DNA of 64,000 bases from Halobacterium jilantaiense (GTDB lineage Archaea > Halobacteriota > Halobacteria > Halobacteriales > Halobacteriaceae), in contig NZ_FOJA01000001.1 in NCBI RefSeq assembly GCF_900110535.1, positions 2,205,393-2,269,392 on the forward strand, in the 5' to 3' direction. Below the pieces are notes generated by a model that was not told the origin of the DNA, ran no database searches, and saw nothing but the letters and a program-made list of their open reading frames with translations. This document shows positions 1-64,000 of the stretch, in pieces (within the stretch, counting starts at the first letter, position 1; each line of letters begins with the position of its first letter). Position numbers and translations under genes: made by a program.

Positions 1-1
1 C

Positions 2-361
2 GCCGGCCGGATGCTGGACGCGAGCGTGGGCAGCGTCGTCGTCACGAGCGACGGCAATCCAGCGGGCATCCTCACCGAGTTCGACTTCGTCGCGGCCGGC
101 CACGAGTTCGACCGGGCGTTCTCCGAGATTCCCGTCTACGCCGCGGCCTCGCGGCCGCTGGAGACCGTGGAGCCGTCGGCGTCCGTGGAACGCGCCGCCC
201 ACCAGATGCACGAGGCCGAGGTGAGTCACCTCCCGGTCGCGGACGGCCTCGACCTCGTCGGCATCGTCACGACCACGGACCTCCTCGCCGTCCGCGACCG
301 CATCGACGACGACGCGGAGCGAGCGCTCAGAGCCCGCGAGGACTGGACCACCCGGGGGTAG
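2..361 (+). CDS. CBS-domain protein, 3' part only
   Basis: The reading frame is open at the left edge, so this is the C-terminal part of a longer gene; the Met codon at 11 is probably internal. The visible ~118 residues hold most of one CBS motif (SVVVTSDGNPAGILTEFD) and a complete second one (VSHLPVADGLDLVGIVTTTD), the usual tandem pair that binds adenosine nucleotides. Proteins of this kind in haloarchaea are often stand-alone CBS pairs, but an upstream catalytic or transport domain cannot be excluded because it would lie outside the window. Confidence 0.85.
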   Translation, partial: AGRMLDASVGSVVVTSDGNPAGILTEFDFVAAGHEFDRAFSEIPVYAAASRPLETVEPSASVERAAHQMHEAEVSHLPVADGLDLVGIVTTTDLLAVRDRIDDDAERALRAREDWTTRG

Positions 362-408
362 CCGGCGGGATTCGGTGGATTGATTCGCGAGGCCGGACGA
401 ACTCAGGT

Positions 409-1440
409 GTGGACAGAGAGCGCCTCACGGCCACGGCCGCCGGCTTCCTCGTCGCCGCAGTGGTCTTCGCCGTCATGTTCTACGTCGTGGACGCCGGCGA
501 GGTGCTGGCGGAGGCTCGGGGTGCCGACCCCGCGCTGCTCGCCGGTGTCGCCGCGCTCATTCTCGCGTGGAACGTCGCCTGGGGCGTCGAACTGTGGACG
601 GTTCTGGAGGCGCTGGGCGTCGACGCGCCGGTGTCGACCGCGCTCCTGGCGAACGCTGCCGGGGCGTTCGCGAACCACGTCACGCCGTTCGGGCAGGCGG
701 GCGGCGAGCCAGTGACGGCGTGGCTGCTCACGCAGGCAGCCGACACCGACTACGAGGTGAGCCTCGCGTCCATCACGTCCCTGGACGCCATCAACGTCGT
801 GCCGTCGACGACGTTCGCGCTCGTCGGCGCTGCGTACTACGTCGTCACGGTCCCGCAACTGCCGAGCGAACTCCGGGGGCTGACGACCGCAGTGGCCGGC
901 GGCGTCGCTGTCGTCGCGGTCGCCGCTGTCGTGCTGTACGTGTTCCGAGACGGCGTCGGTCGCGTCGTCGCGGACGCCGCCTACCGCGTCGTCCACGCCG
1001 TCACTGACCGCGTTCCGCGACTCACGCCGCCGAGTCGGGACGCGCTGATGGACCGCGTCCGGACGTTCGCCGCCGCCATCGGGCGCGTGGGCCGGGACCG
1101 CCGGCGGCTCGTCAGCGCGGTCGCGCTCTCCGCGCTCGGCTGGGGGTTCCAGGCAGTCGGGCTCTGGGTGACGTTCCTCGCGCTCGACACCACCATCCCG
1201 TTCTACGTGCCCTTCTTCGTGTTGCCGCTGGGAACGATGGGGTCCGTGCTCCCGACGCCGGGCGCGCTCGGCGGGACGGAAGCCATCAACGTCACCGCGC
1301 TCACGGTGGTCACGTCGGCGGCCGCGCCGACCGTCGCTGCGGCCGTCACGATTCACAGCGTCGGTGGGTACATCCTCACCACGAGCGTCGGCGCTGCGGC
1401 CGCGAGCGTGCTCGGTGTGCAGGGACGCCGCCAGAAGTGA
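409..1440 (+). CDS. Lysylphosphatidylglycerol synthase TM-region (UPF0104/flippase-like) membrane protein
   Basis: 343 residues starting at GTG 409, with about eight hydrophobic segments spread over the whole length. The segment FANHVTPFGQAGGEPVTAWL and the late run LGTMGSVLPTPGALGGTEA match the conserved signature regions of the LPG synthase transmembrane domain family, which includes the membrane half of bacterial MprF and archaeal AglD-like proteins. The soluble glycosyltransferase or lysyl-transfer domain is absent, so the likely role is moving or handling a lipid-linked substrate. It converges on two sulfatase-like genes, a pairing common near haloarchaeal cell-surface glycan genes. Substrate unknown. 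Confidence 0.75.
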   Translation: MDRERLTATAAGFLVAAVVFAVMFYVVDAGEVLAEARGADPALLAGVAALILAWNVAWGVELWTVLEALGVDAPVSTALLANAAGAFANHVTPFGQAGGEPVTAWLLTQAADTDYEVSLASITSLDAINVVPSTTFALVGAAYYVVTVPQLPSELRGLTTAVAGGVAVVAVAAVVLYVFRDGVGRVVADAAYRVVHAVTDRVPRLTPPSRDALMDRVRTFAAAIGRVGRDRRRLVSAVALSALGWGFQAVGLWVTFLALDTTIPFYVPFFVLPLGTMGSVLPTPGALGGTEAINVTALTVVTSAAAPTVAAAVTIHSVGGYILTTSVGAAAASVLGVQGRRQK

Positions 1441-1443
1441 GCG

Positions 1444-2697
1444 TCAGAGGTAGCCGAGGTCTTCGAGGTGGTCGTCGATGTCGAGTTCCTCTAGCTGGTC
1501 GAGCGGCTGGCCGCGAGCGGGCAGCAACCGCTCCATCCGGGCTTCGACGTCGGGGTCGTCAATGCGGCGGAGTTCTCGGGGGTCGGCGTCGAGGTCGTAC
1601 AGTTCGGCGTCCCAGTCGCGGTCGGGGTACGTGACGTACTTGTAGCCGTCCGCGCGCACCGCCCGCGCCCAGTTCCGCTCGCGGTGCAGCGACGCGCCAC
1701 ACGCTCGGAGGTACGCCGGGCGGTCGCTGTCGGTCGCGGCCGACACCGGCTCCCCGTCGACCTCGTTGTCGGGGCGTTCGTCGACGCCGAGCGCGTCGAG
1801 GAGGGTCGGCAACACGTCGACCTGCCGGAGCTGGGCGTTCACGGAGCCCGCCTCGACGCCCGGCCCCGCGAGCACGAACGGAACGTTCGTCGTGAAGTCG
1901 TAGACGTTCTCGCCGTGGCCGTTCTCCAGGTAGTGGTCGGTGATGTCGGGGCCGCGGTCGTCCCAGCGGCGGTTCAGCGCCGCCACGCGGTCCCGGAGGT
2001 CGACGCCGCCGTAGTACTGGAGGGCGTCCCGGGCGGACTTCACGAGGAGTCGCAACGGCGAGTTCCGGAAGGTGACGCTCTCGCCGTGGTCGCCGACGAA
2101 CGCGACGACCGTGTTCTCCGGGGCGGCGTCCACGAGGTCGGCGAGGTCGCGGTCGAGCGCCGAGAGCGCGCGGCCGTACGGCGTCGCGCCGTACTCGGGG
2201 CTGTCGTACTCGTCGGGGACGTGGACGTCCTCGTGGAGCTCCCAGAGGTGGACGAACGCGCCGAACGGCTCCGGCATGGATTCGAGACGGTCGAGTAGCT
2301 CGGGCTTCCAGCCGCGGAAGAGGTCGGCGTCCTCGGAGCGGTGGTCGTACACGTCGAAGCCCCTGTCGAGGCCCGTCTCCGGCAGGAGCGGTCCGGTGAC
2401 CTGCGCTTCGGTGTGGTAGCCCGCGTCACCGAGCACGGCCCCGAGCGGGTCGACGTCCGCCGAGAGCGTCCCCCGGCGCAGCGACATGACGCCGTTGCGC
2501 TCGTTGTACGTTCCCGTGAGGAGGCTCGCCATCGCCGGCGTCGTCGTCGTGGTCGACGAGTAGACGTTCGAGCAGTCGAGGCCGTCCGCGCGCAGCGAGT
2601 CGAGGAACGGCGTGTCGGTTCGGTCGCTGCGCACGAAGTCGTCGCGCAGGCAGTCAACGCAGAGTATCAGGAGGTTCGGGGGCGTGTCCGTAGTCAT
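1444..2697 (-). CDS. Alkaline-phosphatase-superfamily (sulfatase-like) hydrolase, Thr-type nucleophile
   Basis: 417 residues. The N-terminus LLILCVDCLRDDF supplies the metal-binding Asp, and STTTTTPAMASLLTG is in the position of the sulfatase C/S-x-P-S-R signature, but the nucleophile position is Thr (about Thr52) rather than Cys or Ser. GDHGES and the NGHGENVYD stretch give further metal ligands. Thr nucleophiles are typical of phosphoglycerol transferases of the same superfamily, so sulfate-ester hydrolysis should not be assumed. No signal peptide is visible. The ATG overlaps the stop of the upstream gene in an ATGA, which indicates translational coupling and a shared pathway. Confidence 0.85.
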   Translation of the reverse strand: MTTDTPPNLLILCVDCLRDDFVRSDRTDTPFLDSLRADGLDCSNVYSSTTTTTPAMASLLTGTYNERNGVMSLRRGTLSADVDPLGAVLGDAGYHTEAQVTGPLLPETGLDRGFDVYDHRSEDADLFRGWKPELLDRLESMPEPFGAFVHLWELHEDVHVPDEYDSPEYGATPYGRALSALDRDLADLVDAAPENTVVAFVGDHGESVTFRNSPLRLLVKSARDALQYYGGVDLRDRVAALNRRWDDRGPDITDHYLENGHGENVYDFTTNVPFVLAGPGVEAGSVNAQLRQVDVLPTLLDALGVDERPDNEVDGEPVSAATDSDRPAYLRACGASLHRERNWARAVRADGYKYVTYPDRDWDAELYDLDADPRELRRIDDPDVEARMERLLPARGQPLDQLEELDIDDHLEDLGYL

Positions 2698-3602
2698 ACT
2701 TTGTAACCGAGGCTTTCCAGGCGGTCGTCGATGGTCTCCTCGTCGGTCGCCTCGCTCCCGTCCGGGTCGCCGGGGTCGTGGGTGTGGTCGTCGCTCGCGG
2801 TCGTCTCGCACCACGGCACCTCGCGCAGCGCCGGGAGGTCGACGCCCGCGGGATGGCCGTAGATGTGGTGTTCGCCGAACGCGTTCCCGTGGTCGGCGGT
2901 CAGCACCGCGGTCTCGGCGTCCACGTTCGACAGCAACAGTTCGACGTCGTCGAGGACGGCTTCGAGGTTGCGCTCGTAGTCCGCCCAGACGTCCTCGACG
3001 GTCCGCCGGCCGAACCGGAGTTGCTCCCAGACGGACATCGGCTGGTCGCCCCAGTCGTCGAGCGCGATGCCATCGTCGCCGCCGCCGAAGACGGTCGGGA
3101 AGTGCGGCTGCATGTAGTGGACGACCAGCCGCTCGGTCTCCGCCCGCCGGCCGGTGCGAATCGCGGCGTCGGTCAGCGGCCGGGGCGGAATCGTCCCGCG
3201 GTCGTCGTCCCACGCGTACTGCCACACCTCCTCGCAGGCACCGAGACGGTCGGTGTCGATGGTCCGCGAGGAGTAGGGGTTCCCGGTGACGTAGGTGACC
3301 TTGGCCAGCTCGTCGTCGCTGGCCTGCCCGAAGACGGATTCCAGCCACTCCGTCGAGGAACTCGCCGGCGACGTGGCGGTGCCGCCCACGTCGAAGGAGT
3401 AGTCGCCGTCGCCGACGACGTCCGCGAACACGTCGGCGCGGCAGGCGTCGAGCACGACCAGGAGGTCCCAGTCCGCGCCCAGCACGTCGTCCGGGTCACT
3501 GCGGCTCCCGAGAGCGTAGTACGTCCGCGAGACGAACTCCCGGACGGCGTCGAAGCCGGCGTGCCGGAGACTGCGGGCGGCCGCCGCGAGGTCCGAACTC
3601 AT
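2694..3602 (-). CDS. Sulfatase-like alkaline-phosphatase-superfamily protein
   Basis: 302 residues starting at ATG 3602. DLLVVLDACRADVF is the typical haloarchaeal form of the first metal site, TATSPASSSTEWL is in the nucleophile region (Ser/Thr instead of Cys), and LTADHGNAFGEHHIYGHPAG carries the DHG...GEH metal-binding motif. It is shorter than its downstream partner and lacks much of the usual C-terminal subdomain. The stop overlaps the start of the second sulfatase-like gene by four bases, so the two are co-translated. Likely acts on phosphodiester or sulfate-modified cell-surface glycans or lipids; the substrate cannot be read from the sequence. Confidence 0.85.
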   Translation of the reverse strand: MSSDLAAAARSLRHAGFDAVREFVSRTYYALGSRSDPDDVLGADWDLLVVLDACRADVFADVVGDGDYSFDVGGTATSPASSSTEWLESVFGQASDDELAKVTYVTGNPYSSRTIDTDRLGACEEVWQYAWDDDRGTIPPRPLTDAAIRTGRRAETERLVVHYMQPHFPTVFGGGDDGIALDDWGDQPMSVWEQLRFGRRTVEDVWADYERNLEAVLDDVELLLSNVDAETAVLTADHGNAFGEHHIYGHPAGVDLPALREVPWCETTASDDHTHDPGDPDGSEATDEETIDDRLESLGYKV

Positions 3603-3747
3603 CGGTCCCCGGCACACCTCCAGCACCGCGGCACGGCGTGGCCGTCGTTCACGCCAGCGGGAACGACGGCGACCTACAAGACTGCTACGGAACCGAGATG
3701 GAGCGGGCAGTCGGCCGCCGCAGCGGTCGACACCGCGTTCTCGGTTA

Positions 3748-3768
3748 GCCGCTCGCCTCGCGAGCGGC
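3748..3768. terminator. Perfect 9-bp stem with 3-nt loop after purU
   Basis: Positions 3748-3756 pair exactly with 3760-3768 around the loop CTC. The hairpin begins five bases beyond the purU stop codon (minus strand) and lies in the 170-bp gap that also holds the promoter of the sulfatase pair. There is no long U tract, so it may stabilise the 3' end rather than act as a classical archaeal poly-U terminator. Confidence 0.5.
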
Positions 3769-3772
3769 ACCG

Positions 3773-4690
3773 CTAATCTCCCGCGAGCGCGCCGTACTCG
3801 TGGTCGCCGTCGACGTCGACCGCGCCGCGGCGGACGGTCGTGTCGCCGGCGAGGTGGGCGCGGGCGGCGGCGACGAGCGCCTCGGCTTCGAGGGGCTGGC
3901 CGCGCTGCTTGAGGTCCTCGACGGTCGCGTTCGGCGGGACGGTGAACGCGCGCTGGGTGAGAATCGGTCCCTGGTCGAGGTCCGTCGTGACGTAGTGGGC
4001 GGTGACGCCCGCGACGCGGACGCCCGCCTCGACGGCCTGCCGGTAGGCCTGCGCGCCCGGGAACGCGGGCAGCAGGCTCGGGTGGACGTTCACGATGCGG
4101 CCGGCGTACCGGAAGACGACGTCCGGGCTGAGGATGCGCATGTAGCGCGCGAGCAACACGAGGTCGACGTCGTACTCGTCGAGCAAGTCGAGCAGGCGCT
4201 CCTCGTCGGGAGTACCCGAGTCGTCGCCGATGTCGTAGAACGGGACGCCGTACTCTTCGGCGACCGACTGGAGGTCGTCGTGGTTGCCGACGACGACCCG
4301 GACGGGTGCGTCGAGGTCGGCGTCGAGGAGCGCGCGCAGGCAGTGGTCTTCTCTCGTGACGAGGACGGCGATGCCCTCGTCGCGCTCGCCCGGGAACCGG
4401 ACCGTGACGTCCACGTCGAGGTCCTCGCCGGCCGCGTGGAGGTCGTCGCGGAACGCCTCGCGGTCGGTGACGGGCGTCTCGCCGTCCTCGAAGCCGCAAT
4501 CTGCCAGCAGCGTCATCCGGAACACGCCGTCCCTGACCGTCTGCTCGATGTCCTCGATGTTCGCGCCGTGCTCGAACAGCAGTCCGGTGACCGCGGCGAC
4601 GATGCCGGTGCGGTCGGCTCCGACGACCGTGACTTCGGTGTAGTCACTGTCGTCGGTCGCTACGCCCGTGGACTGCTGCTCGCTGGGCAT
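3773..4690 (-). CDS. purU: Formyltetrahydrofolate deformylase / formyltransferase-family protein with ACT domain
   Basis: 305 residues from ATG 4690. The N-terminal third is an ACT-like regulatory domain (TEVTVVGADRTGIVAAVTGL...IEDIEQTV). The rest is a formyltransferase fold: PVRVVVGNHDDLQ, LVLLARYMRILSP, and the catalytic block IVNVHPSLLPAFPGAQAYRQA with Asn and His, followed by GVTAHYV and DQGPILTQ with the Asp. This order and length match PurU, which releases formate from 10-formyl-THF for purine synthesis. It is divergent from purS-purQ, supporting a role in purine biosynthesis. A glycinamide ribonucleotide formyltransferase activity cannot be excluded. Confidence 0.88.
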   Translation of the reverse strand: MPSEQQSTGVATDDSDYTEVTVVGADRTGIVAAVTGLLFEHGANIEDIEQTVRDGVFRMTLLADCGFEDGETPVTDREAFRDDLHAAGEDLDVDVTVRFPGERDEGIAVLVTREDHCLRALLDADLDAPVRVVVGNHDDLQSVAEEYGVPFYDIGDDSGTPDEERLLDLLDEYDVDLVLLARYMRILSPDVVFRYAGRIVNVHPSLLPAFPGAQAYRQAVEAGVRVAGVTAHYVTTDLDQGPILTQRAFTVPPNATVEDLKQRGQPLEAEALVAAARAHLAGDTTVRRGAVDVDGDHEYGALAGD

Positions 4691-4815
4691 ACGCAGTCGG
4701 ACGGCGTCACCACGGATAGGTGTGGCCCGGGCGTGCTTCCCAGTGGCAATCCACGAACGTGCAATACGACAGATTTCCACAAGAGTAATTGGGCACGGAC
4801 GACCACACTACGGTG

Positions 4816-5070
4816 ATGACCGCGTACACCGCCACGGTGACGGTCCGACTGAAGCGGGGCGTCCTCGACCCCGAAGCCGAAACCACCCAGCAGGCCCTCG
4901 AACGCCTCGGGTTCGAACTCGGCGACCTCCGGTCGGCCGACCGCTTCGAGATCGACCTCGACGCCGACGACGAGACGGCGGCAGCCGACCGCGCCGGCGA
5001 GATGGCCGAACGCCTGCTCGCGAACCCGACCATCCACGACTACGACGTGGCGGTCGAACCCCGGGAATGA
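4816..5070 (+). CDS. purS: Phosphoribosylformylglycinamidine synthase subunit PurS
   Basis: 84 residues, the usual PurS length. ATG 4816 is chosen over the in-frame upstream ATG at 4789 because TAYTATVTVRLKRGVLDPEAET is the canonical N-terminus. The protein bridges PurQ and PurL in the FGAM synthase complex, step four of de novo purine synthesis. The stop codon overlaps the purQ start in ATGA. purL, which would complete the enzyme, is not in this window. Confidence 0.95.
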   Translation: MTAYTATVTVRLKRGVLDPEAETTQQALERLGFELGDLRSADRFEIDLDADDETAAADRAGEMAERLLANPTIHDYDVAVEPRE

Positions 5071-5741
5071 CTGTCTCGGTGATTCGCTTCGGTGGCTCGA
5101 ACTGCGACCGGGACGCCGTCCGCGCCCTCGAACACCTCGGCGTCGACGCCGAAATCGCCTGGCACGAGGACGGCCTCCCCGCCGACACCGAGGGCGTCGT
5201 CGTCCCCGGGGGCTTCTCCTACGGCGACTACCTCCGGGCCGGCGCGATGGCCGGCCGTTCCCCCATCATGGCCGAGATTCGGGACCGCGCTGACGACGGC
5301 GTCCCCGTCCTCGGCGTCTGCAACGGCGCGCAAATCGGCTGTGAGGCCGGCCTGACGCCGGGCGCGTTCACGACGAACGCCAGCGCGCGCTTCCAGTGCG
5401 AGCGCGTCCACCTCCGCGTCGAGAACGCTGACACACTCTGGACCGCCGCCTACGACGAGGGCGAGGTCGTCGAGGTCCCCATCGCGCACGGCGAGGGGCG
5501 CTTCGAGGTCGGCGAGGACGCCTACGACGACCTCGTCGCCGACGACCGCGTGCTCTTCCGGTACTGCGACGCGGACGGCGAAGTCACCGACGACGCGAAC
5601 CCGAACGGCTCCACGGGCGCTGTCGCCGGCATCCTCGGCGACAGCGACAACGTCGCCGTCATGATGCCCCATCCCGAGCGCGCGACACTCCCCGAACTCG
5701 GACTCACCGACGGCCAGGGCGTCCTCGACGCGTTCGCCTGA
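5067..5741 (+). CDS. purQ: Phosphoribosylformylglycinamidine synthase subunit PurQ (glutaminase)
   Basis: 224 residues. A class I glutamine amidotransferase: the oxyanion loop VVPGGFSYGDYLRAGAMA, the nucleophile elbow VLGVCNGAQIG with the catalytic Cys, and MMPHPERA with the His (and Glu) of the triad. It makes ammonia from glutamine for FGAM synthesis with PurS and the absent PurL. The ATG overlaps the purS stop, so the two subunits are translationally coupled. Confidence 0.96.
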   Translation: MTVSVIRFGGSNCDRDAVRALEHLGVDAEIAWHEDGLPADTEGVVVPGGFSYGDYLRAGAMAGRSPIMAEIRDRADDGVPVLGVCNGAQIGCEAGLTPGAFTTNASARFQCERVHLRVENADTLWTAAYDEGEVVEVPIAHGEGRFEVGEDAYDDLVADDRVLFRYCDADGEVTDDANPNGSTGAVAGILGDSDNVAVMMPHPERATLPELGLTDGQGVLDAFA

Positions 5742-5744
5742 CTG

Positions 5745-6077
5745 CTACGCGTCCTCGTCGCGCTCGACGTGCTGCCCCCAGAAGCCGTCGTGTTTCGTGA
5801 CGGTCACGTCCCCGTAGACCTCGGTCTGGCAGGCCAGCCGGAGGCCGCTGTCGGCATCGTGGGGCGGGAACGACAGTCGACGTTTCTCCCCGCTTGTCGG
5901 CTCGCTCACGTCGCCCTCGACCGAGACAGCGCACGTCCCGCAGGTCGCCATCCCGCGGCAGTTCAGGCTGTCGGCGAGGCCGTTGTGCGGCGTCTCGCCG
6001 GCGTCTTTCAGTGCGTCACGGAGCACGGTACCCTCCTCGCAGTCTATCTCACGGCTGCGATAGTTTATTGTTGGCAT
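5745..6077 (-). CDS. Plant-type [2Fe-2S] ferredoxin
   Basis: 110 residues. LNCRGMATCGTC provides three clustered cysteines and LRLACQTEV the fourth, the C-x5-C-x2-C...C pattern of [2Fe-2S] ferredoxins. It is shorter than the classic ~129-residue halobacterial ferredoxin and lacks its acidic N-terminal insertion, so it is a second, smaller ferredoxin type. It converges closely on purQ with a three-base gap and is divergent from an alpha/beta hydrolase gene. The redox partner is unknown. Confidence 0.9.
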   Translation of the reverse strand: MPTINYRSREIDCEEGTVLRDALKDAGETPHNGLADSLNCRGMATCGTCAVSVEGDVSEPTSGEKRRLSFPPHDADSGLRLACQTEVYGDVTVTKHDGFWGQHVERDEDA

Positions 6078-6202
6078 ACGTCACGGTACGAGTGCCAGCC
6101 TCCTACCAGTTGTCCCGGGCTGGCTGCGCGTCGTCCACACGCACACTCGCGGTCGCAGGGACCACCGGACGGTTCTTTGTCGTCCACACCGACGACTGCG
6201 GT

Positions 6203-7030
6203 ATGACTGCCTCCGACGGGTCACTAGTCGCTCGTCGCCGTCGAGAACGGGTCGCCGTCTGGGTCGTCGGCCTGCTCGTCGTCGCTGCCACTGTCGGTGT
6301 CGGCTGGGCGGCGACACCCTATCACGACGCCCGCGGAAGCGTCGCCGCCGTCGAGGCCCAGAGCGGCGTCACCGTCGACCGGACGGACGCCGGCGGGTAC
6401 GTCCTCCGGCCGACCGGCGCGGACACCGACACCGGCCTCGTCTTCTACCCCGGCGCGCGCGTCCACCCGGACGCCTACGTCGGGTCGCTCGCCGCGCTCG
6501 CGAGCGAGGCCGGCGTCACCGTCGTGATTCCGAAGCTCCCGCTGAACCTCGCCGTCGTCGACTACGGGCTGGCGAGCACCGGCCTCCGCTCCCACGCGGC
6601 CGAGCGAGCGATAGCCACCCACGAGAGCGTCGATGACTGGTACGTCGGCGGGCACTCTCTCGGCGGCGCGATGGCGTGCCAGTACGCTGCAGGGAACGAG
6701 GACGTCTCCGGGCTGGTGCTGTACGGGTCGTACTGCGACGTGGACGTCTCCGACCGCGCGGACCTCGCCGTGCTGAGCGTCGTCGGGGAGTCGGACACCG
6801 TGCTGAACCGGGCGGCCTACGAGGACTCGCTCGCGAACCTCCCCACATCGGCGCGCGTCGCGGTGCTACCGGGCGTCAATCACACCCAGTTCGGGACGTA
6901 CGTCGGACAGGACGCGCCCTCGGGGACGACGTTCGAGACCGCACACGACCGGCTGAACGCGGTTGCAGTCCCGTGGTTCCAGAACGAGACCGAGACCGTC
7001 CGATTAGCGCGCACCGGAATCGCCGGCTGA
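6203..7030 (+). CDS. Membrane-anchored alpha/beta hydrolase
   Basis: 275 residues from ATG 6203. An N-terminal arginine-rich stretch precedes a single hydrophobic segment (residues ~15-35), which would anchor the protein with the catalytic domain outside. GLVFYPGARVHPDAY and DDWYVGGHSLGGAMA show the fold and the G-H-S-L-G nucleophile elbow, and LPGVNHTQFGTY supplies a likely catalytic His. This pattern matches the alpha/beta hydrolase family with YPGA motif found in actinobacteria and haloarchaea. Substrate unknown. Confidence 0.82.
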   Translation: MTASDGSLVARRRRERVAVWVVGLLVVAATVGVGWAATPYHDARGSVAAVEAQSGVTVDRTDAGGYVLRPTGADTDTGLVFYPGARVHPDAYVGSLAALASEAGVTVVIPKLPLNLAVVDYGLASTGLRSHAAERAIATHESVDDWYVGGHSLGGAMACQYAAGNEDVSGLVLYGSYCDVDVSDRADLAVLSVVGESDTVLNRAAYEDSLANLPTSARVAVLPGVNHTQFGTYVGQDAPSGTTFETAHDRLNAVAVPWFQNETETVRLARTGIAG

Positions 7031-7043
7031 GCGCTCCGCTCCC

Positions 7044-7256
7044 TCACTCCTCGCTGGTGGTGTCGACGCCGAGTGCGGCGTTCAGCCCGCAGAAACAGGT
7101 GACGGCGTTGAATCCGAGGCCGGCAGCGGCGACGCCTGCGAGCAGGCCGGTGGTTCGGTCGCCGTCCCGGAGTTTCACGACCGCGAGCGCGGTGAGCGCC
7201 ACGGCGAGCACGGTGCGGACGAGTCGGTCGCGGCCGCCGACGTTGCGTTCGACCAT
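7044..7256 (-). CDS. DUF2892 (YgaP-like) small membrane protein
   Basis: 70 residues; ATG 7256 is preferred because the family starts with a short polar stretch (MVERNVGGRDRLVRTVLA). Two hydrophobic segments separated by KLRDGDRTTG and ending in FNAVTCFCGLNAALGV match the DUF2892 inner-membrane domain, whose CxCG ending resembles YgaP. In other organisms such domains accompany rhodanese or sulfur-handling proteins; none is adjacent here. It converges on the preceding hydrolase gene. Confidence 0.8.
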   Translation of the reverse strand: MVERNVGGRDRLVRTVLAVALTALAVVKLRDGDRTTGLLAGVAAAGLGFNAVTCFCGLNAALGVDTTSEE

Positions 7257-7353
7257 ACCCGTCCGTAGGGCGTCGAGTGACTTGGCTGTGGGGTCCGCCG
7301 GCGGGGTTCGCCGACAGATTCGGTTCCCGGCCACCGGTGACCCGGCTCGGGTG

Positions 7354-7566
7354 CTACGCCTCCGGCACCCAGACGAGCGGGTGGTTGCGCCACGCCCACC
7401 GCTGCTCGGGCTTCTCCACGACCTCCCAGAAGCTCCGCGGCCACGTCCCGAGCGCGCTGTGCATGGCGTCGTCGGACAGTGTACTCTCGCGGTCCTCGTC
7501 GTCAGCGTCCGCCCAGAAGGCGGGCCAGTCGATAGTCCCGGAGTGGGTCGGGTCGTCGCCCGTCAT
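7354..7566 (-). CDS. Small conserved hypothetical protein (70 aa)
   Basis: Not recognised as a named family. The protein is acidic at the N-terminus and rich in Trp near the end (FWEVVEKPEQRWAWRNHPLVWVPEA), with no membrane segment. Its ATG overlaps the stop of the upstream acyltransferase-like gene in an ATGA, so it is translated as its downstream partner and probably belongs to the same process. Confidence 0.65.
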   Translation of the reverse strand: MTGDDPTHSGTIDWPAFWADADDEDRESTLSDDAMHSALGTWPRSFWEVVEKPEQRWAWRNHPLVWVPEA

Positions 7567-8855
7567 CGCAGCGCGTCGAGGGCGTCGAGGGTGTGCTGCC
7601 AGCTGTCGCGGTCGGCGGCTGCGCTCCCGGTGGGCGTTCCCCCGTGTACCATGTTCGGTCCGTCGTCGCGCTCGACAACCGTTCGCTCCGTCGTGGGATG
7701 GTACGGCAGGAAGATGCTGTGCCCGGCGTCCGCGTACTCGTGGTGGGTGACGCGTCCGGCCGCGTCCCTCATCGCCACTGCGAGCGTCTCGGCCATCTGG
7801 TCGGCCGGCCACACGCCGTCGTCGCCCCCGGACACCAGCACCACGTCCGCCGCGACGGCCTCGACCGGGAGTCGAGCCGCGCGCCGCTCCTCGTCAGTAG
7901 CGTCGGCCACGAATGCCTCGAACATCGGCCGGCCGCGCCGGCCGCGCTCGGTCTCCTCGCCGCGGCTATCGCTGTCCGGCAGTGGGAGCGTCGAGAGCGG
8001 TTCCCCATCGACCGTCCACGCGGAGGGCGGCGCGCTCTCGTCGTCACCGTCGCCAAACCAGGTGTAGGCGCTCGGCGCGTACCCGACGACGACGCCGATG
8101 TCGTCGCGTTCGCTGGCGGCCAGAAGTGCGAGTTCACTGCCGCGGGAGACGCCAACGACGCCCACGTCTCCCGCCGTGACGGCCGGGTGGTCGCGGAGGA
8201 AGTCGACCGCACGGCCGGCGTCGGCGACGGGGACTTCGGCGAACCGCTCGCAGACCGGCTCGGAGCCGCCGAAGTACCGGAGCGCGAGCACGACGCACCC
8301 CTCGGCGGCGAGTACGCGCGCCTTCCGCCCCAGTGGCTCGCCGCCCGAGCCGTGGAGCGCCAGCACGCCCGGGTATGGGCCGTCGTCTTCGGGAACGTGG
8401 AGGTCGCCGGCGAGGCCGTCCGTCGCGGGGTCGAGTTCGGTGTGTTCGACGCCCGGCGCGACGCGTCGCGTCACGGTGGTCGACGCGACCTCGTCACCGT
8501 CGACGCGAGCGGTCAGGTGGAGGTCGGTCGTCTCCGTGGCGGTGTCGTTGTGCACCGAGTCGTCCGCGGCGAGCTCGGCGAACTGCACGAGCCCCATCGG
8601 TCGAACGCCGTCGTAGTCGCCGGCCACGGGGGCGTGCTCGGTGAGGTCGACGCGACCATCGCCGTCGGCCGTGAACGTGGCTTCGCTCGCCCACTCGGTG
8701 CCGAGGTCGGCGAATGCGGCTTCGAGCGTGACGCGCTGGTCGGGGTGGAGGCCGCACACCGTGACGGCGAGCCGGTCGGTGACGCAGGCGGGGTCGGGGG
8801 TGACTGTCAGAATCGGGGCGCTGCCGGAGCCGTCGGCTGGGGGAGTTGCTGTCAT
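7563..8855 (-). CDS. Acyl-CoA thioesterase/BAAT-family alpha/beta hydrolase
   Basis: 430 residues. The N-terminal ~150 residues form the beta-sandwich typical of acyl-CoA thioester hydrolase / bile acid-CoA:amino acid N-acyltransferase proteins (VTVCGLHPDQRVTLEAAF, then PMGLVQFAEL). The C-terminal alpha/beta hydrolase shows GVLALHGSGGEPLGRKA, the nucleophile elbow GVSRGSELAL (Ser where many family members have Cys), VLVSGGDDGVWPA for the Asp and YADAGHSIF for the His. Expected to hydrolyse or transfer an acyl group from CoA; the physiological acyl chain is unknown. The downstream 70-residue gene overlaps it. Confidence 0.85.
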   Translation of the reverse strand: MTATPPADGSGSAPILTVTPDPACVTDRLAVTVCGLHPDQRVTLEAAFADLGTEWASEATFTADGDGRVDLTEHAPVAGDYDGVRPMGLVQFAELAADDSVHNDTATETTDLHLTARVDGDEVASTTVTRRVAPGVEHTELDPATDGLAGDLHVPEDDGPYPGVLALHGSGGEPLGRKARVLAAEGCVVLALRYFGGSEPVCERFAEVPVADAGRAVDFLRDHPAVTAGDVGVVGVSRGSELALLAASERDDIGVVVGYAPSAYTWFGDGDDESAPPSAWTVDGEPLSTLPLPDSDSRGEETERGRRGRPMFEAFVADATDEERRAARLPVEAVAADVVLVSGGDDGVWPADQMAETLAVAMRDAAGRVTHHEYADAGHSIFLPYHPTTERTVVERDDGPNMVHGGTPTGSAAADRDSWQHTLDALDALR

Positions 8856-9164
8856 TGGAGTCGTGACTGCGGAGTGGTCGGCGGGCGCTGCGAGCGGCCG
8901 CGCCCGTTCGCTCGGGGTAGGGGCGCGGAGACGTAGCTACGCGGAACTGATAGAAGAAGCCGGCGATTTAATTACTGCTAACTCTTCGCTCAATTATTAT
9001 CTTTCCGGGGACTTAGTGGTTTTCCCGAATGAACTGACAGGTCCGCGCTCGGACAGCCACTCCCGACCTCTACTGTGCCGGCCGCGAACGGGCCGGGCCG
9101 GCTGCCGCGCCCGCACAGTGCCGCCACCGAAACAATGTAGCCCCTCGTCGCCACACAGCTACAC
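8856..9164. other. 309-bp intergenic region with an AT-rich island
   Basis: No gene is supported here. It carries the promoter of the minus-strand thioesterase gene and precedes the small gene at 9165. The stretch from about 8960 to 9035 is strikingly AT-rich (short runs such as TTTAATTACTG and CAATTATTATC) against a background near 68% GC. An imperfect GC-rich inverted repeat follows at about 9078-9122. Confidence 0.5.
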
Positions 9165-9338
9165 ATGGGCCTTGGCAAACACCTCACGAACGGCATCGTC
9201 TCGCTCGTCGTCAGTGTCGCCGCCACCGTCTTCGCCGCGGACGACGGCGACGGCCCCTGGGAGCTCGAACAGGTCGCGCTGGCCGTCGCCGTCTCGGCGT
9301 TCCTCTCCGGCTTCTTCACGAGCTACTTCGCCGAGTAG
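9165..9338 (+). CDS. Small membrane protein (57 aa)
   Basis: Reads MGLGKHLTNGIVSLVVSV..., a first hydrophobic segment, a short acidic turn (ADDGDGPWELEQ), a second hydrophobic segment (VALAVAVSAFLSGFF) and TSYFAE at the end. Two membrane helices with an acidic loop form a hairpin. GC at third positions fits coding sequence. No family recognised. The next gene starts 40 bp downstream on the same strand. Confidence 0.6.
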   Translation: MGLGKHLTNGIVSLVVSVAATVFAADDGDGPWELEQVALAVAVSAFLSGFFTSYFAE

Positions 9339-9378
9339 CACCCGCCGGGGAAACGCCGATACGACGCCCGCACGTAGC

Positions 9379-9723
9379 GTGCCCGTGGACGAACCAGCAC
9401 CAGCCGGCGACGACTGGCCCGACCGACCGCTGTCGCCCAGCGAAGCCCGAGACCGCCTCGACGCCGGGGAGGACGCCCGCGCCGTCTGGGTGATGGACCA
9501 CGACGACGGCGTGCGCGCCACGGTCGTCCCCGACGACGCCCCGGAAGACGCGGTCGTGGACGTCGTCCTCGAGACGGCCACGGGCTTCGAGATGTACAGC
9601 TACACGCGCGGCCAGTGGATGGACTACGGCACGCAGCGCCACGACGACGAGGACGCCCCCTCCATGGCGGGGACACTAGAGAGTTACCGCGTGCTCGCCG
9701 GAGAATCGTCGCTGTCGACCTGA
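9379..9723 (+). CDS. Conserved hypothetical acidic protein (~114 aa)
   Basis: GTG 9379 is the most upstream plausible start; GTG 9385 is an alternative. The protein is soluble and very acidic, with the readable core RAVWVMDHDDGVRATVVPDD and EDAVVDVVLETATGFEMYSYTRGQW. It looks like a small beta-rich haloarchaeal domain of unknown function. It converges on the RaSEA gene. Confidence 0.6.
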   Translation: MPVDEPAPAGDDWPDRPLSPSEARDRLDAGEDARAVWVMDHDDGVRATVVPDDAPEDAVVDVVLETATGFEMYSYTRGQWMDYGTQRHDDEDAPSMAGTLESYRVLAGESSLST

Positions 9724-9739
9724 GAGCGCCCGCGGCCGG

Positions 9740-10819
9740 TCACTCGGCCAGCGGGAGATTGTACGCCGCCTCCCGCTCCACGACGGCTTCGTGGGTCGCC
9801 TCGCACTCGCAGGCGACCTCCGAGAACACCGACGGGTCCTGCCGGAGGTCGAAGTCTTTGATTGCCTCCTGCACCAGGTCGTCGCACTCGCCGCAGTTGT
9901 GCGGCCCGCGGTCGCTGCCGTGGCCGACGGGGTCCGAGACGACGATGGCGTCGACGTCCGCCGTCGACTCCAGTACCTCGGCGACGCTCCAGAGCCACGG
10001 CGGCCGGTAGCCGCCCCGGAAGTGCAGCTGGTCGACCATCGTGTACCGCTGGACGTTCGTCGGATTCATCGAGACGGTGTGACAGCCGGCGACGTCCGCG
10101 CAGCGACGGATGGACGACTGCATGTCCTCGATGGCCTCGGACTCCGAGAGGAACGGCGGCTTCATCAGGAGGTACGCCTTCACGCCGGCGTCGGCCTCCC
10201 GGGCCTCCGCGCAGGCGGCCTCGAAGTCCGAGAAGTCAAAGTACTTGTTCACGCAGTCGTGGCGCACCCGGTCGGTCGCGGTCTCCAGCCCGACCGCCAC
10301 GTCCGTCTCCAGACCGACCTCGGTGAAGTCCGCGAGCTTCTCGCGCTCCACGAAGTCCGGCAGGCTCTCCACGACGATGCGGTCCCGGTCCGCGAACGTC
10401 TCCGCGATGGCCTGCCGCGTCTCCGCGGGCACCTCGCGCTCGTCAAGGAAGGACCCGCTCGTGTAAATCTTGATGAGGCCGGCCTCCTCGTCCGCTTCCT
10501 CGCGCTCGTGGGCGAGACACTCGTCGACTTGCGCCATCAGGTCCTCGTGGGCGACCGTCCCGCCCTCGACGGACTCCGCGACGTAGCCGCACATCGTGCA
10601 GCCGCCGGCCCGCGCCCACCGGCAGCCGCCCGTGTTCAGGATGATGGTGAGGCTGTCGTAGACGCCGTCCGGCGTGTTGTCCTCGTCCAGCCAGACCCGG
10701 GTCGGCTCCCGCGGGTCGTAGTCTTTCGACCCCTTCTCGTCCCGCAGCTCCCGCATCACCTGGTTGTGGGCGTCCATCCCCCGCCCACGCTCGTAGACCT
10801 CCGCGCTCGGCTCGCTCAT
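9740..10819 (-). CDS. raSEA: Archaeosine synthase radical SAM subunit RaSEA
   Basis: 359 residues. The sequence LNTGGCRWARAGGCTMCGY carries the atypical C-x7-C-x2-C cluster of the archaeosine-specific radical SAM family. Further conserved blocks are IKIYTSGSFLDEREVP, VVESLPDFV, VGLETATDRVRHDCVNK and a cysteine-containing C-terminus with CGECDD and CECEATH. RaSEA works with ArcS to convert the lysine adduct of preQ0 at tRNA position 15 into archaeosine. arcS is not in the window. Transcribed alone. Confidence 0.93.
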   Translation of the reverse strand: MSEPSAEVYERGRGMDAHNQVMRELRDEKGSKDYDPREPTRVWLDEDNTPDGVYDSLTIILNTGGCRWARAGGCTMCGYVAESVEGGTVAHEDLMAQVDECLAHEREEADEEAGLIKIYTSGSFLDEREVPAETRQAIAETFADRDRIVVESLPDFVEREKLADFTEVGLETDVAVGLETATDRVRHDCVNKYFDFSDFEAACAEAREADAGVKAYLLMKPPFLSESEAIEDMQSSIRRCADVAGCHTVSMNPTNVQRYTMVDQLHFRGGYRPPWLWSVAEVLESTADVDAIVVSDPVGHGSDRGPHNCGECDDLVQEAIKDFDLRQDPSVFSEVACECEATHEAVVEREAAYNLPLAE

Positions 10820-10898
10820 TGCCCGCGACGAGGGCTCGTGGGCGTAAAGCGGCTTCGTCTGTCGGCGTCCGCCCGAGAGCCCGACAGACGGAGGAGAA

Positions 10899-11051
10899 TC
10901 AGAATCCGAGCCGTCGCCAGACCGCCAGGAGCCGAGCCACGCCGCGCGCCCGCTGTTCGTCCTCCTCGTCGTCCTCGTCGTCGGGGGTCTGGACGCCGAT
11001 TCGCGAACTCCGACCGGTGGTCGCGTCGATGACTTTTGCGTGCTTCAGCAT
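10899..11051 (-). CDS. Putative small haloarchaeal protein (50 aa)
   Basis: ATG 11051 gives a protein beginning MLKHAKVIDATTGRSSRIG, followed by a strongly acidic patch (DDEDDEEDEQ) and a basic end (RLLAVWRRLGF). The frame remains open further upstream to 11195, but that would run into the start of the divergent DUF1508 gene. Composition is protein-like, no family is recognised, and the start is uncertain. Confidence 0.4.
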   Translation of the reverse strand: MLKHAKVIDATTGRSSRIGVQTPDDEDDEEDEQRARGVARLLAVWRRLGF

Positions 11052-11179
11052 ACTCAGTGCGCGCTCTGCTCGGGCCTCTGGAGTGATGTACGCTCGGGTT
11101 CCAGCAACGCCGGGAAGCCACTCGACGACGCGCCCAGTCGGCCTCAAGCGTTTTGTGGCCTCCCCGAGAGCCCCCAGAC

Positions 11180-11365
11180 GTGAGCAAAGCGACATTCGAA
11201 GTGTACGAGGACGAGGCCGGACAGTACCGCTGGCGGCTCGAACACGACAACGGCAACATCATCGCGGACTCCGGCGAGGGGTACGCGTCCAAGCAGAAGG
11301 CCAAGGAGGGCGTCGAGTCGGTCAAGACCAACGCGCCGGACGCCGAGGTCGAAGAGCTCGACTGA
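11180..11365 (+). CDS. DUF1508 (HVO_2922-type) small protein
   Basis: 61 residues starting at GTG 11180. ATFEVYEDEAGQYRWRLEHD, then GNIIADSGEGYASKQKAKEGV and VKTNAPDAEVEELD, is a nearly complete DUF1508/UPF0339 unit: a four-strand, one-helix fold forming dimers. Function is unknown in the family; a single unit here contrasts with the two tandem units in many bacteria. An upstream in-frame Met at 11153 would add nine residues not conserved in the family. Confidence 0.9.
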   Translation: MSKATFEVYEDEAGQYRWRLEHDNGNIIADSGEGYASKQKAKEGVESVKTNAPDAEVEELD

Positions 11366-11423
11366 CTGCACTCCCGCCCTCGACGCCCACTCGTTCTTGT
11401 GCCGTGAGCCCGAACTACGAGCT

Positions 11424-12512
11424 ATGACTGTCCGGGGCGCGCTCGGGCGGGCGGTCGACCGGCTGGAGCCCCGGCCGCGAGTCGTCGACTGGTCGCTGCT
11501 CGCGCTCGTCGCCGCCGAAGCCCTCACGGGCCTCGTCTCGTTCGTAGTGGCGACTCCGGACGGCTGGCCCGTGTTCTGGCTCCACCGCAGCCTCGGGGTC
11601 GCTATCGTCGCTCTGCTGTTCTTCAAACTGCGTCGCGTCCGCCGGAACCTCACCGAGCCCGGCCGGTGGCGGCGCTCCACCGCGCTCTCAGTGCTGGCCG
11701 CCGTCGCTGCACTCGGCGCGCTCGCGACGGGCGCGGCGTGGGTGTTCGGCCTCGACGTCCGCGTCTCGCTGTGGACGCTGCTGAGCGTGCACGTCGCTTT
11801 CGGCCTCCTCCTGCTCGTCGTCGTCCCCCTGCACGCCGCCACCCGGTTCCGGCTGCCGCGCCGCGCGGACGTGGAGGGTCGCCGCACCGCGCTCCAGTAC
11901 ACCGCGCTGTTCGTCGCGGGCGCGGTCACGTACCGCGTCCAGACGGCCCTCAACACCGCGCTCGACACGGCGGGCGCAGACCGGCGATTCACCGGCTCTC
12001 AGCCCAGAGAGGGCGAGGGCAACGACGCCTTCCCGCCGACCTCGTGGGTGGCCGACGACCCCGAGCCAGTCGACCGCGAGCGCTACCGGCTCGCCGTCAC
12101 CGGTGAGGTCACCGACTCGCTCGCCCTCCCGGTCGAGGCGGTCGCCAGCGGCGAGGCGGAGCGCGCGCTGCTGGACTGCACGAGCGGCTGGTACACGGTT
12201 CAGGACTGGCGGGGCGTCCGGGTCGGCGACCTGCTCGACGCCGCTGGCGGCACCACCGAGGACGCGAGCCACGTCCGGTTCGTCTCCGTCACCGGCTACC
12301 GCTGGACGCTCCCGGTCGAGGAAGCCAGAGACGCCCTGCTCGCGACTCACGTCGGCGGCGAACGGCTCAGCCACGGCCACGGCGCGCCCGTCCGTCTGGT
12401 CGCGCCCGGCCGTCGGGGGTTCCAGTGGGTGAAGTGGGTGACGCGCGTCGAAGTCAGACCGGGGCCGGACCCCGCCCAGTGGGTGGTGACGCTCGTCAGC
12501 GGCTTCGACTGA
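11424..12512 (+). CDS. Cytochrome b561-like membrane domain fused to sulfite-oxidase-type molybdopterin domain
   Basis: 362 residues. Residues ~20-190 hold four to five hydrophobic segments with His residues (FWLHRSLGVAIVALLFFKL, LLSVHVAFGLLLLVVVPLHA), suggesting a b-type haem anchor. Residues ~195-362 form a shortened oxidoreductase molybdopterin-binding domain: LLDCTSGWYTVQDWRGVRVGDLL includes the Cys that would ligate Mo, and HGAPVRLVAPGRRGFQWVKWV is the typical end. Likely passes electrons between an oxidised substrate outside and the membrane. No Tat signal is present. The substrate is not inferable. Confidence 0.8.
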   Translation: MTVRGALGRAVDRLEPRPRVVDWSLLALVAAEALTGLVSFVVATPDGWPVFWLHRSLGVAIVALLFFKLRRVRRNLTEPGRWRRSTALSVLAAVAALGALATGAAWVFGLDVRVSLWTLLSVHVAFGLLLLVVVPLHAATRFRLPRRADVEGRRTALQYTALFVAGAVTYRVQTALNTALDTAGADRRFTGSQPREGEGNDAFPPTSWVADDPEPVDRERYRLAVTGEVTDSLALPVEAVASGEAERALLDCTSGWYTVQDWRGVRVGDLLDAAGGTTEDASHVRFVSVTGYRWTLPVEEARDALLATHVGGERLSHGHGAPVRLVAPGRRGFQWVKWVTRVEVRPGPDPAQWVVTLVSGFD

Positions 12513-12834
12513 CGCGGGCCGCGAGCGCACCCAGTACAGCGCCGGCGAGGTTCGCGAGCGCGTCCGTGACGCTCGCCGTTCGGCCGGCGAGCGGCTGCAC
12601 GACCTCGACACTCGCGCCGAACCCGGTCACGGCGACGACCACGGCGACGAGCGCTCGCCGGCCGGGGTCCTCGACGGCGCGCGTCGCGGCGAACGCGATT
12701 GCCGCGTAGCCGACAGCGTGGACGAGCTTGTCCGCCCCAGTGGGAACGCTGTCTCCGTCTGGAACCGGGACCAGCGACGTGGCGAGCACGAGGACGGACA
12801 CCGCGACCGCGACGACGGCCCACCGCCGCCGCAT
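12496..12834 (-). CDS. VanZ-like membrane protein
   Basis: 112 residues from ATG 12834, with four short hydrophobic segments. The pattern ADKLVHAVGYAAIAFAATRA and SVEVVQPLAGRTASVTDALANLAGAVLGA is the VanZ-family signature. The start codon overlaps the purC stop by one base. The 3' end overlaps the molybdopterin gene on the other strand by 17 bp. Function is uncertain in archaea. Confidence 0.82.
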   Translation of the reverse strand: MRRRWAVVAVAVSVLVLATSLVPVPDGDSVPTGADKLVHAVGYAAIAFAATRAVEDPGRRALVAVVVAVTGFGASVEVVQPLAGRTASVTDALANLAGAVLGALAARVSRSR

Positions 12835-13850
12835 CACTCGAAGGCGTCGAGCGCGTCGCCGAGCGGCGGCGCGTCGAACCACTCGTGGCCCGTGTAGCGG
12901 TTCGCGCCCGCGGCGTACAGGTCCGCCGCGGCCTGCAGAATCTCCGGCGGCAGCGGGTCGGGGGACGGCTCACAGAGTGACTTCCAGTCGGCGACGCCGC
13001 GCTCGTCCGCCGCCCGCTTCGCGTCTTTGACGGCGTCGACCCACTCGGGGTCCGAGCGCTTGTAGAACTGCCGCACGGCCTCCTTCGAGACCTCGCGGCC
13101 GTCGAACCGGAAGCGGTTCTCGTCGAACGTCCCGGCGACGTCCGCGACCCGCACCTCGCCGTCGACGTACAGGCACTCGATTTTGCCGTCCTCGTGGACG
13201 AACCCGGTCTCGGCGGCGCGCTCCGTGACGGCCTCGTTCACGCGCCGGGCGAGCGCGTCCAGTTCGGCGACGTCGGCCGTGCCCGCCACCCGGTCGGCCT
13301 CGGACTTCGAGAGGTAACGGTCCTGCTCCTCGTACTTCGTCGAGAACTCCACGACGGTGTCCGGCAGGTCGACGGGCTCGTCGGGCCACTCGCTCGCGTC
13401 GAGGCCGACGTCTGTGGGGGCACAGCGCGAGCGCAGACTGGAGCCGACGGGGACGCTGTTCCGGAAGACGACCTCCAGCGGCACGAGGTAGTTCTCGCCG
13501 GCGGCCTCGTGGTAGTGGTCGTAGTCGTACTCGCCGTCCGTGAAGGGGAGGTCGGGGACCTGCGTGAGTCCGACCACCATCTCGGTCGGTGCCTCGGGCG
13601 CGTCCGCGAGGGGGACGGTGTCGCCGTCGGGCGTCCGGACTCCTCGGTAGTGCGTCGGAATCCCCTCGGCTTCGAGGAGTTCGAAGTTGAACGCGCCCAT
13701 AGTGCAGAGGCTCGCACCCTTCCCCGGGACGTGGTCGGGCATCTCGCCCCAGTCGAAAACGGAGTACCGGTCGCTGAACTCGAAGACGCCCCGGCCGAGC
13801 GCGTCGCGGGCGGGTGTCGACTCGACGCGGAGGTCCTTGACGCTCGCCAT
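12834..13850 (-). CDS. purC: SAICAR synthetase (phosphoribosylaminoimidazole-succinocarboxamide synthase)
   Basis: 338 residues. [21 protein letters not shown] and [17 protein letters not shown] give the ATP-binding N-terminal region; [16 protein letters not shown] is the conserved substrate-binding block; [33 protein letters not shown] contains the metal-binding region. It catalyses ATP-dependent joining of aspartate to CAIR in purine synthesis. Longer than bacterial PurC (~240 aa), as in other haloarchaea. Downstream vanZ-like gene is coupled by a one-base overlap. Divergent from cofH. Confidence 0.93.
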
Positions 13851-13994
13851 ACGTGTACGACCGGGACCCCACCCCATCAATCTTTCACTCTCGTGCCCAC
13901 AACCCCACCGCTTCGAGTGGAGATGTACACTTTCGTGTGTCGAACAAGTGCCGGTGTGGCAGGACTTTTGTCCGTGCGAGGACACCCACCAGCA

Positions 13995-15365
13995 ATGACC
14001 GACGCCGGCGACCTCGAGTTCGACGTGGTCTCCGAGACCGACCAGTCGTTCGAGAACGCGCTGGCGAAGGCCCGAGACGGCGAGCGCCTCACCGTCGACG
14101 ACGGCATCGAACTCATCACGACCGGCACCGACAGCGAGGGCATCGACCCCCGCCGGAAGGAACTCGTCCTGGAGGCCGCCGACCGCCGCCGCGCCGAGGT
14201 CGTCGGCGACGAGGTGACGTTCGTCGCGAACCTCAACAACAACGTCACCACGGCCTGCAACACGGGCTGTCTGTTCTGTAACTTCAAGGACACCGCCCAC
14301 CGCTTCGAGACCGAGAACGACGAGGCCCACGCCGGCTTCACCAAGACCCCGGAGGAGTCGAAAGCCACGGTCGCGGACGCGGTCGAACGCGGCGTCTCCG
14401 AGGTCACCTCTGTCTCCGGCCTCCACCCCGCGTTCGGCCTGAACGAGGCCCACCGCGAGGCCCTCGACCCCGACGATCCCGACCACAACTACAAGCCGCC
14501 GGAAGTGTACGACACGGACCCGACGACGTACACCGAGCAGATCGCGGCGATGAGCGAGGCGGGCGCACACGTCCACTCGATAACGCCGGAGGAAGCCCAC
14601 CACGCCCAGCGCGGGGTGGACTGGGGCTACGACGAGGTCTACGAGACGCTGGCCGACGCCGGCCTCGACACCGTCCCCGGCACCGCCGCCGAGATTCTCG
14701 TCGACGAAGTCCGGGACGTCATCTGCCCCGGCAAGATGGTCACCGACGAGTGGGTCGCCGCGATGGAGGCCGCCGCCGACGCCGGCCTCCCGATGACCGC
14801 GACCATCATGTACGGGCACGTCGAGAACGCCGCCCACCGAATCCAGCACCTCGACGTGGTCCGCGACCTCCAGGACCGCACCGACAACATCACCGAGTTC
14901 GTCCCGCTGTCGTTCGTCCACGAGCAGACGCCGCTGTACGAGCGCGGCGTCGTCGACTCGGGTGCCAGCGACGCCGAGGACGAACTCATGGTCGCGGTCT
15001 CCCGCCTGTTCCTCGACAACGTCGACCACATCCAGTCATCGTGGGTGAAGTTCGGGGACGCGAAGGGACTCAAGCTACTCAACTGCGGTGCCGACGACTT
15101 CATGGGCACCATCCTCAGCGAGGAAATCACGAAGCGCGCCGGCGGCCAGCACGGCGAGTTCCGGTCGGTCGCGGACTACGCGGAGATGATCTCCGCCATC
15201 GGCCGCACGCCCGTCGAGCGCTCCACGGACTACACCGAGCGCCGCGTCCTCGACCCCGACGCCGATACCCTCGGCCCCCGAATCGGCCCGGAGGCCGACG
15301 GCACGCCCCTCGTGCCGGAACGGGACGCCGACGCCGCCTCGGACGCCGCGAGCGCCGACGACTGA
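13995..15365 (+). CDS. cofH: F420 biosynthesis radical SAM enzyme CofH (FO synthase subunit 2)
   Basis: 456 residues. [14 protein letters not shown] is the C-x3-C-x2-C radical SAM cluster. [25 protein letters not shown]-type sequence ([15 protein letters not shown]), [13 protein letters not shown] and [15 protein letters not shown] are typical of CofH, which adds the tyrosine-derived 4-hydroxybenzyl radical to 5-amino-6-ribitylaminouracil. With CofG it forms the deazaflavin FO. The C-terminal ~45 residues are an acidic extension. cofG and cofC lie within 3 kb. Confidence 0.95.
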
Positions 15366-15369
15366 CGCC

Positions 15370-15927
15370 ATGATGAGCACCACCCACGCCGCAGTCGGGG
15401 TCTGCTTCGCGGCGCTCGCGCTCCCGGTCGCTCCCGAGTTCGCCGTCCCCGCCGCGCTCGGTGCCATCGCCGGCGGCATCTTCCCGGACCTCGACGTCGC
15501 CGTCGTCGCCCACCGGAAGACCCTGCACTTCCCCGAACACTACTGGCTCGCCGTCCTCGCCGCGTTCCCCGTCGCCGCCGTCTGGCCGACCGACTACACC
15601 GTCGCCGCCGCGTTCTTCGCACTGGCCGCCGCGGTCCACTCCGTCAGCGACATGTTCGGCGGCGGCCTCGGTGCCCGACCCTGGGCCAACGACGACCCCC
15701 GCGGCGTCTACTCCCACTACCGTGGCGAGTGGATTCGCCCCCGTCGCTGGATTCCCTACGACGGCTCCCCCCGTGACCTGCTCGTCGCCGCCGTCTGCTC
15801 GCTGCCCGGCCTCCTCCTGTACGACGGCCTCGTCCGCAACGTCTCCGCCGCCATGCTCGCTATCTCCGCGGCGTACGTCGTCGTCAGGAAACCCATCGGG
15901 AACTTCGCCGCCAGACACGACCTCTGA
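15370..15927 (+). CDS. YdjM/DUF457-type membrane-bound metal-dependent hydrolase
   Basis: 185 residues starting four bases after cofH. STTHAAVG near the N-terminus, FPDLDVAVVAHRKTLHF and AAVHSVSDMFGGGLGARPW provide the His/Asp metal-site pattern of the DUF457 family, embedded in four or five hydrophobic segments. Spacing indicates an operon with cofH, though no link to F420 is known. Substrate unknown. Confidence 0.78.
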   Translation: MMSTTHAAVGVCFAALALPVAPEFAVPAALGAIAGGIFPDLDVAVVAHRKTLHFPEHYWLAVLAAFPVAAVWPTDYTVAAAFFALAAAVHSVSDMFGGGLGARPWANDDPRGVYSHYRGEWIRPRRWIPYDGSPRDLLVAAVCSLPGLLLYDGLVRNVSAAMLAISAAYVVVRKPIGNFAARHDL

Positions 15928-15930
15928 CGC

Positions 15931-17025
15931 TCAGTCCGCCAGCACCGACTGGTATCGCTCGCCGTCCCGGACGGCCCGCCCGATACGCGCGCTCACCCAC
16001 TCGTTCTCGGTGCCGTCCGCGGGCAGGAATCGCTCGTACACGGGGAGCCGCTCGCGCAGCGGGACACCGCCGTGGTCCGCGATGTCTTCTAACTCCCGCA
16101 CCGCGGGCCACGCGTAGTCCGGATTGATGTAGTCGTCGGTGACGGGGGAGACGCCACCGAGGTCCTCGACGCCGCAGTCCAGCAGCGCACGCGCGTCCGC
16201 GAGGTTCGGCGGTACCTGCACGGCCACGTCGTCCGGAAGTACGCCCCGGGCCATCGCGACCGCGCGCCGCATCGTCGCCTCGCTCGGCCGGCCGCCGTCC
16301 CAGCGCTCGTTCGGGCTCACGGGCTGCACGATGACCTCTTGGACGTGCCCGTAGCGCTCGTGGAGGTCCCGAATCGCGAGCAGGCTCTCCGCGCGGTCCC
16401 GCCAGTCCTCGCCGATGCCCACGAGGATGCCGGTCGTGAACGGCACGCCGAGTTCGCCCGCGGTCCGAATCGTGTGCAGGCGCTGGCCGGGGTTCTTGGC
16501 TCTGGAGCCGGAGTGCGCCTGCACGTCGGCGGTCGTCTCCAGCATCACCCCCATCGAGGCGTTCACGTCCGCCACCAGCTCCATCTGCTCGCGTGTCTGG
16601 TCGCCGGGGTTCGCGTGCGGCAACAGGCCCTCCGCCAGTGCAATCTCGCACGCTTCACGCAGGTACTCGTGGATGGAGTCGTACCCCCACTCCGCCAGCT
16701 GGTCGTGGATTGCGGTGTACCGGTCGTCGGGGTCGTCGCCGAACGTGAACAGCGCCTCCGTGCAGCCCGCCTCCGCGCCCGTCCGACAGGCCTCCCGAAT
16801 GTCCTCGGGCGTCATCAGCTCGGCCTCCCCGGGCACGTCGTAGTACGTGCAGTACGTGCAGGTGTACCGGCAGGCCGTCGTCAGCGGCAGGAAGACGTTC
16901 CGCGCGAACGTCAACTCGTCGGCGGGCTTGACGTCGTCGGGCCGCACGGCGAGCGCGTCCTCGACGGCGCGCTCGGGAATCTCGACGTCGACGCCGTACT
17001 CGTCGACACCCGGAATCTCGGTCAC
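15931..17025 (-). CDS. cofG: F420 biosynthesis radical SAM enzyme CofG (FO synthase subunit 1)
   Basis: 364 residues; GTG 17025 overlaps the stop of the upstream gene in GTGA. TTACRYTCTYCTYYDVPGEAE bears the C-x3-C-x2-C cluster. LFTFGDDPDDRY, LLPHANPGDQT, MLETTADVQAHSGS and VPPNLADARALLDCGVEDLGGVSPVTDDYINPD are CofG signatures. It completes ring closure of FO using the product of CofH. Converges on the DUF457 gene. Confidence 0.95.
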   Translation of the reverse strand: MTEIPGVDEYGVDVEIPERAVEDALAVRPDDVKPADELTFARNVFLPLTTACRYTCTYCTYYDVPGEAELMTPEDIREACRTGAEAGCTEALFTFGDDPDDRYTAIHDQLAEWGYDSIHEYLREACEIALAEGLLPHANPGDQTREQMELVADVNASMGVMLETTADVQAHSGSRAKNPGQRLHTIRTAGELGVPFTTGILVGIGEDWRDRAESLLAIRDLHERYGHVQEVIVQPVSPNERWDGGRPSEATMRRAVAMARGVLPDDVAVQVPPNLADARALLDCGVEDLGGVSPVTDDYINPDYAWPAVRELEDIADHGGVPLRERLPVYERFLPADGTENEWVSARIGRAVRDGERYQSVLAD

Positions 17026-17477
17026 GGCTCGACCTCGGCGTCGTCGACCGCCGCCACCGGCCCACCGGGACGGTAGACGTCGTAGTTCCGTGCGACGAAC
17101 ACCCCGTACCCCACTGCGACGGCGACGGCCAACACGGCCGTCCGCACCAGCCCCGCCGTCTCCGGGCCGAGCACGGCGACGGCTCCCAGCGCGGCCAGCA
17201 CGCCACCGACCGCGCCAGTGAGTGCGACGTCCACCGCGAGCGCGCCCGCTCGCTTCTCCTGTAACAGCTGTGTCCGGTCGTTGTTCCCCAGCGGCGTGTA
17301 CGCGTCCGCCAGCGCGAGCACCGCAGGCACGACCGCGCCCGCGCCCGCCGACGTCGCCGTCCACCGGGGCACCCCGACCGCACCGAGCGCCGTCACCAGT
17401 CCGGCGAACAGCGCCACGGCGAGCGCGCCGACGCCCACCAGCGCGCCGAACGCTCGCGCGAACGGACTCCAGTTCAT
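17022..17477 (-). CDS. Conserved membrane protein between cofC and cofG
   Basis: 151 residues, four hydrophobic segments, with a cytosolic-looking motif ALADAYTPLGNNDRTQLLQEKRAGA between the second and third. ATG 17477 chosen; GTG 17483 is possible. Its stop overlaps cofG by four bases. Function not recognised; its place inside an F420 gene run and coupling to cofG make a link to that pathway or its membrane association possible but unproven. Confidence 0.75.
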   Translation of the reverse strand: MNWSPFARAFGALVGVGALAVALFAGLVTALGAVGVPRWTATSAGAGAVVPAVLALADAYTPLGNNDRTQLLQEKRAGALAVDVALTGAVGGVLAALGAVAVLGPETAGLVRTAVLAVAVAVGYGVFVARNYDVYRPGGPVAAVDDAEVEP

Positions 17478-17502
17478 ACCCACCCGTCCGGCAGTCGGCC
17501 GC

Positions 17503-18120
17503 TTAGGCGTTGGGTTCGACCACAGGCTCGCCGTCCCGGACTGCGAGGTCGAAGCCCGCGTCCACTAACCAGTCACGGGCCCGACCCTCCCCGTGGACGA
17601 ACACGTCCACGAGGTCCGCCACGTCGTCGACGTCGACGGCCAGTCGGAACGAATCCACCACGGCGACGTCCAGTCCGGCGCGCTCGGCGGCCGCGCTGTG
17701 GTCGCGAAACGACGCGCCGTGGTAGTCCACCGAGAACCCCGGTTCGCGGACCACGAGACCGTTCGTCCCGCCGGCCGCTCCCGGCGCGAGCGCGACGTCG
17801 CCGCCCGCGTCGAACAGCCCGCGGACCGACTCGGGCGTGGCGAGCGCGAGGTCCGCCATCACCACTGCGACCGGCAGGTCGGCGTCGACCTCGCCCTGGA
17901 CGGCCGCGGACAGCGACCGGTCGTCGACCGAGACTGGCACCCCGACATCGATGTCGGGCGACGCCGTCGCGAGCACCTCGGGGTCGCCGCCAGCGCCGCG
18001 AACGGCGTCGAGGACGTCCGCGAGCATCGCCGCCGCGAACTCGCGTCGCTGGTCGTCGTCGAGAACGGGGGAGAGACGAGAGTTCGGATTCCGTGGGTCG
18101 AACGGCACGACCGTCCGCAT
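17503..18120 (-). CDS. cofC: 2-phospho-L-lactate guanylyltransferase
   Basis: 205 residues. MRTVVPFDPRNPNSRLSPVLD is the nucleotide-binding N-terminus of CofC, LPVAVVMADLALATPESV contains the metal-binding Asp, and LAPGAAGGTNGLVVREPGFSVDYHGASF is the conserved GGTN block. It activates 2-phospholactate (or phosphoenolpyruvate) with GTP for F420 assembly. The start overlaps the stop of the upstream membrane protein by one base. Confidence 0.93.
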   Translation of the reverse strand: MRTVVPFDPRNPNSRLSPVLDDDQRREFAAAMLADVLDAVRGAGGDPEVLATASPDIDVGVPVSVDDRSLSAAVQGEVDADLPVAVVMADLALATPESVRGLFDAGGDVALAPGAAGGTNGLVVREPGFSVDYHGASFRDHSAAAERAGLDVAVVDSFRLAVDVDDVADLVDVFVHGEGRARDWLVDAGFDLAVRDGEPVVEPNA

Positions 18121-18914
18121 CAGCCCAGCTTGTCGTAGGTGTCCCGCTGCTGGAGGTACCAGTAGCCGACGCCCGCCAGCACCAGCACCACGACCAGCCC
18201 GACGCCCGCGTACAGCAGCAACTGGGTCTGCTCGGCGGAGCTCACAGCGCTGTTCGCGGCCGACTCCGCCTCCTCGGCGTTGCTGACCGCCTGCTCGAAG
18301 TTCCCGCTGTTGTAGAACTCCACGGCGTCTTCCAGATCGCCCTCCGCGCCGCTCACACTCGCGCCCTGGTTCTGGGCGTCGTCGATGGCGTCAGACGCGG
18401 CTGCGATGGCGTCACGAGCCTCCTGGCTGTCCGACGTGTACGGCCGGAACTCGAACGGCTCACCGATGCCGTTCGTCGACCCGCCATCCTGGGTCTGCTC
18501 GAAGGACGCGTACGTCAGCGTCTGTTCCGGGTCGTAGCTCCACTCGAACGCGGACGTGTTCGGCACCGTACCCTGGATGCCGACCTCCACGCGAGTGACG
18601 CCCGACGATGCCTGCAGCTGGTAGGACATCTCCTGGCCCGTCAGTGTCTCCTCGTTCACTTGGTTGCCAGCGTTGTCGAACGTCGTCACTTGCCAGGTGA
18701 CCTCCGTCAGGTCAGTCTGCGCGCGCAGCGTCCACTCCTCGTAGTCGCTGAACGGCTCGGTCACCTCGAACGTCGTCGATTTCTGTGCTCCGACCTGCGC
18801 TTCGCCCGGCGCATCCCCGTCGACCGACACCGCGGCGACCGGTACAGCGGCCACCGCGAGTAGCGTCACGACTGCGAGGACGGCCCCGAGCTCAGAATAG
18901 CGGCTCGAGCTCAT
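18120..18914 (-). CDS. Secreted, C-terminally anchored protein co-located with cetZ1
   Basis: 264 residues: signal peptide (residues ~8-30, LGAVLAVVTLLAVAAVPVAA), an extracellular beta-rich domain, an Ala/Glu-rich helical stretch (residues ~165-225, repeated A-x-x-A pattern suggesting a coiled coil), a final transmembrane helix (LLLYAGVGLVVVLVLAGVGYWYL) and a short cytosolic tail. The gene overlaps the end of cetZ1 by 23 bp and the start of cofC by one base. This order is conserved around cetZ1 as I recall it in Haloferax. Function unknown; a surface partner of the cytoskeleton is speculation. Confidence 0.8.
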   Translation of the reverse strand: MSSSRYSELGAVLAVVTLLAVAAVPVAAVSVDGDAPGEAQVGAQKSTTFEVTEPFSDYEEWTLRAQTDLTEVTWQVTTFDNAGNQVNEETLTGQEMSYQLQASSGVTRVEVGIQGTVPNTSAFEWSYDPEQTLTYASFEQTQDGGSTNGIGEPFEFRPYTSDSQEARDAIAAASDAIDDAQNQGASVSGAEGDLEDAVEFYNSGNFEQAVSNAEEAESAANSAVSSAEQTQLLLYAGVGLVVVLVLAGVGYWYLQQRDTYDKLG

Positions 18915-20073
18915 CCTCGTCGTCTTCGACTAAGTCTTCCAAGTTATCTTCGCTTTCTTCGCGGATATCGTCGATGTTGTCCTGTGCTTCGATGGCGACT
19001 TCCTGCAGCTCCTTGATGCGCGGGACGTTGTTCACGCCCGACAGCAGCACCACGGACGCGACCTGCTGGGAGTCCGGCACGGGGTAGTCGCCACCGCGGA
19101 CCTCCATCGAGCCGGTCTGCTCCTCGAGCCACTTGCGGCCGCGCTCGATGCCTTTCCGGTTCAGGTACTTCGGCGGACCGGCCGTGACGAGCAGCGCGCG
19201 TTCGGTGCCCTCGATCTCGCAGGGAAGGGTGAGCCGACCGAGCGCCGCCTTCCGAACGAGGCTCGTGATGCGGTTCGTCGTCGAGGCGGAGTCCTCGACG
19301 GGGTCGTCGTCGCCCTTGAACCGCGACAGCAGCCCGCTCCCGCTACCGCCGTCGTTGTCGACGGTCTCGGAGGCGTACCCGATGGTGGAGACGCCGCCGC
19401 CGGCGAGCGTGTTGATGATCTCGCTGGAGTCCACGACGGACTCGGCGACGTCGCCGCCCTGCTCGACCTCGCCAGCGCCGAAGAGGATGCCGAACCGCGT
19501 GACGATCTCCTCGTTTATCTCGTCGTAGCCGCCCTGGACGGACTCACCCGACTTCCGCCAGGCGTCGTTGTCGAAGACCAGGAGGTTGTCGACCTCCCGG
19601 ACGAACGTCTGGAACGAGCGCGCGGCGTTCAGCGTGTAGATGCCGCCTTCGTCGCTCCCGGGGAGCACACCGAGGCCGTAGACTGGCTCGGTGTAGATGC
19701 GCTTGAGGTGTTTCGCGATGACGGGCGAGCCACCGGAGCCGGTGCCGCCACCGAGCCCCGAGATGACGAGGAACGCGTCGACCTCGTGGACGGGAATCGA
19801 GTCGATGGCACCCTGCACCTCGTCGATGTCCTCCTCGGCGATCTCCGCGCCGAGCTCGTTGTCCGCGCCCACCCCGTGTCCCTTCACGCGGGACTGACCG
19901 ATCAGGACGCGGTTCTCTTTCGGCACGTGCTCCAGACCCATGAGGTCGGCCTTGGCGGTGTTGACGGCGACAGCGGCGCGCACGATGCCCGAACCGTGGC
20001 GCTTGTCGTACTCGATGAATTTATCGAGTATTTTCCCGCCCGCCTGACCGAACCCGATCATTGCGAGTTTCAT
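18892..20073 (-). CDS. cetZ1: Tubulin-like cell-shape protein CetZ1
   Basis: 393 residues from ATG 20073; the upstream in-frame Met at 20103 lies before the TATA-proximal leader and is not used. GFGQAGGKILDKF starts the Rossmann-like GTPase domain, SGLGGGTGSGGSPVIAKHL is the tubulin/FtsZ G-box, and GVLPGSDEGGIYTLNAARSF matches CetZ proteins closely. CetZ1 polymers control rod formation and motility in haloarchaea. The C-terminus ends in a strongly acidic tail (EDDEDELEPLF). First gene of a run leading into F420 genes. Confidence 0.96.
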   Translation of the reverse strand: MKLAMIGFGQAGGKILDKFIEYDKRHGSGIVRAAVAVNTAKADLMGLEHVPKENRVLIGQSRVKGHGVGADNELGAEIAEEDIDEVQGAIDSIPVHEVDAFLVISGLGGGTGSGGSPVIAKHLKRIYTEPVYGLGVLPGSDEGGIYTLNAARSFQTFVREVDNLLVFDNDAWRKSGESVQGGYDEINEEIVTRFGILFGAGEVEQGGDVAESVVDSSEIINTLAGGGVSTIGYASETVDNDGGSGSGLLSRFKGDDDPVEDSASTTNRITSLVRKAALGRLTLPCEIEGTERALLVTAGPPKYLNRKGIERGRKWLEEQTGSMEVRGGDYPVPDSQQVASVVLLSGVNNVPRIKELQEVAIEAQDNIDDIREESEDNLEDLVEDDEDELEPLF

Positions 20074-20109
20074 ACGGAACCCTTTGCCAAGGTAAAGCGC
20101 CAACGGCTG

Positions 20110-20117
20110 TATAAGCC
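20110..20117 (-). promoter_or_regulatory. TATA-like element of cetZ1
   Basis: On the minus strand the octamer GGCTTATA lies 37 bp upstream of the cetZ1 ATG, preceded by an A/T-rich CAAAA stretch. Spacing puts transcription start near 20085-20090 with a short leader. Confidence 0.5.
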
Positions 20118-20238
20118 TTTTGCAGACGGCTGTCCGACGCTAGTCACTCGTTACTGGATTTCGGCAGATAGCGCCCGCGAGCCACACAAACACGGGATAG
20201 CGCACCCGGAGGTAACTCACCCTCCTTTAAATTTAATG

Positions 20239-20254
20239 GCCGGCTACCGCCGGC
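20239..20254. terminator. Stem-loop plus AT-rich tail after the NDUFA9-like gene
   Basis: GCCGGC at 20239-20244 pairs with 20249-20254 around a four-base loop. Read on the minus strand the hairpin is followed by an AT-rich run (20223-20238), about 40 bp past the stop of the gene at 20296. Consistent with a terminator; there are only short U runs. Confidence 0.5.
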
Positions 20255-20295
20255 TCAGTGCCACGTACCGTCACTTAAGAGCACCCTACTGGCAG

Positions 20296-21183
20296 TCAGT
20301 GGACGGCGAGGTACTCCTCCAGCGTCGTCAGCGACGCGGGGTCGACGCCGAACGCCGACACGTCGTTGCCGGCGACGGTGTTGTCGAGTTTCAGCGACCG
20401 GTACTGGTCCGACCCCATCGGCACGAACGGCAGGGGGTCGGCGAGCGTCAGGCCGATGGCGGCCAGCGGCATCGGCACCGGCAGCACGCGCACGGACTTC
20501 CCCTCCGCGCGGTACGACAGCCGCGTGACTTGTGCGAGCGTCAGCACGTCGGGACCACCGATTTCGTACGTCTCCCCCCAGTAGTCCTCGTCCTCGATGG
20601 CGTCCGCGAGCATCGGCACGAGGTCCTGCACCCAGATGGGCTGGAACTTCGACTTCCCGCCGCCCGGCAGCCCGGTCACGTACGGGGTCGTCAGCGTCTT
20701 GGTGAACGAGACGAACTCGCCGCCCTCACCGAAGATGACCGACGGTCGGAAGATGGTGTACGACAGCTCCGAGTCCCGGACCACGTCCTCTGCCTTGCCC
20801 TTCGCCCGCAGGTACGCGGTCGGGCCGTTCGAGTCGGCGTCCAGCGCGGACATCTGGAGGATGTACTCGACGCCCGTGTCCTCCGCCGCCCGGACGACGT
20901 TCTCGGTGCCCCCGAGGTGGACCTCCATGTGCCGCCGGTCGCCCTGCTTCGGCTTGAACAGCGGCGACAGCGCCACGAGGTTCACGACCGCGTCGTGCCC
21001 CTCCATGGCGTCCGCGACGGAATCGTAGGCCGTCACGTCCCCGACCACTCGCTCCACGCTCTCGGGGAGGTCAGCGTCCCCCGGCGTCCGCGAGAGCGCC
21101 GTCACCTCGTGTCCGCGGTCGTCGAGTTCCCGACACACGTGCGTCCCGATGAAGCCCGTTCCGCCAGTGACCAACACGTCCAT
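20296..21183 (-). CDS. NDUFA9-like NAD(P)-binding protein (atypical SDR)
   Basis: 295 residues. VTGGTGFIGTHVCREL is the GxxGxxG dinucleotide motif; VVNLVALSPLF, ILQMSALDADSNGPTAYLRAKGKAE and IFRPSVIFGEGGEFVSF follow the complex I NDUFA9 / SDR atypical-5 pattern, in which the catalytic YxxxK is displaced to Y-L-R-A-K. It may act on quinone- or lipid-linked metabolism rather than in complex I. A TATA-like ATACTTTTAG lies upstream near 21210-21222. Confidence 0.87.
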   Translation of the reverse strand: MDVLVTGGTGFIGTHVCRELDDRGHEVTALSRTPGDADLPESVERVVGDVTAYDSVADAMEGHDAVVNLVALSPLFKPKQGDRRHMEVHLGGTENVVRAAEDTGVEYILQMSALDADSNGPTAYLRAKGKAEDVVRDSELSYTIFRPSVIFGEGGEFVSFTKTLTTPYVTGLPGGGKSKFQPIWVQDLVPMLADAIEDEDYWGETYEIGGPDVLTLAQVTRLSYRAEGKSVRVLPVPMPLAAIGLTLADPLPFVPMGSDQYRSLKLDNTVAGNDVSAFGVDPASLTTLEEYLAVH

Positions 21184-21316
21184 GACCTAGTACAGGGCTG
21201 CTACCACCCTAAAAGTATGGCACTGAGCGAGTTATACGGTGCCAACCGCCTTCCGTGGACGTGTCCGTCGTCCGGGAACCCGAAGCCGTTTGTACGTCGC
21301 TGTCCGTCCCACGTGT

Positions 21317-21907
21317 ATGCTCGTCACCCTGGAGGGCATCGACGGCAGCGGGAAGACGACGGTCTGGGAGGCGCTCCGGGACGCCCGCGGCGACGGCTTC
21401 ACGTTCACGAGCGAGCCGACGGACTCGTGGTACGGTGAGGCCGTCCGGCGCTCGGAGGCGGAGACGGACGCCGACCCGCTCGCCGAACTGTTCCTGTTCA
21501 CCGCCGACCACGCCGACCACCTCTCCAGCGTCGTCGAACCCGCGCTCGCCGACGGCGACGTCGTCGTCTCCGACCGCTACACCGACTCCCGGTACGCCTA
21601 CCAGGGCGCTGTCCTGGACGGGGAGGTCCCGCGTGCGATGGAGTACGTCCGCGGCGTCCACCAGCCGTGGACGCGCCCGCCGGACCTCACCCTGTACTTC
21701 GACGTCGACCCCGAGACCGGAGCCGCGCGCTCCGGCGCGACGAACAAGTTCGAGCAGGCGTCGTTCCTCTCTGACGTCCGCGATAACTACGAGCAACTCA
21801 TCGACTACGACCCCGAGCGGTTCGTCCGCATCGACGCCACCCAGCCGCCCGAGGCGGTCATCGACGCCGCCGAGGACGTGCTGGACCGCGTGCTCGACGA
21901 TGCCTGA
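21317..21907 (+). CDS. tmk: Thymidylate kinase
   Basis: 196 residues. [15 protein letters not shown] is the P-loop, EPTDSWYG and [16 protein letters not shown] are the DRY/DRx substrate region, and [15 protein letters not shown] is the lid. Phosphorylates dTMP to dTDP. Its stop lies inside the next gene (8-bp overlap). Confidence 0.94.
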
Positions 21908-22319
21908 GGACCGGGGCGACGACCGCCCCGAGGACACGGGCCGCGCCGACAGCGACGACCGCCGATTCTCGTTCTCGCTGCCGCCGATTCGCCTGCCGCC
22001 GATGTTCCCCGACCGCTTCCGTGTGCTGTGGCCGGGCGGCGGGAACGGGCCGAGTACTCGCGCCTCGCGGCTGACTGCGGCGGCCGCGCTCGTCGCGTTC
22101 GACCTCGTGGACGCCGCGCTCGCGCTCACGGTGGACACACAAGCAGTGGCCGCCGCGCGCGTCCTCGCCGGCGCGCTCGTCGCGGCGGGTGCGTTCGGTC
22201 TCCCCGGACTCCTCTACGCCACAGAGGGCGCGGCGGTGCTCGGCGGCGTCGCGGAACTGACCGTCGCTCCGACGCTGACGCTGTTACTGGTCGTTCGGCT
22301 TGTCCGGGAGGTTCTCTAG
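21900..22319 (+). CDS. Conserved membrane protein after tmk
   Basis: 139 residues from ATG 21900. A polar acidic N-terminus (~25 residues) is followed by [21 protein letters not shown] and three hydrophobic segments. No named family recognised. Overlaps tmk at its 5' end and a minus-strand membrane gene at its 3' end by 36 bp. Confidence 0.65.
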
Positions 22320-22613
22320 CTCCTCGGGGGACGGCATCCAGAACAGGTCGACGGACCACCCGAGGAAGAACGGGAACGCCCACGTGACGACGATGAGCTG
22401 GCCGGAGCTACCGAACGCACCGGCACCGAGACCGAGCGCGCCGAACACCAGCGTCGTGGGCACGTAGACCAGCGGCAGGAGGACGAGCGTGTAGACGATC
22501 GACCCCCACCGGGTGTCGAGCGTGAGTCGGAAGAAGCGAGCGCCGAACGCCGCGATGGCGGTGTGCACCAGCACGATGAACGCGACGCCGGCGGCGGTGA
22601 CGGCCGAGACCAT
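22284..22613 (-). CDS. Small membrane protein (109 aa), conserved haloarchaeal type
   Basis: Three hydrophobic segments (MVSAVTAAGVAFIVLVHTAI, IVYTLVLLPLVYVPTTLVFG, IVVTWAFPFFLGWSVDLFW) and a short charged tail ([16 protein letters not shown]). Not recognised by name. Divergent from the E1-alpha gene with a 66-bp shared promoter region. Confidence 0.65.
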   Translation of the reverse strand: MVSAVTAAGVAFIVLVHTAIAAFGARFFRLTLDTRWGSIVYTLVLLPLVYVPTTLVFGALGLGAGAFGSSGQLIVVTWAFPFFLGWSVDLFWMPSPEELENLPDKPNDQ

Positions 22614-22679
22614 AGCGGGGCGTAGTGACTCGTGGGGCTTTTCGCTATCGGTAAGTAGCTGCCCGCAGACCGACCGGAC

Positions 22680-23726
22680 ATGCACCGCGTCATCGGGGAG
22701 CGCGACCTGTCGTCGCTGACCGTCGACGAGGGCGACGCCCGCGCCGTGCTCCGAGACATGGTCCGCGCACGGCACTTCGACGAGCGCGCGCTGGCCCTCC
22801 AGCGCCGCGGCTGGATGCCCGGCTACCCGCCGTACAAGGGCCAGGAGGGCTCGCAGGTCGGTGCCGCCCACGCTATGGCCGACGACGACTGGCTGTTCCC
22901 GACGTACCGCTCGAACGCCATGCAGCTCGCACGCGGCGTCCCCGCCAGCGACATCCTCCTCTTCCGTCGGGGCCACGCCGAGTTCAACTCGAACCACGAC
23001 GTGAACAACTTCGCGCAGGCGGTCCCCATCGCGAGCCAGATTCCCCACGCCGTCGGCACGGGGATGGCGATGGACTACGAGGGCGAGGACACCGCCGCAG
23101 TCGCGTACTTCGGCGACGGTGCCACGTCGGAGGGCGACTTCCACGAGGCGATGAACTTCGCGGGCGTGTTCGACGCGCCCGTGGTGTTCTTCTGCGAGAA
23201 CAACAACTGGGCAATCTCGCTGCCCCGCGAGCGCCAGACCGCCAGCGACTCCATCGCCGTCAAAGCCGAGGCGTACGGCTTCGAGGGCGTGCAGGTCGAC
23301 GGCAACGACCCGCTGGCCGTCCACGAAACCGTCTCCGACGCGCTCGACGACGCCCGCGCCGGCGAGCCGGTGCTCGTGGAGAGCCTGACCTACCGGCAGG
23401 GCGCTCACACGACGAGCGACGACCCGGACCGCTACCGGCCCGAGGACGAGGACCTCCCCGAGTGGCGGACCGCCGACCCCATCGACCGCTACGCCGACTA
23501 CCTCGAAGAGCAGGGCGTCGTCGACGCGGACTTCGTCGAGGACTGCTTCGACGAGGCCGAGGCCGAAATCGACGACGCCGTCGACGCCGCCGAGGCCGTC
23601 GGCGAGCCGGACGTCGACGAGCTGTTCGACCACGTGTTCGCCGAGCGCACGCCCCGCATCGACGCCCAGAAGGCGTGGCTCGACGAGTGGCTCGAGGACC
23701 ACAATCCGCAGGAGATGGAGTTCTGA
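22680..23726 (+). CDS. 2-oxoacid dehydrogenase E1 component, alpha subunit
   Basis: 348 residues. The thiamine pyrophosphate motif is complete: YFGDGATSEGDFHEAMNF ending in FFCENNNWAIS. YRSNAMQLARGVP and QIPHAVGTGMAMDYEG are typical of PDH/branched-chain E1-alpha; TYRQGAHTTSDDPDRYRPEDE is the phosphorylation-loop region. An E1-beta, E2 or E3 gene would normally follow directly, but the next gene is small and on the other strand, so this alpha subunit is isolated here. It must pair with a beta subunit encoded elsewhere. Confidence 0.9.
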   Translation: MHRVIGERDLSSLTVDEGDARAVLRDMVRARHFDERALALQRRGWMPGYPPYKGQEGSQVGAAHAMADDDWLFPTYRSNAMQLARGVPASDILLFRRGHAEFNSNHDVNNFAQAVPIASQIPHAVGTGMAMDYEGEDTAAVAYFGDGATSEGDFHEAMNFAGVFDAPVVFFCENNNWAISLPRERQTASDSIAVKAEAYGFEGVQVDGNDPLAVHETVSDALDDARAGEPVLVESLTYRQGAHTTSDDPDRYRPEDEDLPEWRTADPIDRYADYLEEQGVVDADFVEDCFDEAEAEIDDAVDAAEAVGEPDVDELFDHVFAERTPRIDAQKAWLDEWLEDHNPQEMEF

Positions 23727-23760
23727 GCGGGGCGTCGACCACCTGATTCTCCCACCCGAT

Positions 23761-23997
23761 TCAGGCCGCCGCCAGCGAGATGTACGTCTTCGTGTCCGTC
23801 ACGCCGGAGACGGTTCCGATGTTCTTCGAGACGGTCTGGAGGACGTTCTCCACCTGGTCGCCGCCGACCTCCGCGATGACGTCGTAGCGACCCGCGACCA
23901 CGTGGGCATCCGTGACGCCGTCCATGCCGACGAGCCGGTCGCAGACGTCGGTGGCGGCACCCGCCCCCGCTCTCACCATGATGAACGCGTGAACCAT
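23761..23997 (-). CDS. Stand-alone Lrp/AsnC ligand-binding (RAM) domain
   Basis: 78 residues: HAFIMVRAGAGAATDVCDRL, GVTDAHVVAGRYDVIAEV and VSGVTDTKTYISLAAA are a full RAM fold with no DNA-binding helix-turn-helix. Such proteins form oligomers and sense small molecules, sometimes modifying full Lrp regulators or transport subunits. It is divergent from trkA, and a very similar domain follows trkA. Confidence 0.85.
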   Translation of the reverse strand: MVHAFIMVRAGAGAATDVCDRLVGMDGVTDAHVVAGRYDVIAEVGGDQVENVLQTVSKNIGTVSGVTDTKTYISLAAA

Positions 23998-24036
23998 GCT
24001 GTCCGGTACAGCGCCCGGCAGCAAAAGTGTTGCCGC

Positions 24037-24051
24037 GTGCCAACGTGGCAC
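24037..24051. promoter_or_regulatory. Perfect dyad operator candidate in the lrp-like/trkA divergent promoter
   Basis: GTGCCA-ACG-TGGCAC is a perfect 6-bp inverted repeat with a 3-bp spacer. It directly abuts a TATA-like element AAACATATTTG (24052-24062) that lies 24-34 bp before the trkA ATG at 24086, so a bound protein would block TFB/TBP. Lrp- or TrmB-type regulators bind sites of this form; the actual factor is unknown. Confidence 0.5.
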
Positions 24052-24085
24052 AAACATATTTGACGTGTCACGACCTACGGGGCGC

Positions 24086-24763
24086 ATGAACATCGTCATC
24101 ATCGGTGCCGGACGCGTCGGCTCCCGGACCGCGCGCGTCGTCGCCAACGAAGGCCACGACGTCACGCTCGTCGAGCGCGACTACGACAAGGCCGAGCGCG
24201 CACGCAACGAGGGTTTCGAAGTCGTCGAAGGCGACGGCTCCAGCGAAGACGTCCTCACCGAAGCCGGGCTCGGCGACGCGGACGCCTGCGGCGCGCTCAC
24301 GGGCGACCTCAACACGAACTTCGTCGCCTGCATGGTCGCCAAACACCACGGCTGCCGCACCGTCCTCCGCATCGACGAGGACTACCGGGAGGAAATCTAC
24401 CGCAAGTACGCCGACGAAGTCGACGAAATCGTCTACCCCGAACGACTCGGCGCTATCGGCGCGAAGAACGCCCTCCTCGGCGGCAACGTCACCGCCATCG
24501 CCGACCTCGCCGAACACCTCCAGGTCGTCCAGCTCACCGTCACCAACGACGCGCCCATGCGCGGTTACACCTTCAGCGAACTCGAACTCCCCTCGGGCGC
24601 TCGCTTCCTCGCGTTCGCCAAACGAGACGGCACCCTCACCCTCCCTCGCCCCGACGCCACGCTCGAAGTCGGCGACCGCATCGCGGTCCTCGCCGAGTTC
24701 GAAGCCCTCGACAACGTCCGCCAGATACTCGTCGGCGACGACGCCCACACGGAGGCGATGTAG
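24086..24763 (+). CDS. trkA: K+ uptake regulatory subunit TrkA (NAD-binding, RCK)
   Basis: 225 residues. MNIVIIGAGRVGSRTARVV starts the RCK-N Rossmann domain, with VERDYDKAERARNEGFEVVEGDGSSEDVL binding the adenine ribose. The C-terminal ~80 residues (LQVVQLTVTNDAPMRGYTF...LEVGDRIAVLAEFEAL) form an RCK-C ligand-binding domain. One RCK-N plus one RCK-C is the size of half a bacterial TrkA. It gates a TrkH/KtrB channel, which is not in the window. The next gene starts directly at the following base. Confidence 0.92.
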   Translation: MNIVIIGAGRVGSRTARVVANEGHDVTLVERDYDKAERARNEGFEVVEGDGSSEDVLTEAGLGDADACGALTGDLNTNFVACMVAKHHGCRTVLRIDEDYREEIYRKYADEVDEIVYPERLGAIGAKNALLGGNVTAIADLAEHLQVVQLTVTNDAPMRGYTFSELELPSGARFLAFAKRDGTLTLPRPDATLEVGDRIAVLAEFEALDNVRQILVGDDAHTEAM

Positions 24764-24991
24764 ATGGTCACCGCCTACGTCATGGTGAAAGCCAACACCG
24801 GCGAAGCCGACCGACTCCTCGACGAAATCGCCGCCACCGACGGCGTCACCGACGCCCACATCGTCGCCGGCGATGTCGACATCATCGCCAAAGTCCACGT
24901 CGACGCCCCGGCCGACGTCAAGGAAATCGCCGCCAGCACCATCCAGAACATCGCCGGCGTCGAAGACACCGAGACGTACATTTCCATGTAA
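24764..24991 (+). CDS. Stand-alone Lrp/AsnC ligand-binding (RAM) domain, trkA partner
   Basis: 75 residues beginning at the base after the trkA stop. TAYVMVKANTGEADRLLDEI, GVTDAHIVAGDVDIIAKV and IAGVEDTETYISM form a RAM domain closely similar to the product at 23761-23997. Zero spacing indicates co-translation with TrkA, so it may be a small-molecule or oligomerisation partner in potassium uptake. Confidence 0.86.
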   Translation: MVTAYVMVKANTGEADRLLDEIAATDGVTDAHIVAGDVDIIAKVHVDAPADVKEIAASTIQNIAGVEDTETYISM

Positions 24992-24997
24992 TCGCAC

Positions 24998-25045
24998 TTT
25001 TTGCCCTGCGTGAGGCGCGCTCCGCGCGCCTCACTCGGCAAAAAA
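24998..25045. terminator. Bidirectional terminator-like palindrome
   Basis: An inner perfect stem (25011-25020 with 25024-25033, loop TCC) is enclosed by an outer pairing of TTTTTGCC (24998-25005) with GGCAAAAA (25037-25044). Each strand therefore presents a strong GC hairpin next to a T run, suited to end trkA-operon transcripts and any transcript arriving from the DUF5813-type gene. Confidence 0.6.
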
Positions 25046-25261
25046 TTGCGGCAAAAGCACTCCTCCTTCGGTTCGCTTCGCTACCCTCAGTCGTCGGCCC
25101 GAGCGCTCCCGGTGGTCGCGCTCGGTGAACCGCTTCGCTCGGGTCCGTTGGACCGCTCACGGGTCGCTTTCGCTCCCCGTTCGCGCAGTCGGCGGTTCTC
25201 GCTTCGCTCCGAACCGCCCGCCGCTCGGCTCGCGGATGCTCGCTGTCGGTTGGTCAGGTCG
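25046..25261. repeat. Non-coding hairpin-rich spacer
   Basis: No gene supported. Contains GGTCC-GTT-GGACC (25142-25154), GGCGGTTC paired with GAACCGCC (25191-25198 and 25211-25218), and several TCGCTTCGCT-type words. Style matches the larger array near 27.8-28.0 kb. Confidence 0.5.
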
Positions 25262-25744
25262 CTACAGCGGCGTGCCATCCGTACTCTGGGCGTTCTGCGC
25301 GGCCTGCTCGCGCATCGCCTGCACTTTCTCGACGTAGTCGTAGCCGGGGACGACGCCCTGGAACCACGTTCCCTCGACGTAGTTCACGAGCGCGAGCGCG
25401 TCGTCGGCCGCCTTCCCAGAGCGCGGGTCCATCGTCAGTTCGACCGTGATGTCGCCGGCCTCCCGGGAGACGCTCGTCACGTCCACGTCGTCCGCGAGCG
25501 TGACGCTGTCGGCACCGTCGACACGACGCTCGAAGGTGTCGTACCAGCCGTCCTCGACCACGTCTGCGACCTCGTCGTTCGTCGCGGCGTCCAGCGTCGG
25601 CACCACGACCACGACGTCGACGACGCCGTCCCGGACAGTGGCCGTCGCGTCCCAGTCGTTCGCCGTCGGTGCGAACGTCTCGCGGTCGCCCGCCGTGCGC
25701 TCGAAGCGGCCGTGTGCCTCGAACTCGCCAGCTACGTCGGTCAT
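25262..25744 (-). CDS. DUF5813-type conserved haloarchaeal protein
   Basis: 160 residues. FEAHGRFERT...FAPTANDWDATATVRDGVVDVVVVVPTLDA and GWYDTFERRVDGADSV, DPRSGKAADDALALVNYVEGTWFQGVVPGYDYVEKVQAMREQAA are a pattern I associate with the haloarchaeal DUF5813 family; the name is from memory and not checked. Soluble and acidic, with no catalytic motif visible. Divergent from the crcB pair. Confidence 0.65.
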   Translation of the reverse strand: MTDVAGEFEAHGRFERTAGDRETFAPTANDWDATATVRDGVVDVVVVVPTLDAATNDEVADVVEDGWYDTFERRVDGADSVTLADDVDVTSVSREAGDITVELTMDPRSGKAADDALALVNYVEGTWFQGVVPGYDYVEKVQAMREQAAQNAQSTDGTPL

Positions 25745-25823
25745 TGACCGCAGAGAGGGCTCGCGGCCGCTTGGGCGTTGCGTTCCGCCGACTATAGGTG
25801 CCGGTGCAATCGAGTCTGTGCCG

Positions 25824-26201
25824 ATGACGGACAGCCAGCGCCTGTCGAGGACGCTCGCGCTTGTCGCCGTCGGCGGGTCCGCTGGCGCGACGCTCCGGTG
25901 GGCGGTCTCCCTGCTCGCGCCCGGCCTCCCCGGCACGCTGGCGGTGAACGCGGTCGGGAGCCTCCTCTTGGGCGCTCTGGTGTACGAGGCCGTCGGCACC
26001 AGCGGGCTCTCGGACTCCGCCCGCGCGCTGCTCGGGACCGGCTTCCTCTCCTCGCTGACGACGTACAGCACGTTCGCCGTCCAGACCGCGAGCGTCGCAC
26101 CGCCCCTGATGGTCGCGAACGTCGTCGCGAACTACGGGCTCGGCTTCGCCGGTGTGCTCGTCGGCCGCACGCTCACCATCCGATACGGAGGTGGGTCGTG
26201 A
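25824..26201 (+). CDS. crcB: Fluoride exporter CrcB/Fluc, first paralog
   Basis: 125 residues with four hydrophobic segments. GGSAGATLRW, LAVNAVGSLLLG and LSSLTTYSTFAVQTA are the Fluc signatures, including the Asn and Phe/Ser-Thr residues that line the pore. The stop overlaps the next crcB at GTGA, so two paralogous subunits are made together, as in heterodimeric Fluc channels with opposite orientation. Confidence 0.93.
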   Translation: MTDSQRLSRTLALVAVGGSAGATLRWAVSLLAPGLPGTLAVNAVGSLLLGALVYEAVGTSGLSDSARALLGTGFLSSLTTYSTFAVQTASVAPPLMVANVVANYGLGFAGVLVGRTLTIRYGGGS

Positions 26202-26557
26202 CGGGCGCTCCCGTTCCCCCGGCGTTCCTCGTCGGGCTCGGCGGCGCGCTCGGCGCGGTGCTGCGGTTCGTCGTCGGCGAAGCCGTCCGGGCCGAGGACT
26301 ACCCAGCGAGCACGCTCGTCGTGAACGTCGCCGGGACGTTCGCGCTCGCCGCGCTCACGTTCGCGAGCGCAGGGGAGGACGCGACGCTGCTGTTCGGCAC
26401 CGGAGCCTGCGGCGCGTTCACGACGTTCTCGTCGTTCAGCGTCGACGTCGTCGGTCTCGTCGACGACGGTCGCGTCGGCGCGGCGGCGGGCCACGCGCTC
26501 GGGAATCTCGCGGGCGCTGGGCTCGCGATTGCCTTCGCCTGGCTGCTCGTCGGCTGA
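26198..26557 (+). CDS. crcB: Fluoride exporter CrcB/Fluc, second paralog
   Basis: 119 residues from GTG 26198 overlapping the first crcB by four bases. GGALGAVLRFVVGE, TLVVNVAGTFALAAL and GAFTTFSSFSVDVV match Fluc. Four short membrane segments. Expected to pair with its neighbour to export toxic fluoride from the cytoplasm. Confidence 0.92.
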   Translation: MTGAPVPPAFLVGLGGALGAVLRFVVGEAVRAEDYPASTLVVNVAGTFALAALTFASAGEDATLLFGTGACGAFTTFSSFSVDVVGLVDDGRVGAAAGHALGNLAGAGLAIAFAWLLVG

Positions 26558-26605
26558 CCACCTGGTCCGGTGGACTGAAGTCACACTCCCGGAAATCCGG
26601 GGGTG

Positions 26606-27367
26606 ATGACCATCGACTGGAGTGCAGTCACCCACGTCACGAAAGTGGACCCCGCCGAGTCCCTGCCGGCCGACCTCTCTGTGCTCGGTCACACCGACCT
26701 CGTTCTCGTCGGCGGCTCCGACGGCGTCACGGAAGCGAACTCACTGGCCGCCATCGAACGCATCGCCGAGGCGTTCCCGGACCTCCCGGTCTGCCAGGAG
26801 CCCTACAGCGGCAGCCACGTCTCGACGGACACGATCGAGGCTGTCGACCGTCTCGCGGCCCCCGCCGTCTACAACGGTGACGCCGAGAACTTCGTCGACA
26901 AGCACGTCGCGTTCTTCGCCGAGGTCGGCCGGAAACCACAGGAACTCACCGGAACGAGTGTCCCGCTCGTCGGCGACCTCGTCGAGTCGAAAGCCTGCGA
27001 CGCCGTCACGGACCTCACGGAGAAGGTGCTCGCAGAGGGGTACGTCGTCCAGAATCTCGACTCGAAGGCCGCCGCGGAGTCCGGTGTCGAGGAACGCTAC
27101 TCGCCCGAGGAAGTCGCGGGTGCCGCGCTCGCCACCGAGTCGTTCTTCGACTTCCCGGTCTTCTACGTGGAGTACTCGGGCACCTACGGCGGCCCCGAGG
27201 ACGTCGAAGCCGCCGCGCAGTACCTCGACGACACGGTCTTGCTGTACGGCGGCGGCATCGAGCGCGCCGCCCAGACCGAGGAGATTCTCGACGCGGGCGC
27301 GGACGCCGTCGTCGTCGGTGACATCTTCCACGACGACCCCGAGCAGTACCTCGACACCATCCCCTGA
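26606..27367 (+). CDS. Geranylgeranylglyceryl phosphate synthase
   Basis: 253 residues. A TIM-barrel prenyltransferase: VTKVDPAE, DLVLVGGSDGVTEAN, VYNGDAENFVDKHVAFF, FYVEYSGTYG and LLYGGGIERAAQTEEI followed by ADAVVVGDIFHDD form the G1P and Mg-diphosphate binding sites of group I GGGP synthases. It makes the first ether bond of archaeal lipids from sn-glycerol-1-phosphate and GGPP. ATG 26606 preferred over the adjacent GTG at 26603. Confidence 0.92.
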   Translation: MTIDWSAVTHVTKVDPAESLPADLSVLGHTDLVLVGGSDGVTEANSLAAIERIAEAFPDLPVCQEPYSGSHVSTDTIEAVDRLAAPAVYNGDAENFVDKHVAFFAEVGRKPQELTGTSVPLVGDLVESKACDAVTDLTEKVLAEGYVVQNLDSKAAAESGVEERYSPEEVAGAALATESFFDFPVFYVEYSGTYGGPEDVEAAAQYLDDTVLLYGGGIERAAQTEEILDAGADAVVVGDIFHDDPEQYLDTIP

Positions 27368-27712
27368 CTACTCGTTGGCGAGCCAGAGCCCCACGATTTC
27401 GCCGTCCACGACCCGGTAGACGCCGACCGCTTCCATCTCCTCGCCGGCCTGCTCGATGCGCTCGTGGTCCACGACGTACTCCCCCACCGCGATGCGCGAC
27501 AGAACCTCCGCTTCGGGCGAGAACGCCTCGAACTGCTGGCCGTACAGCTCCTGAATTTCGGCCTCGCCGACTGCCATCGGCTCCGCGTCGTCGAACCCGG
27601 TGACCACGGCGTCCTCCGCGAACTCCGCGACGAACGCGTCCACGTCGCCGTCGTTGTACGCTGCTAGCTGGCGGTCCACGACTGCCTCCGGAGAGTCGGC
27701 ATCCTCACGCAT
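27368..27712 (-). CDS. SnoaL-like / NTF2-fold protein
   Basis: 114 residues. PEAVVDRQLAAYNDGDVDAFVAEFAEDAVVTGF and MEAVGVYRVVDGEIVGLWLANE are the SnoaL-like polyketide-cyclase/NTF2 pattern. A small cone-shaped fold used by enzymes and binding proteins; the His/Asp catalytic pair of SnoaL is not clear. Converges on the GGGP synthase with no gap. Confidence 0.8.
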   Translation of the reverse strand: MREDADSPEAVVDRQLAAYNDGDVDAFVAEFAEDAVVTGFDDAEPMAVGEAEIQELYGQQFEAFSPEAEVLSRIAVGEYVVDHERIEQAGEEMEAVGVYRVVDGEIVGLWLANE

Positions 27713-27799
27713 GGACCGTTGTGGTTCGCCCCTGATTAATGAAGGTCGGGAGTCGTGTAGCTGCCTGTCCAACCGTCAGTGAGCATCCGCGACCCGAGT

Positions 27800-28029
27800 G
27801 GTCCGAAGGACCCGGAAGGGTCGCGGTTCACGCCGCGACCGAAGGGAGCGGCGGCCGAGGAACCCCCTGCAGGGGGTGACGACGGCTTTTAGCGTCCTGC
27901 TGAGCGAAGCGAAGCAGGGCTCGGGAGAGCGTAGCTCTCCCGGTGTAGCGTTTGCCAGCGACTGAGCGTGGTTCGAGAGACGCCGAAGGCGTCTCTCGTC
28001 ATCTGGAAAGAGCGCTGCGCGCTCTTTCC
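27800..28029. repeat. Array of seven stem-loops
   Basis: Within 230 bp: 27800-27812 (5-bp stem, loop GAA); 27819-27840 (8-bp stem); 27862-27877 (perfect palindrome); 27896-27918 (6-bp stem); 27922-27942 (9 bp, loop GTA); 27974-27998 (11 bp, loop GAA); 28005-28029 (11 bp, loop TGC). Stems are perfect and mostly closed by trinucleotide loops. No convincing protein is encoded on either strand. The array lies between tRNA-Leu and the SnoaL-like gene, all on the minus strand. Confidence 0.7.
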
Positions 28030-28047
28030 GTGACAGCAAAAGGTACA

Positions 28048-28069
28048 TGCGAGGGATGGGATTCGAACC
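28048..28069 (-). repeat. Second copy of the tRNA-Leu 3' end (att-like)
   Basis: 22 bases identical to the T-arm/acceptor 3' end of the tRNA-Leu gene (28164-28185), in the same orientation and 116 bp downstream. Such a copy is what a tRNA-targeting integrase leaves as an attachment site. The D- and anticodon-arm parts of a tRNA are missing, so this is not a second tRNA gene. Confidence 0.6.
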
Positions 28070-28124
28070 GCCCGCAGACGGTCGCTCACTGCGTTCGCGC
28101 TGCGTCTGCTGTGCTTCGAATCCC
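28058..28124. repeat. Interrupted inverted repeat inside the tRNA-end duplication
   Basis: GGGATTCGAA at 28058-28067 pairs with 28115-28124, and GCAGACG at 28074-28080 pairs with 28103-28109, giving a stem-loop that begins within the att-like copy. Confidence 0.5.
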
Positions 28125-28163
28125 ACTCTCTTCTCGTTTGCTCACGTCCGTTCGCAAAACGAG

Positions 28164-28246
28164 TGCGAGGGATGGGATTCGAACCCACGTACCCCTACGG
28201 GAGCGGGTCTTAAGCCCGCCGCCTTTGGCCACTCGGCCACCCTCGC
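28164..28246 (-). tRNA. tRNA-Leu (anticodon UAA)
   Basis: 83 bases. The acceptor stem GCGAGGG pairs with CCCTCGC plus discriminator A; D-arm GTGGCCGAGTGG; anticodon loop CTTAAGA with UAA; a long variable arm as expected for class II; T-arm GGTTCGAATCC. No intron and no encoded CCA. Confidence 0.95.
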
Positions 28247-28285
28247 ATCTTCGTGGTGGGGTGCGTGGGAAGAAGTGGGTTACGG

Positions 28286-28453
28286 TCAGGTACGGCGGCG
28301 GATGGCGACCGAGGCGCCCCAGCCGACGCTCGCGCCGATGATGGCGAAGCGGTGGCTGATGGTCCAGTCGGGGCCGAGCGCGAGCGCGGTGACCGCCGAG
28401 ATGGCGACGAGGGTGATGGTCGTCCAGAGTGCGCCGAGCGAGACTGGGCGCAC
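28286..28453 (-). CDS. Small membrane protein (55 aa) downstream of ferredoxin
   Basis: GTG 28453 follows the ferredoxin stop after three bases. The product has two hydrophobic segments (LWTTITLVAISAVTALALG and FAIIGASVGWGASVAI) joined by PDWTISHR and ends RRRT. Tight spacing implies the same mRNA as the ferredoxin. No family recognised. Confidence 0.6.
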   Translation of the reverse strand: MRPVSLGALWTTITLVAISAVTALALGPDWTISHRFAIIGASVGWGASVAIRRRT

Positions 28454-28456
28454 GCG

Positions 28457-28798
28457 CTACCAGTCGACGGAGAGCGTGCCGTCGCCGCTGGGGTCCGGCG
28501 CAATCTCTTCGTCGGTGCGGCGGTCGACGACGTGGATGACGCCGTCGCCTTTCTTCGCGGGGCAGGCGTCGGCGGCGTCGATGTTGTGCTGGAGGTCGTC
28601 CTCGTCGAAGAAGTACGCGACCGGGTCGGCGAGCCCGGTGGAGATGTCCATCTCCCAGTTGGCGGAGACGGCGGCGCACTTGCCCGCGCCGAAGCACTTG
28701 TTCGCCTCGAAGATGATCTTGTACGGCGCTTCGTCGACGGGTGGGGCGTCCGCCTCGCCGATGTCGCTTGGGTCCAGCGCCGAGTCGGCGTCGCTCAT
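28457..28798 (-). CDS. Single-cluster ferredoxin ([3Fe-4S]/[4Fe-4S] type)
   Basis: 113 residues. FEANKCFGAGKCAAVSANWEMD gives two cysteines and ADACPAKKGDGVIHVVD the third, the C-x5-C...C-P pattern of monocluster ferredoxins. One position of a four-Cys cluster is Gly/Ala, so a 3Fe-4S centre is likely. Acidic N-terminal arm of ~25 residues. Followed by a 55-residue membrane protein in the same operon. Confidence 0.85.
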   Translation of the reverse strand: MSDADSALDPSDIGEADAPPVDEAPYKIIFEANKCFGAGKCAAVSANWEMDISTGLADPVAYFFDEDDLQHNIDAADACPAKKGDGVIHVVDRRTDEEIAPDPSGDGTLSVDW

Positions 28799-28879
28799 GC
28801 CTCGGGGTTGGGAGCCACCGGTCTTTCGGCTTTCGGTCGGCGAGCGGGAGGCTGCAGGAAGGAGTGCGGGGCTGCGGCG

Positions 28880-29422
28880 TCAGTCGTGAATCTCGATTCG
28901 GTCGATGGAGACCTCGTCGAGGGGCTGGTCGTTGGCGTCGGTCTCGACGTTCCCGATGGCTTCGACGACGTCCATGCCGTCGGTGACCTTCCCGAAGACC
29001 GCGTGACGGCCGTCGAGGTGCGGCTGCGCGTCGAGGGTGACGAAGAACTGGCTGCCGTTCGTGTCCGGGCCGGAGTTCGCCATGGAGAGCACGCCGGGGC
29101 CGTCGTGCGTGAGGTCGTCGTGGAACTCGTCGGCGAACTCGTAGCCGGGGCCGCCGCGGCCGGTGCCGGTCGGGTCGCCGCCCTGAATCATGAAGTCCTC
29201 GATGATGCGGTGGAAGGTGACGCCGGAGTACAGCGAGTCGCCGCGAACTTCGCCGCTCTCGGGGTCTTCCCACGTCACGGTGTCCGGCGCGGGGTCGGCG
29301 TCCGCGGCGGGCTCGTGGCGCGCGAGGTTCAGGAAGTTCTCGACGGTGCGGGGCGCTCGGTCGTCGTACAGTTCGACGTCGAACGCGCCCTCGCTGGTGT
29401 GGATGGTGGCTTCGACTGTCAT
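28880..29422 (-). CDS. Cyclophilin-type peptidyl-prolyl cis-trans isomerase
   Basis: 180 residues. YDDRAPRTVENFLNLAR, YSGVTFHRIIEDFMIQGGDPTGTGRGG (catalytic Arg with FHRII and QGGD), LSMANSGPDTNGSQFFVTL and HAVFGKVTDGMDVV are the complete cyclophilin active site. A loop of about 25 residues after the first helix is an acidic insertion. No signal peptide, so it acts in the cytosol. Confidence 0.95.
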   Translation of the reverse strand: MTVEATIHTSEGAFDVELYDDRAPRTVENFLNLARHEPAADADPAPDTVTWEDPESGEVRGDSLYSGVTFHRIIEDFMIQGGDPTGTGRGGPGYEFADEFHDDLTHDGPGVLSMANSGPDTNGSQFFVTLDAQPHLDGRHAVFGKVTDGMDVVEAIGNVETDANDQPLDEVSIDRIEIHD

Positions 29423-29509
29423 GCGTGTCTGGTGAGTGGTCGCGCCACCGGAAAAAGCCTCCCTAGTCGTTCGACCTGCCGTGGCCGTCCCGCAGCCGTC
29501 AGTCACCCT

Positions 29510-30358
29510 TCAGTGGTCCTGTTCGGGGGCGTCGACGACTGTGGCGGTGGCGTCGAGGCGGAACTCGCAGTCGCGTTCCGGACCGGCGGTGACCCGCATC
29601 CGCGGCGGGTCCGTCGACGAGAGCGTCGCGGCTCCCGGGACACAGCAGTCGATGGTCCACAGCGGTCGGTCGCGGAGGTCGACGCCGACGTCGTGGTAGG
29701 CCGCGACGACTGCCGGGTGGTCGAAGACGAACATCCCCGGGTTGAGGGAGTGTTGGTGGCCACAGCACTGGCAGACCGCGACGTAGACGGCCTCGACAGG
29801 TGCCTCCGGGGAGAGGTCGGTCTCGAACTGCCAGTCGACGCTCCCGAGGCAGGCCGGACAGGCGTCCCGTCGGACCGCTGCGAGGTCCCCGCGAATCTTC
29901 GCGTCGAGCGCGTCGGTCGCTTCCTGGAGCGTCGCGCCCTCGAGGACGGCCGGCGGGAGCGCCTCCGCGTATCCGTGGCTGTTCGCGCAGTTCACCCTGA
30001 GGATGCCGTCCTCGTAGGTCCCTTCGAGGCGGTCGCCACACCGCCCACAGTGCTCGTCGAGGTCCACCGGTCCGCGGTCCGGCGGGTCGCTGTAGGCGTC
30101 GGCCAGAATCGAACTGGCGGCTTGCTGGCCGACGGGTGAGAGCCGGTAGCCGTCGTCTGTCGACTCGACGAAGTGACCGGTGAGCTCGCCGACGTGATAG
30201 TTGAACCGGCCGGAGTCTGTGATACCGACGCGCTCCCTCAGCGTGGAGAACGACACCGCCGGGTCACGGGGCGTCTCGCGGCGGGCTGCTGCGAGCTCCC
30301 GCAGGATGCTGGCTCGCGTCTCGTCCGCGAGCAAGTCGAAGCCGTCGCCGTCTGGCAT
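29510..30358 (-). CDS. ArsR-type winged-helix regulator with zinc-ribbon-like C-terminal domain
   Basis: 282 residues from ATG 30358. Residues ~1-85 are a winged helix (LLADETRASILRELAAA, FSTLRERVGITDSGRFNYHVGELTGHFVE, YRLSPVGQQAA). The rest has cysteine pairs HCGRCGD, VNCANSH, DACPACLG and VCQCCGH, consistent with two zinc ribbons. This arrangement is common in haloarchaeal regulators of unknown signal. Transcribed alone, upstream of the TrpD-like gene on the same strand direction. Confidence 0.85.
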   Translation of the reverse strand: MPDGDGFDLLADETRASILRELAAARRETPRDPAVSFSTLRERVGITDSGRFNYHVGELTGHFVESTDDGYRLSPVGQQAASSILADAYSDPPDRGPVDLDEHCGRCGDRLEGTYEDGILRVNCANSHGYAEALPPAVLEGATLQEATDALDAKIRGDLAAVRRDACPACLGSVDWQFETDLSPEAPVEAVYVAVCQCCGHQHSLNPGMFVFDHPAVVAAYHDVGVDLRDRPLWTIDCCVPGAATLSSTDPPRMRVTAGPERDCEFRLDATATVVDAPEQDH

Positions 30359-30416
30359 ACGCTCGCGTCGACGCGGGTCCACTAAGCCGTTGCGTTCGAG
30401 CGGGTGCCGGCCGTGC

Positions 30417-31475
30417 TCAGAACGCGCAGAGGTCGGCGAGCAGGTGTTCGGCGCTGCCGTCCGAGATGACGTGTTCGGCTTCGTCGATGCCCTCGTCCAG
30501 AGACGCGACGTCGCCGCGGGCGTACATGCGGAGCGCGGCGTTCACGAGGACGGCGTCCCGGAACTGGTCGTGGCGTTCGCCGGACAGCACGTCGAGCGTA
30601 ATCTCCGCGGAGTCGGCCGCCACGTCGTCGACGTGGAGGTCCTCGCTCTCGAAGTCCATGCCGTACTCGGGGGTCTCGATGGTGAAGTCCTCCATGTCGG
30701 TGCCCGCGTCCCACTCGGCGACCGTCGTGGAGCCGGGGCGGACGTCGTCGTAGCCCTCCATCCCCTGGAACATCAGCACGCGCTCGAAGCCGGCGTGCTC
30801 GCTCTCGCGGACCGTCTCGACCATCTTCTCGGCGAACGCGAGGTGGTAGAACGACCCGAGGTGGACGTCGGCGTTCGCGGGGTTCGCGAGCGTCTCGACG
30901 GTGTTCACGAACGTCCGGACGCCCATGTTGTCCCGGCGGTCCCAGAGCGCGTCGACGACGGGGTTGAACGACGGCTGGTAGTAGAAGCCGAAGCCGTGCT
31001 CGTCGACCATCGTCGCGCTCTCCTCGGGTTCGAGGTCAGTCTTCACGCCGAGCTCGGCGAGCACGTCCTTGTACGCGACCTCTTTCTGGGACGGAACGCG
31101 GTCGCCCGAGTGGACCACGACCGGCGTGCCGGCGGCCGCGGCGACGATGCCGGCGGCGACGCCGAGGAGCGCGCTTCGGGCCTTCCCGTCGTAGTTCGCG
31201 CCGCAGTCCACGGGGTCGGCGTCGGGCTCGGCGGCGATGCGGCTCTCCTCGTACATCACGTCGACGAACGCCGCGAGCTCCTCGGGGTTGTTCTTCTTCC
31301 AGCGGTTCGCGAGCCAGAACGCGCCGAGCGTGGTGGGGTCCGGGTTCAGGTCGAGGATGCGCTGGAACGCCTCTCGGGCCTGCCTCCGGTCCATGTCGCT
31401 GGCGGACTTCGGACCGGACGCAACGACCTCGGTGTTCAGGCGCTTCAGCGGCCACTCGCCGTAGTCGTCTGCCAT
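30417..31475 (-). CDS. Anthranilate phosphoribosyltransferase-like protein (TrpD2 type)
   Basis: 352 residues. The helical N-domain (DRRQAREAFQRILDLNPDPTTLGAFWLANRWK) and the phosphoribosyl-binding region (VVVHSGDRVPSQKEVAYKDVLAELGV, YQPSFNPVVDAL, LGSFYHLAFAEKMVETV) show the nucleoside phosphorylase/TrpD fold. The canonical PRPP loop GTGGD is not present in that form (CGANYDGKAR instead), so the usual tryptophan function is doubtful. It is not in a trp operon and is divergent from a siroheme decarboxylase gene. Confidence 0.75.
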   Translation of the reverse strand: MADDYGEWPLKRLNTEVVASGPKSASDMDRRQAREAFQRILDLNPDPTTLGAFWLANRWKKNNPEELAAFVDVMYEESRIAAEPDADPVDCGANYDGKARSALLGVAAGIVAAAAGTPVVVHSGDRVPSQKEVAYKDVLAELGVKTDLEPEESATMVDEHGFGFYYQPSFNPVVDALWDRRDNMGVRTFVNTVETLANPANADVHLGSFYHLAFAEKMVETVRESEHAGFERVLMFQGMEGYDDVRPGSTTVAEWDAGTDMEDFTIETPEYGMDFESEDLHVDDVAADSAEITLDVLSGERHDQFRDAVLVNAALRMYARGDVASLDEGIDEAEHVISDGSAEHLLADLCAF

Positions 31476-31484
31476 GCGCAGTCG

Positions 31485-31514
31485 TTGGGATTACACCGGG
31501 GTAAATCCCCCCAA
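31485..31514. promoter_or_regulatory. Imperfect dyad in the trpD-like/ahb divergent promoter
   Basis: TTGGGATTAC at 31485-31494 faces GGTAAATCC...CCAA at 31500-31514. It starts 10 bp upstream of the TrpD-like start and sits about 70-95 bp before the siroheme decarboxylase start, so it could control either. Weak evidence. Confidence 0.3.
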
Positions 31515-31581
31515 TCGTTCCCGGACTGTGGTGCCCGCGGAACCGGTAGACAGTAAGCCGGCCAGTTCGTACCGCCCGGCA

Positions 31582-32613
31582 ATGGTCGCGGGTGACTGGC
31601 GCGAACGAATCGACGACACCGACGCACGCCTCATCGACGAGTACCAGAGCGGGTTCCCCGTCCGCGAACGCCCCTTCGAGGCGGTCGCGGCGGCACTCGA
31701 CACGACTCCCGAGGACGTCCTCGACCGGGTGACGCGGCTCCGCGAGGAGGGCGTCTTCCGGCGGTTCGGCGCGGTGCTGAATCCACCCGTCATCGGGTCG
31801 TCGACGCTCGCCGCCGTCTCGGCTCCCGGGGACCGCTTCGAGGAGGTGGCCGAGGTCATCAACGGCTACCGGCAGGTGAACCACAACTACGAGCGCGCCC
31901 ACGACTACGACCAGTGGTTCGTCGTGACGGCGGGCAGCCGCGAGAAACGCGACGAGATTCTCGCCGACATCGAGGAGCGCACGGGCTGTGAGGTGCTGAA
32001 CCTCCCGATGCTCACGGACTACTACATCGACCTGGAGTTCCCGGTGGTGAACTCCGACCGATTCGCTCGCGAGTCACTCGACAGTACCGACGTGGACGCG
32101 ACGAACATCAGCGAGAACGCGACCGGCGACCTCTCCGCGCTCGACGCCGACCTCCTGCTCGCGATTCAGGACGGCTTCCCGCTGTCCGCCACGCCCTATC
32201 AGGATATCGCGGACGACATCGATGCCGACGTGGACGACGTGCTGGACGCGGTCGAACGCCTGCTCGCGGACGGCTGCATCAAGCGCGTTGGCTGCATCGT
32301 CAACCACGTCGTCACCGGCTTCGACGCCAACTGCATGGTGGTCTGGGACGTTCCCGACGACGAACTCGACGAGCGCGGCGTCGCCGTCGGCCAACTCCCG
32401 TACGTTACCCTCTGCTACCATCGGCCGCGGCGACCCGGCCAGGACTGGCAGTACAACCTCTTCACGATGATTCACGGCCGCGAGAGCGACGCGGTCGACG
32501 AGAAAATCGACGAACTCGCGGCCGACCACCTGCCGTTCGACCACGAGCGACTGTACAGCGAACGAACCCTCAAACAGACCGGCGCACGCTACGACGACCT
32601 CGTCGGCGAGTGA
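31582..32613 (+). CDS. Siroheme decarboxylase-like protein, two Lrp-type halves (AhbA/AhbB fusion)
   Basis: 343 residues made of two similar halves, each an AsnC-like winged helix followed by a RAM-type domain. Half one: RLIDEYQSGFPVRERPFEAVA, EGVFRRFGAVLNPPVIGSST, VNHNYERAHDYDQWFVV. Half two: LLLAIQDGFPLSATPYQDIA, GCIKRVGCIVNHVVTGF, CYHRPRRPGQDWQYNLFTMIHG. The HNYxR and CYHRxR motifs with Trp-N-L-F are those of AhbA/B, which decarboxylate siroheme on the archaeal route to heme or d1 heme. A transcription-factor role is less likely. Confidence 0.85.
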   Translation: MVAGDWRERIDDTDARLIDEYQSGFPVRERPFEAVAAALDTTPEDVLDRVTRLREEGVFRRFGAVLNPPVIGSSTLAAVSAPGDRFEEVAEVINGYRQVNHNYERAHDYDQWFVVTAGSREKRDEILADIEERTGCEVLNLPMLTDYYIDLEFPVVNSDRFARESLDSTDVDATNISENATGDLSALDADLLLAIQDGFPLSATPYQDIADDIDADVDDVLDAVERLLADGCIKRVGCIVNHVVTGFDANCMVVWDVPDDELDERGVAVGQLPYVTLCYHRPRRPGQDWQYNLFTMIHGRESDAVDEKIDELAADHLPFDHERLYSERTLKQTGARYDDLVGE

Positions 32614-32631
32614 CCGCCCGCCGCGGACTGT

Positions 32632-32898
32632 TCACTCCTTGGCAGTGACGTAGAGAATCGGCGCGACGACGAGCAGTGCGATGCCCAGGAAGCGGTACGT
32701 AAACACGCTGTCGCCCATCAGCGTCTCCGGAACGACGAGGAGCAACAGCCCGAACAGGACCCCGTTGGCGGAGACGACCTTGCGGCTACCCAGCGGCAGC
32801 GTCCCCACGACGGAGAGCACGAGCAGCAGGACCAGCACCTGTCCGAGGTGGTAGTTCGCCAGGAAGTCGTCGATGATTGGCAGGGGAGTGAACAGCAT
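32632..32898 (-). CDS. Small integral membrane protein (88 aa)
   Basis: Three hydrophobic segments (LGQVLVLLLVLSVVGTLPL, GVLFGLLLLVVPETLM, FLGIALLVVAPILYVTAKE). MLFTPLPIIDDFLANYHLG is the N-terminus. Typical of uncharacterised haloarchaeal membrane proteins; no motif. Confidence 0.7.
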   Translation of the reverse strand: MLFTPLPIIDDFLANYHLGQVLVLLLVLSVVGTLPLGSRKVVSANGVLFGLLLLVVPETLMGDSVFTYRFLGIALLVVAPILYVTAKE

Positions 32899-32928
32899 CG
32901 TTTGTCGGAATTCGCCGCGAAATCCCCT

Positions 32929-33135
32929 TTAAGGTTCCGTTCCGCCGCTCGCCCCCGAGAGATCCAGCGGGCGAATCCAGTTGTACCAGACGACGACCAC
33001 CATCGTCGCGTACCCGCCGTACCACGCCACCTTCGACGCGGTCTCCAGGCCGGCCTGATAGAGCAAGTAGTTCGCGATGCCCGGGAGAACGACGCCCGCG
33101 GCGAGTACCGCGCCGAGTTTCACGCGCTCGTCCAT
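32929..33135 (-). CDS. Small membrane protein (68 aa)
   Basis: ATG 33135. Two hydrophobic segments (VKLGAVLAAGVVLPGIANYLLY and VAWYGGYATMVVVVWYNWI) and an ending RPLDLSGASGGTEP. Lies 30 bp upstream of the 88-residue membrane gene on the same strand, so probably the same transcript. Confidence 0.65.
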   Translation of the reverse strand: MDERVKLGAVLAAGVVLPGIANYLLYQAGLETASKVAWYGGYATMVVVVWYNWIRPLDLSGASGGTEP

Positions 33136-33418
33136 GGCGGGGGTTCGGGCCGAGGACGCGTGAATGTCTCGGTCTCGGAGGGCGTAAAGCAGGTCAGTGC
33201 GGGTTACACAGGCCGCGGGGACCGAGCGAGCACTGCTGCTCGCGATTTCGGGGGGCACGCCGGAGCGGGGGCGTGACAGGGGGTGGGCCGAAAGCTCCGG
33301 CGCGGTCAGGGGCACGGGCTCCGAACGGAACCCATCCGCTCGTTGTCCCCGGTAGGTAGTCAAACCCCCGCGTAGTTGCAGCGGCTGCGAATCCCGGCCT
33401 GTCGGCCTGCTCGGCCGG
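33136..33418. other. Intergenic region, nothing supported
   Basis: 283 bp without a convincing gene. GC-rich with runs such as GGGGGTTCGGG. I looked for SRP RNA or RNase P signatures and saw none. Holds the promoter region for the 68-residue gene and the 3' end of the next minus-strand gene. Confidence 0.4.
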
Positions 33419-33739
33419 CTACAGCCCGAGTTGGCGCGCCATCCACTCCTCGCCGGCCTGCCCGAGCATCTCCTCGAAGTCACCGAACGACGTCCGGTCC
33501 GCGACGTAGTCGTCGAACTCGGCCTGCGGAATCGCCGCGAACTCCGCCCGGGACGACACGTCCCACCGGCTGTCCTCGACGAACGCCTCGAAGGTTTCCG
33601 CGTCGGTGTGACGCGTCATGAACGACGGCGGGAACACCGCCGCGAGCGCGTCGCCGTCGTCGCTGAGCGCCGACGCCCGGTCGTGGAGTTCGTCCACGAC
33701 CGCACTCACGTCACCGAACTCCTCCTCGCCCGAAGTCAT
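33419..33739 (-). CDS. Conserved hypothetical protein (106 aa)
   Basis: Acidic and soluble. FGDVSAVVDELHDRASALSDDGDALAAVFPP, MTRHTDAETFEAFVEDSRWDV and EFDDYVADRTSFGDFEEMLGQAGEEWMARQLGL suggest a helical protein. Likely haloarchaeal-specific; no family recognised. Confidence 0.7.
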   Translation of the reverse strand: MTSGEEEFGDVSAVVDELHDRASALSDDGDALAAVFPPSFMTRHTDAETFEAFVEDSRWDVSSRAEFAAIPQAEFDDYVADRTSFGDFEEMLGQAGEEWMARQLGL

Positions 33740-33971
33740 AGCCCCACCCTCGCACTCCGACGTGAAAACCGTTGCTGCCCGTCTGACGGCGGGCTGACTG
33801 GGCGGGTCCGTGTCACTCGTGACGCGCAGCATCCCGCTGCCCGACTCACCCCGCGGTCGAGGACTCGACCCGGCGTGCGTCTCGAACGACTCAGCATCCG
33901 GCACTGGCCGCGTGCCTGAGCCTAAACGATTAGCCAGCGGCGCTTTCCGTGTTCCGCCCGTCACCCTACCC

Positions 33972-34109
33972 ATGGTGACACACGAACCGTCGACGAGTCA
34001 CGCGGCGTCCACACGCCACGAAGCCCCGGGACCGGACGCCGAGTCGACGCCGACCGCGGACTCGCACGCGGTGTTCGCCCACCACGACCCCCGGCGACAG
34101 GGGCCCTGA
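33972..34109 (+). CDS. Possible short gene (45 aa) upstream of the HalOD1 gene
   Basis: ATG 33972 to TGA 34109, ending four bases before the next start. The product is Ser/Thr/His/Pro-rich (MVTHEPSTSHAASTRHEAPG...), with GC-rich third positions. A TATA-like CCTAAACGATTAG lies about 40-55 bp upstream and would serve both genes. No homology recognised; could be non-coding leader. Confidence 0.35.
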   Translation: MVTHEPSTSHAASTRHEAPGPDAESTPTADSHAVFAHHDPRRQGP

Positions 34110-34113
34110 ACGT

Positions 34114-34434
34114 ATGGTAGACGAGCCAGTCGCCCCCGAACCGGGGGAGTGGCGGCAGGTCACGCAGACACGGTACGACCCGGACCGCGACGGCGAACTC
34201 GGCACGGAAATCGTGTATGCCGTCGCCGAGACGAAAGACGCCGACCCGCTCGACCACGACGAACTCCCGGTCCTCCACGACACCATCGACGCGGAGTTCC
34301 TCGAAGCGTCAGTCGTCGACTCCACTGACGTCCCGAACACCGACGACTCCCGAAGCCACGCCTCCTTCGAGTACGCGGACTGCCTGGTCACCGTCGAACA
34401 CGACGGCTGGATTACCGTCTACGAGCGACAGTAG
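34114..34434 (+). CDS. HalOD1 output-domain protein
   Basis: 106 residues. ELGTEIVYAVAETKDADPLDHDELPVLHDTIDAEFLEA and SFEYADCLVTVEHDGWITVYE follow the HalOD1 pattern, a haloarchaeal domain found at the end of bacterioopsin-activator and two-component proteins. Here it stands alone, with a ~25-residue N-terminal arm and a mid-protein Asp/Ser-rich insertion. Probable signalling or protein-interaction role. Confidence 0.8.
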   Translation: MVDEPVAPEPGEWRQVTQTRYDPDRDGELGTEIVYAVAETKDADPLDHDELPVLHDTIDAEFLEASVVDSTDVPNTDDSRSHASFEYADCLVTVEHDGWITVYERQ

Positions 34435-34564
34435 CGACCCACAACGAGCGTCGACGGGGCGCTCGCGACGCCGACCGCTGTAACTGGTGCCGACCGAACT
34501 CCCCGTGGGTACGCGAACCGCCTGTCGACACGGCAGTCGCTCGCGGCCGAGAAGACGGGAGAAG

Positions 34565-34638
34565 TGGGTCAGTCCGGATTTGAACCGGAAGCCTCCACCT
34601 TATCAGAGTGGCGCTCTACCTAGTTGAGCTACTGACCC
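34565..34638 (-). tRNA. tRNA-Ile (anticodon GAU)
   Basis: 74 bases. Acceptor GGGTCAG pairs with CTGACCC plus discriminator A; D-arm AGCTCAACTAGGTAGAGC; anticodon loop CTGATAA with GAU; T-arm CCGGTTCAAATCCGG. No intron; CCA not encoded. Confidence 0.95.
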
Positions 34639-34705
34639 GCGCACTTCGGCGTAGTCCGGTGGTACAATTAAGGGTTTCCTTTCGACACCGCGACGCCGGC
34701 GGGCG

Positions 34706-35314
34706 TTACCGGCGGGGGTCGTCGCGGTCTTCGTCCTCGAATTCGACTTCGTAGGCGTCCTCGTCGAGGTCAACGGTGTCGTCTCCGGTGTTCGCGCTGC
34801 CACCGAACATCCCACCGCTGCCAGCGCCGCCTGAACCACCGCTGCCCGAGCCGCCCGGGCCGAACGGTCCGCCGCTCGCGCCGTCGTCGCCACCGGGGAA
34901 TCCGAACGTGTAGACGTTCCCCGTGGCGAACCCGCCGGTCTTCGCGTCGATTTTCGGCGTGACGTACCGCTTCACGGCCCAGCGGAATCCCACGCGCGTC
35001 ACGGGGAACACGATGAGGAAGCCGAGCGCGTCGGTCACGAGCCCGGGCGTCAGCAGGAACGCGCCCGCGGCGATGAGCAGCCCGCCGTCGACGAGTTCGT
35101 CGGTCGGCGGCTTCCCCTTCGCCAGCGACTGCTGGATGCGGGCGAGCGTCGCCCGCCCTTCCGCCCGCACGAACAGCGTCCCCAGGAGCGCAGTCAACAC
35201 CACCAGCGCCACGGTGACCTGCCAGCCCAGCTCGCCCGCAACGAACACCAGGAAGATGGCGTCCGCCAGCGGCACCAGCAGGAGCGCGAGGAACATCCAC
35301 CGGAAACGAGGCAT
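34706..35314 (-). CDS. FxsA-family membrane protein with glycine-rich tail
   Basis: 202 residues. FLALLLVPLADAIFLVFVAGELGW, VRAEGRATLARIQQSLAKGKPPTDELVDGGLLIAAGAFLLTPGLVTDALGFLIV is a complete FxsA domain (residues ~5-110). The remainder is a Gly/Ser-rich low-complexity stretch with FGFPGGDDGASGGPFGPGG, then a very acidic end. FxsA helps phage T7 exclusion relief in E. coli, but the archaeal role is unknown. Confidence 0.9.
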   Translation of the reverse strand: MPRFRWMFLALLLVPLADAIFLVFVAGELGWQVTVALVVLTALLGTLFVRAEGRATLARIQQSLAKGKPPTDELVDGGLLIAAGAFLLTPGLVTDALGFLIVFPVTRVGFRWAVKRYVTPKIDAKTGGFATGNVYTFGFPGGDDGASGGPFGPGGSGSGGSGGAGSGGMFGGSANTGDDTVDLDEDAYEVEFEDEDRDDPRR

Positions 35315-35461
35315 GGCCGTGGTTTGCCGGGCGTGCCTGATAGCCTTTCTGGACGGTGATAGTTCGGGGCTCGTTCAGTCGGCTGGTCGCCATCGCAGTC
35401 CTGCAGGGGCTCGTTTCGCTCGGTTCGAAACGGTTTCCCGGAGTCGTCGCCGAACGTGGGT

Positions 35462-37036
35462 ATGAGCGAGTCCGAGGACGGGACGCGCGTGGAGTGGCGC
35501 GAGTGGGGGCCGGAGGCGTTCGCCGAGGCGAGCGAGCGCGACGTGCCGGTGCTGGTCGCCGTGGCGGCCGAGTGGAGCGAGTCCTGCCGGGCGATGGACG
35601 AGCGCACGTACGCCGAGCCGCGCATCGCGGCGAACGTCAACGACGATTTCGTGCCGGTGCGCGTGGACGCCGACCGCCGTCCCCGGGTGCGGGAACGATA
35701 CAACATGGGCGGCTTCCCGTCGACGGTGTTCGTCACGCCCGAGGGCGAACACATCGCGGGCGCGACGTTCCTCGAACCCGAGGGGTTCCGGCAGGTGCTA
35801 CAGCGCGTTCGGGAGACGTGGGACGAGAAGGGCGAGGACGCGGGCAGCGTGCCGCGCGCGCTGGCGGGCGGCGAGCCGCCGGCAGCGCCCGTCACGGGCG
35901 ACGTCGAGCGCCTCGTCGCGGGCCAGCTCGGCGACCAGTACGACGAGGAGCACGCGGGCTGGGGGACGAGTGAGAAGTTCCCGCTGCCGGAGACGCTGTC
36001 GTTCGCGCTGAAACGCGACCGGGAGCGCGCGCTTCGAACCCTCGACGCGGTCCGCCGTCACCTCGCGGACGACGACGGCGGCTTCTTCCGGTTCGCGCAC
36101 GCCCGGGACTGGTCGGACCCGCAGGCGGAGAAGACGCTCTCGGTGAACGCCAGCCTGCTCGCGGCGTTCGCGCACGCCTACCTGCACACGGGCGAGGACG
36201 AGTATCTGGACGCCGCCGACGGCGTCGTCGACTACCTCACGGGGACGCTGTGGACGGGCGAGGCGTTCGCCGCCAGCGAGACGCCCGACGGCAGAATCGA
36301 CGAGACGGCGTACGCCGACGGGAACGCGCTCGCCGCCGAGGCGCTCCTGACGCTCGCCTCCTACACGGACGACGACCGCGCGCGGCGGTACGCCGAGCGC
36401 ACGCTCGACTACCTCGGCGAGGAACTGGTGGACGGCGCGACGGTCCGGCACTCCGCCGGCGAGGACGCGCCGACGGGCCTGCTCGCGGACCGCGCCCGCG
36501 TCGTCGGCGCGTTCGCGGCGGCCGCCCAGGTGCTCGACCCCGACTACCTGGACACCGCGCGCACCGTCGCCGACGCCGCCATCGACGACCTGCAGGACGC
36601 CACCGGCGCGTTCACTGACGGCCCCCAGACCGGTGCCGGGCTGCTCGACCAGCCGCTCCGACCCGTCGACGACACGGCGGCGATGGCGGACGCGCTCGTC
36701 GACCTCCACCACCTCACGGGCGACGACCGCTACCTCGACTCGGCCCGCGACGCCGTCTCGGCGTTCGCGGGGGCCGCCGAACGCATGGGCGTTCAGGTCG
36801 CGGGCTACGCGACGGCCGCCGCCCGCGTCGCCGACAGTCCGCTCGTCGTCCGGGTGGCCGACGATCCGGGCAGCGACCTCCACCGCGCTGCGCTCCGCAT
36901 GGCCGACCACGAGAAAGTCGTCGCGGCCGACGCCGACGGCGACCCGGGAACCGCGTGGCTGGAGACCGACGAGGGCGCGACTGATGTCGTCGACTCCCCG
37001 GCCGCGCTCGCCGAACTGGTCGCCGACTCCCGGTAG
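35462..37036 (+). CDS. DUF255/YyaL-type thioredoxin-like protein, N-acylglucosamine-epimerase-like fold
   Basis: 524 residues from ATG 35462. Residues ~10-125 are the thioredoxin-like DUF255 domain (VLVAVAAEWSESCRAMDERTY, VNDDFVPVRVDADRRPRVRERY, GGFPSTVFVTPEG). The rest is an (alpha/alpha)6 barrel (GFFRFAHARDWSDPQAEKTLSVNASLLAAFAHA, ETAYADGNALAAEALL). The family CxxC is only half kept: SESC. Normal members are ~600-680 residues; this one is shorter. Function unknown. Confidence 0.85.
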   Translation: MSESEDGTRVEWREWGPEAFAEASERDVPVLVAVAAEWSESCRAMDERTYAEPRIAANVNDDFVPVRVDADRRPRVRERYNMGGFPSTVFVTPEGEHIAGATFLEPEGFRQVLQRVRETWDEKGEDAGSVPRALAGGEPPAAPVTGDVERLVAGQLGDQYDEEHAGWGTSEKFPLPETLSFALKRDRERALRTLDAVRRHLADDDGGFFRFAHARDWSDPQAEKTLSVNASLLAAFAHAYLHTGEDEYLDAADGVVDYLTGTLWTGEAFAASETPDGRIDETAYADGNALAAEALLTLASYTDDDRARRYAERTLDYLGEELVDGATVRHSAGEDAPTGLLADRARVVGAFAAAAQVLDPDYLDTARTVADAAIDDLQDATGAFTDGPQTGAGLLDQPLRPVDDTAAMADALVDLHHLTGDDRYLDSARDAVSAFAGAAERMGVQVAGYATAAARVADSPLVVRVADDPGSDLHRAALRMADHEKVVAADADGDPGTAWLETDEGATDVVDSPAALAELVADSR

Positions 37037-37110
37037 CAACCGACCGGTACTGACGCCTCTATACTGCTCTCAATCGGGTTTCAAGGTCGATGGACGCGTA
37101 GCGGCTGGTG

Positions 37111-37215
37111 ATGCCCCAGCACCCCGTCGACGACCCGGACGAGGTCGACCAGCTCCTCGGCGACCTGCCGTACGTGGTCGTGCAGCGGCCGCCGACGCGC
37201 GACGAGGACCGATGA
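37111..37215 (+). CDS. Possible 34-residue protein coupled to the metallophosphoesterase
   Basis: MPQHPVDDPDEVDQLLGDLP then YVVVQRPPTRDEDR; the TGA overlaps the ATG of the next gene in ATGA. A TATA-like CTCTATACTG lies about 45-55 bp upstream. The acidic, high-GC3 composition and coupling favour a real short gene; it could also act only as a translational lead-in. Confidence 0.5.
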   Translation: MPQHPVDDPDEVDQLLGDLPYVVVQRPPTRDEDR

Positions 37216-38189
37216 CGCCACGCGGTCCGGTCCTCGCGCGCCTGAATCGACCTCGGGCGGCGAACACGCGTCTGGCGGTCGTGGCCGACCCCCACGTCGC
37301 CGACGGCCACGAGGGAACGTGGAAGGTTCTCCACCGGACGGCCGACCGGTTCGCCGGCGCGCTCCGCGACGCGGCCGCCGTCGGTGCCGACGCCGTCGTA
37401 GTCCCCGGCGACCTCACGCGGGACGGCCACCCGGACGAGTTCGAGCGCGTGGACGCGCTTCTGGCGGACAGCGACGTCCCGGTTCTCGCTGTCCCCGGGA
37501 ACCACGACGTGCCGAAGGCGACCGACAGCCACGAGACGCCGCCGGTCGCGGCGTTCGGCGACCGGTACGCCGGCGGCGGCTTCCCGGCCGTCCGCGAGGT
37601 CGGCGGGCTGACCGTCGTCGGCGTGAACACCGCCGGCACCGGCGGCCGCCTGACCGACACCCACGAGGGCGACCTCACGGCCGACCAGGTCGCTCGCGTG
37701 GACGACGCGCTCGCGGAGGCCGGCAACGCCGTCGTTGTCGGCCACCACCCGCTGACCGGACCGGCGGCCCACGAGAGCCCGATGCCGCCCGCGCCGCTCC
37801 ACCCGCCGATGCAGTCGGCCGGCGCGCTCGCCGCCGTCCTCGACCGCCACGACGTACCACTCGCCGTCACCGGCCACAACCACTGGCCGTCGCTGTCGGA
37901 CCTCGGGGACACCTGGGAGCTGGCCGCGCCCGCCGCCTGCTCGCTGCCGCCGGCGATGCTCGTGATCGACGTCACGCCCACCGGAACGACCGTCTCGCTG
38001 GTGCCGCTCGCGGACCGAGAGGGGCTCGAAGAGGCGTACCTGCACGCCACCGGGGGCTCCGAGCGGGCCCGCGCCATCGCGGACCGCGTCGCCGCCGGCC
38101 ACCTCGACGCGCTGCCGTTCGTGGACTGTCACGGCGGCCCCGACACCCGCCAGGACGCCGACCACGCCCGCGGCGGCCTCGTCGACTGA
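37212..38189 (+). CDS. Calcineurin-like metallophosphoesterase
   Basis: 325 residues. RLAVVADPHVADG (D-x-H), VVVPGDLTRDGHPDEF (GD), VPGNHDVPK (GNH D), VVVGHHPL (GHH) and LAVTGHNHWP (GHxH) form the full dinuclear metal site. The C-terminal ~90 residues (PAACSLPPAMLVIDVTPTGTTVSLVPL) are a beta-rich extension. Probably cytosolic; substrate unknown. Start at ATG 37212 overlaps the preceding 34-residue frame. Confidence 0.88.
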   Translation: MTPRGPVLARLNRPRAANTRLAVVADPHVADGHEGTWKVLHRTADRFAGALRDAAAVGADAVVVPGDLTRDGHPDEFERVDALLADSDVPVLAVPGNHDVPKATDSHETPPVAAFGDRYAGGGFPAVREVGGLTVVGVNTAGTGGRLTDTHEGDLTADQVARVDDALAEAGNAVVVGHHPLTGPAAHESPMPPAPLHPPMQSAGALAAVLDRHDVPLAVTGHNHWPSLSDLGDTWELAAPAACSLPPAMLVIDVTPTGTTVSLVPLADREGLEEAYLHATGGSERARAIADRVAAGHLDALPFVDCHGGPDTRQDADHARGGLVD

Positions 38190-38278
38190 GCCGCCACAGC
38201 TGTCCTTCCCAGGCGCTGGGAACACGGTCGAAAGCGTTCGGGAGTAGGTAGAGGGAGCTGGTGTCGAGACCTTCGCGT

Positions 38279-38434
38279 ATGTCGGCAGAGGCAGCGACAG
38301 ACACAGACGACGAACCGTGGCCCCAGCGCCTGCTGGACAACATCTGGGTGCTGGCGCTGGCGGCCATCATCTACTTCGTGGTGTCGTATATCGTGTGGGG
38401 GATGGTCGACCTGGCGACGATTCCCACGGGGTGA
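38279..38434 (+). CDS. Heme-copper oxidase small membrane subunit (CbaD-like)
   Basis: 51 residues with an acidic N-terminus (MSAEAATDTDDEPWPQRLLD) and one transmembrane helix (VLALAAIIYFVVSYIVWGMV). It is directly followed, after six bases, by subunit II. Small single-helix subunits at this place are known from haloarchaeal ba3-type oxidase operons (cbaD). Assignment is by position and topology. Confidence 0.7.
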   Translation: MSAEAATDTDDEPWPQRLLDNIWVLALAAIIYFVVSYIVWGMVDLATIPTG

Positions 38435-38440
38435 CCACGG

Positions 38441-39418
38441 ATGAGCTCGCCACTCGACGACCCCGACGGCAACTGGTGGGACCGGAAAGTCAACCGCCGC
38501 GAGACCATCTGGCTCGGGCTCTCGGCCGGCTGGGCGGTCAGCCTCTTCGGCTGGATGCTCGGCTGGACGGAGTTCGGCGACCAGAACAACATCGGCCAGA
38601 ACTACGAGGTCTCTCCGGAGCGCTACCAGCAGAAAGTCTCGGCGTTCAAGGACGCGGCCGGCACGCTGTCCGTCGACGACGAGGACTACCTCGTCCCGGA
38701 CGGTGAGGACATCTACGTCGGCGCGTTCCAGTGGGGCTTCGACGGCCTCCCGGTCGTGGTGCGGCCCGGCGAGACGTACAAGATCCACCTCGGGACGTAC
38801 GACGTCCAGCACGGCTTCAGCGCGCGCAACGAGTCGAATCTCAGCCAGCAGATATCGCTCCAGATGATTCCCGGCTACGAGTGGGTCCTGGAGATGTCCT
38901 GGGACGACCCCGGCACCTATCAGGTGGTCTGCAACGAGTTCTGCGGGAACGGCCACCGCTCCATGCACGGGACGTTCCTCGTGGCCGACCACGAGGCGGT
39001 CGAGACGGGAACCGACGCCGGTGACGGCCAAGAGTCGGAGCCATCGGGCCCGTACGGCGGCTGGCTCACGTCCGACGAGACCGGCGGCGCTGCCGACACT
39101 TTCGAGTCAGTCGTCGACGAGACTGGCTCGTCGTCGGTCACCGTCGAGGTCGGCGCAGACGGCAACGGCGGCCCGTTCGCGTACGCGCCCGCCGCCGTGC
39201 GAGTCGACCGGGGGACGACCGTCACCTTCGACTGGGTCTCCGCCGGCCACAACGTCGTGGTCGAAGACGCCCCCGACGGCAGCGACTGGAGCGGGGTCGA
39301 CTCCCTCGACGGCGAGGGGTACACGCACGAACACACGTTCGAGACGGCTGGCGTCTACAAGTACTACTGCGACCCCCACCTGCGAAACGGGATGAAGGGC
39401 GTCGTGGAGGTGGTGTAG
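38441..39418 (+). CDS. cbaB: Heme-copper oxidase subunit II (CuA) fused to a halocyanin domain
   Basis: 325 residues. One N-terminal transmembrane helix (IWLGLSAGWAVSLFGWML). The CuA domain has His124 (DVQHGF), Cys164, Cys168, His172 and Met175 (VCNEFCGNGHRSM). A linker of ~45 acidic/Gly residues leads to a type-1 copper (halocyanin/plastocyanin) domain with His270 (SAGHNVVV), Cys310, His313 and Met318 (YYCDPHLRNGM). Thus a blue-copper donor and the CuA acceptor are in one chain outside the membrane. Subunit I follows without a gap. Confidence 0.93.
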   Translation: MSSPLDDPDGNWWDRKVNRRETIWLGLSAGWAVSLFGWMLGWTEFGDQNNIGQNYEVSPERYQQKVSAFKDAAGTLSVDDEDYLVPDGEDIYVGAFQWGFDGLPVVVRPGETYKIHLGTYDVQHGFSARNESNLSQQISLQMIPGYEWVLEMSWDDPGTYQVVCNEFCGNGHRSMHGTFLVADHEAVETGTDAGDGQESEPSGPYGGWLTSDETGGAADTFESVVDETGSSSVTVEVGADGNGGPFAYAPAAVRVDRGTTVTFDWVSAGHNVVVEDAPDGSDWSGVDSLDGEGYTHEHTFETAGVYKYYCDPHLRNGMKGVVEVV

Positions 39419-41140
39419 ATGTTCGGATTCAGCACCTACGAGTACGACAGCGACGGCTTCCGGGAGTGTGGCGTCACCGGCCTCCGCATCCACAAGTCCG
39501 CGGAGGACATGGTGAAACTGTACGGGCTCACGGCCATCGTCGCGCTCGTCGTCGGCGGCCTGTTCGCCGTCGCCGTCGCAATGACGCGCTGGGAGGCCGT
39601 CGGCATGCTCGACCCCGGACGGTTCTACAAGTACCTGAGCATGCACGCCTGGAACCTCCTCATCTTCTGGATGGTGTTCATGGAGATTGCCATCCTCTAC
39701 GTCGGCGGGCCGTTCGTCCTCGGTCGCCGGCTCTCGCTGCCGTCGCTCGCGAAAGTCGGCTACGGCCTGATGCTGCTCGGTGCAATCGGCGTGAACGTCG
39801 CCATCTTCGTCACGTCCCCGCCGAACAACGCCCCGCTGCTCACGTCGTACGTGCCGCTGCCGTCGTCCTGGCAGTTCTACCTGTTCGCCATCGTGTTCCT
39901 GCTGGGCGCGGTCGTCGCGGCGCTGCCCTTTTTCGCGACCATCTGGTGGGAGCGTCAGGACAACCCCGAGAAGACGCTGCCGCTGGTCGCGTTCGGCGCG
40001 TTCGTCACGTCCATCATCGCGCTCGAAGCGCTGCTCGGCGGCCTCATCACGTACGTCCCGACGCTCGCCTGGCGGGTCGGCGTCCTCGAGAGCCTCGACC
40101 CCGTCTGGTACCGCCAGATGTACTGGATCGTCGGCCACGGCACCCAGCAGATCAACCTCGTGGCGATGATCGTCATCTGGTACTTCCTCACGCACGTCCT
40201 CGGGGGTGCGGAGGTCGCCTCCCAGAAGGTCTCCCGCATCGCGTTCGTGATGTACCTCTTCTTCATCAACCTCGGCGCGGCCCACCACCTCATGTCCGAC
40301 CCCGGCGTCTCGGCGGGCTGGCGGCTCTGGAACACCTCCTACTCCGCGTACGGTGCCGTCGTCGCCTCCATGATTCACGCGTTCGCCATCCCCGCCGGTC
40401 TGGAAGCCGGCCGGCGCGCGAAGGGCAAGGGCGGCGGCCTCTTCGGCTGGCTCTGGTCGAGCCCCTGGGACGACCCCGGCTACTCGGCGACCATCCTCTC
40501 CATCGTCCTGTTCGGGTTCCTCGGCGGCATCACCGGCGTCATGATGGGCCAGATGCAACTCAACATGACCTGGCACAACACGCTCGCCGTGCCCGGCCAC
40601 TTCCACGCCACCGTCGTGCTCGGTACGACGCTCGCGTTCATGGGACTGGGCTACTACGTGCTGCGGCTCGTCTTCGGCCGGGACTGGGTTCTCAAGCCCC
40701 TCGCGAGAATCCAGCCCTACCTCTACGCGGGCGCGATGGCGCTGGTCTGCCTGATGATGATGTACCTCGGCGTGCTGTTCGGCGTGCCCCGCCGTCACCC
40801 CTCGGTGATGGACATCCCGGGCACCGAGTTCAGCTTCGAGGCCGCACAGCCGTTCTTCGCCGTCTTCGGCGTGTCGGCCGTTCTCGCCATCGTCGGCGGG
40901 GCGCTGTTCGCACTCGTCGCCGTCGGCACCCTGCTGTTCGGCGACCGATTCTCCGTCGACAGCGCCCGCGTCGGTGACGTCGACCGCGTCGCGGCCGACG
41001 GCGGTGACGAAGACGACGCCGTACACGACCAGAGCATGCGCGGGACGTTCGTGCTGACGCTCGTCTTCCTCGCGACGTTCGTCGTGCTGACCGCGCTCAA
41101 CTGGTACCTGCTCTCGAACACCTGGCAGATCGGTGCCTGA
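39419..41140 (+). CDS. cbaA: Heme-copper oxidase subunit I, B (ba3) type, lacking the active-site Tyr
   Basis: 573 residues, about 13 transmembrane helices. Low-spin heme ligands His76 and His396 and high-spin His394 (VPGHFHATVV); CuB ligands His240, His289 and His290 (AAHHLMSD). By position these match Thermus ba3 His72, His386, His384, His233, His282, His283. The residue four after His240 is Gln244 (GHGTQQ), where ba3 oxidases have the cross-linked Tyr237. The enzyme therefore may reduce NO or be an unusual oxidase. Named cbaA by position; the name implies O2 reduction, which is in doubt. Confidence 0.9.
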   Translation: MFGFSTYEYDSDGFRECGVTGLRIHKSAEDMVKLYGLTAIVALVVGGLFAVAVAMTRWEAVGMLDPGRFYKYLSMHAWNLLIFWMVFMEIAILYVGGPFVLGRRLSLPSLAKVGYGLMLLGAIGVNVAIFVTSPPNNAPLLTSYVPLPSSWQFYLFAIVFLLGAVVAALPFFATIWWERQDNPEKTLPLVAFGAFVTSIIALEALLGGLITYVPTLAWRVGVLESLDPVWYRQMYWIVGHGTQQINLVAMIVIWYFLTHVLGGAEVASQKVSRIAFVMYLFFINLGAAHHLMSDPGVSAGWRLWNTSYSAYGAVVASMIHAFAIPAGLEAGRRAKGKGGGLFGWLWSSPWDDPGYSATILSIVLFGFLGGITGVMMGQMQLNMTWHNTLAVPGHFHATVVLGTTLAFMGLGYYVLRLVFGRDWVLKPLARIQPYLYAGAMALVCLMMMYLGVLFGVPRRHPSVMDIPGTEFSFEAAQPFFAVFGVSAVLAIVGGALFALVAVGTLLFGDRFSVDSARVGDVDRVAADGGDEDDAVHDQSMRGTFVLTLVFLATFVVLTALNWYLLSNTWQIGA

Positions 41141-41172
41141 CGAGGGCACCGAGACACACCACCACTCACGCT

Positions 41173-42222
41173 ATGCACTCCCAACTGCCCCGGCACCTCT
41201 GGTCGCTCGTCAAACCCCGAATCGTCGCGCTGCTGTGCGTGACGGGCGTGTTCGCCGTCTACGCGGCCGGCGGCGCGTCGCTCGGCACCGTCGCGTCGTT
41301 CCTCGCGGCGGGCGCGCTCGTCGCCGCGGCGTCGGCGGCCTACAACTGCTGGTACGACCGCGAACTCGACCGACACATGGACCGCACCGCCGACCGCCCG
41401 CTGCCCAGCGGCGACCTCGACCACCGGGTCGCGTTCGCGTTCGCCACCGTCCTGCTCGCCGCCGGTACGGCCGTCGGTCTGGCGACGCTCCCGGTCGAGA
41501 CGGTCGCGTACATGCTCGCCGGCGCGGCGTCCTACGTTCTCGTCTACACGGTCGGCCTCAAACGCCGGCACTGGCTGGGCGTCGTGCTCGGCGGATCCGC
41601 CGGCTCGTTCCCCGTGCTCGCGGGCTGGACGGCCGTGCGGCCGCTCGCGCCCGAGGCGCTCGTACTCGCGGCGGTCGTGTTCGTCTGGACGCCCGCCCAC
41701 GCCTGGGCGCTCGCTGTCGTCTACCGCGAGGACTTCACGGCGGCCGACGTTCCGACGCTGCCCGTCGTCGCGTCCGCGAAGCGCGTCCGCCGCGCCGTCT
41801 GGTACTCGGCGGTCGGGACGCTCGTCGTCGCCGCCACCGCGGTGCCGTTCGCGCCCGCGCCGTACGCCACGGTGCTCGCGGTCGGCGGCGCGCTCTTCCT
41901 CGCGGGGTTCCGGCAGTTCCACCGCGAGGGCACTGACACCGCCGCCGTCCGGGCGTTCTTCACGTCGAACACGTTCCTCGCGCTGCTGTTCGTCGCGTGG
42001 GGGGTCGGCGGTGCCACCGGCGGTGTCGGCCCCGCCGGCCGGGTCGCGGCCGCCGTGCTGACCGCCGGAACGTTCGGCTGGCTGTGGACGCGCCGGCCCG
42101 CCCTCGACGGCGTCACGAGCGCGCCCGCCGTCGAAGCCGACTGGGTCGCCGCGCGCCTCGGGCGAGCGGCGGAATACGTTCGGGACAACGCCCACCCGCC
42201 AAGCCCGAGTAACTCCGACTGA
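41173..42222 (+). CDS. ctaB: Protoheme IX farnesyltransferase (heme O synthase)
   Basis: 349 residues, UbiA superfamily. NCWYDRELDRHMDRTADRPLP is the first Asp-rich motif with the heme-O-specific arginines, and YREDFTAADVPTLPVVA the second. Eight to nine membrane helices with an extra C-terminal ~65 residues. Makes heme O, used as the high-spin heme or heme A precursor of oxidases; its presence in the operon says the enzyme uses a farnesylated heme. Stop overlaps the next ATG by one base. Confidence 0.93.
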   Translation: MHSQLPRHLWSLVKPRIVALLCVTGVFAVYAAGGASLGTVASFLAAGALVAAASAAYNCWYDRELDRHMDRTADRPLPSGDLDHRVAFAFATVLLAAGTAVGLATLPVETVAYMLAGAASYVLVYTVGLKRRHWLGVVLGGSAGSFPVLAGWTAVRPLAPEALVLAAVVFVWTPAHAWALAVVYREDFTAADVPTLPVVASAKRVRRAVWYSAVGTLVVAATAVPFAPAPYATVLAVGGALFLAGFRQFHREGTDTAAVRAFFTSNTFLALLFVAWGVGGATGGVGPAGRVAAAVLTAGTFGWLWTRRPALDGVTSAPAVEADWVAARLGRAAEYVRDNAHPPSPSNSD

Positions 42223-42971
42223 TGACAGACGAGCGCGGCGACGCGTCGACGAGCGCGTCCACGAACGCGGCCGCCGACACCGGCGTCTCGCTGACTGCGG
42301 CCGTCTCCAGCGCGTGGTCGACCGTGAAGACCGTCTACTGGGCGAACTCTCCGAGCTGGCGGGTCCTCAAGTCGGGCGCGCTCGTCTTCCTCGGCTTCTT
42401 CGTCTGGGCGGGGTCGAACATCCTCTACTCGTACAACGGCAGCCTCGACGCCCTGCACTACCCGATGGCGTACGGGTTCCTGCTCATCGGCTACGGGCCG
42501 GTCCACCACCTGGTCGTCATCCCGCTCGCGCTCAAGTGGCGGCGCAGCGACGGCCTCCGGGCCACGCTCGGCAAGCGGCTGCCCAACGGCATGCTCGTCG
42601 CGTTCGTCGCGGCGATTCTCGTCCTCGGGACGTTCCCCGCGGGCGCGATGACCGTCGACTTCCAGAGCCAGCTCGGCGACGGCTCGGCGGACGTCGACCC
42701 CGAGCTGTCCTGCGTGAAGACCACCGGCGGGGACGCCCGCGTCGACTGCGAACTGGCGTCCAGCGAGGGCGTCGGCCGCGTCGTCGTCGAGAGCGGGGGT
42801 GAGACCGTCCGGACTGTCGAGGACCCGCCGTACGAGTTCTCGCTGTCGGCGAGCGAGGTCGGCGAAATCGTGGGCGAGAAGCAGTTCACGGTGCGTCTGG
42901 AGGACGAGGACGGGACCTTCGTGCGGCGGTACACCCGCCGGCTCGCGGTCGTCCCCGAGGCGACCGAGTAA
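42222..42971 (+). CDS. Membrane protein of the heme-copper oxidase operon
   Basis: 249 residues. N-terminal ~50 polar residues, then three hydrophobic segments (VLKSGALVFLGFFVWAGSNI, MAYGFLLIGYGPVHHLVVIPLAL, LVAFVAAILVLGTFPAGAMTV), and a C-terminal beta-rich domain (residues ~145-249). GPVHHLVV has adjacent histidines in a membrane segment that could bind a metal or heme. Coupled to ctaB by overlap. No named family; accessory or assembly function suspected. Confidence 0.7.
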   Translation: MTDERGDASTSASTNAAADTGVSLTAAVSSAWSTVKTVYWANSPSWRVLKSGALVFLGFFVWAGSNILYSYNGSLDALHYPMAYGFLLIGYGPVHHLVVIPLALKWRRSDGLRATLGKRLPNGMLVAFVAAILVLGTFPAGAMTVDFQSQLGDGSADVDPELSCVKTTGGDARVDCELASSEGVGRVVVESGGETVRTVEDPPYEFSLSASEVGEIVGEKQFTVRLEDEDGTFVRRYTRRLAVVPEATE

Positions 42972-43014
42972 ACTGTCGGTGCGTTTTTCACCGTCGACAC
43001 CGAACGCCGACGAG

Positions 43015-43815
43015 ATGGCCGACTTGAGGGACATCGGGCTCTCGGAGTACGAGGCGAACGCGTACCGCGCGCTGCTCCGAACGGGTCCGGCAACCGCCAA
43101 AGAGTTGTCAGAGGAGAGCGGGGTGCCGATGGGACGAATCTACGACGTGCTCGGCAGCATCGAGTCCCAGCACCTCGTCCGCAGCCAGGCCGCCAGCCGG
43201 CCGAAGAAGTACGTCGCCGTCGAACCCGAGACGGCCCTCGACCGCCTGCTGGAGGACCGGAAGCGCGAACTCCGCGAGAAAGCCAGCCAGTACGAGGGCG
43301 TCGTCGACGAACTGACGCGCGAACTCGACGAGCCGAAGGCACCCGAGGACGGCTTCTGGACCGCCGCCGTCGGCCCGCAGGCCGCCCTCGACCTATTGTT
43401 GGAGCGCATCGACGCCGCCAGCGACAGCATCGTCCTCGTCTCCGGCACGCCCGCCTCCGGCTGGGAGCTCGACGACGTCAGCGGCCGCGTGTTCGGTCGG
43501 CTGGAGGCCGCCGTCGACCGCGGCGTCGAGGTCTCGGTGCTGCTCTCCGAGGACCTCGCGCGCTCGATTCCCGACGAGGTCAACGAGCGCTACGCCGAGG
43601 TGCTCGCCGACGAACCCGGCTACGAGGTCCGGGTCGGGGAGAGCATCGACGGCAACGTCACCATCGTCGACGGCGCGGAGGTCTGTCTGGAGGTGTCGAA
43701 CCCCGTCCAGCCCGGCGAAGCGTTCGCCACCATCGACCTCCAGGACACCCAGTTCGCCGCCGACGTCCACGAGGCGTTCGAGGCGAGTTGGGGTGATTCG
43801 ACGACGCTCGGGTGA
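43015..43815 (+). CDS. TrmB-family transcriptional regulator
   Basis: 266 residues. DIGLSEYEANAYRALLRTGPATAKELSEESGVPMGRIYDVLGSIESQHLV is a TrmB winged helix; a coiled segment (DRLLEDRKRELREKASQYEGVVDELTREL) follows; residues ~125-230 are the PLD-like TrmB middle domain (IVLVSGTPASGW, LGRLEAAVDRGVEVSVLLS). It lies directly after the oxidase operon on the same strand, with a separate T-rich promoter gap (42980-42990). Local regulation of the operon is plausible. Confidence 0.88.
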   Translation: MADLRDIGLSEYEANAYRALLRTGPATAKELSEESGVPMGRIYDVLGSIESQHLVRSQAASRPKKYVAVEPETALDRLLEDRKRELREKASQYEGVVDELTRELDEPKAPEDGFWTAAVGPQAALDLLLERIDAASDSIVLVSGTPASGWELDDVSGRVFGRLEAAVDRGVEVSVLLSEDLARSIPDEVNERYAEVLADEPGYEVRVGESIDGNVTIVDGAEVCLEVSNPVQPGEAFATIDLQDTQFAADVHEAFEASWGDSTTLG

Positions 43816-43922
43816 GTCGACCGTAGCGGCAGTGAATCGCGGACCGACGGCCGATTCGAGGCGATTATCTCGGTCTCTTTAGTACAGAAAGATTCACCAG
43901 AGTTCGCGGAAACGCTCTCGGC

Positions 43923-44780
43923 GTGCGTTCGAGTCGCTCCCTGTTCGCGATAACCGCTATCACGCTGCTCTCGCTGCTGCTGGACGTGATTGGTAGCAAC
44001 TGGGGTATGGACATCTTCACTTCGGGCCCGTTCGCGGTCATCGGGTTCGTCCTGTTCGTCGTCCTGCAGACGCTCCTCGTGCCGGTGTTCTTCGCGGCGC
44101 TGTACGTCGACACCGGTGTCGCGCGCGCCAGCGCCGACCCGTGGTCGCCGTCCCGCTGGCTCTGGGTCGGCGGCGGCGCACTCGGAGCGCTGGCCGCCTA
44201 CGCAATTGCCAGCAACACCACCGCCGTCGTCGTTCTGGTGGGCGTCGTGTACCTCGGCCGGCGCTTCCACGCCGCCACCCGCGCGGGCCCCGACGCCGAG
44301 CCGGAGCCGGTTCGAGTAGGCGACGACGGCCGCTCCGTCGCCGGCGTCTCGGTCCACCTCCTCGCACTCGCCGCTGCCGCCGTCGCGTATGCACTGGCTT
44401 CGGATATCGCCGGGGCCGCCCTCGCGTTCAGCGGCGTCGCGGCCGTCGTGTTCGCGGCCAGCGAGCACTCGTTCACGAGAGCGAACGCCCGCAACGCCCT
44501 GAACTGGTCGGTGTCGGTGCTCGTGCTCGCGACGGTCTCGGCCGTCCCGAGCTTCCTCTACGCGATGGACGGCCAGTTCTACGGATACACAATCTCCGGA
44601 CCCCTGTTCCCGCCGATGCTCGACGCGGTCGCCAGGTCCGGGTCGTTCGCGCTCGTCGTGGTGGCACTGCTGGCGGTCGTCGCGACCATCCCCTTCGCGG
44701 CCTTCGCCACGTGGCGAGCCGCGATGGGGGCTCCGTGGTCGTACCCGCTGGCCGCGTCCGTCGTCGAACGTCTCACCTGA
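43923..44780 (+). CDS. Membrane protein with DUF4870-like C-terminal domain
   Basis: 285 residues from GTG 43923. The N-terminal half has three hydrophobic segments; the C-terminal half reads ASEHSFTRANARNALNWSVSVLVL...FATWRAAMGAPWSYPLAASVVERL, which follows the DUF4870 pattern (NARxALNW, A-x-G-x-x-Y-P). No start ATG is nearby. Convergent with mptA. Function unknown. Confidence 0.75.
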   Translation: MRSSRSLFAITAITLLSLLLDVIGSNWGMDIFTSGPFAVIGFVLFVVLQTLLVPVFFAALYVDTGVARASADPWSPSRWLWVGGGALGALAAYAIASNTTAVVVLVGVVYLGRRFHAATRAGPDAEPEPVRVGDDGRSVAGVSVHLLALAAAAVAYALASDIAGAALAFSGVAAVVFAASEHSFTRANARNALNWSVSVLVLATVSAVPSFLYAMDGQFYGYTISGPLFPPMLDAVARSGSFALVVVALLAVVATIPFAAFATWRAAMGAPWSYPLAASVVERLT

Positions 44781-44822
44781 GGACGAGACGAAGTAAGCGG
44801 GCGACTGCCGCCGACTCGTCGA

Positions 44823-45758
44823 TTACTCGGCGCTGCCGACTTCCTCGCGGAGCTGCCCGAACTCGGCGACGCGCTCGGCGTGGGCGTTGTGCTGGTGGAT
44901 GGACTCGTCGTTGGACTGCTTCATCGTCACCACCGCGTCCTCGGGGAGGTGGTCGAACTCCTCGACGACGCCCCGGGCCATCGACCGCACGCAGTCCTCG
45001 ACGAACTTCGCGTTCGCGTGGGACTGGTAGGTCATGTGGTCCTCGTCGGGGCGCTTCGCGGTGTTGTAGATGCGGGCGCTCATCGAGTCACGCGCGACGT
45101 CCACGAGGTCCATCAGGTCCACCTCGGGGTCGCCGGCGGCCTCGACGGTGAGCGTGGCGTGCCCGCGCTGACTGTGCCCGGCCTGCGGGACGTCCTTGAG
45201 GAACTCCCGGACGGCCTCCTCGCCGACGCCGAGTTCCGCGAGCTTCTGGCGGGCGGTCTCGCTCATCATCTGCTGGCTGCACGGACAGACCGTCATGCCG
45301 ACGACGCGCGCGCCAATCTCCTCGCGGGTCGGCTCGTCCTCGCGGGCCGTCGCGGACGCGATGATGTCCACTGTCGCCTGCGTCGGCAGGTCCGACGCCG
45401 GCGTCTCCTCGCGGACCATCAACTCGGCCTCCATCTCGACGGTCGCCGTCGTCGTGTAGTCGTGCTTCTCCAAGAGGCGTTCGGCGACCGTGCCACACAT
45501 CTCCTCGACGCGGTAGACGGGGTCGCTGACGGCGTCCTCCAGCGTCTCGTCGATGACCTGCATGTTCCGGCTCATGTCGATGCCCTTCCGGCCGCGGGGC
45601 AGGTCGACGTACACCTCGAAGTCGGCCATCAACGCGATGGGACGGTCGTCCTCGCGCGCAATCTTTACGAGCTTCTCGACGCCCGTCACGCCGACCTGAC
45701 TCAGGCCGACCGAGACCTCGGGTTCGGAGGCCTGCACGTCCGGTAGCTGCTGGCTCAT
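44823..45758 (-). CDS. mptA: GTP cyclohydrolase MptA (type IB)
   Basis: 311 residues. [19 protein letters not shown]-like N-terminus, [45 protein letters not shown] with the metal-binding Cys, [12 protein letters not shown] and [38 protein letters not shown] are MptA/FolE2 signatures. It makes 7,8-dihydroneopterin cyclic phosphate from GTP, the first step of methanopterin-type/folate pterin synthesis and queuosine-related preQ0 supply in haloarchaea. Single gene unit. Confidence 0.94.
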
Positions 45759-45806
45759 TGCCCCACTATAGGGACGGAGGCTCAATACGACTTTCCGTTC
45801 CGGCAC

Positions 45807-46631
45807 TCACTCCAGTTTCCCGAGCGCCTGGAAGAAGTCGGCGTCCGGACCCGCTACGCGGGCCGGCTCGTCGGCGCACTCGATTCGCACCACGCCGGGC
45901 GTGTCGACGCGCTGGAGGCGGCCGCCGTCGCTCGCCACGACCGCCTCCTCGGCACCGTCGACGCGCACCGTCACCTCGCTGTCCAGCCCGACCGCCAGCG
46001 GCGGCATCGGCTCCGCCGGACACATCCCCGTCACGAGCAGCGCCTCGACGCCCGGCTGGACGAGCGGGCCGCCCTCGCTGAGATTGTATGCCGTGCTCCC
46101 GGTCGGTGTCGCCACCAGCACGCCGTCGGCGTGGGTCGCCTCGTACAGCGACCCGTCGACGCGCACCTCCACGTCGACGCCGCGGCCGTGGCCGCGCTGC
46201 TCGCCCTGCACCGCGACCTCGTTGAGCGCGGGCGTCGACGCCCAGCCGTCCCCGGACGCGACCACGCGAGGGACTTCCCGGTAGCGCACGTCGCCGGTCT
46301 CCCGGAAGCGCTCGACCTCGCGCCGCACCGCGTCCACGGCGTCCTCCGGCGCGACGGCGTTCAGGAACCCGACTTCGCCGAGGTTCACGCCGAGCACGGG
46401 CGTCGACCCCGCGCCCCGCGCCGCGAACAGGAACGTGCCGTCCCCGCCGATGGACACCACGAGGTCGCAGGCCGCGAACTCGGCGACGTCCCGGCCGGCC
46501 CGGTCCAGTTCCCCGGCGGTCGCCGCGTCCAGCCACACCTCGACGTCTACCCCCACCAGTTCCTCGCGGACGTCCCCCGCGAGGTACGCCGCGCGGGAGT
46601 TCCCGCGCTGCGCGACGATGCCGACTCGCAT
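45807..46631 (-). CDS. nadK: NAD kinase
   Basis: 274 residues from ATG 46631. [16 protein letters not shown] is the GGDGT motif, [12 protein letters not shown] the second block, NEVAVQ and [27 protein letters not shown] the NAD binding and self-association site. Phosphorylates NAD to NADP. Divergent from the KaiC-like gene across a 120-bp promoter region. Confidence 0.94.
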
Positions 46632-46751
46632 ACCTCCCACTCGGAGGCCGTCACTTGAAAAACCCGCGGGGCGGAAACTACTTTTCGCTGCCTTCCCTCG
46701 GCCGGGGTATGGAGCCGACGGCGCGTGTCGCCGCGGCCCGGGGGCGTCACC

Positions 46752-48086
46752 GTGGCTGACGACGACGAGGACTGGTTCGAGGCAGCGTTCGAGGACGAAG
46801 CCAGCGAGGCCGACAGTGACGACGCCGACGGTGCCGCGGTCGAGCGCGACGACGAGCCGGAGGCCGTCGAGGCGACGCCCGACGACGACGCGCCGGCCGA
46901 CACCACCAGCGACGACGACACACCCGAAGAAGACGTGTCCGCCGGCACGGTACCCGCGGACGGCCCGACGCCCGACGACGACGCGCCCGACGCGGCGGAC
47001 ACCGACGCCGACGACTTCGCGGCCGCGTTCGGCGCGGGCAGCGGTGCCGCCGAGGGCGACGACCGGAGAGAGCGTGACGACCAGACCGAGGTCGACGCCC
47101 CAACCCAGGGGAATCCGGACGGGAGCGACGACCAGGGCGACGACAGCCCGGACGACTTCGCGGCCGCGTTCCAGGGGGACAGCGGCGGCGCGAGCGACGA
47201 CGGAGACGACGGCGACCTCTTCGACGACGACTTCGCGGACGCGTTCGCCGGCGCGAGCGGCGGGGGCGGCGCACAGATGCCGGGCGGTGGCGGCGGTGGC
47301 GGCGACCAGAACTTCGGGTTCGACCTCGACGGCGACACCGGTGCCGGCGACCCGGGCGGCGACTTCGAGGAGGAGGACTTCGAGTCGGACATCCCGCGCA
47401 TCGACGTCGGCATCGAAGGCCTCGACGACATGATTCAGGGCGGGGTCCCCGAGCGCTCGCTGATGGTCGCGGTCGGCGAAGCCGGCACCGGGAAGACGAC
47501 GTTCGGCCTCCAGTTCCTCCACGAGGCCATCGAGAACGGCGAGCGCGCCGTCTTCATCACGCTCGAAGAGTCCCGCGAGCGGGTGGTCCAGAGCGCCGAC
47601 GAGAAGGGCTGGAACTTCTCCGAACACACCGCGAACGGCGACCTCGCTGTCGTGGACATCGACCCCATCGAGATGGCGAACTCCCTGACGAGCATCCGGA
47701 ACGAACTCCCGCGACTCGTCGAGGAGTTCGGTGCCAGCCGGCTCGTCCTCGACTCCGTCTCGCTGCTGGAGATGATGTACGACGACCAGTCCACGCGCCG
47801 CACAGAGATTTACGACTTCACGAAGGCGCTGAAGGAGGCCGGTGTCACCACGATGCTCACCAGCGAAGCCAGCGAGGACAACTCCTTCGCGTCCCGCTAC
47901 GGCGTCATCGAGTACCTCACCGACGCCGTCGTCGTCCTGCGGTACATCCGCCCCGAGGACTTCCGGGAGACCCGCCTCGCCGTCGAGATACAGAAGATTC
48001 GGGACGCGAACCACTCCCGGGAGACCAAGCCCTACGAGATCACCCACCAAGGCATCAGCGTCTACCGGCAGGCGAACATCTTCTGA
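46752..48086 (+). CDS. KaiC/RecA-like ATPase with long acidic N-terminal arm
   Basis: 444 residues from GTG 46752 (an upstream in-frame start at 46725 is possible). Residues ~1-215 are low-complexity, Asp/Gly/Ala-rich and contain four copies of a D-x-F-x-x-A-F motif (residues 7-13, 87-93, 134-140, 159-165). The C-terminal ~225 residues are one KaiC domain: [21 protein letters not shown], Walker [17 protein letters not shown], Walker [19 protein letters not shown]. Single-domain KaiC proteins in archaea act in signalling and motility. No kai clock partners nearby. Confidence 0.87.
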
Positions 48087-48193
48087 CAGCAGGCTACCGG
48101 CACCGGCAGCCCCGCTGCGGCTCGCGGCGACGGGTAGCTGCGAGTCCAGCGTGTTCGGGAACGTATTTCCTGTCGGCGTGTCAACGGCCGGGT

Positions 48194-48385
48194 ATGCGAT
48201 TCGACTTCGCACGCGCCGTCGGACTGCTCGTGTTGCTCGTCGCCGCCGGAACGGTCGGCCTCGCGTCGGCCGACTTCATGGAAACCGACACGGTGTTCAT
48301 GATGGTGCTGCCGTCGATGATTCTGTTCGCAGCGGTGTCGTTCCTCCTCGGGATGAAACACGGCGAGTACCGCACGGCCCCGTAG
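48194..48385 (+). CDS. Small membrane protein (63 aa)
   Basis: Two hydrophobic segments ([19 protein letters not shown] and [21 protein letters not shown]) with a short turn FMETDT between and a tail KHGEYRTAP. The stop is adjacent to the radB stop on the other strand. Not recognised. Confidence 0.7.
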
Positions 48386-49093
48386 TCAGTACTCGGTCTC
48401 CTCGACGCCCTCGACGCCCGCGTCGGTAATCTGGAAGCGGGTCTGCTCGCCCTCGGGCTGCGAGCGGTGCTTCTCGATGGTCGCCCGCCGCTGCCCGCCG
48501 CGGAACCGGTCGAGGCGCATCACGACGCCGGTCCAGTGGTTGAGCGTGTGGCCGCCGAGCGGCCGCACGCGGTCGCTGCCGCTCTCCACGTCGGTGAACA
48601 CCTGGTTCGTGACGACGGCCGCGAGGTCGTGTTTCCGCGCCAGCGACAGCAGGTGTGTGACCTGGTCGGCGACCTGCCGGAGCGCGTCACCGGCGTCCTC
48701 GTCGCCGCCGCGCTCCAGCCGGTAGAACCCGGTCGCCGAGTCCAGCACGACGAGGTCTGCCTGCTCGGCGAAGTCCTCGGTGTCACGCACGGCCTCGGCC
48801 TGCTCCGCGAAGTCGTGGGCTTCGGAGACGACGATGCGCTCGGCGGCCGCATCGGGGTCGTCCGCTCGCGCCGACAGAATCTGGTCGAACCGCGCCACGG
48901 ACAGGCCCTCGGTGTCGACGTAGACGGCGGTGCCACCCTCGGTGGCGACCTCGACGGCCGTCGACAGCGCGACGTTCGTCTTCCCGGCCGCCGGCGCGCC
49001 GTACAGCTGCGTGACGGTGCCGCGCTCGACGCCGCCCCCCAGGAGGTCGTCGAGTGCCGCACAGCCGGTCGAGACGTGGGTGTCGTCGCTCAC
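48386..49093 (-). CDS. radB: DNA repair and recombination protein RadB
   Basis: 235 residues, a RecA-core protein with no N-terminal DNA-binding domain. STGCAALDDLLGGGVERGTVTQLYGAPAAGKTNVAL holds Walker A, LVVLDSATGFYRLE Walker B, and GGHTLNHWTGVVMRLDRF the L2-like region. RadB is a recombination mediator of RadA in haloarchaea. Divergent from a RuvC/YqgF-like gene with a 107-bp gap. Confidence 0.94.
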   Translation of the reverse strand: MSDDTHVSTGCAALDDLLGGGVERGTVTQLYGAPAAGKTNVALSTAVEVATEGGTAVYVDTEGLSVARFDQILSARADDPDAAAERIVVSEAHDFAEQAEAVRDTEDFAEQADLVVLDSATGFYRLERGGDEDAGDALRQVADQVTHLLSLARKHDLAAVVTNQVFTDVESGSDRVRPLGGHTLNHWTGVVMRLDRFRGGQRRATIEKHRSQPEGEQTRFQITDAGVEGVEETEY

Positions 49094-49200
49094 TACCCAG
49101 GGTTGGCGCGCCCCCGGCTAAATACTCCCGGTCGACGCTTTCCGGCTCCCAGCTCCGCGGCTCGAAAAGGACTTTGACGGCGGCGGACCGAGGTCCAGTC

Positions 49201-49926
49201 GTGATTGTCGTCGCGACCGCGGACTTCGAAGTGTACCACGAGGTGGTCGGCGAACTCCGCGAGCGCGACGTGGAGTTCACGACAATCGAACCCGGCGACG
49301 CGCTGCCGCCGGGGACCGACGCTGTCGTGACCAGCGACGACGACCTAGCCGTCGACGTGCCGGTCGTTCGGGCTGCGGCGGGGAACGCGAGGCTCGCCGT
49401 CGAGCGTGCGGTCGGACGAGTGCGAGGCGAGCGCAGCCGGACCGTCGTCGGCGTCGACCCCGGCGACCGGCCGGGAATCGCCGTGCTGCGCGGCGGCATC
49501 GTCGTGGCGGCGTTTCAGGTGCCGGTCACGGACGCGGCCGAAGTCGTGCGCGAGGAGGTCGCCGACGACGAGGACGCGGTCGTGCGCGTCGGCGACGGTG
49601 CCCGGATGGCGGGTGCCCGCATCCTCGACGAACTCGGGGACGTGACGGTCGAGCTCGTCGACGAGACCGGGACGACGCCCCACCTCGGGTCGGGCGCGAG
49701 GGGGATGGGTGACGTGCTCGCCGCCACGAACATCGCGCTGACGCCCGGCGAGGAAGTCGAGGGGCGGTCTGTGGACCCGACCGAGGGCGAAATCGAGGTC
49801 GTGAAGGCGCGCTCCCGGGAGCGAAGCGAGGAGAACCGGACCATCACGGCGGAGCTGGCGCGGCGCGTCGCCGCCGGCGACCTCACACTGGAGGAGGCGC
49901 TGGCCGAGCACCGCGACGACGCCTAG
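49201..49926 (+). CDS. Conserved archaeal protein with RuvC/YqgF (RNase H-like) signature
   Basis: 241 residues from GTG 49201. N-terminal ~75 residues are a separate alpha/beta domain (VVATADFEVYHEVVGELRE...PPGTDAVVTSDDDL). Residues ~82-185 read VVGVDPGDRPGIAVLRGG (Asp86), VELVDETGTTP (Glu151/Asp154/Glu155) and GMGDVLAATNIAL (Asp171), the order of acidic residues in RuvC/YqgF folds. The C-terminal ~60 residues are charged and helical (ARSRERSEENRTITAELARRVAAGDLTLEEALAE). Its divergence from radB suggests DNA repair, but this is unproven. Confidence 0.75.
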   Translation: MIVVATADFEVYHEVVGELRERDVEFTTIEPGDALPPGTDAVVTSDDDLAVDVPVVRAAAGNARLAVERAVGRVRGERSRTVVGVDPGDRPGIAVLRGGIVVAAFQVPVTDAAEVVREEVADDEDAVVRVGDGARMAGARILDELGDVTVELVDETGTTPHLGSGARGMGDVLAATNIALTPGEEVEGRSVDPTEGEIEVVKARSRERSEENRTITAELARRVAAGDLTLEEALAEHRDDA

Positions 49927-50684
49927 AGCGCGTCTTCCGGCGGGCGAACCGTCGCGTCGAGTTCTGTCTCGAAGCGTGGCCCGCGGAGCGAGCGGTCGCG
50001 GGCGACCGAGTCTTCCTCGGGTGCCGACACCGGCTCCAGGTTCGTGGTGTCGACGCCGAGCGCCGACAGCGCGCGCTCGTGGAACTCGTAGACGCTCAGC
50101 CGCGGGCCCGGTGCGTGGAAGACGCCGGTCCAGCCGCCGGCAGCCAGTTCTGCGACGGCGGCCGCGACGTCGTCGACGTGTGCGGGGCTGCGGTAGACGT
50201 CGTCGTAGCGCTCGCAGCCGCCGTCGGCGAGCGCGTCGCGGGTGTCGGCGAGCCGCGGCGACAGCGGGTCGCCCGCGTACACCGCGCCCGGTCGGAGCAC
50301 GACGCCGTCGTCGTGGCGCTCGACCTGGTCCTCGAACACCTGGAGCCGGCGGCCGGGGGCGTCTCCCGGCGTCCGGATGTCGCCGGGCTCGTACGGGCCG
50401 GCGTCCCCGTCGAAGACGGCGTCGCTGGAGACGTACACCAGCCGGCGGCCCGCGCACGCCTCGACGAACGCAGTGACGGCGTCGACGTAGTCGGGAATCG
50501 GGACGGACTGCTGCTCGACGCTCGCTGCGACGACGACGGCGTCCGGGTCGTGGGCTGCGAGGAGGTCGGCCGGGTCGTCGTCGAACACGTCGAAGCCCGT
50601 GCGGCGCGAGACCGCGGTTCCGCCGGTGCGGTCGACGACCGCGGACCCGAGCAGTCCGGTGCCGCCGACGACGAGGACGTCCAT
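49923..50684 (-). CDS. dTDP-4-dehydrorhamnose reductase-like (RmlD-type) SDR protein
   Basis: 253 residues. MDVLVVGGTGLLGSAVVDR is the NAD(P) motif, VVVAASVEQQSVPIPDYVDAV and RLVYVSSDAVFDGD the SDR centre; the catalytic Tyr-x-x-x-Lys is not obvious (GDAPGRRLQVFEDQVERH in the region). VLRPGAVYAGD follows the RmlD pattern. Shorter than RmlD (~290). Convergent overlap of four bases with the RuvC-like gene. Sugar-nucleotide role likely; may be non-catalytic. Confidence 0.78.
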   Translation of the reverse strand: MDVLVVGGTGLLGSAVVDRTGGTAVSRRTGFDVFDDDPADLLAAHDPDAVVVAASVEQQSVPIPDYVDAVTAFVEACAGRRLVYVSSDAVFDGDAGPYEPGDIRTPGDAPGRRLQVFEDQVERHDDGVVLRPGAVYAGDPLSPRLADTRDALADGGCERYDDVYRSPAHVDDVAAAVAELAAGGWTGVFHAPGPRLSVYEFHERALSALGVDTTNLEPVSAPEEDSVARDRSLRGPRFETELDATVRPPEDAL

Positions 50685-50888
50685 AGGCCACTCCCACCAC
50701 CCCGCGGATAAAAATCCTCCTGCCGACTGGCGGGAACCTGCGTGCCGTGCTGCCGGCAGAACCCCGGCCATTCGGCACACCTATGAGGCCGACCGTGCTA
50801 CCTTTTGTCACAGTCGGGTCCGGGTGGACCGACGGAAAGTACTTCTGTCGGGCCGTCGGATTCGAAACTAACCCCGCAGTCTCCAATC

Positions 50889-53114
50889 ATGAACGAAGTC
50901 CAACTCGAGGTCGCCAAAGCCTACCCGAACGACTCGGGACGAGGCATCGCGCGCCTCGACCCCGACACCCTGTTGCACCTCAAGCTCAGCCCGGGTGACA
51001 TCATCGAGATCGAGGGGGCCGAAACGACGGCCGCGAAGGTCTGGCGCGCCGACCGCCAGGACTGGAACACCGACACCATCCGCATCGACGGCTTCACCCG
51101 CCAGAACGCGGACGTCGGCATCGGCGAGCGCGTGAAGATACGGAAAGCCGAGGCCGAGAAGGCCGACAAGCTCGTGCTCGCACCCCCCGAAGAAGCGAGC
51201 GTCCAGTTCGGCAGCGACGCCGCCGGTATGGTGAAACGCCAGATTCTGAAGCGGCCGGTCGTCGCCCGCGACATCGTCCCGGTGATGTCCTCGACGAACC
51301 ACCCCTTCATGCGGTCGCCGGGCCAGGCCATCCCGCTCATCGCCGTCGAGACGGAGCCGGAGGGCGTCTGTCTGGTCACCGAGGACACCGAAGTCGAACT
51401 GCGCGAGGAGCCCATCAGCGGCTTCGAGCGCACCGGCGGCGGCATCACGTACGAGGACATCGGCGGTCTGGAGAACGAGATTCAGCGCGTCCGGGAGATG
51501 GTCGAACTCCCGATGAAACACCCCCAGATCTTCCAGAAGCTCGGCATCGAGCCGCCACAGGGGGTGTTGCTGCACGGCCCGCCGGGCACCGGGAAGACGC
51601 TGCTGGCGAAAGCCGTCGCCAACGAGACGTCGGCGAGTTTCTTCTCCATCGCCGGTCCGGAGATCATCTCGAAGTACTACGGCGAGTCCGAACAGCAACT
51701 CAGAGAGATCTTCGAGGACGCCAAAGAGGAGTCGCCGTCCATCATCTTCATCGACGAACTGGACTCCATCGCGCCGAAGCGCGAGGACGTCACCGGCGAA
51801 GTCGAGCGCCGCGTCGTCGCCCAGTTGCTGACCATGATGGACGGCCTAGAGGGCCGCGGGCAGGTCATCGTCATCGCGGCGACGAACCGCGTCGACGCCG
51901 TCGACCCCGCGCTCCGGCGTCCGGGCCGCTTCGACCGCGAGATCGAGATCGGCGTCCCGGACGAGGTCGGCCGCGAGGAAATCCTGAAGATTCACACCCG
52001 GGGGATGCCGCTCTCGGACGACGTGAACCTCTCGTCGCTCGCGGACGACACCCACGGCTTCGTCGGGGCCGACATCGAGAGCCTGACGAAGGAGGCGGCG
52101 ATGCGCGCGCTCCGCCGGTACCTCCCCGAAATCGACCTCGACGAGGAGGACATCCCGCCGAGTCTGATCGACCGCATGATCGTCAAGCGCAACGACTTCA
52201 AGGGCGCGCTCAACGAGGTCGAACCCTCGGCGATGCGGGAGGTCCTCGTCGAACTCCCGAAGGTCACGTGGGACGACGTCGGCGGCCTCACCGAGGCCAA
52301 GGACAACGTCAAGGAGTCCGTCGAGTGGCCGCTGAACGAGCCGGAGAAGTTCACGCGGATGGGCGTCGACCCGCCAGCCGGCGTGCTGCTGTACGGACCG
52401 CCGGGCACCGGGAAGACGCTGATGGCGAAAGCCGTCGCCAACGAGACGAACGCGAACTTCATCTCGGTGCGCGGGCCGCAGCTGCTGTCGAAGTGGGTCG
52501 GCGAGAGCGAGAAGGCCATCCGGCAGACGTTCCGGAAGGCCCGTCAGGTCGCGCCGACCGTCATCTTCTTCGACGAGCTGGACAGCCTCGCGCCCGGCCG
52601 CGGACAGAACGCCGGGAACAACGTCAGCGAGCGCGTCGTCAACCAGCTCCTCACAGAACTCGACGGGCTGGAGGAGATGGAGGAAGTGATGGTCGTCGCG
52701 GCGACCAACCGCCCCGACATCATCGACCCCGCGCTCATCCGGAGCGGTCGCTTTGACCGTCTCGTCATGGTCGGCCAGCCCGACGTCGAGGGTCGCGAGC
52801 AGATTCTGAAGATTCACACGCAGGACACGCCGCTGTCGCCCGACGTCTCGCTGCGCGAGCTCGCCGAGCTCACGGACGGCTACGTCGGCAGCGACCTCGC
52901 GAACATCGCCCGGGAGGCCGCCATCGAGGCGCTCCGCGAGGACGACGACGCCGAGGATGTCGGCATGTCCCACTTCCGGAAGGCCATGGAGAACGTCCGG
53001 CCGACCATCACGGACGACCTCATGGACTACTACGACCAGGTCGAAGACCAGTTCAAGGGCAGCCAGGCACCCGACACGAGCCGCCGCGGCAGCGAGCACA
53101 TCGGGTTCCAGTAA
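50889..53114 (+). CDS. cdc48: CDC48/VCP-type AAA+ ATPase
   Basis: 741 residues from ATG 50889. N-domain residues ~1-190 (double-psi barrel, [40 protein letters not shown]), then two AAA modules: D1 with GPPGTGKT at about 230-237 and [13 protein letters not shown]2 with GPPGTGKT at about 503-510 and [13 protein letters not shown], arginine fingers in both ([17 protein letters not shown]). Unfolds proteins for the proteasome. Ends after the acidic C-terminal stretch; no HbYX motif is visible (ends HIGFQ). Confidence 0.96.
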
Positions 53115-53248
53115 CGCCGCTGCTCTTCTCCGGGCTTCTTTCGCTCGCTTCGCTCAGCGGTCGTTCGAGACGTAAATACCTTCAGCCGAGTCGCCGGCGC
53201 GGAAACGCACTCCGGGTACTGAAGGCACGGGAGGTGGAACGGAACGTA

Positions 53249-54364
53249 ATGGATTTCGACCTGTCGCGACGAGCGGCATTGAGCGCGCTCGCGGCCGCCG
53301 GCGTCGCCGGCGTCGCTGGCTGTACTGGGACACCGAGTAGCGGCAGCGACAAGACGACGGCGTCGACCACCGCCGAGGAATCGACGACGACCCAGACGAC
53401 AGAGCAGACGGCGTCGGACGAGCGAGCGCCCGAGCCGGCCGACAGTCCGACGGCGGCAATCGAGGCGTTCGTCACCGCCGAGGACGCGTCGGCGTTTCAG
53501 GGGCCGTTCCACCCGCTCCACCCGTTCAGCGTCGAGCAGCTCTCGCGTGAGGAGGCGGAGAACTTGTTCGAGAACTCGACGTTCCCCGAGGACGTGACCC
53601 TCGAACGGGTCGACCGCGACGTGACGGTCGACCTCGTGTTGTCGGGGACGCTCCCCGGTCCCGACACGGAGCGGAGCGCAATCGAGGACACGCTCGCGGG
53701 CACCGACGCCGCAGTCGTGGAAGTCACCTACGAGTCCGAGACCGGCACGGAGACGGTGCGGTTCGTCACCGTCGAGCAGGCGGACGGCTGGCTGATTCTC
53801 GCACAGGGCGTCGGGTCTCAGGGGGAATCTCCCGACACGGCGCTGGCGGCGCGTGTCGTCTCCGGCGTGGCGTTCGAACCGGACCAGAACGCGGCACGCG
53901 TGCAGTTCGTCTCGACTGTCGTGGCGGACAGCGTGACCGTCGAAGCGGTGCAGTCCGGCGACACCACGCCGACCAGTACGCCGGGGAGCGTCTCCTACCT
54001 CGAAGTTGGTGTCGAACCCGGCGGTGACGAGGTCGTGGTGTCGGCGACCGTCGACGGCGAATCCCGGGTGGTCCACCGCGAGCGATTCCCGGAGAGTGAC
54101 CGTCTCGTGGACGACATCGAGTTCGTCGTCGACCCAGAGACGGACGACCGGGACGCGATTGCGCGCGTGAACTTCAACGACAACGACGAGGAGGGACGCG
54201 TGCGCGTCGTGACGACCGTGGCGGACAGCAGTTCGGAGGCCGAACCGGTCGGGTCGCTGAACTACCTCAACGTCGGCGCACACCCGGACGGCGACGAGGT
54301 TGTCGTCAGCTATCCGGTGGGCGGCGACACCGAGGAGATTCACCGCGAGCGTTTCTCTCCGTAG
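53249..54364 (+). CDS. Tat-exported lipoprotein, conserved hypothetical
   Basis: 371 residues from ATG 53249. Tat-like start MDFDLSRRAALSALAAAGVAGVAGCTGT contains twin Arg and the lipobox AGC. A Thr/Ser-rich linker (residues ~30-65) is followed by three similar beta domains: the repeated phrases VRFVTV..., VQFVSTVVADSVTVEAV and VRVVTTVADSSSEAEPV, with YLEVGVEPGGDEVVVS and YLNVGAHPDGDEVVVSY. Anchored outside the membrane. Function unknown. Confidence 0.78.
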   Translation: MDFDLSRRAALSALAAAGVAGVAGCTGTPSSGSDKTTASTTAEESTTTQTTEQTASDERAPEPADSPTAAIEAFVTAEDASAFQGPFHPLHPFSVEQLSREEAENLFENSTFPEDVTLERVDRDVTVDLVLSGTLPGPDTERSAIEDTLAGTDAAVVEVTYESETGTETVRFVTVEQADGWLILAQGVGSQGESPDTALAARVVSGVAFEPDQNAARVQFVSTVVADSVTVEAVQSGDTTPTSTPGSVSYLEVGVEPGGDEVVVSATVDGESRVVHRERFPESDRLVDDIEFVVDPETDDRDAIARVNFNDNDEEGRVRVVTTVADSSSEAEPVGSLNYLNVGAHPDGDEVVVSYPVGGDTEEIHRERFSP

Positions 54365-54410
54365 CGGGTGCTGGCGGTCGCGGGAGCAGAAGTCGAACGG
54401 AGAGAACTGC

Positions 54411-54785
54411 TTACTCGTCGACGAGCGTCGCGTTCACCTGGCCGTCCTGACCGGGACGGGAGGTGACGCGGGCCGTGCCGGCGTCCGTCTCGATGACAGC
54501 GCCCTTCGTGACGATGTTCCGGCGGGCGTAGTTCGGGTTCGAGGCGTTCTCGACGACGTCCTCGATGGTGGCGCGTTCGGTGCCGTCGTCGGTCGCGACG
54601 TTGGCGACGTCCGTGGAGAGCGCGCGAACCTTCTCGACGTTGCCGCGGGCGTCGACGGTGCGGAACCGCGGTTCGCCGACGGTCGTCTCGGTCGGCTCGC
54701 GGCCGAGTTCGCTCTTCTTCTTCTTCGAGCGCGGTCGGAGTCGCGCGCCCGTCTTCGAGCGCTTGGAGCGGCCCTGATATTGCAT
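54411..54785 (-). CDS. rps8e: 30S ribosomal protein S8e
   Basis: 124 residues. MQYQGRSKRSKTGARLRPRSKKKKSELGREPTETTVGE is the basic N-terminus of S8e, followed by TERATIEDVVENASNPNYARRNIVTKGAVIETDAGTARVTSRPGQDGQVNATLV. It is shorter than eukaryotic S8 as in all archaea. It converges on the lipoprotein gene and is divergent from the DUF2240 gene. Confidence 0.95.
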   Translation of the reverse strand: MQYQGRSKRSKTGARLRPRSKKKKSELGREPTETTVGEPRFRTVDARGNVEKVRALSTDVANVATDDGTERATIEDVVENASNPNYARRNIVTKGAVIETDAGTARVTSRPGQDGQVNATLVDE

Positions 54786-54870
54786 ACCCGAGAACAGCAC
54801 CACGACGTACTTGAAAGCCTCGGTTAGCCGAGACGCAGGGTTTAGGCGGGTGCCGGCGCTGCATTCGGGT

Positions 54871-55311
54871 ATGAGTCTCCGGGTCGCGGCGGCCGCGCCG
54901 TTCAAACAGAAGGGACGGACGCGGGTCGCCGAGCAGGCGTTCGTGGTGGCGCTGTCGCTGGACCGCGACTGGATGAGTCCCGACCAGGCCAAGCGCCTGC
55001 TGGACGTGGCGGACGGCGAGGGCCTCGTGGAGCGCGTGGACGGCGACGTGGAGGCGACGTTCGACCCGAGCGAGGTGTCGATTCCCGACGAATTCGCGCC
55101 CGACGCGTCGCTGTTTCAGGAGCGGTCGGCGTTCGAGCGTGCGCTGGACGCGCTGGTCGCCGCCGACTTCGACCGTCAGGAGACCGTCGCGGCGGTGAAC
55201 GAACTCCAGCGAGACCTCGGCGTGACCGCGGACGCGGCGGCCGTGGTGTACGCGCGCCGGCAGGGCGTCGAACCCGAGGGCGCTGCGGCGAAAGCCCGGG
55301 AGGACCTCTGA
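54871..55311 (+). CDS. DUF2240 family protein
   Basis: 146 residues. FKQKGRTRVAEQAFVVALSLDRDWMSPDQAKRLLDVADGEGLVERVDGDVEATFDPSEVSIPDEFAPD is the DUF2240 domain: a small helical/winged structure of unknown function conserved in euryarchaea. C-terminal ~50 residues are helical (ERALDALVAADFDRQETVAAVNELQRDL). One base separates its stop from the next gene's ATG. Confidence 0.85.
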   Translation: MSLRVAAAAPFKQKGRTRVAEQAFVVALSLDRDWMSPDQAKRLLDVADGEGLVERVDGDVEATFDPSEVSIPDEFAPDASLFQERSAFERALDALVAADFDRQETVAAVNELQRDLGVTADAAAVVYARRQGVEPEGAAAKAREDL

Positions 55312-55312
55312 G

Positions 55313-55696
55313 ATGGTCGAAGACCGCATCACCGACGGAAAGCGCATTGCGGAACTCCTGTCCAGTGAGGTCACGGGCCACGAGCGCTCACCGTACGACG
55401 AGCTGGGCGTCGCCGACGCGAACCCGGACGTCGAGCCGACGGCGGACGGCGCTCGCGCCTACGACGTCGAACACGGCGGCGAGCGGCTGGCGCGCGTGTT
55501 CGTGCAGCCAGACCGCGTTCGCCTGGAACTGTACGCGGGTCTGGACGCGGCTCGCGACGCCGCCGAGGACGCGGAGTTGCGGACGCGGCCCGTCGCCAGC
55601 GAGCCGCCCCGGGTCGTCGTGTTCGTGGAGTACGGCGCGGCGGCGAAACGCGCGCTCGACGTGCTGGGCGACGCAGCCGCGGCTCGCGACGACTGA
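55313..55696 (+). CDS. Conserved hypothetical protein (127 aa)
   Basis: Begins one base after the DUF2240 stop, so likely the same transcript. DRITDGKRIAELLSSEVTGHERSPYDELGV, AYDVEHGGERLARVFVQPDRVRLELYAG and VVVFVEYGAAAKRALDVLGDAAA suggest a small alpha/beta protein. Haloarchaeal; no named family. Confidence 0.7.
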   Translation: MVEDRITDGKRIAELLSSEVTGHERSPYDELGVADANPDVEPTADGARAYDVEHGGERLARVFVQPDRVRLELYAGLDAARDAAEDAELRTRPVASEPPRVVVFVEYGAAAKRALDVLGDAAAARDD

Positions 55697-55699
55697 TTG

Positions 55700-56137
55700 T
55701 CAGGACTGGACCCTGCCGTGGACGAGTTCGCCGGCACGCCAGATGCCAACCCAGACGGCGAGGGCGAGCGCGCCGAGCGCGAGCAGCAGCCAGAGAAGAA
55801 CGGCATCACCGACGCCGGCTGGTCCCAGCTGGCCGGGCAGGGCGGCGGGCGCGACCACTAGGAGGCCGGCGGGGAGAGCGAGCGCGACGACCGCGAGGCC
55901 ACCGGCGAGTTTGAGCATCGTCGTCTGGACAGGGCGGAGACTGCCACCGGAGAGCAGGGCAGCGACGCCGAGGACGCCACCGCCACCGGCGAGCGCGACG
56001 AATCCGAACACGAGTGCGAGGCCGGCGGGGAACCCCTCGGCCCCCCAGCCGGTGGCCGCGAACAGCAGCCCGAGGGCCGTGATGCCGATGCCGGCGACGA
56101 CGAGCAGTGCGCGGAAGACAGAGCGAAGGGAGGGCAT
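55700..56137 (-). CDS. Conserved membrane protein (145 aa)
   Basis: Four hydrophobic segments (LLVVAGIGITALGLLFAA, GLALVFGFVALAGGGGVLGVAALL, LAGGLAVVALALPAGLLVVA, AVLLWLLLALGALALAVWVGIW). Start ATG 56137. Convergent with the preceding gene, divergent from pyrF. Not recognised. Confidence 0.7.
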   Translation of the reverse strand: MPSLRSVFRALLVVAGIGITALGLLFAATGWGAEGFPAGLALVFGFVALAGGGGVLGVAALLSGGSLRPVQTTMLKLAGGLAVVALALPAGLLVVAPAALPGQLGPAGVGDAVLLWLLLALGALALAVWVGIWRAGELVHGRVQS

Positions 56138-56222
56138 ACGTCGTCGCTGCACGCGGGCCAGTAAATGCCTTCTCCCCGTGTGGAAGCGAATCGCTTTTGC
56201 CGGTTTGCGGGCACCCAGACGT

Positions 56223-57026
56223 ATGAGCTTCTTCGAGGACCTGGCGGCCCGCATCGAGACGGCGGACTCGGTGGTGAGCGTCGGACTCGACCCCGACCCC
56301 GACCGACTGCCGGAGTCGGTGCAGGACGCGGACCTGCCCCGGTGGGCGTTCAATCGACGCATCATCGACGCGACGCACGAGCACGCGGCGGTGTTCAAGC
56401 CGAACGCGGCGTTCTACGAGGACGCCGACGGCTGGCGGGCGCTCCGGGAGACGGTGGCCTACGCGCACGGCAAGGACGTCCCGGTCCTGCTGGACGCGAA
56501 GCGCGCGGACATCGGGAACACCGCACGCCAGTACGCCGAGATGCTGGAGTACGTCGACGCCGTCACCGTCAACCCCTACCTCGGGGAGGACGCGCTCCAG
56601 CCGTTCCTCTCGCAGTCCGACGCGGGCGTGTTCGTGCTCTGCCGGACGTCGAACCCCGGGGGGATGGACTTCCAGCACCTCGAACTCGCGGCGTACGACC
56701 GCCGGCTGTACGAGCACGTCGCCGAGCGCGCCGCCGGCTGGAACGACCAGTACGGGAACGTCGGCCTCGTGGTGGGCGCGACGGCACCCGACGAACTCGA
56801 AGCCATCCGGGAGCGCGTCCCCGAGCTGCCGTTTCTCGTCCCCGGAGTCGGCGCACAGGGCGGTGACGCCGAGGCGGCCGTCGAGTACGGCCTGAACGAC
56901 GAGGGCGTCGGGCTGGTGAACTCGACGCGGGGCATCATCTTCGCGGGCGAGCACTCCCCGGAGTGGGCGGCCGCCGCCGGCGACGCGGCCCGAAAGCTCC
57001 GCGAACGGCTGAACCAGTACCGGTAG
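56223..57026 (+). CDS. pyrF: Orotidine 5'-phosphate decarboxylase
   Basis: 267 residues. VVSVGLDPDPDRLPESV, VFKPNAAFYED, the catalytic core VLLDAKRADIGNTARQYAEML (Asp-x-Lys-x-x-Asp) and FLVPGVGAQGGD followed by IIFAGEH form an OMP decarboxylase of the longer (type 2, ~270-residue) form. Last step of UMP synthesis. Monocistronic. Confidence 0.95.
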   Translation: MSFFEDLAARIETADSVVSVGLDPDPDRLPESVQDADLPRWAFNRRIIDATHEHAAVFKPNAAFYEDADGWRALRETVAYAHGKDVPVLLDAKRADIGNTARQYAEMLEYVDAVTVNPYLGEDALQPFLSQSDAGVFVLCRTSNPGGMDFQHLELAAYDRRLYEHVAERAAGWNDQYGNVGLVVGATAPDELEAIRERVPELPFLVPGVGAQGGDAEAAVEYGLNDEGVGLVNSTRGIIFAGEHSPEWAAAAGDAARKLRERLNQYR

Positions 57027-57047
57027 TCGGACCGACTGGGAACGACG

Positions 57048-57236
57048 TTACTGCGGGCCGCCGGACGGCGGGAAGTCGCCGCCCCCGGTGGGGTCGCCGC
57101 CAGCCATCTCGGCGGCGCACTCCGTGCAGACGCCGCGCTCGTCGTGGTGGTCCTCACAGACGACGTTCCCGCAGCGGTCGCACACGCGGTTCGCGTCGGC
57201 GCTCCCGCAGACCGAACAGACGCCAGTGACACTCAT
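57048..57236 (-). CDS. Small zinc-finger protein (62 aa)
   Basis: Reads [20 protein letters not shown] then [24 protein letters not shown]. Seven cysteines as C-x2-C, C-x2-C, C and C-x2-C with HH between point to two zinc sites (B-box or zinc-ribbon like). The C-terminus is Gly/Pro-rich. Small zinc-finger proteins of this kind are numerous in haloarchaea and several affect motility or biofilm; this one is unassigned. Convergent with pyrF. Confidence 0.85.
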
Positions 57237-57323
57237 ACGCACACCTACGGGTGCCCGGGGCTTGACTGTGCGGGCGTCGCGGGGAGGCCAACACCCTTGT
57301 CGGTTCGTCCCGTACTGTCGCTC

Positions 57324-57857
57324 GTGCGACCCGACGACGGTCTCGTGTGGGGGCTCGCTGGCGTGTTCGGCGCGCTCAGTCTCGTCTTCGGCGTGCTGGC
57401 CGTCGTCTACAGCCCGGTGGCGCTCTCGGTCGCGGTGCCGTTCGGCGCGGCGGCCGGCATCTTCTACTACCACGCGTCCGGTCGACTCCGGGCGCGGGCG
57501 TTTCGGCGCGGAGCCACTCGGGAGCGAGCGCGCGCGGGGCAGGCGCGCGGCCGAACCGCGAGTACGGGCCCCCGGGGCGGCCGCGGGCGGAGCGAACGCC
57601 GTCGGCAGTCTCGCGGCCGGCGCGCCGGCGGCGGTCGACGGACAGCCGGGGCCAGCGAGTTTGCGAGCGGCGCGGCCGACGACCGTCCGAGACCCGAGGA
57701 CTACCGCGTGCTGGGTCTCGAACCGGGTGCGAGCCGCGACGAAGTGAAGACAGCGTACCGCGAGAAGGCTCGGGAACTCCACCCGGACCGGGGCGGCGAT
57801 CAGGCCGAGTTCTCCCGCGTGAACGAGGCCTACAAGCGGCTGAAGCGGAACGATTAG
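57324..57857 (+). CDS. Membrane-anchored DnaJ-domain protein
   Basis: 177 residues from GTG 57324. Two N-terminal hydrophobic segments ([22 protein letters not shown] and [16 protein letters not shown]), then a ~60-residue linker very rich in Arg/Gly/Ser, then a J domain ([33 protein letters not shown]) with the HPD triad. The J domain would recruit DnaK to the cytosolic face. The strongly basic linker is unusual in an acidic proteome. Confidence 0.87.
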
Positions 57858-57881
57858 GCCGTCGGGCGGTGACGGGGGCGT

Positions 57882-58481
57882 GTGCGCGCCACCTACTTCG
57901 ACCTTGACGGCACGCTTCTGCGGATGACAACCTCCATCGAGGCGGCGATGGCCGAGGCGTTCGAGCGTGTCGCGGGCGAGAGCCCGGACTCCTGGCTGGC
58001 GGCCTACAACGAGGGGTTCCTCGACCGATTCCGGAACTGCGAGCCCGCGCCCTACCGCGGCGGCGTCGAGCATCTGCGAGCCGAGACCGACTACGACCAC
58101 GGAGTGGAGGAGACGGCCGGTGCGCTATTGGACGCCGAGCTCCGGGCGACCGAGCGGACCGAGGACGCACGCGCGGCGCTCAATGCGGCCGCCGACCGCG
58201 GGCGAGTCGGCGTGCTGACGAACGGCGTGCCCGAGTGGCAGCGCGCGAAGCTCGCCGCCTGCGGCCTGCTCGGGGACGTGGACGCGTTCGTGACGGCGTA
58301 CGAGGCCGGTCACCACAAACCTCACCGCGCGCCGTTCGACCTCGCCGAGCGCCGCCTCCCGGCCGACGAGCACGCGCTCGTCGGCGACTCCGACGCCGAC
58401 GTGGACGGCGCGGCGAACGCCGGCTGGCTGGCGGCCCGATACGACGGCGAGTCGCTCGCTGACGCCGTCGACCGCGTGTAG
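57882..58481 (+). CDS. HAD-superfamily hydrolase
   Basis: 199 residues from GTG 57882. YFDLDGTLL (motif I, with the nucleophile Asp), VGVLTNGVPEWQRAKL (motif II), KPHRAPFDLA (motif III Lys) and ALVGDSDADVDGAANAGWLAA (motif IV). A helical cap follows motif I (C1 cap). Probably a phosphatase for small sugar or nucleotide phosphates; substrate unknown. 24 bp after the J-protein gene. Confidence 0.9.
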   Translation: MRATYFDLDGTLLRMTTSIEAAMAEAFERVAGESPDSWLAAYNEGFLDRFRNCEPAPYRGGVEHLRAETDYDHGVEETAGALLDAELRATERTEDARAALNAAADRGRVGVLTNGVPEWQRAKLAACGLLGDVDAFVTAYEAGHHKPHRAPFDLAERRLPADEHALVGDSDADVDGAANAGWLAARYDGESLADAVDRV

Positions 58482-58559
58482 CCGGAAATCGTCGTCTCGG
58501 GACGGCTACGTACCGCTACCCGGGGAAGGCTTTTGTCTGGTAGTCCCTAACGCGACTCC

Positions 58560-60188
58560 ATGGGACGCGACCGGGCCCGCCTGGCGACCGCGCTGGAGCG
58601 CGGCGAACAGGAGGGCGGAAGCGTCGAGTTCAAGGAACGGTTCAGCCGCGACGTCCACCTGGTGGACGGTCGGCTGGAGAGCCTCGCTGCCCAGCTGCGC
58701 CACCGCGTGCTGTCCGGGGACGGCGAGGCCGAGTACGTCCTCGGCGTCACGGACGACGGCGGGCTGGCGGGCGTGAGCCCCACGACGTTCTCGGAGACGA
58801 TGGACGTGTTGAGCCTACTCGCCGAGGAGGCCGGCGCGCACATCGCGGACGTCCAGACGTGGGGCGTCGACAGCGTCAGCGGCGACGGCGAGACGGACGC
58901 CGAGGAGGGCATCGTCGGCATCGCGACGCTCGTCGACGGGGCGTCGCTGACGCCGGACGACGACCACATCATCGTCGGGACGGCGGGCCACGTCGACCAC
59001 GGGAAGTCGACGCTCGTCGGCAGTCTCGTCACGGGCGACGCCGACGACGGCGACGGCGGCACGCGTGGATTCCTCGACGTCCAGCCCCACGAGGTCGAGC
59101 GCGGGCTCTCGGCGGACCTCTCGTACGGCGTCTACGGCTTCGACGGCGACGGGCCGCTGCGCGTGCGGAACCCCGACCGCAAGGACGAGCGGGCGGCGGT
59201 CGTGGAGACCGCCGACCGCGTGGTGTCGTTCGTGGACACGGTCGGCCACGAGCCGTGGCTGTCGACGACCATCCGGGGGCTGGTCGGCCAGAAGCTCGAC
59301 TACGGGCTGCTGACGGTCGCCGCGGACGACGGCCCGACGAAGACCACTCGGGAGCACATGGGCGTGCTGCTCGCGACCGAACTCCCGACCATCGTCGCCA
59401 TCACGAAGACCGACCTCGTCGACGATGAGCGCGTCGCCGAGGTCGGGCGGGAGGTCGAACGCATCCTCCGGCAGACCGACCGCGCGCCGCTCCCGGTGGC
59501 GCGCCACGGCGTCGACGCCGCCGTCGACGAGGTCGGCGAGGGCGTGGTCCCCATCGTGCGCACGAGCGCCGTCTCACGGGACGGCCTCGACGTGCTCGAC
59601 GAGCTGTTCGAGCGCCTGCCGAAGACGACGGCCGCGAGCGGGCCGTTCCGGATGTACGTCGACCGGACGTACAGCGTCACAGGCGTCGGCGCTGTCGCCT
59701 CCGGCACCGTGAAGTCCGGCACCGTCGAGGCTGGCGACGACCTCCTGCTCGGGCCGTTCCCGGACGGGAGCTTCCGCGAGGTGGAGGTGCGGTCCATCGA
59801 GATGCACTATCACCGCGTGGACCGCGCGCAGGCCGGCCGCATCGTCGGCATCGCGCTCAAGGGCGTCCGCGAGGAGGACATCGAGCGCGGGATGGTGTTG
59901 CTTCCGGGGGACGCCGAGCCGGAGCCCGTCCGCGAGTTCGAGGCCGAAGTGATGGTGCTGAACCACCCGACGCGGATCGACGCCGGCTACGAGCCGGTCG
60001 TCCACCTGGAGACCGTCGGGGAGGCCGCGCGCTTCGACCCCGAGGACGGCCAACTCCTCCCCGGGGACACGGGCCGGACGCGGGTCCGATTCAAGTTCCG
60101 GCCGTACCTCGTCGAGGAAGGCCAGCGGTTCGTCTTCCGGGAGGGGTCCAGCAAAGGCGTCGGCACCGTGACGGGCATCGTAGAGTAG
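58560..60188 (+). CDS. EF-Tu-like GTPase of the GTPBP1/GTPBP2 type
   Basis: 542 residues. The N-terminal ~130 residues (GGSVEFKERFSRDVHLVDGRLESLAAQLRHRVLSGDGEAEYVLGVTDDGGLAGV) match the GTPBP1 N-domain. G1 IVGTAGHVDHGKSTL, G3 DTVGHEPW, G4 ITKTDL; then translation-factor domains II (SVTGVGAVASGTVKSGTVEAGDDLLLGP) and III. In eukaryotes GTPBP1 works in mRNA surveillance and ribosome rescue; the archaeal function is uncharacterised. The next gene, at 60219, is on the same strand. Confidence 0.9.
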   Translation: MGRDRARLATALERGEQEGGSVEFKERFSRDVHLVDGRLESLAAQLRHRVLSGDGEAEYVLGVTDDGGLAGVSPTTFSETMDVLSLLAEEAGAHIADVQTWGVDSVSGDGETDAEEGIVGIATLVDGASLTPDDDHIIVGTAGHVDHGKSTLVGSLVTGDADDGDGGTRGFLDVQPHEVERGLSADLSYGVYGFDGDGPLRVRNPDRKDERAAVVETADRVVSFVDTVGHEPWLSTTIRGLVGQKLDYGLLTVAADDGPTKTTREHMGVLLATELPTIVAITKTDLVDDERVAEVGREVERILRQTDRAPLPVARHGVDAAVDEVGEGVVPIVRTSAVSRDGLDVLDELFERLPKTTAASGPFRMYVDRTYSVTGVGAVASGTVKSGTVEAGDDLLLGPFPDGSFREVEVRSIEMHYHRVDRAQAGRIVGIALKGVREEDIERGMVLLPGDAEPEPVREFEAEVMVLNHPTRIDAGYEPVVHLETVGEAARFDPEDGQLLPGDTGRTRVRFKFRPYLVEEGQRFVFREGSSKGVGTVTGIVE

Positions 60189-60218
60189 CTTTTTGCCTCC
60201 CGGCTGCCCAGTCGGCGT

Positions 60219-60587
60219 ATGGTCAGTCGGAGCACGCTGGAGTTCGTCGTCGGCCTGACGACCGCGGGCGTCGTCTCGGGCGCTCTCTCGCTGTCGATGG
60301 AGACGGCGTACGCACTCGCCATCGGACTAGCCGCCGGGACGCCGGCGCTCGTGCGCACCAGTTCGCGCCTGGACCGCGAGTCCTACGACGCCGCGAAATC
60401 GAGCACCGAGCAGGTCGTCGACGGCGCGCTCGCCGCAGTGAGCACGGCGGTCGTCGGGGTCGCGGGCGGCTACGTCGCCGTGTCGAACGGCTACGAGGGA
60501 CCAGTCGCTATCGCGGTCGCGGCCGCCACTGGCGTGTTCGCCGGCCAGATACTGTTCTACGCCCGGAACGGCGACTACATCCAGTGA
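60219..60587 (+). CDS. Small membrane protein (122 aa)
   Basis: Four hydrophobic segments (TLEFVVGLTTAGVVSGAL, AYALAIGLAAGTPALV, VVDGALAAVSTAVVGVAGGYVAV, AIAVAAATGVFAGQILFYARNG) with a mid-chain charged loop RTSSRLDRESYDAAKSSTEQ. Probable coding with high GC3; family unknown. Convergent with the next gene. Confidence 0.7.
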   Translation: MVSRSTLEFVVGLTTAGVVSGALSLSMETAYALAIGLAAGTPALVRTSSRLDRESYDAAKSSTEQVVDGALAAVSTAVVGVAGGYVAVSNGYEGPVAIAVAAATGVFAGQILFYARNGDYIQ

Positions 60588-60612
60588 ATCGCGCCACACG
60601 GCAGGCACTGTG

Positions 60613-61104
60613 TCAGTCTCGCGCGGCGACGTAGCTGTCGCCCTCGCGCTCGGCGAGACCGAGCAGGACTGCCCAGTCGAGGCGGCGCTCGACGCGCCCC
60701 GTCCAGAACTCGGGCCAGTTGTCGCGCTTCGCGCGCTCCCAGCGCGGCACGCGCTCGCGGACGACCGCGAAAACGTCGGCCGGCGACCGCGGCCCGTCGC
60801 CGAGCGCGTCCACGGTCTCGGCGGCGAGGAAGACGTTCTCGCGGAAGTTCGCCGCGAGCGCGTCGGTGTCGTCCAGCGGGACATCGCCGCCGCGCGCGTA
60901 CCCCGCAGCGTCGTCGTCCAGCACGCCGAGCGCGGCGAGGAAGACGAGCCACGAGGACGCCCGCCCCCGGTCCGGGACCTCCGCGCGGTCGACGAGCCGG
61001 CGACAGCAGTCGTCCTCGGGCTTCGGGACGAGCGGCACGGCGTCCACGACGTCCGCCACGGCAGTCAGCGACTGCGGCGCGGGCGGGACGGGCTTTCGCT
61101 GCAT
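60613..61104 (-). CDS. Conserved hypothetical haloarchaeal protein (163 aa)
   Basis: From ATG 61104. Soluble. ADVVDAVPLVPKPEDDCCRRLVDRAEVPDRGRASSWLVFLAALGVLDD, FRENVFLAAETVDALGDGPRSPADVFAVVRERVPRWERAKRDNWPEFW and VERRLDWAVLLGLAEREGDSYVAARD suggest a helical DNA-binding or regulatory fold, ending like a winged helix. It is divergent from crtB; a regulator of carotenoid synthesis is possible but unsupported. Confidence 0.72.
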   Translation of the reverse strand: MQRKPVPPAPQSLTAVADVVDAVPLVPKPEDDCCRRLVDRAEVPDRGRASSWLVFLAALGVLDDDAAGYARGGDVPLDDTDALAANFRENVFLAAETVDALGDGPRSPADVFAVVRERVPRWERAKRDNWPEFWTGRVERRLDWAVLLGLAEREGDSYVAARD

Positions 61105-61253
61105 GGTCGTGCGTGAGTGCCCCCCGGCCTTCAGTCGTTTGGAGACCCGGCGAACCCCGCAGTCGACACCGTGTTTTTTCTTCTCTCGCTGCATATGTGA
61201 CTTCAAGCAAGTCGGGGCCCGCTGGCGGTGGCGAGCACCGCGGAGTTCGCTAC

Positions 61254-62216
61254 ATGGTCGACCACACACAGATTTCGACGAGCAAGACGATACAGCGCCG
61301 GACCGGGAAGACATTCCACCTCGCAACCCGGCTGCTGCCGAAGCGAGTGCGACACGCCACCTACGTCCTCTACGCGTTCTTCCGTGTCGCCGACGACGTC
61401 GTCGACACGACCGAGGACAGAGACCCCGACGTGCAGCGCGCGGAACTCGACGCCATCCGCGCCGTCGCACTCGGGGACCGCGACGCCGACGCCGTCGACG
61501 CCGACGGCGAGGTGCTGACGGCGTTCCGCGAACTCGCGGACCGCCACGACATCAGCGACGAGGACATCGACATCTTCGTGGACGCGATGCAGTCGGACCT
61601 CGAAAAGACCCGCTACGAGACCCACGAGGAACTCGAAGAGTACATGCGGGGGTCGGCGGTCGCCGTCGGCTACATGATGATGGACGTGATGGAGGTCGAC
61701 GACAAGGAGACGGCGGCTCCCCACGCCGCGGCGCTCGCGGAGGCGTTCCAGCTGTCGAACTTCCTGCGGGACGTTGCAGAGGACGTCCACGAGTACGACC
61801 GCGTCTACCTCCCGGCGGAGACCCGCGAGGAGTACGGCGTCACCGTCGACCAGCTCCGCGCGGGCGAGGTGGACGCGGGATTCCGAGAGGCGATGCGGGC
61901 GGAGCTCGCGTACACGGAACGCAAGTACCGGGAGGGCGTCGCGGGCATCGAGTACCTGCCGGAGGACTGCCAGTTCGCCGTGCTGGTGTCGGCCGTGCTG
62001 TACGCCGACCACCACAGGCTCATCCGAGAGCGGAACTGCGACGTGCTCACCGAGACGCCGTCGCTGTCGACGACGCGGAAGCTCTGGCTGGTGGCGAAGA
62101 CGCGCGCGCTCTGGGCGCTGAACTCCAACCCGGAGGCGGTGTTCTACCGGGCGACCGGGCTCGCGGAGACCGGCGACAACCGGCGGCCCCACGGCGGCCC
62201 GCAGCCGATGCCGTAG
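61254..62216 (+). CDS. crtB: Phytoene synthase (squalene/phytoene synthase family)
   Basis: 320 residues from ATG 61254. FFRVADDVVDTTEDRD is the first Asp-rich motif, FQLSNFLRDVAEDVHEYDRVYLP the second, and RYETHEELEEYMRGSAVAVGYMM the conserved Tyr/Gly region. Joins two geranylgeranyl diphosphates to phytoene, the first committed step to bacterioruberin. A T6 run and CATATG-like region lie ~60-80 bp upstream. cruF and lyeJ are 1-2 kb away. Confidence 0.93.
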   Translation: MVDHTQISTSKTIQRRTGKTFHLATRLLPKRVRHATYVLYAFFRVADDVVDTTEDRDPDVQRAELDAIRAVALGDRDADAVDADGEVLTAFRELADRHDISDEDIDIFVDAMQSDLEKTRYETHEELEEYMRGSAVAVGYMMMDVMEVDDKETAAPHAAALAEAFQLSNFLRDVAEDVHEYDRVYLPAETREEYGVTVDQLRAGEVDAGFREAMRAELAYTERKYREGVAGIEYLPEDCQFAVLVSAVLYADHHRLIRERNCDVLTETPSLSTTRKLWLVAKTRALWALNSNPEAVFYRATGLAETGDNRRPHGGPQPMP

Positions 62217-62350
62217 CAGTCGCGAACCAGCCTCGCAGGGTCTCGGACACTACTCCGCGGCGGCACAGTTGCCCTCGGGTCGGCGCGCAAACGAGTCCCG
62301 TTCTTTGACTCTACAAACTGTATTTGTATCCGGGGGCTGTTGCTGCAGCC

Positions 62351-62935
62351 GTGAACAGGCGGACGTACCTCACGACCGCGTGCGGTGTCGGCAGCGCAGC
62401 ACTGGCGGGCTGCAGCGGAATCGCAGGCCACACGACGATCTCTGACCAGACGGTGGACGGGACACAGAGTGGGCGAACGACACTCACGTTCGCCGACGGC
62501 GACACGGAAGTCGGCCATCTGAGTGTCAATGGCAGAGTCACGTCTGGCCAGCTCCGCCTTCCGATGGAAATCTGGCATCAGGACGGGACGAGCGTGGACT
62601 CGATTGCGCTGCGAGTGTGGATGCCAGAGGTCGCCACTGAGTCTCCTGCAGAGGTGGCCGTCGTCTCACCAGTCGAGGGCGATAGCTCTCCGCCACCGTC
62701 GGTGTCACTCTACACGCCCGAGCGGGACATCGGAACGACCATCGAGGTGACCGATCTGGACGATCTGGCAGACGAGACAATCAGCACGCTCGACCTCATC
62801 GTGGTTCCCGGCGCGGAATCGGCGACGGACGTCAATATCCACGGGACACTCGAACTGTCCGGCAACAGCCTCACGAGCACTGACTACACCCTCGACGGGG
62901 AACTCCAGTTGACGTACCCCGAGTTAGCCGACTGA
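62351..62935 (+). CDS. Lipoprotein inserted between crtB and cruF
   Basis: 194 residues from GTG 62351 (an ATG at 62324 would add nine residues before the signal). MNRRTYLTTACGVGSAALAG ends in GCSG, giving a twin-Arg-like start and lipobox Cys. The mature part is a beta-rich domain of ~170 residues with no recognised family. Base composition looks less GC-rich than its neighbours, with codons such as TCT, CTG-poor stretches and GAT, so recent acquisition is possible. Confidence 0.75.
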   Translation: MNRRTYLTTACGVGSAALAGCSGIAGHTTISDQTVDGTQSGRTTLTFADGDTEVGHLSVNGRVTSGQLRLPMEIWHQDGTSVDSIALRVWMPEVATESPAEVAVVSPVEGDSSPPPSVSLYTPERDIGTTIEVTDLDDLADETISTLDLIVVPGAESATDVNIHGTLELSGNSLTSTDYTLDGELQLTYPELAD

Positions 62936-63010
62936 CGACACCAGTCTGCTGCGAACGTCCGTGTCGGGGAGTCCGCGCCGCCGACTGCCACACGCGGCGC
63001 GACGCTGGCG

Positions 63011-63859
63011 CTACTGTCGGGTGGAGCGGATGCGGTCGCGGAGCACGGCGAAGTCGAAGCGGTCTGTTCGGAGGAGCGCGACCCCGAGGACGCCGGCCGC
63101 GACGGCCGGCGCGGCCTGACCGAACGCGAGATTGACGGCTCCCCAGAGGATGACGAAGCTCACCAGGTCGTCGAGGAGGTACGCACAGTCCGCGAGCCGG
63201 TCGCGGAGCGCGTCGGCGTCGAACCCCCAGTCGAGGAGCGCGACGGAGACCGCCGCGGACAGCACCCAGCCGGCGTAGTTCGAGAGCGGGACGCCGTGGT
63301 AGGTGCCGGGCGGGTAGTACTCCCAGAAACCGAGCGCGACCGCGGCGGGGTCGAGGACGACGTCCATCCAGACGACGGTGGCGGCGACGGCGACCAGGCG
63401 GAGGATGCGGCTGCGCGCCCGAGGGCCCGCCAGGAGGACGACGAGCAGGTAGCTGTTGAGGACCAGCGGGAAGAAGAACACGGGGAGGCCGAGTGGCACC
63501 TCGCCGGCGAGCATCGGCCCGAGTTCGATGAGGTACGCGAAGTCGCCGTACGGCCAGCCGGTCGTCACGCCGAACAGCTCGATACCGAACGCGTAGCCGG
63601 TGAGCGCGAGCAGCGCGACAGCGGCCTTCCTGTCGACCAGCGGCGCGAGGCCGGCGGCGAGCGGGAGCCGCATGACGAGCGTGCCGAAGAGGATGAAGTA
63701 CGGATTGAACGAGAGGAACGGTGGGAGCAGGTCCCACGCCGACGCGAGCAGCGTGACCGCACCCACCGCGGGGAAGACGACCGCGATTTCGAAGCGGTGG
63801 TCGGCGACCACGTCGTCGAGGCGCGCTTCCGCGCGGGCGCGGTCAAGCACGCACGACAC
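63011..63859 (-). CDS. cruF: Bisanhydrobacterioruberin hydratase CruF
   Basis: 282 residues from GTG 63859. Seven or eight hydrophobic segments. YFILFGTLVMRLPLAAGLAPLVDRKAAVALLALTGYAFGIELFGVTTGWPYGDFAY and MDVVLDPAAVALGFWEYY and the GTYHGVPLSNYAGW block are CruF signatures (carotenoid hydratase). Adds water to the C50 end groups to make bacterioruberin. Its start overlaps lyeJ by 17 bases. Confidence 0.9.
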   Translation of the reverse strand: MSCVLDRARAEARLDDVVADHRFEIAVVFPAVGAVTLLASAWDLLPPFLSFNPYFILFGTLVMRLPLAAGLAPLVDRKAAVALLALTGYAFGIELFGVTTGWPYGDFAYLIELGPMLAGEVPLGLPVFFFPLVLNSYLLVVLLAGPRARSRILRLVAVAATVVWMDVVLDPAAVALGFWEYYPPGTYHGVPLSNYAGWVLSAAVSVALLDWGFDADALRDRLADCAYLLDDLVSFVILWGAVNLAFGQAAPAVAAGVLGVALLRTDRFDFAVLRDRIRSTRQ

Positions 63860-64000
63860 CCCAGAGGCCGCCGAGGGTGAACAGCGCGCCGACGAGCGTG
63901 TTCACGGCCGGGTACCACCAGTACGCGCGGTCGACGTCCACCTGGAGACGGCGGATACCGAACACGAGCACGGGGTACGCCAGCAGCAGCAGGCCGAATC
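63843..64000 (-). CDS. lyeJ: Lycopene elongase/hydratase (UbiA prenyltransferase), 3' end only
   Basis: Only the last ~51 residues are inside the window; the rest lies to the right. FGLLLLAYPVLVFGIRRL, then DVDRAYWWYPAVNTLVGALFTLGGLWGVVRA, is a membrane ending that fits the UbiA-type lycopene elongase. Identity comes from its overlap with cruF and the known crtD-lyeJ-cruF order of haloarchaea. Confidence 0.7.
   Translation of the reverse strand, partial: FGLLLLAYPVLVFGIRRLQVDVDRAYWWYPAVNTLVGALFTLGGLWGVVRA

Follow-up and report, generated by a model that had tools for sequence, protein, structure and literature searches.

We found that an operon on the forward strand of the 64,000-nucleotide stretch of Halobacterium jilantaiense DNA analysed here (the window, to which coordinates refer unless a contig is named) very likely encodes eNOR, a CuA-containing nitric oxide reductase derived from the B family, which would probably clear NirK-made NO as N2O. 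The functional assignment of the host copy rests on homology and genome context. The eNOR family, reportedly treated by Hemp and Gennis in 2008, has already been named and reported in Halobacteria, and the host enzyme is a further member of it. A first-pass annotation of this DNA had left the choice between a CuA-dependent enzyme of the NO-reductase type and an oxidase with an unconventional donor; the former reading is supported and the latter becomes less likely, while the existing name of the family and its record in Halobacteria had been overlooked. Gln at the active-site position is the diagnostic residue of eNOR, which was known earlier in Natronomonas, was then found across other Halobacteria and is often misannotated as cytochrome oxidase (PMC8756737). 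A passage of PMC11388526 that cites Murali et al. 2024 describes eNOR as biochemically characterised and groups it with the B-family oxygen reductases.

The catalytic subunit I, with its low-spin heme and high-spin heme-CuB site, is a 573-aa product of 39419..41140 (+), and PF00115 is its sole Pfam match. The annotation had claimed that all six metal-ligand histidines are present, and the translation contains each of them (His76, His240, His289, His290, His394 and His396), aligned to H72, H233, H282, H283, H384 and H386 of the Thermus thermophilus ba3 oxidase, respectively. Its second claim, that a Gln within GHGTQQ replaces the active-site Tyr, is confirmed by both translation and alignment: the segment His240-Gly-Thr-Gln-Gln244, which holds a CuB ligand and the diagnostic Gln, is encoded by CAC GGC ACC CAG CAG at 40136..40150 (+), with the Gln244 codon at 40148-40150, and Gln244 aligns with Tyr237, the cross-linked Tyr of T. 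thermophilus ba3. The ba3 oxidases of T. thermophilus are also the closest solved sequences to subunit I (E 1e-37). The AlphaFold model (pLDDT 83.6, pTM 0.86) has the heme-copper oxidase subunit I fold by structure comparison, matching ba3 (1xme) with Z 34, rmsd 2.5 and 26-27% identity, and A-family chains reach a similar Z with 18-19% identity.

Next, we investigated the distribution of the enzyme. Across 292 haloarchaeal genomes, 53 contain subunit I homologues with 60-90% identity, below which a wide gap is followed by ordinary oxidases at about 30% identity. Homologues also occur in bacteria, including Thermus, Thermomicrobium, Chloroflexota, Alpha-, Beta- and Gammaproteobacteria, Nitrospirota, Aquificota and others, and those named have 42-51% identity, either to the host subunit I or to a Thermus query. 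When relatives of subunit I were aligned, every one of the 30 haloarchaeal and 84 bacterial sequences had Gln in the Tyr column, the bacterial ones coming from several phyla, and chance, a sequencing error and a pseudogene are thereby excluded. Alongside Gln244, the residues Glu89, Gln243, Asn246, Tyr279, Asn305, Tyr308 and His320 are invariant in these 114 relatives, and both the host's own ba3 and that of T. thermophilus differ from eNOR at every one of these co-conserved columns. For instance, Glu89 of helix II (39683..39685, +) is Ala in T. thermophilus ba3 and Ile in the host's ba3, and His320 of helix VIII (40376..40378, +) aligns with T312 of the ba3 K-pathway. When 14 fingerprint columns, among them the Gln itself, were removed, a single branch (SH-aLRT 98) of the maximum-likelihood tree still separated all 47 Gln-bearing rows from all Tyr-bearing rows.

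In cbb3 oxidases, the Tyr is supplied by helix VII, two residues ahead of the CuB His pair. A Tyr from another helix next to the CuB ligand had been named as the observation that would speak against a nitric oxide reductase, and by alignment the outcome is negative: Tyr was never found at the cbb3 position in the sequences examined, where the host protein has Ala and the family almost always Ala or Ser, otherwise Cys. Seven Tyr residues reach 95% conservation or more across the family; four of these, at 70, 144, 154 and 255, are Tyr in ba3 as well, and the remaining three, at 279, 308 and 311, correspond to F272, L301 and F304 of ba3. The alignment thus gives no candidate for an alternative Tyr at the site.

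These residues suggest how the enzyme could work. The halocyanin domain of subunit II would accept the electrons and hand them to CuA, for which the ligands are present, and they would then move through the low-spin heme to the high-spin heme-CuB site, whose ligands are likewise present and where, as in the rest of the family, two NO would be converted to N2O. Gln244, together with Gln243 and Asn246, would take the place of the Tyr; this substitution is plausible because Tyr237 donates an additional electron and proton to break the O-O bond, a contribution that NO reduction can do without. Protons would probably come from the cytoplasm along a modified K-type path, in which Ser317 and Tyr255 are kept and His320 is a substitution. 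Compared by alignment to the ba3 K-path, Tyr248 and Ser309 are conserved as Tyr255 and Ser317, Thr312 is replaced by the invariant His320 and Tyr244 by Ile or Val, whereas Thr315 has become mostly Ala in haloarchaeal eNOR and is Thr or Ser in bacterial eNOR. Such changes would fit the single proton channel predicted for eNOR (PMC8756737 Table A4).

We also examined the other genes of the operon. A 51-aa protein with a single TM segment (38279..38434, +) is a probable small subunit; it has no family match, its homologues lie directly 5' of subunit II in most haloarchaeal eNOR loci examined, and bacterial eNOR loci have a small ORF at the matching position. Subunit II (38441..39418, +) combines a CuA domain (CoxB match, aa 105-186) with a C-terminal halocyanin, or type-1 copper, domain (TIGR03102 over cut-off, aa 218-324). 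Its set of CuA ligands is complete, with His124, Cys164, Glu166 (backbone), Cys168, His172 and Met175, and all of these apart from the backbone ligand Glu166 are invariant in 29 haloarchaeal and 83 bacterial subunit II homologues. In the halocyanin domain (39140..39415, +), His270, Cys310, His313 and Met318 are candidate copper ligands by the plastocyanin/halocyanin pattern. The fusion is present in 11 of the 53 haloarchaeal eNOR genomes, the rest having a CuA-only subunit II, and a non-exhaustive literature search combining halocyanin with nitric oxide reductase returned no title or abstract on a fused subunit.

Downstream of subunit I, the heme o synthase gene ctaB (41173..42222, +; TIGR01473 over cut-off) is followed by a gene for an unannotated 249-aa protein (42222..42971, +), with 3 predicted TM segments, a GPxxHxV motif and a C-terminal domain containing two invariant Cys. 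This protein is encoded in 52/53 eNOR genomes, as against 2/239 of the others, where the matches are weak or partial. Of 9 genomes in which its distance to subunit I was measured, 7 have a gap of 17 to about 230 bp and 2 one of about 1.1 kb, and in the host operon ctaB stands between the two genes. It matches no Pfam or NCBIfam family, was not found in bacterial eNOR loci and retrieved only noise in a PDB sequence search, and its single-sequence structure prediction is poor (pLDDT 57). Its co-occurrence with eNOR marks the product as a good candidate subunit or assembly factor of the haloarchaeal enzyme, and as such it is a testable new component. Haloarchaeal eNOR could even be a distinct four-subunit form, composed of the small TM subunit, a CuA subunit that is halocyanin-fused in a minority, the catalytic subunit and a haloarchaea-only 3-TM subunit, a proposal that we put forward tentatively, at slightly less than even confidence. 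Right after the operon, at about 43015-43815, lies a TrmB-family regulator (PF01978 and DUF7436), which possibly controls it.

Upon examining gene content across the 292 genomes, we observed that nirK is present in 50/53 genomes with eNOR and missing as a match in the other 3, compared to 108 of the 239 that lack eNOR (Fisher p 4e-12); restricting the comparison to genomes lacking qNOR gives 17/18 and 19/111 (p 2e-10). Shared ancestry weakens these co-occurrence statistics, but the association is still strong within genera (Mantel-Haenszel p 6e-9), with one genus showing 9/9 versus 0/6. A distance of 2-10 kb separates eNOR from nirK in 16 genomes, and in the neighbourhoods read, genes for a copper-type P-type ATPase, halocyanin, heme o synthase, a cupin and an HTH_10 regulator are found near both. 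Close linkage was also reported in Ardenticatena, where eNOR shares an operon with NirK (PMC4653789).

The flanks of 80 bacterial eNOR loci frequently contain homologues of cytochrome b (62/80), SCO (57/80) and heme o synthase (ctaB, 54/80), and a nirK-like gene was found in 2/80, indicating that close linkage to nirK typifies haloarchaea and Thermus more than it does the family as a whole. Rhodothermus marinus, which we take to be the source of the characterised eNOR, is absent from these 80 loci of the genome scan. On Thermus plasmids, eNOR adjoins Rrf2, DUF542, cupin-type and multicopper oxidase genes, and in Defluviimonas a hemerythrin gene is nearby.

The host genome encodes three heme-copper subunits I in all, namely one aa3-like, one ba3-like and the 39419..41140 product, and the other two oxidases both have Tyr at the active site (GHPEVY in L001, GHPVVY in L002). 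It also contains nirK over the cut-off (C1:27238-28164). We detected no PF22085 qNOR domain in the host genome, with Haloferax volcanii matching as a positive control, and no nosZ above the cut-off, with CuA-domain matches only; eNOR is the sole nitric oxide reductase found there. Since qNOR and nosZ were not found, the most likely role of the host eNOR is the removal of NirK-made NO with release of N2O.

An oxygen reductase of the B family, in which another residue or metal state replaces the cross-linked Tyr as an unconventional electron and proton donor, would account for the closeness of the fold and sequence to ba3 oxidases and for the name cytochrome oxidase subunit I that NCBI gives to the bacterial homologues. 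The invariant Tyr279 and Tyr308, missing from ba3, might appear to offer such a donor, but they align with F272 and L301 rather than with the cross-link position, and the cbb3 position is without Tyr. The strong link to nirK and the presence in the host of two oxidases that keep the Tyr make this reading less likely still, and NO reduction is reported for the eNOR family in the passage of PMC11388526 mentioned above; we consider an oxidase improbable. A decayed or non-functional oxidase copy, to which the loss of the Tyr alone would point, is hardly credible, with the Gln invariant across archaea and bacteria, the metal ligands of subunits I and II all intact and the ORFs intact.

We regard it as less probable, yet within reach, that NO detoxification, and not respiratory denitrification, is the main task of the enzyme, which might act in microoxic conditions and also reduce some O2. 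This account overlaps with the favoured one, and the two roles are compatible and not exclusive. It agrees with the lack of nosZ in the host, with the NO-stress-type genes among the Thermus and Defluviimonas neighbours, and with the presence of qNOR in 35/53 eNOR genomes, which means that eNOR is often a second nitric oxide reductase. However, eNOR is the only nitric oxide reductase found in 17 nirK-bearing genomes, the host among them, and its position near nirK in the 16 genomes noted above is what would be expected of a respiratory pathway.

Compared to known systems, the host operon shares with the eNOR family, whose assignment we prefer, the replacement of Tyr by Gln, B-family descent, a CuA-cupredoxin subunit II directly upstream and adjacent nirK in many genomes, whereas it differs in the fused halocyanin of subunit II and in the extra haloarchaea-specific membrane protein beside the operon. 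Cytochrome ba3, of T. thermophilus and of the host (L002), resembles it in the fold, the six His, the CuA subunit II and the small TM subunit, but Tyr237, Thr312 and Trp239 of ba3 are Gln, His and Asn in the host eNOR, which belongs to a separate clade; with Gln244 instead of the cross-link residue, it does not fall among the B-family (ba3) oxygen reductases, nor among cbb3-type (C family) enzymes, whose helix VII Tyr is Ala here. bNOR (CuANOR) of Bacillus azotoformans is likewise a CuA-dependent nitric oxide reductase of B-family origin, yet its active-site residue is Asn (PMC8756737 Table A4), unlike Gln244 of the host, which sets the two apart. The haloarchaeal qNOR (NorZ) is proposed to catalyse the same reaction, NO to N2O, but it is a single fused quinol-type subunit with a PF22085 domain, Glu at the site and no CuA subunit, and the absence of a PF22085 match extends to the operon. 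The purified ba3 oxidase of Natronomonas pharaonis could appear to be a counter-example. Judged from the gene listings, the oxidase data probably concern another protein, because PMC8305020 gives the purified enzyme as CbaA (NP_2966A), apart from the pair NP_4296A/NP_4294A (coxA3/coxB3), which is 28-33% identical to T. thermophilus ba3.

These findings bear on how denitrification is scored. A 2021 survey of haloarchaeal denitrification treats NorZ (qNOR) as the sole class of nitric oxide reductase in haloarchaea (PMC8400030), and our eNOR distribution data contradict this view. Of the 36 haloarchaeal genomes that have nirK but no qNOR match, 17 contain eNOR, and such species, which would otherwise be scored as NO emitters, may release N2O. 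The other 19 have neither a qNOR nor an eNOR match, and another NO sink or true NO release is possible in them. For this salt-loving archaeon, eNOR is the probable route from toxic NO to the greenhouse gas N2O, and the database name cytochrome oxidase subunit I conceals its homologues.

Finally, we observed an unusual potential heme ligand in part of the family. Haloarchaeal eNOR sequences retain His at position 396, whereas Lys replaces this axial His of the low-spin heme (GHFK) in L034, L035, L039, L040, L052 and L094, which come from Thermus, Bacterium HR19 and an Aquificota bin; because of this replacement, Thermus eNORs may behave differently. One observation goes against the NO-reductase reading: T. 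brockianus YIM 77927 consumed nitrate without detectable N2O, so that NO was inferred as its product, and was scored as lacking nor (PMC9270275). We find that this published nor-less strain carries an eNOR gene (L040) whose product contains GHGAQQ and which lies within a few kb of nirK, and that its eNOR, given the Lys at the low-spin-heme His, may be atypical or inactive.
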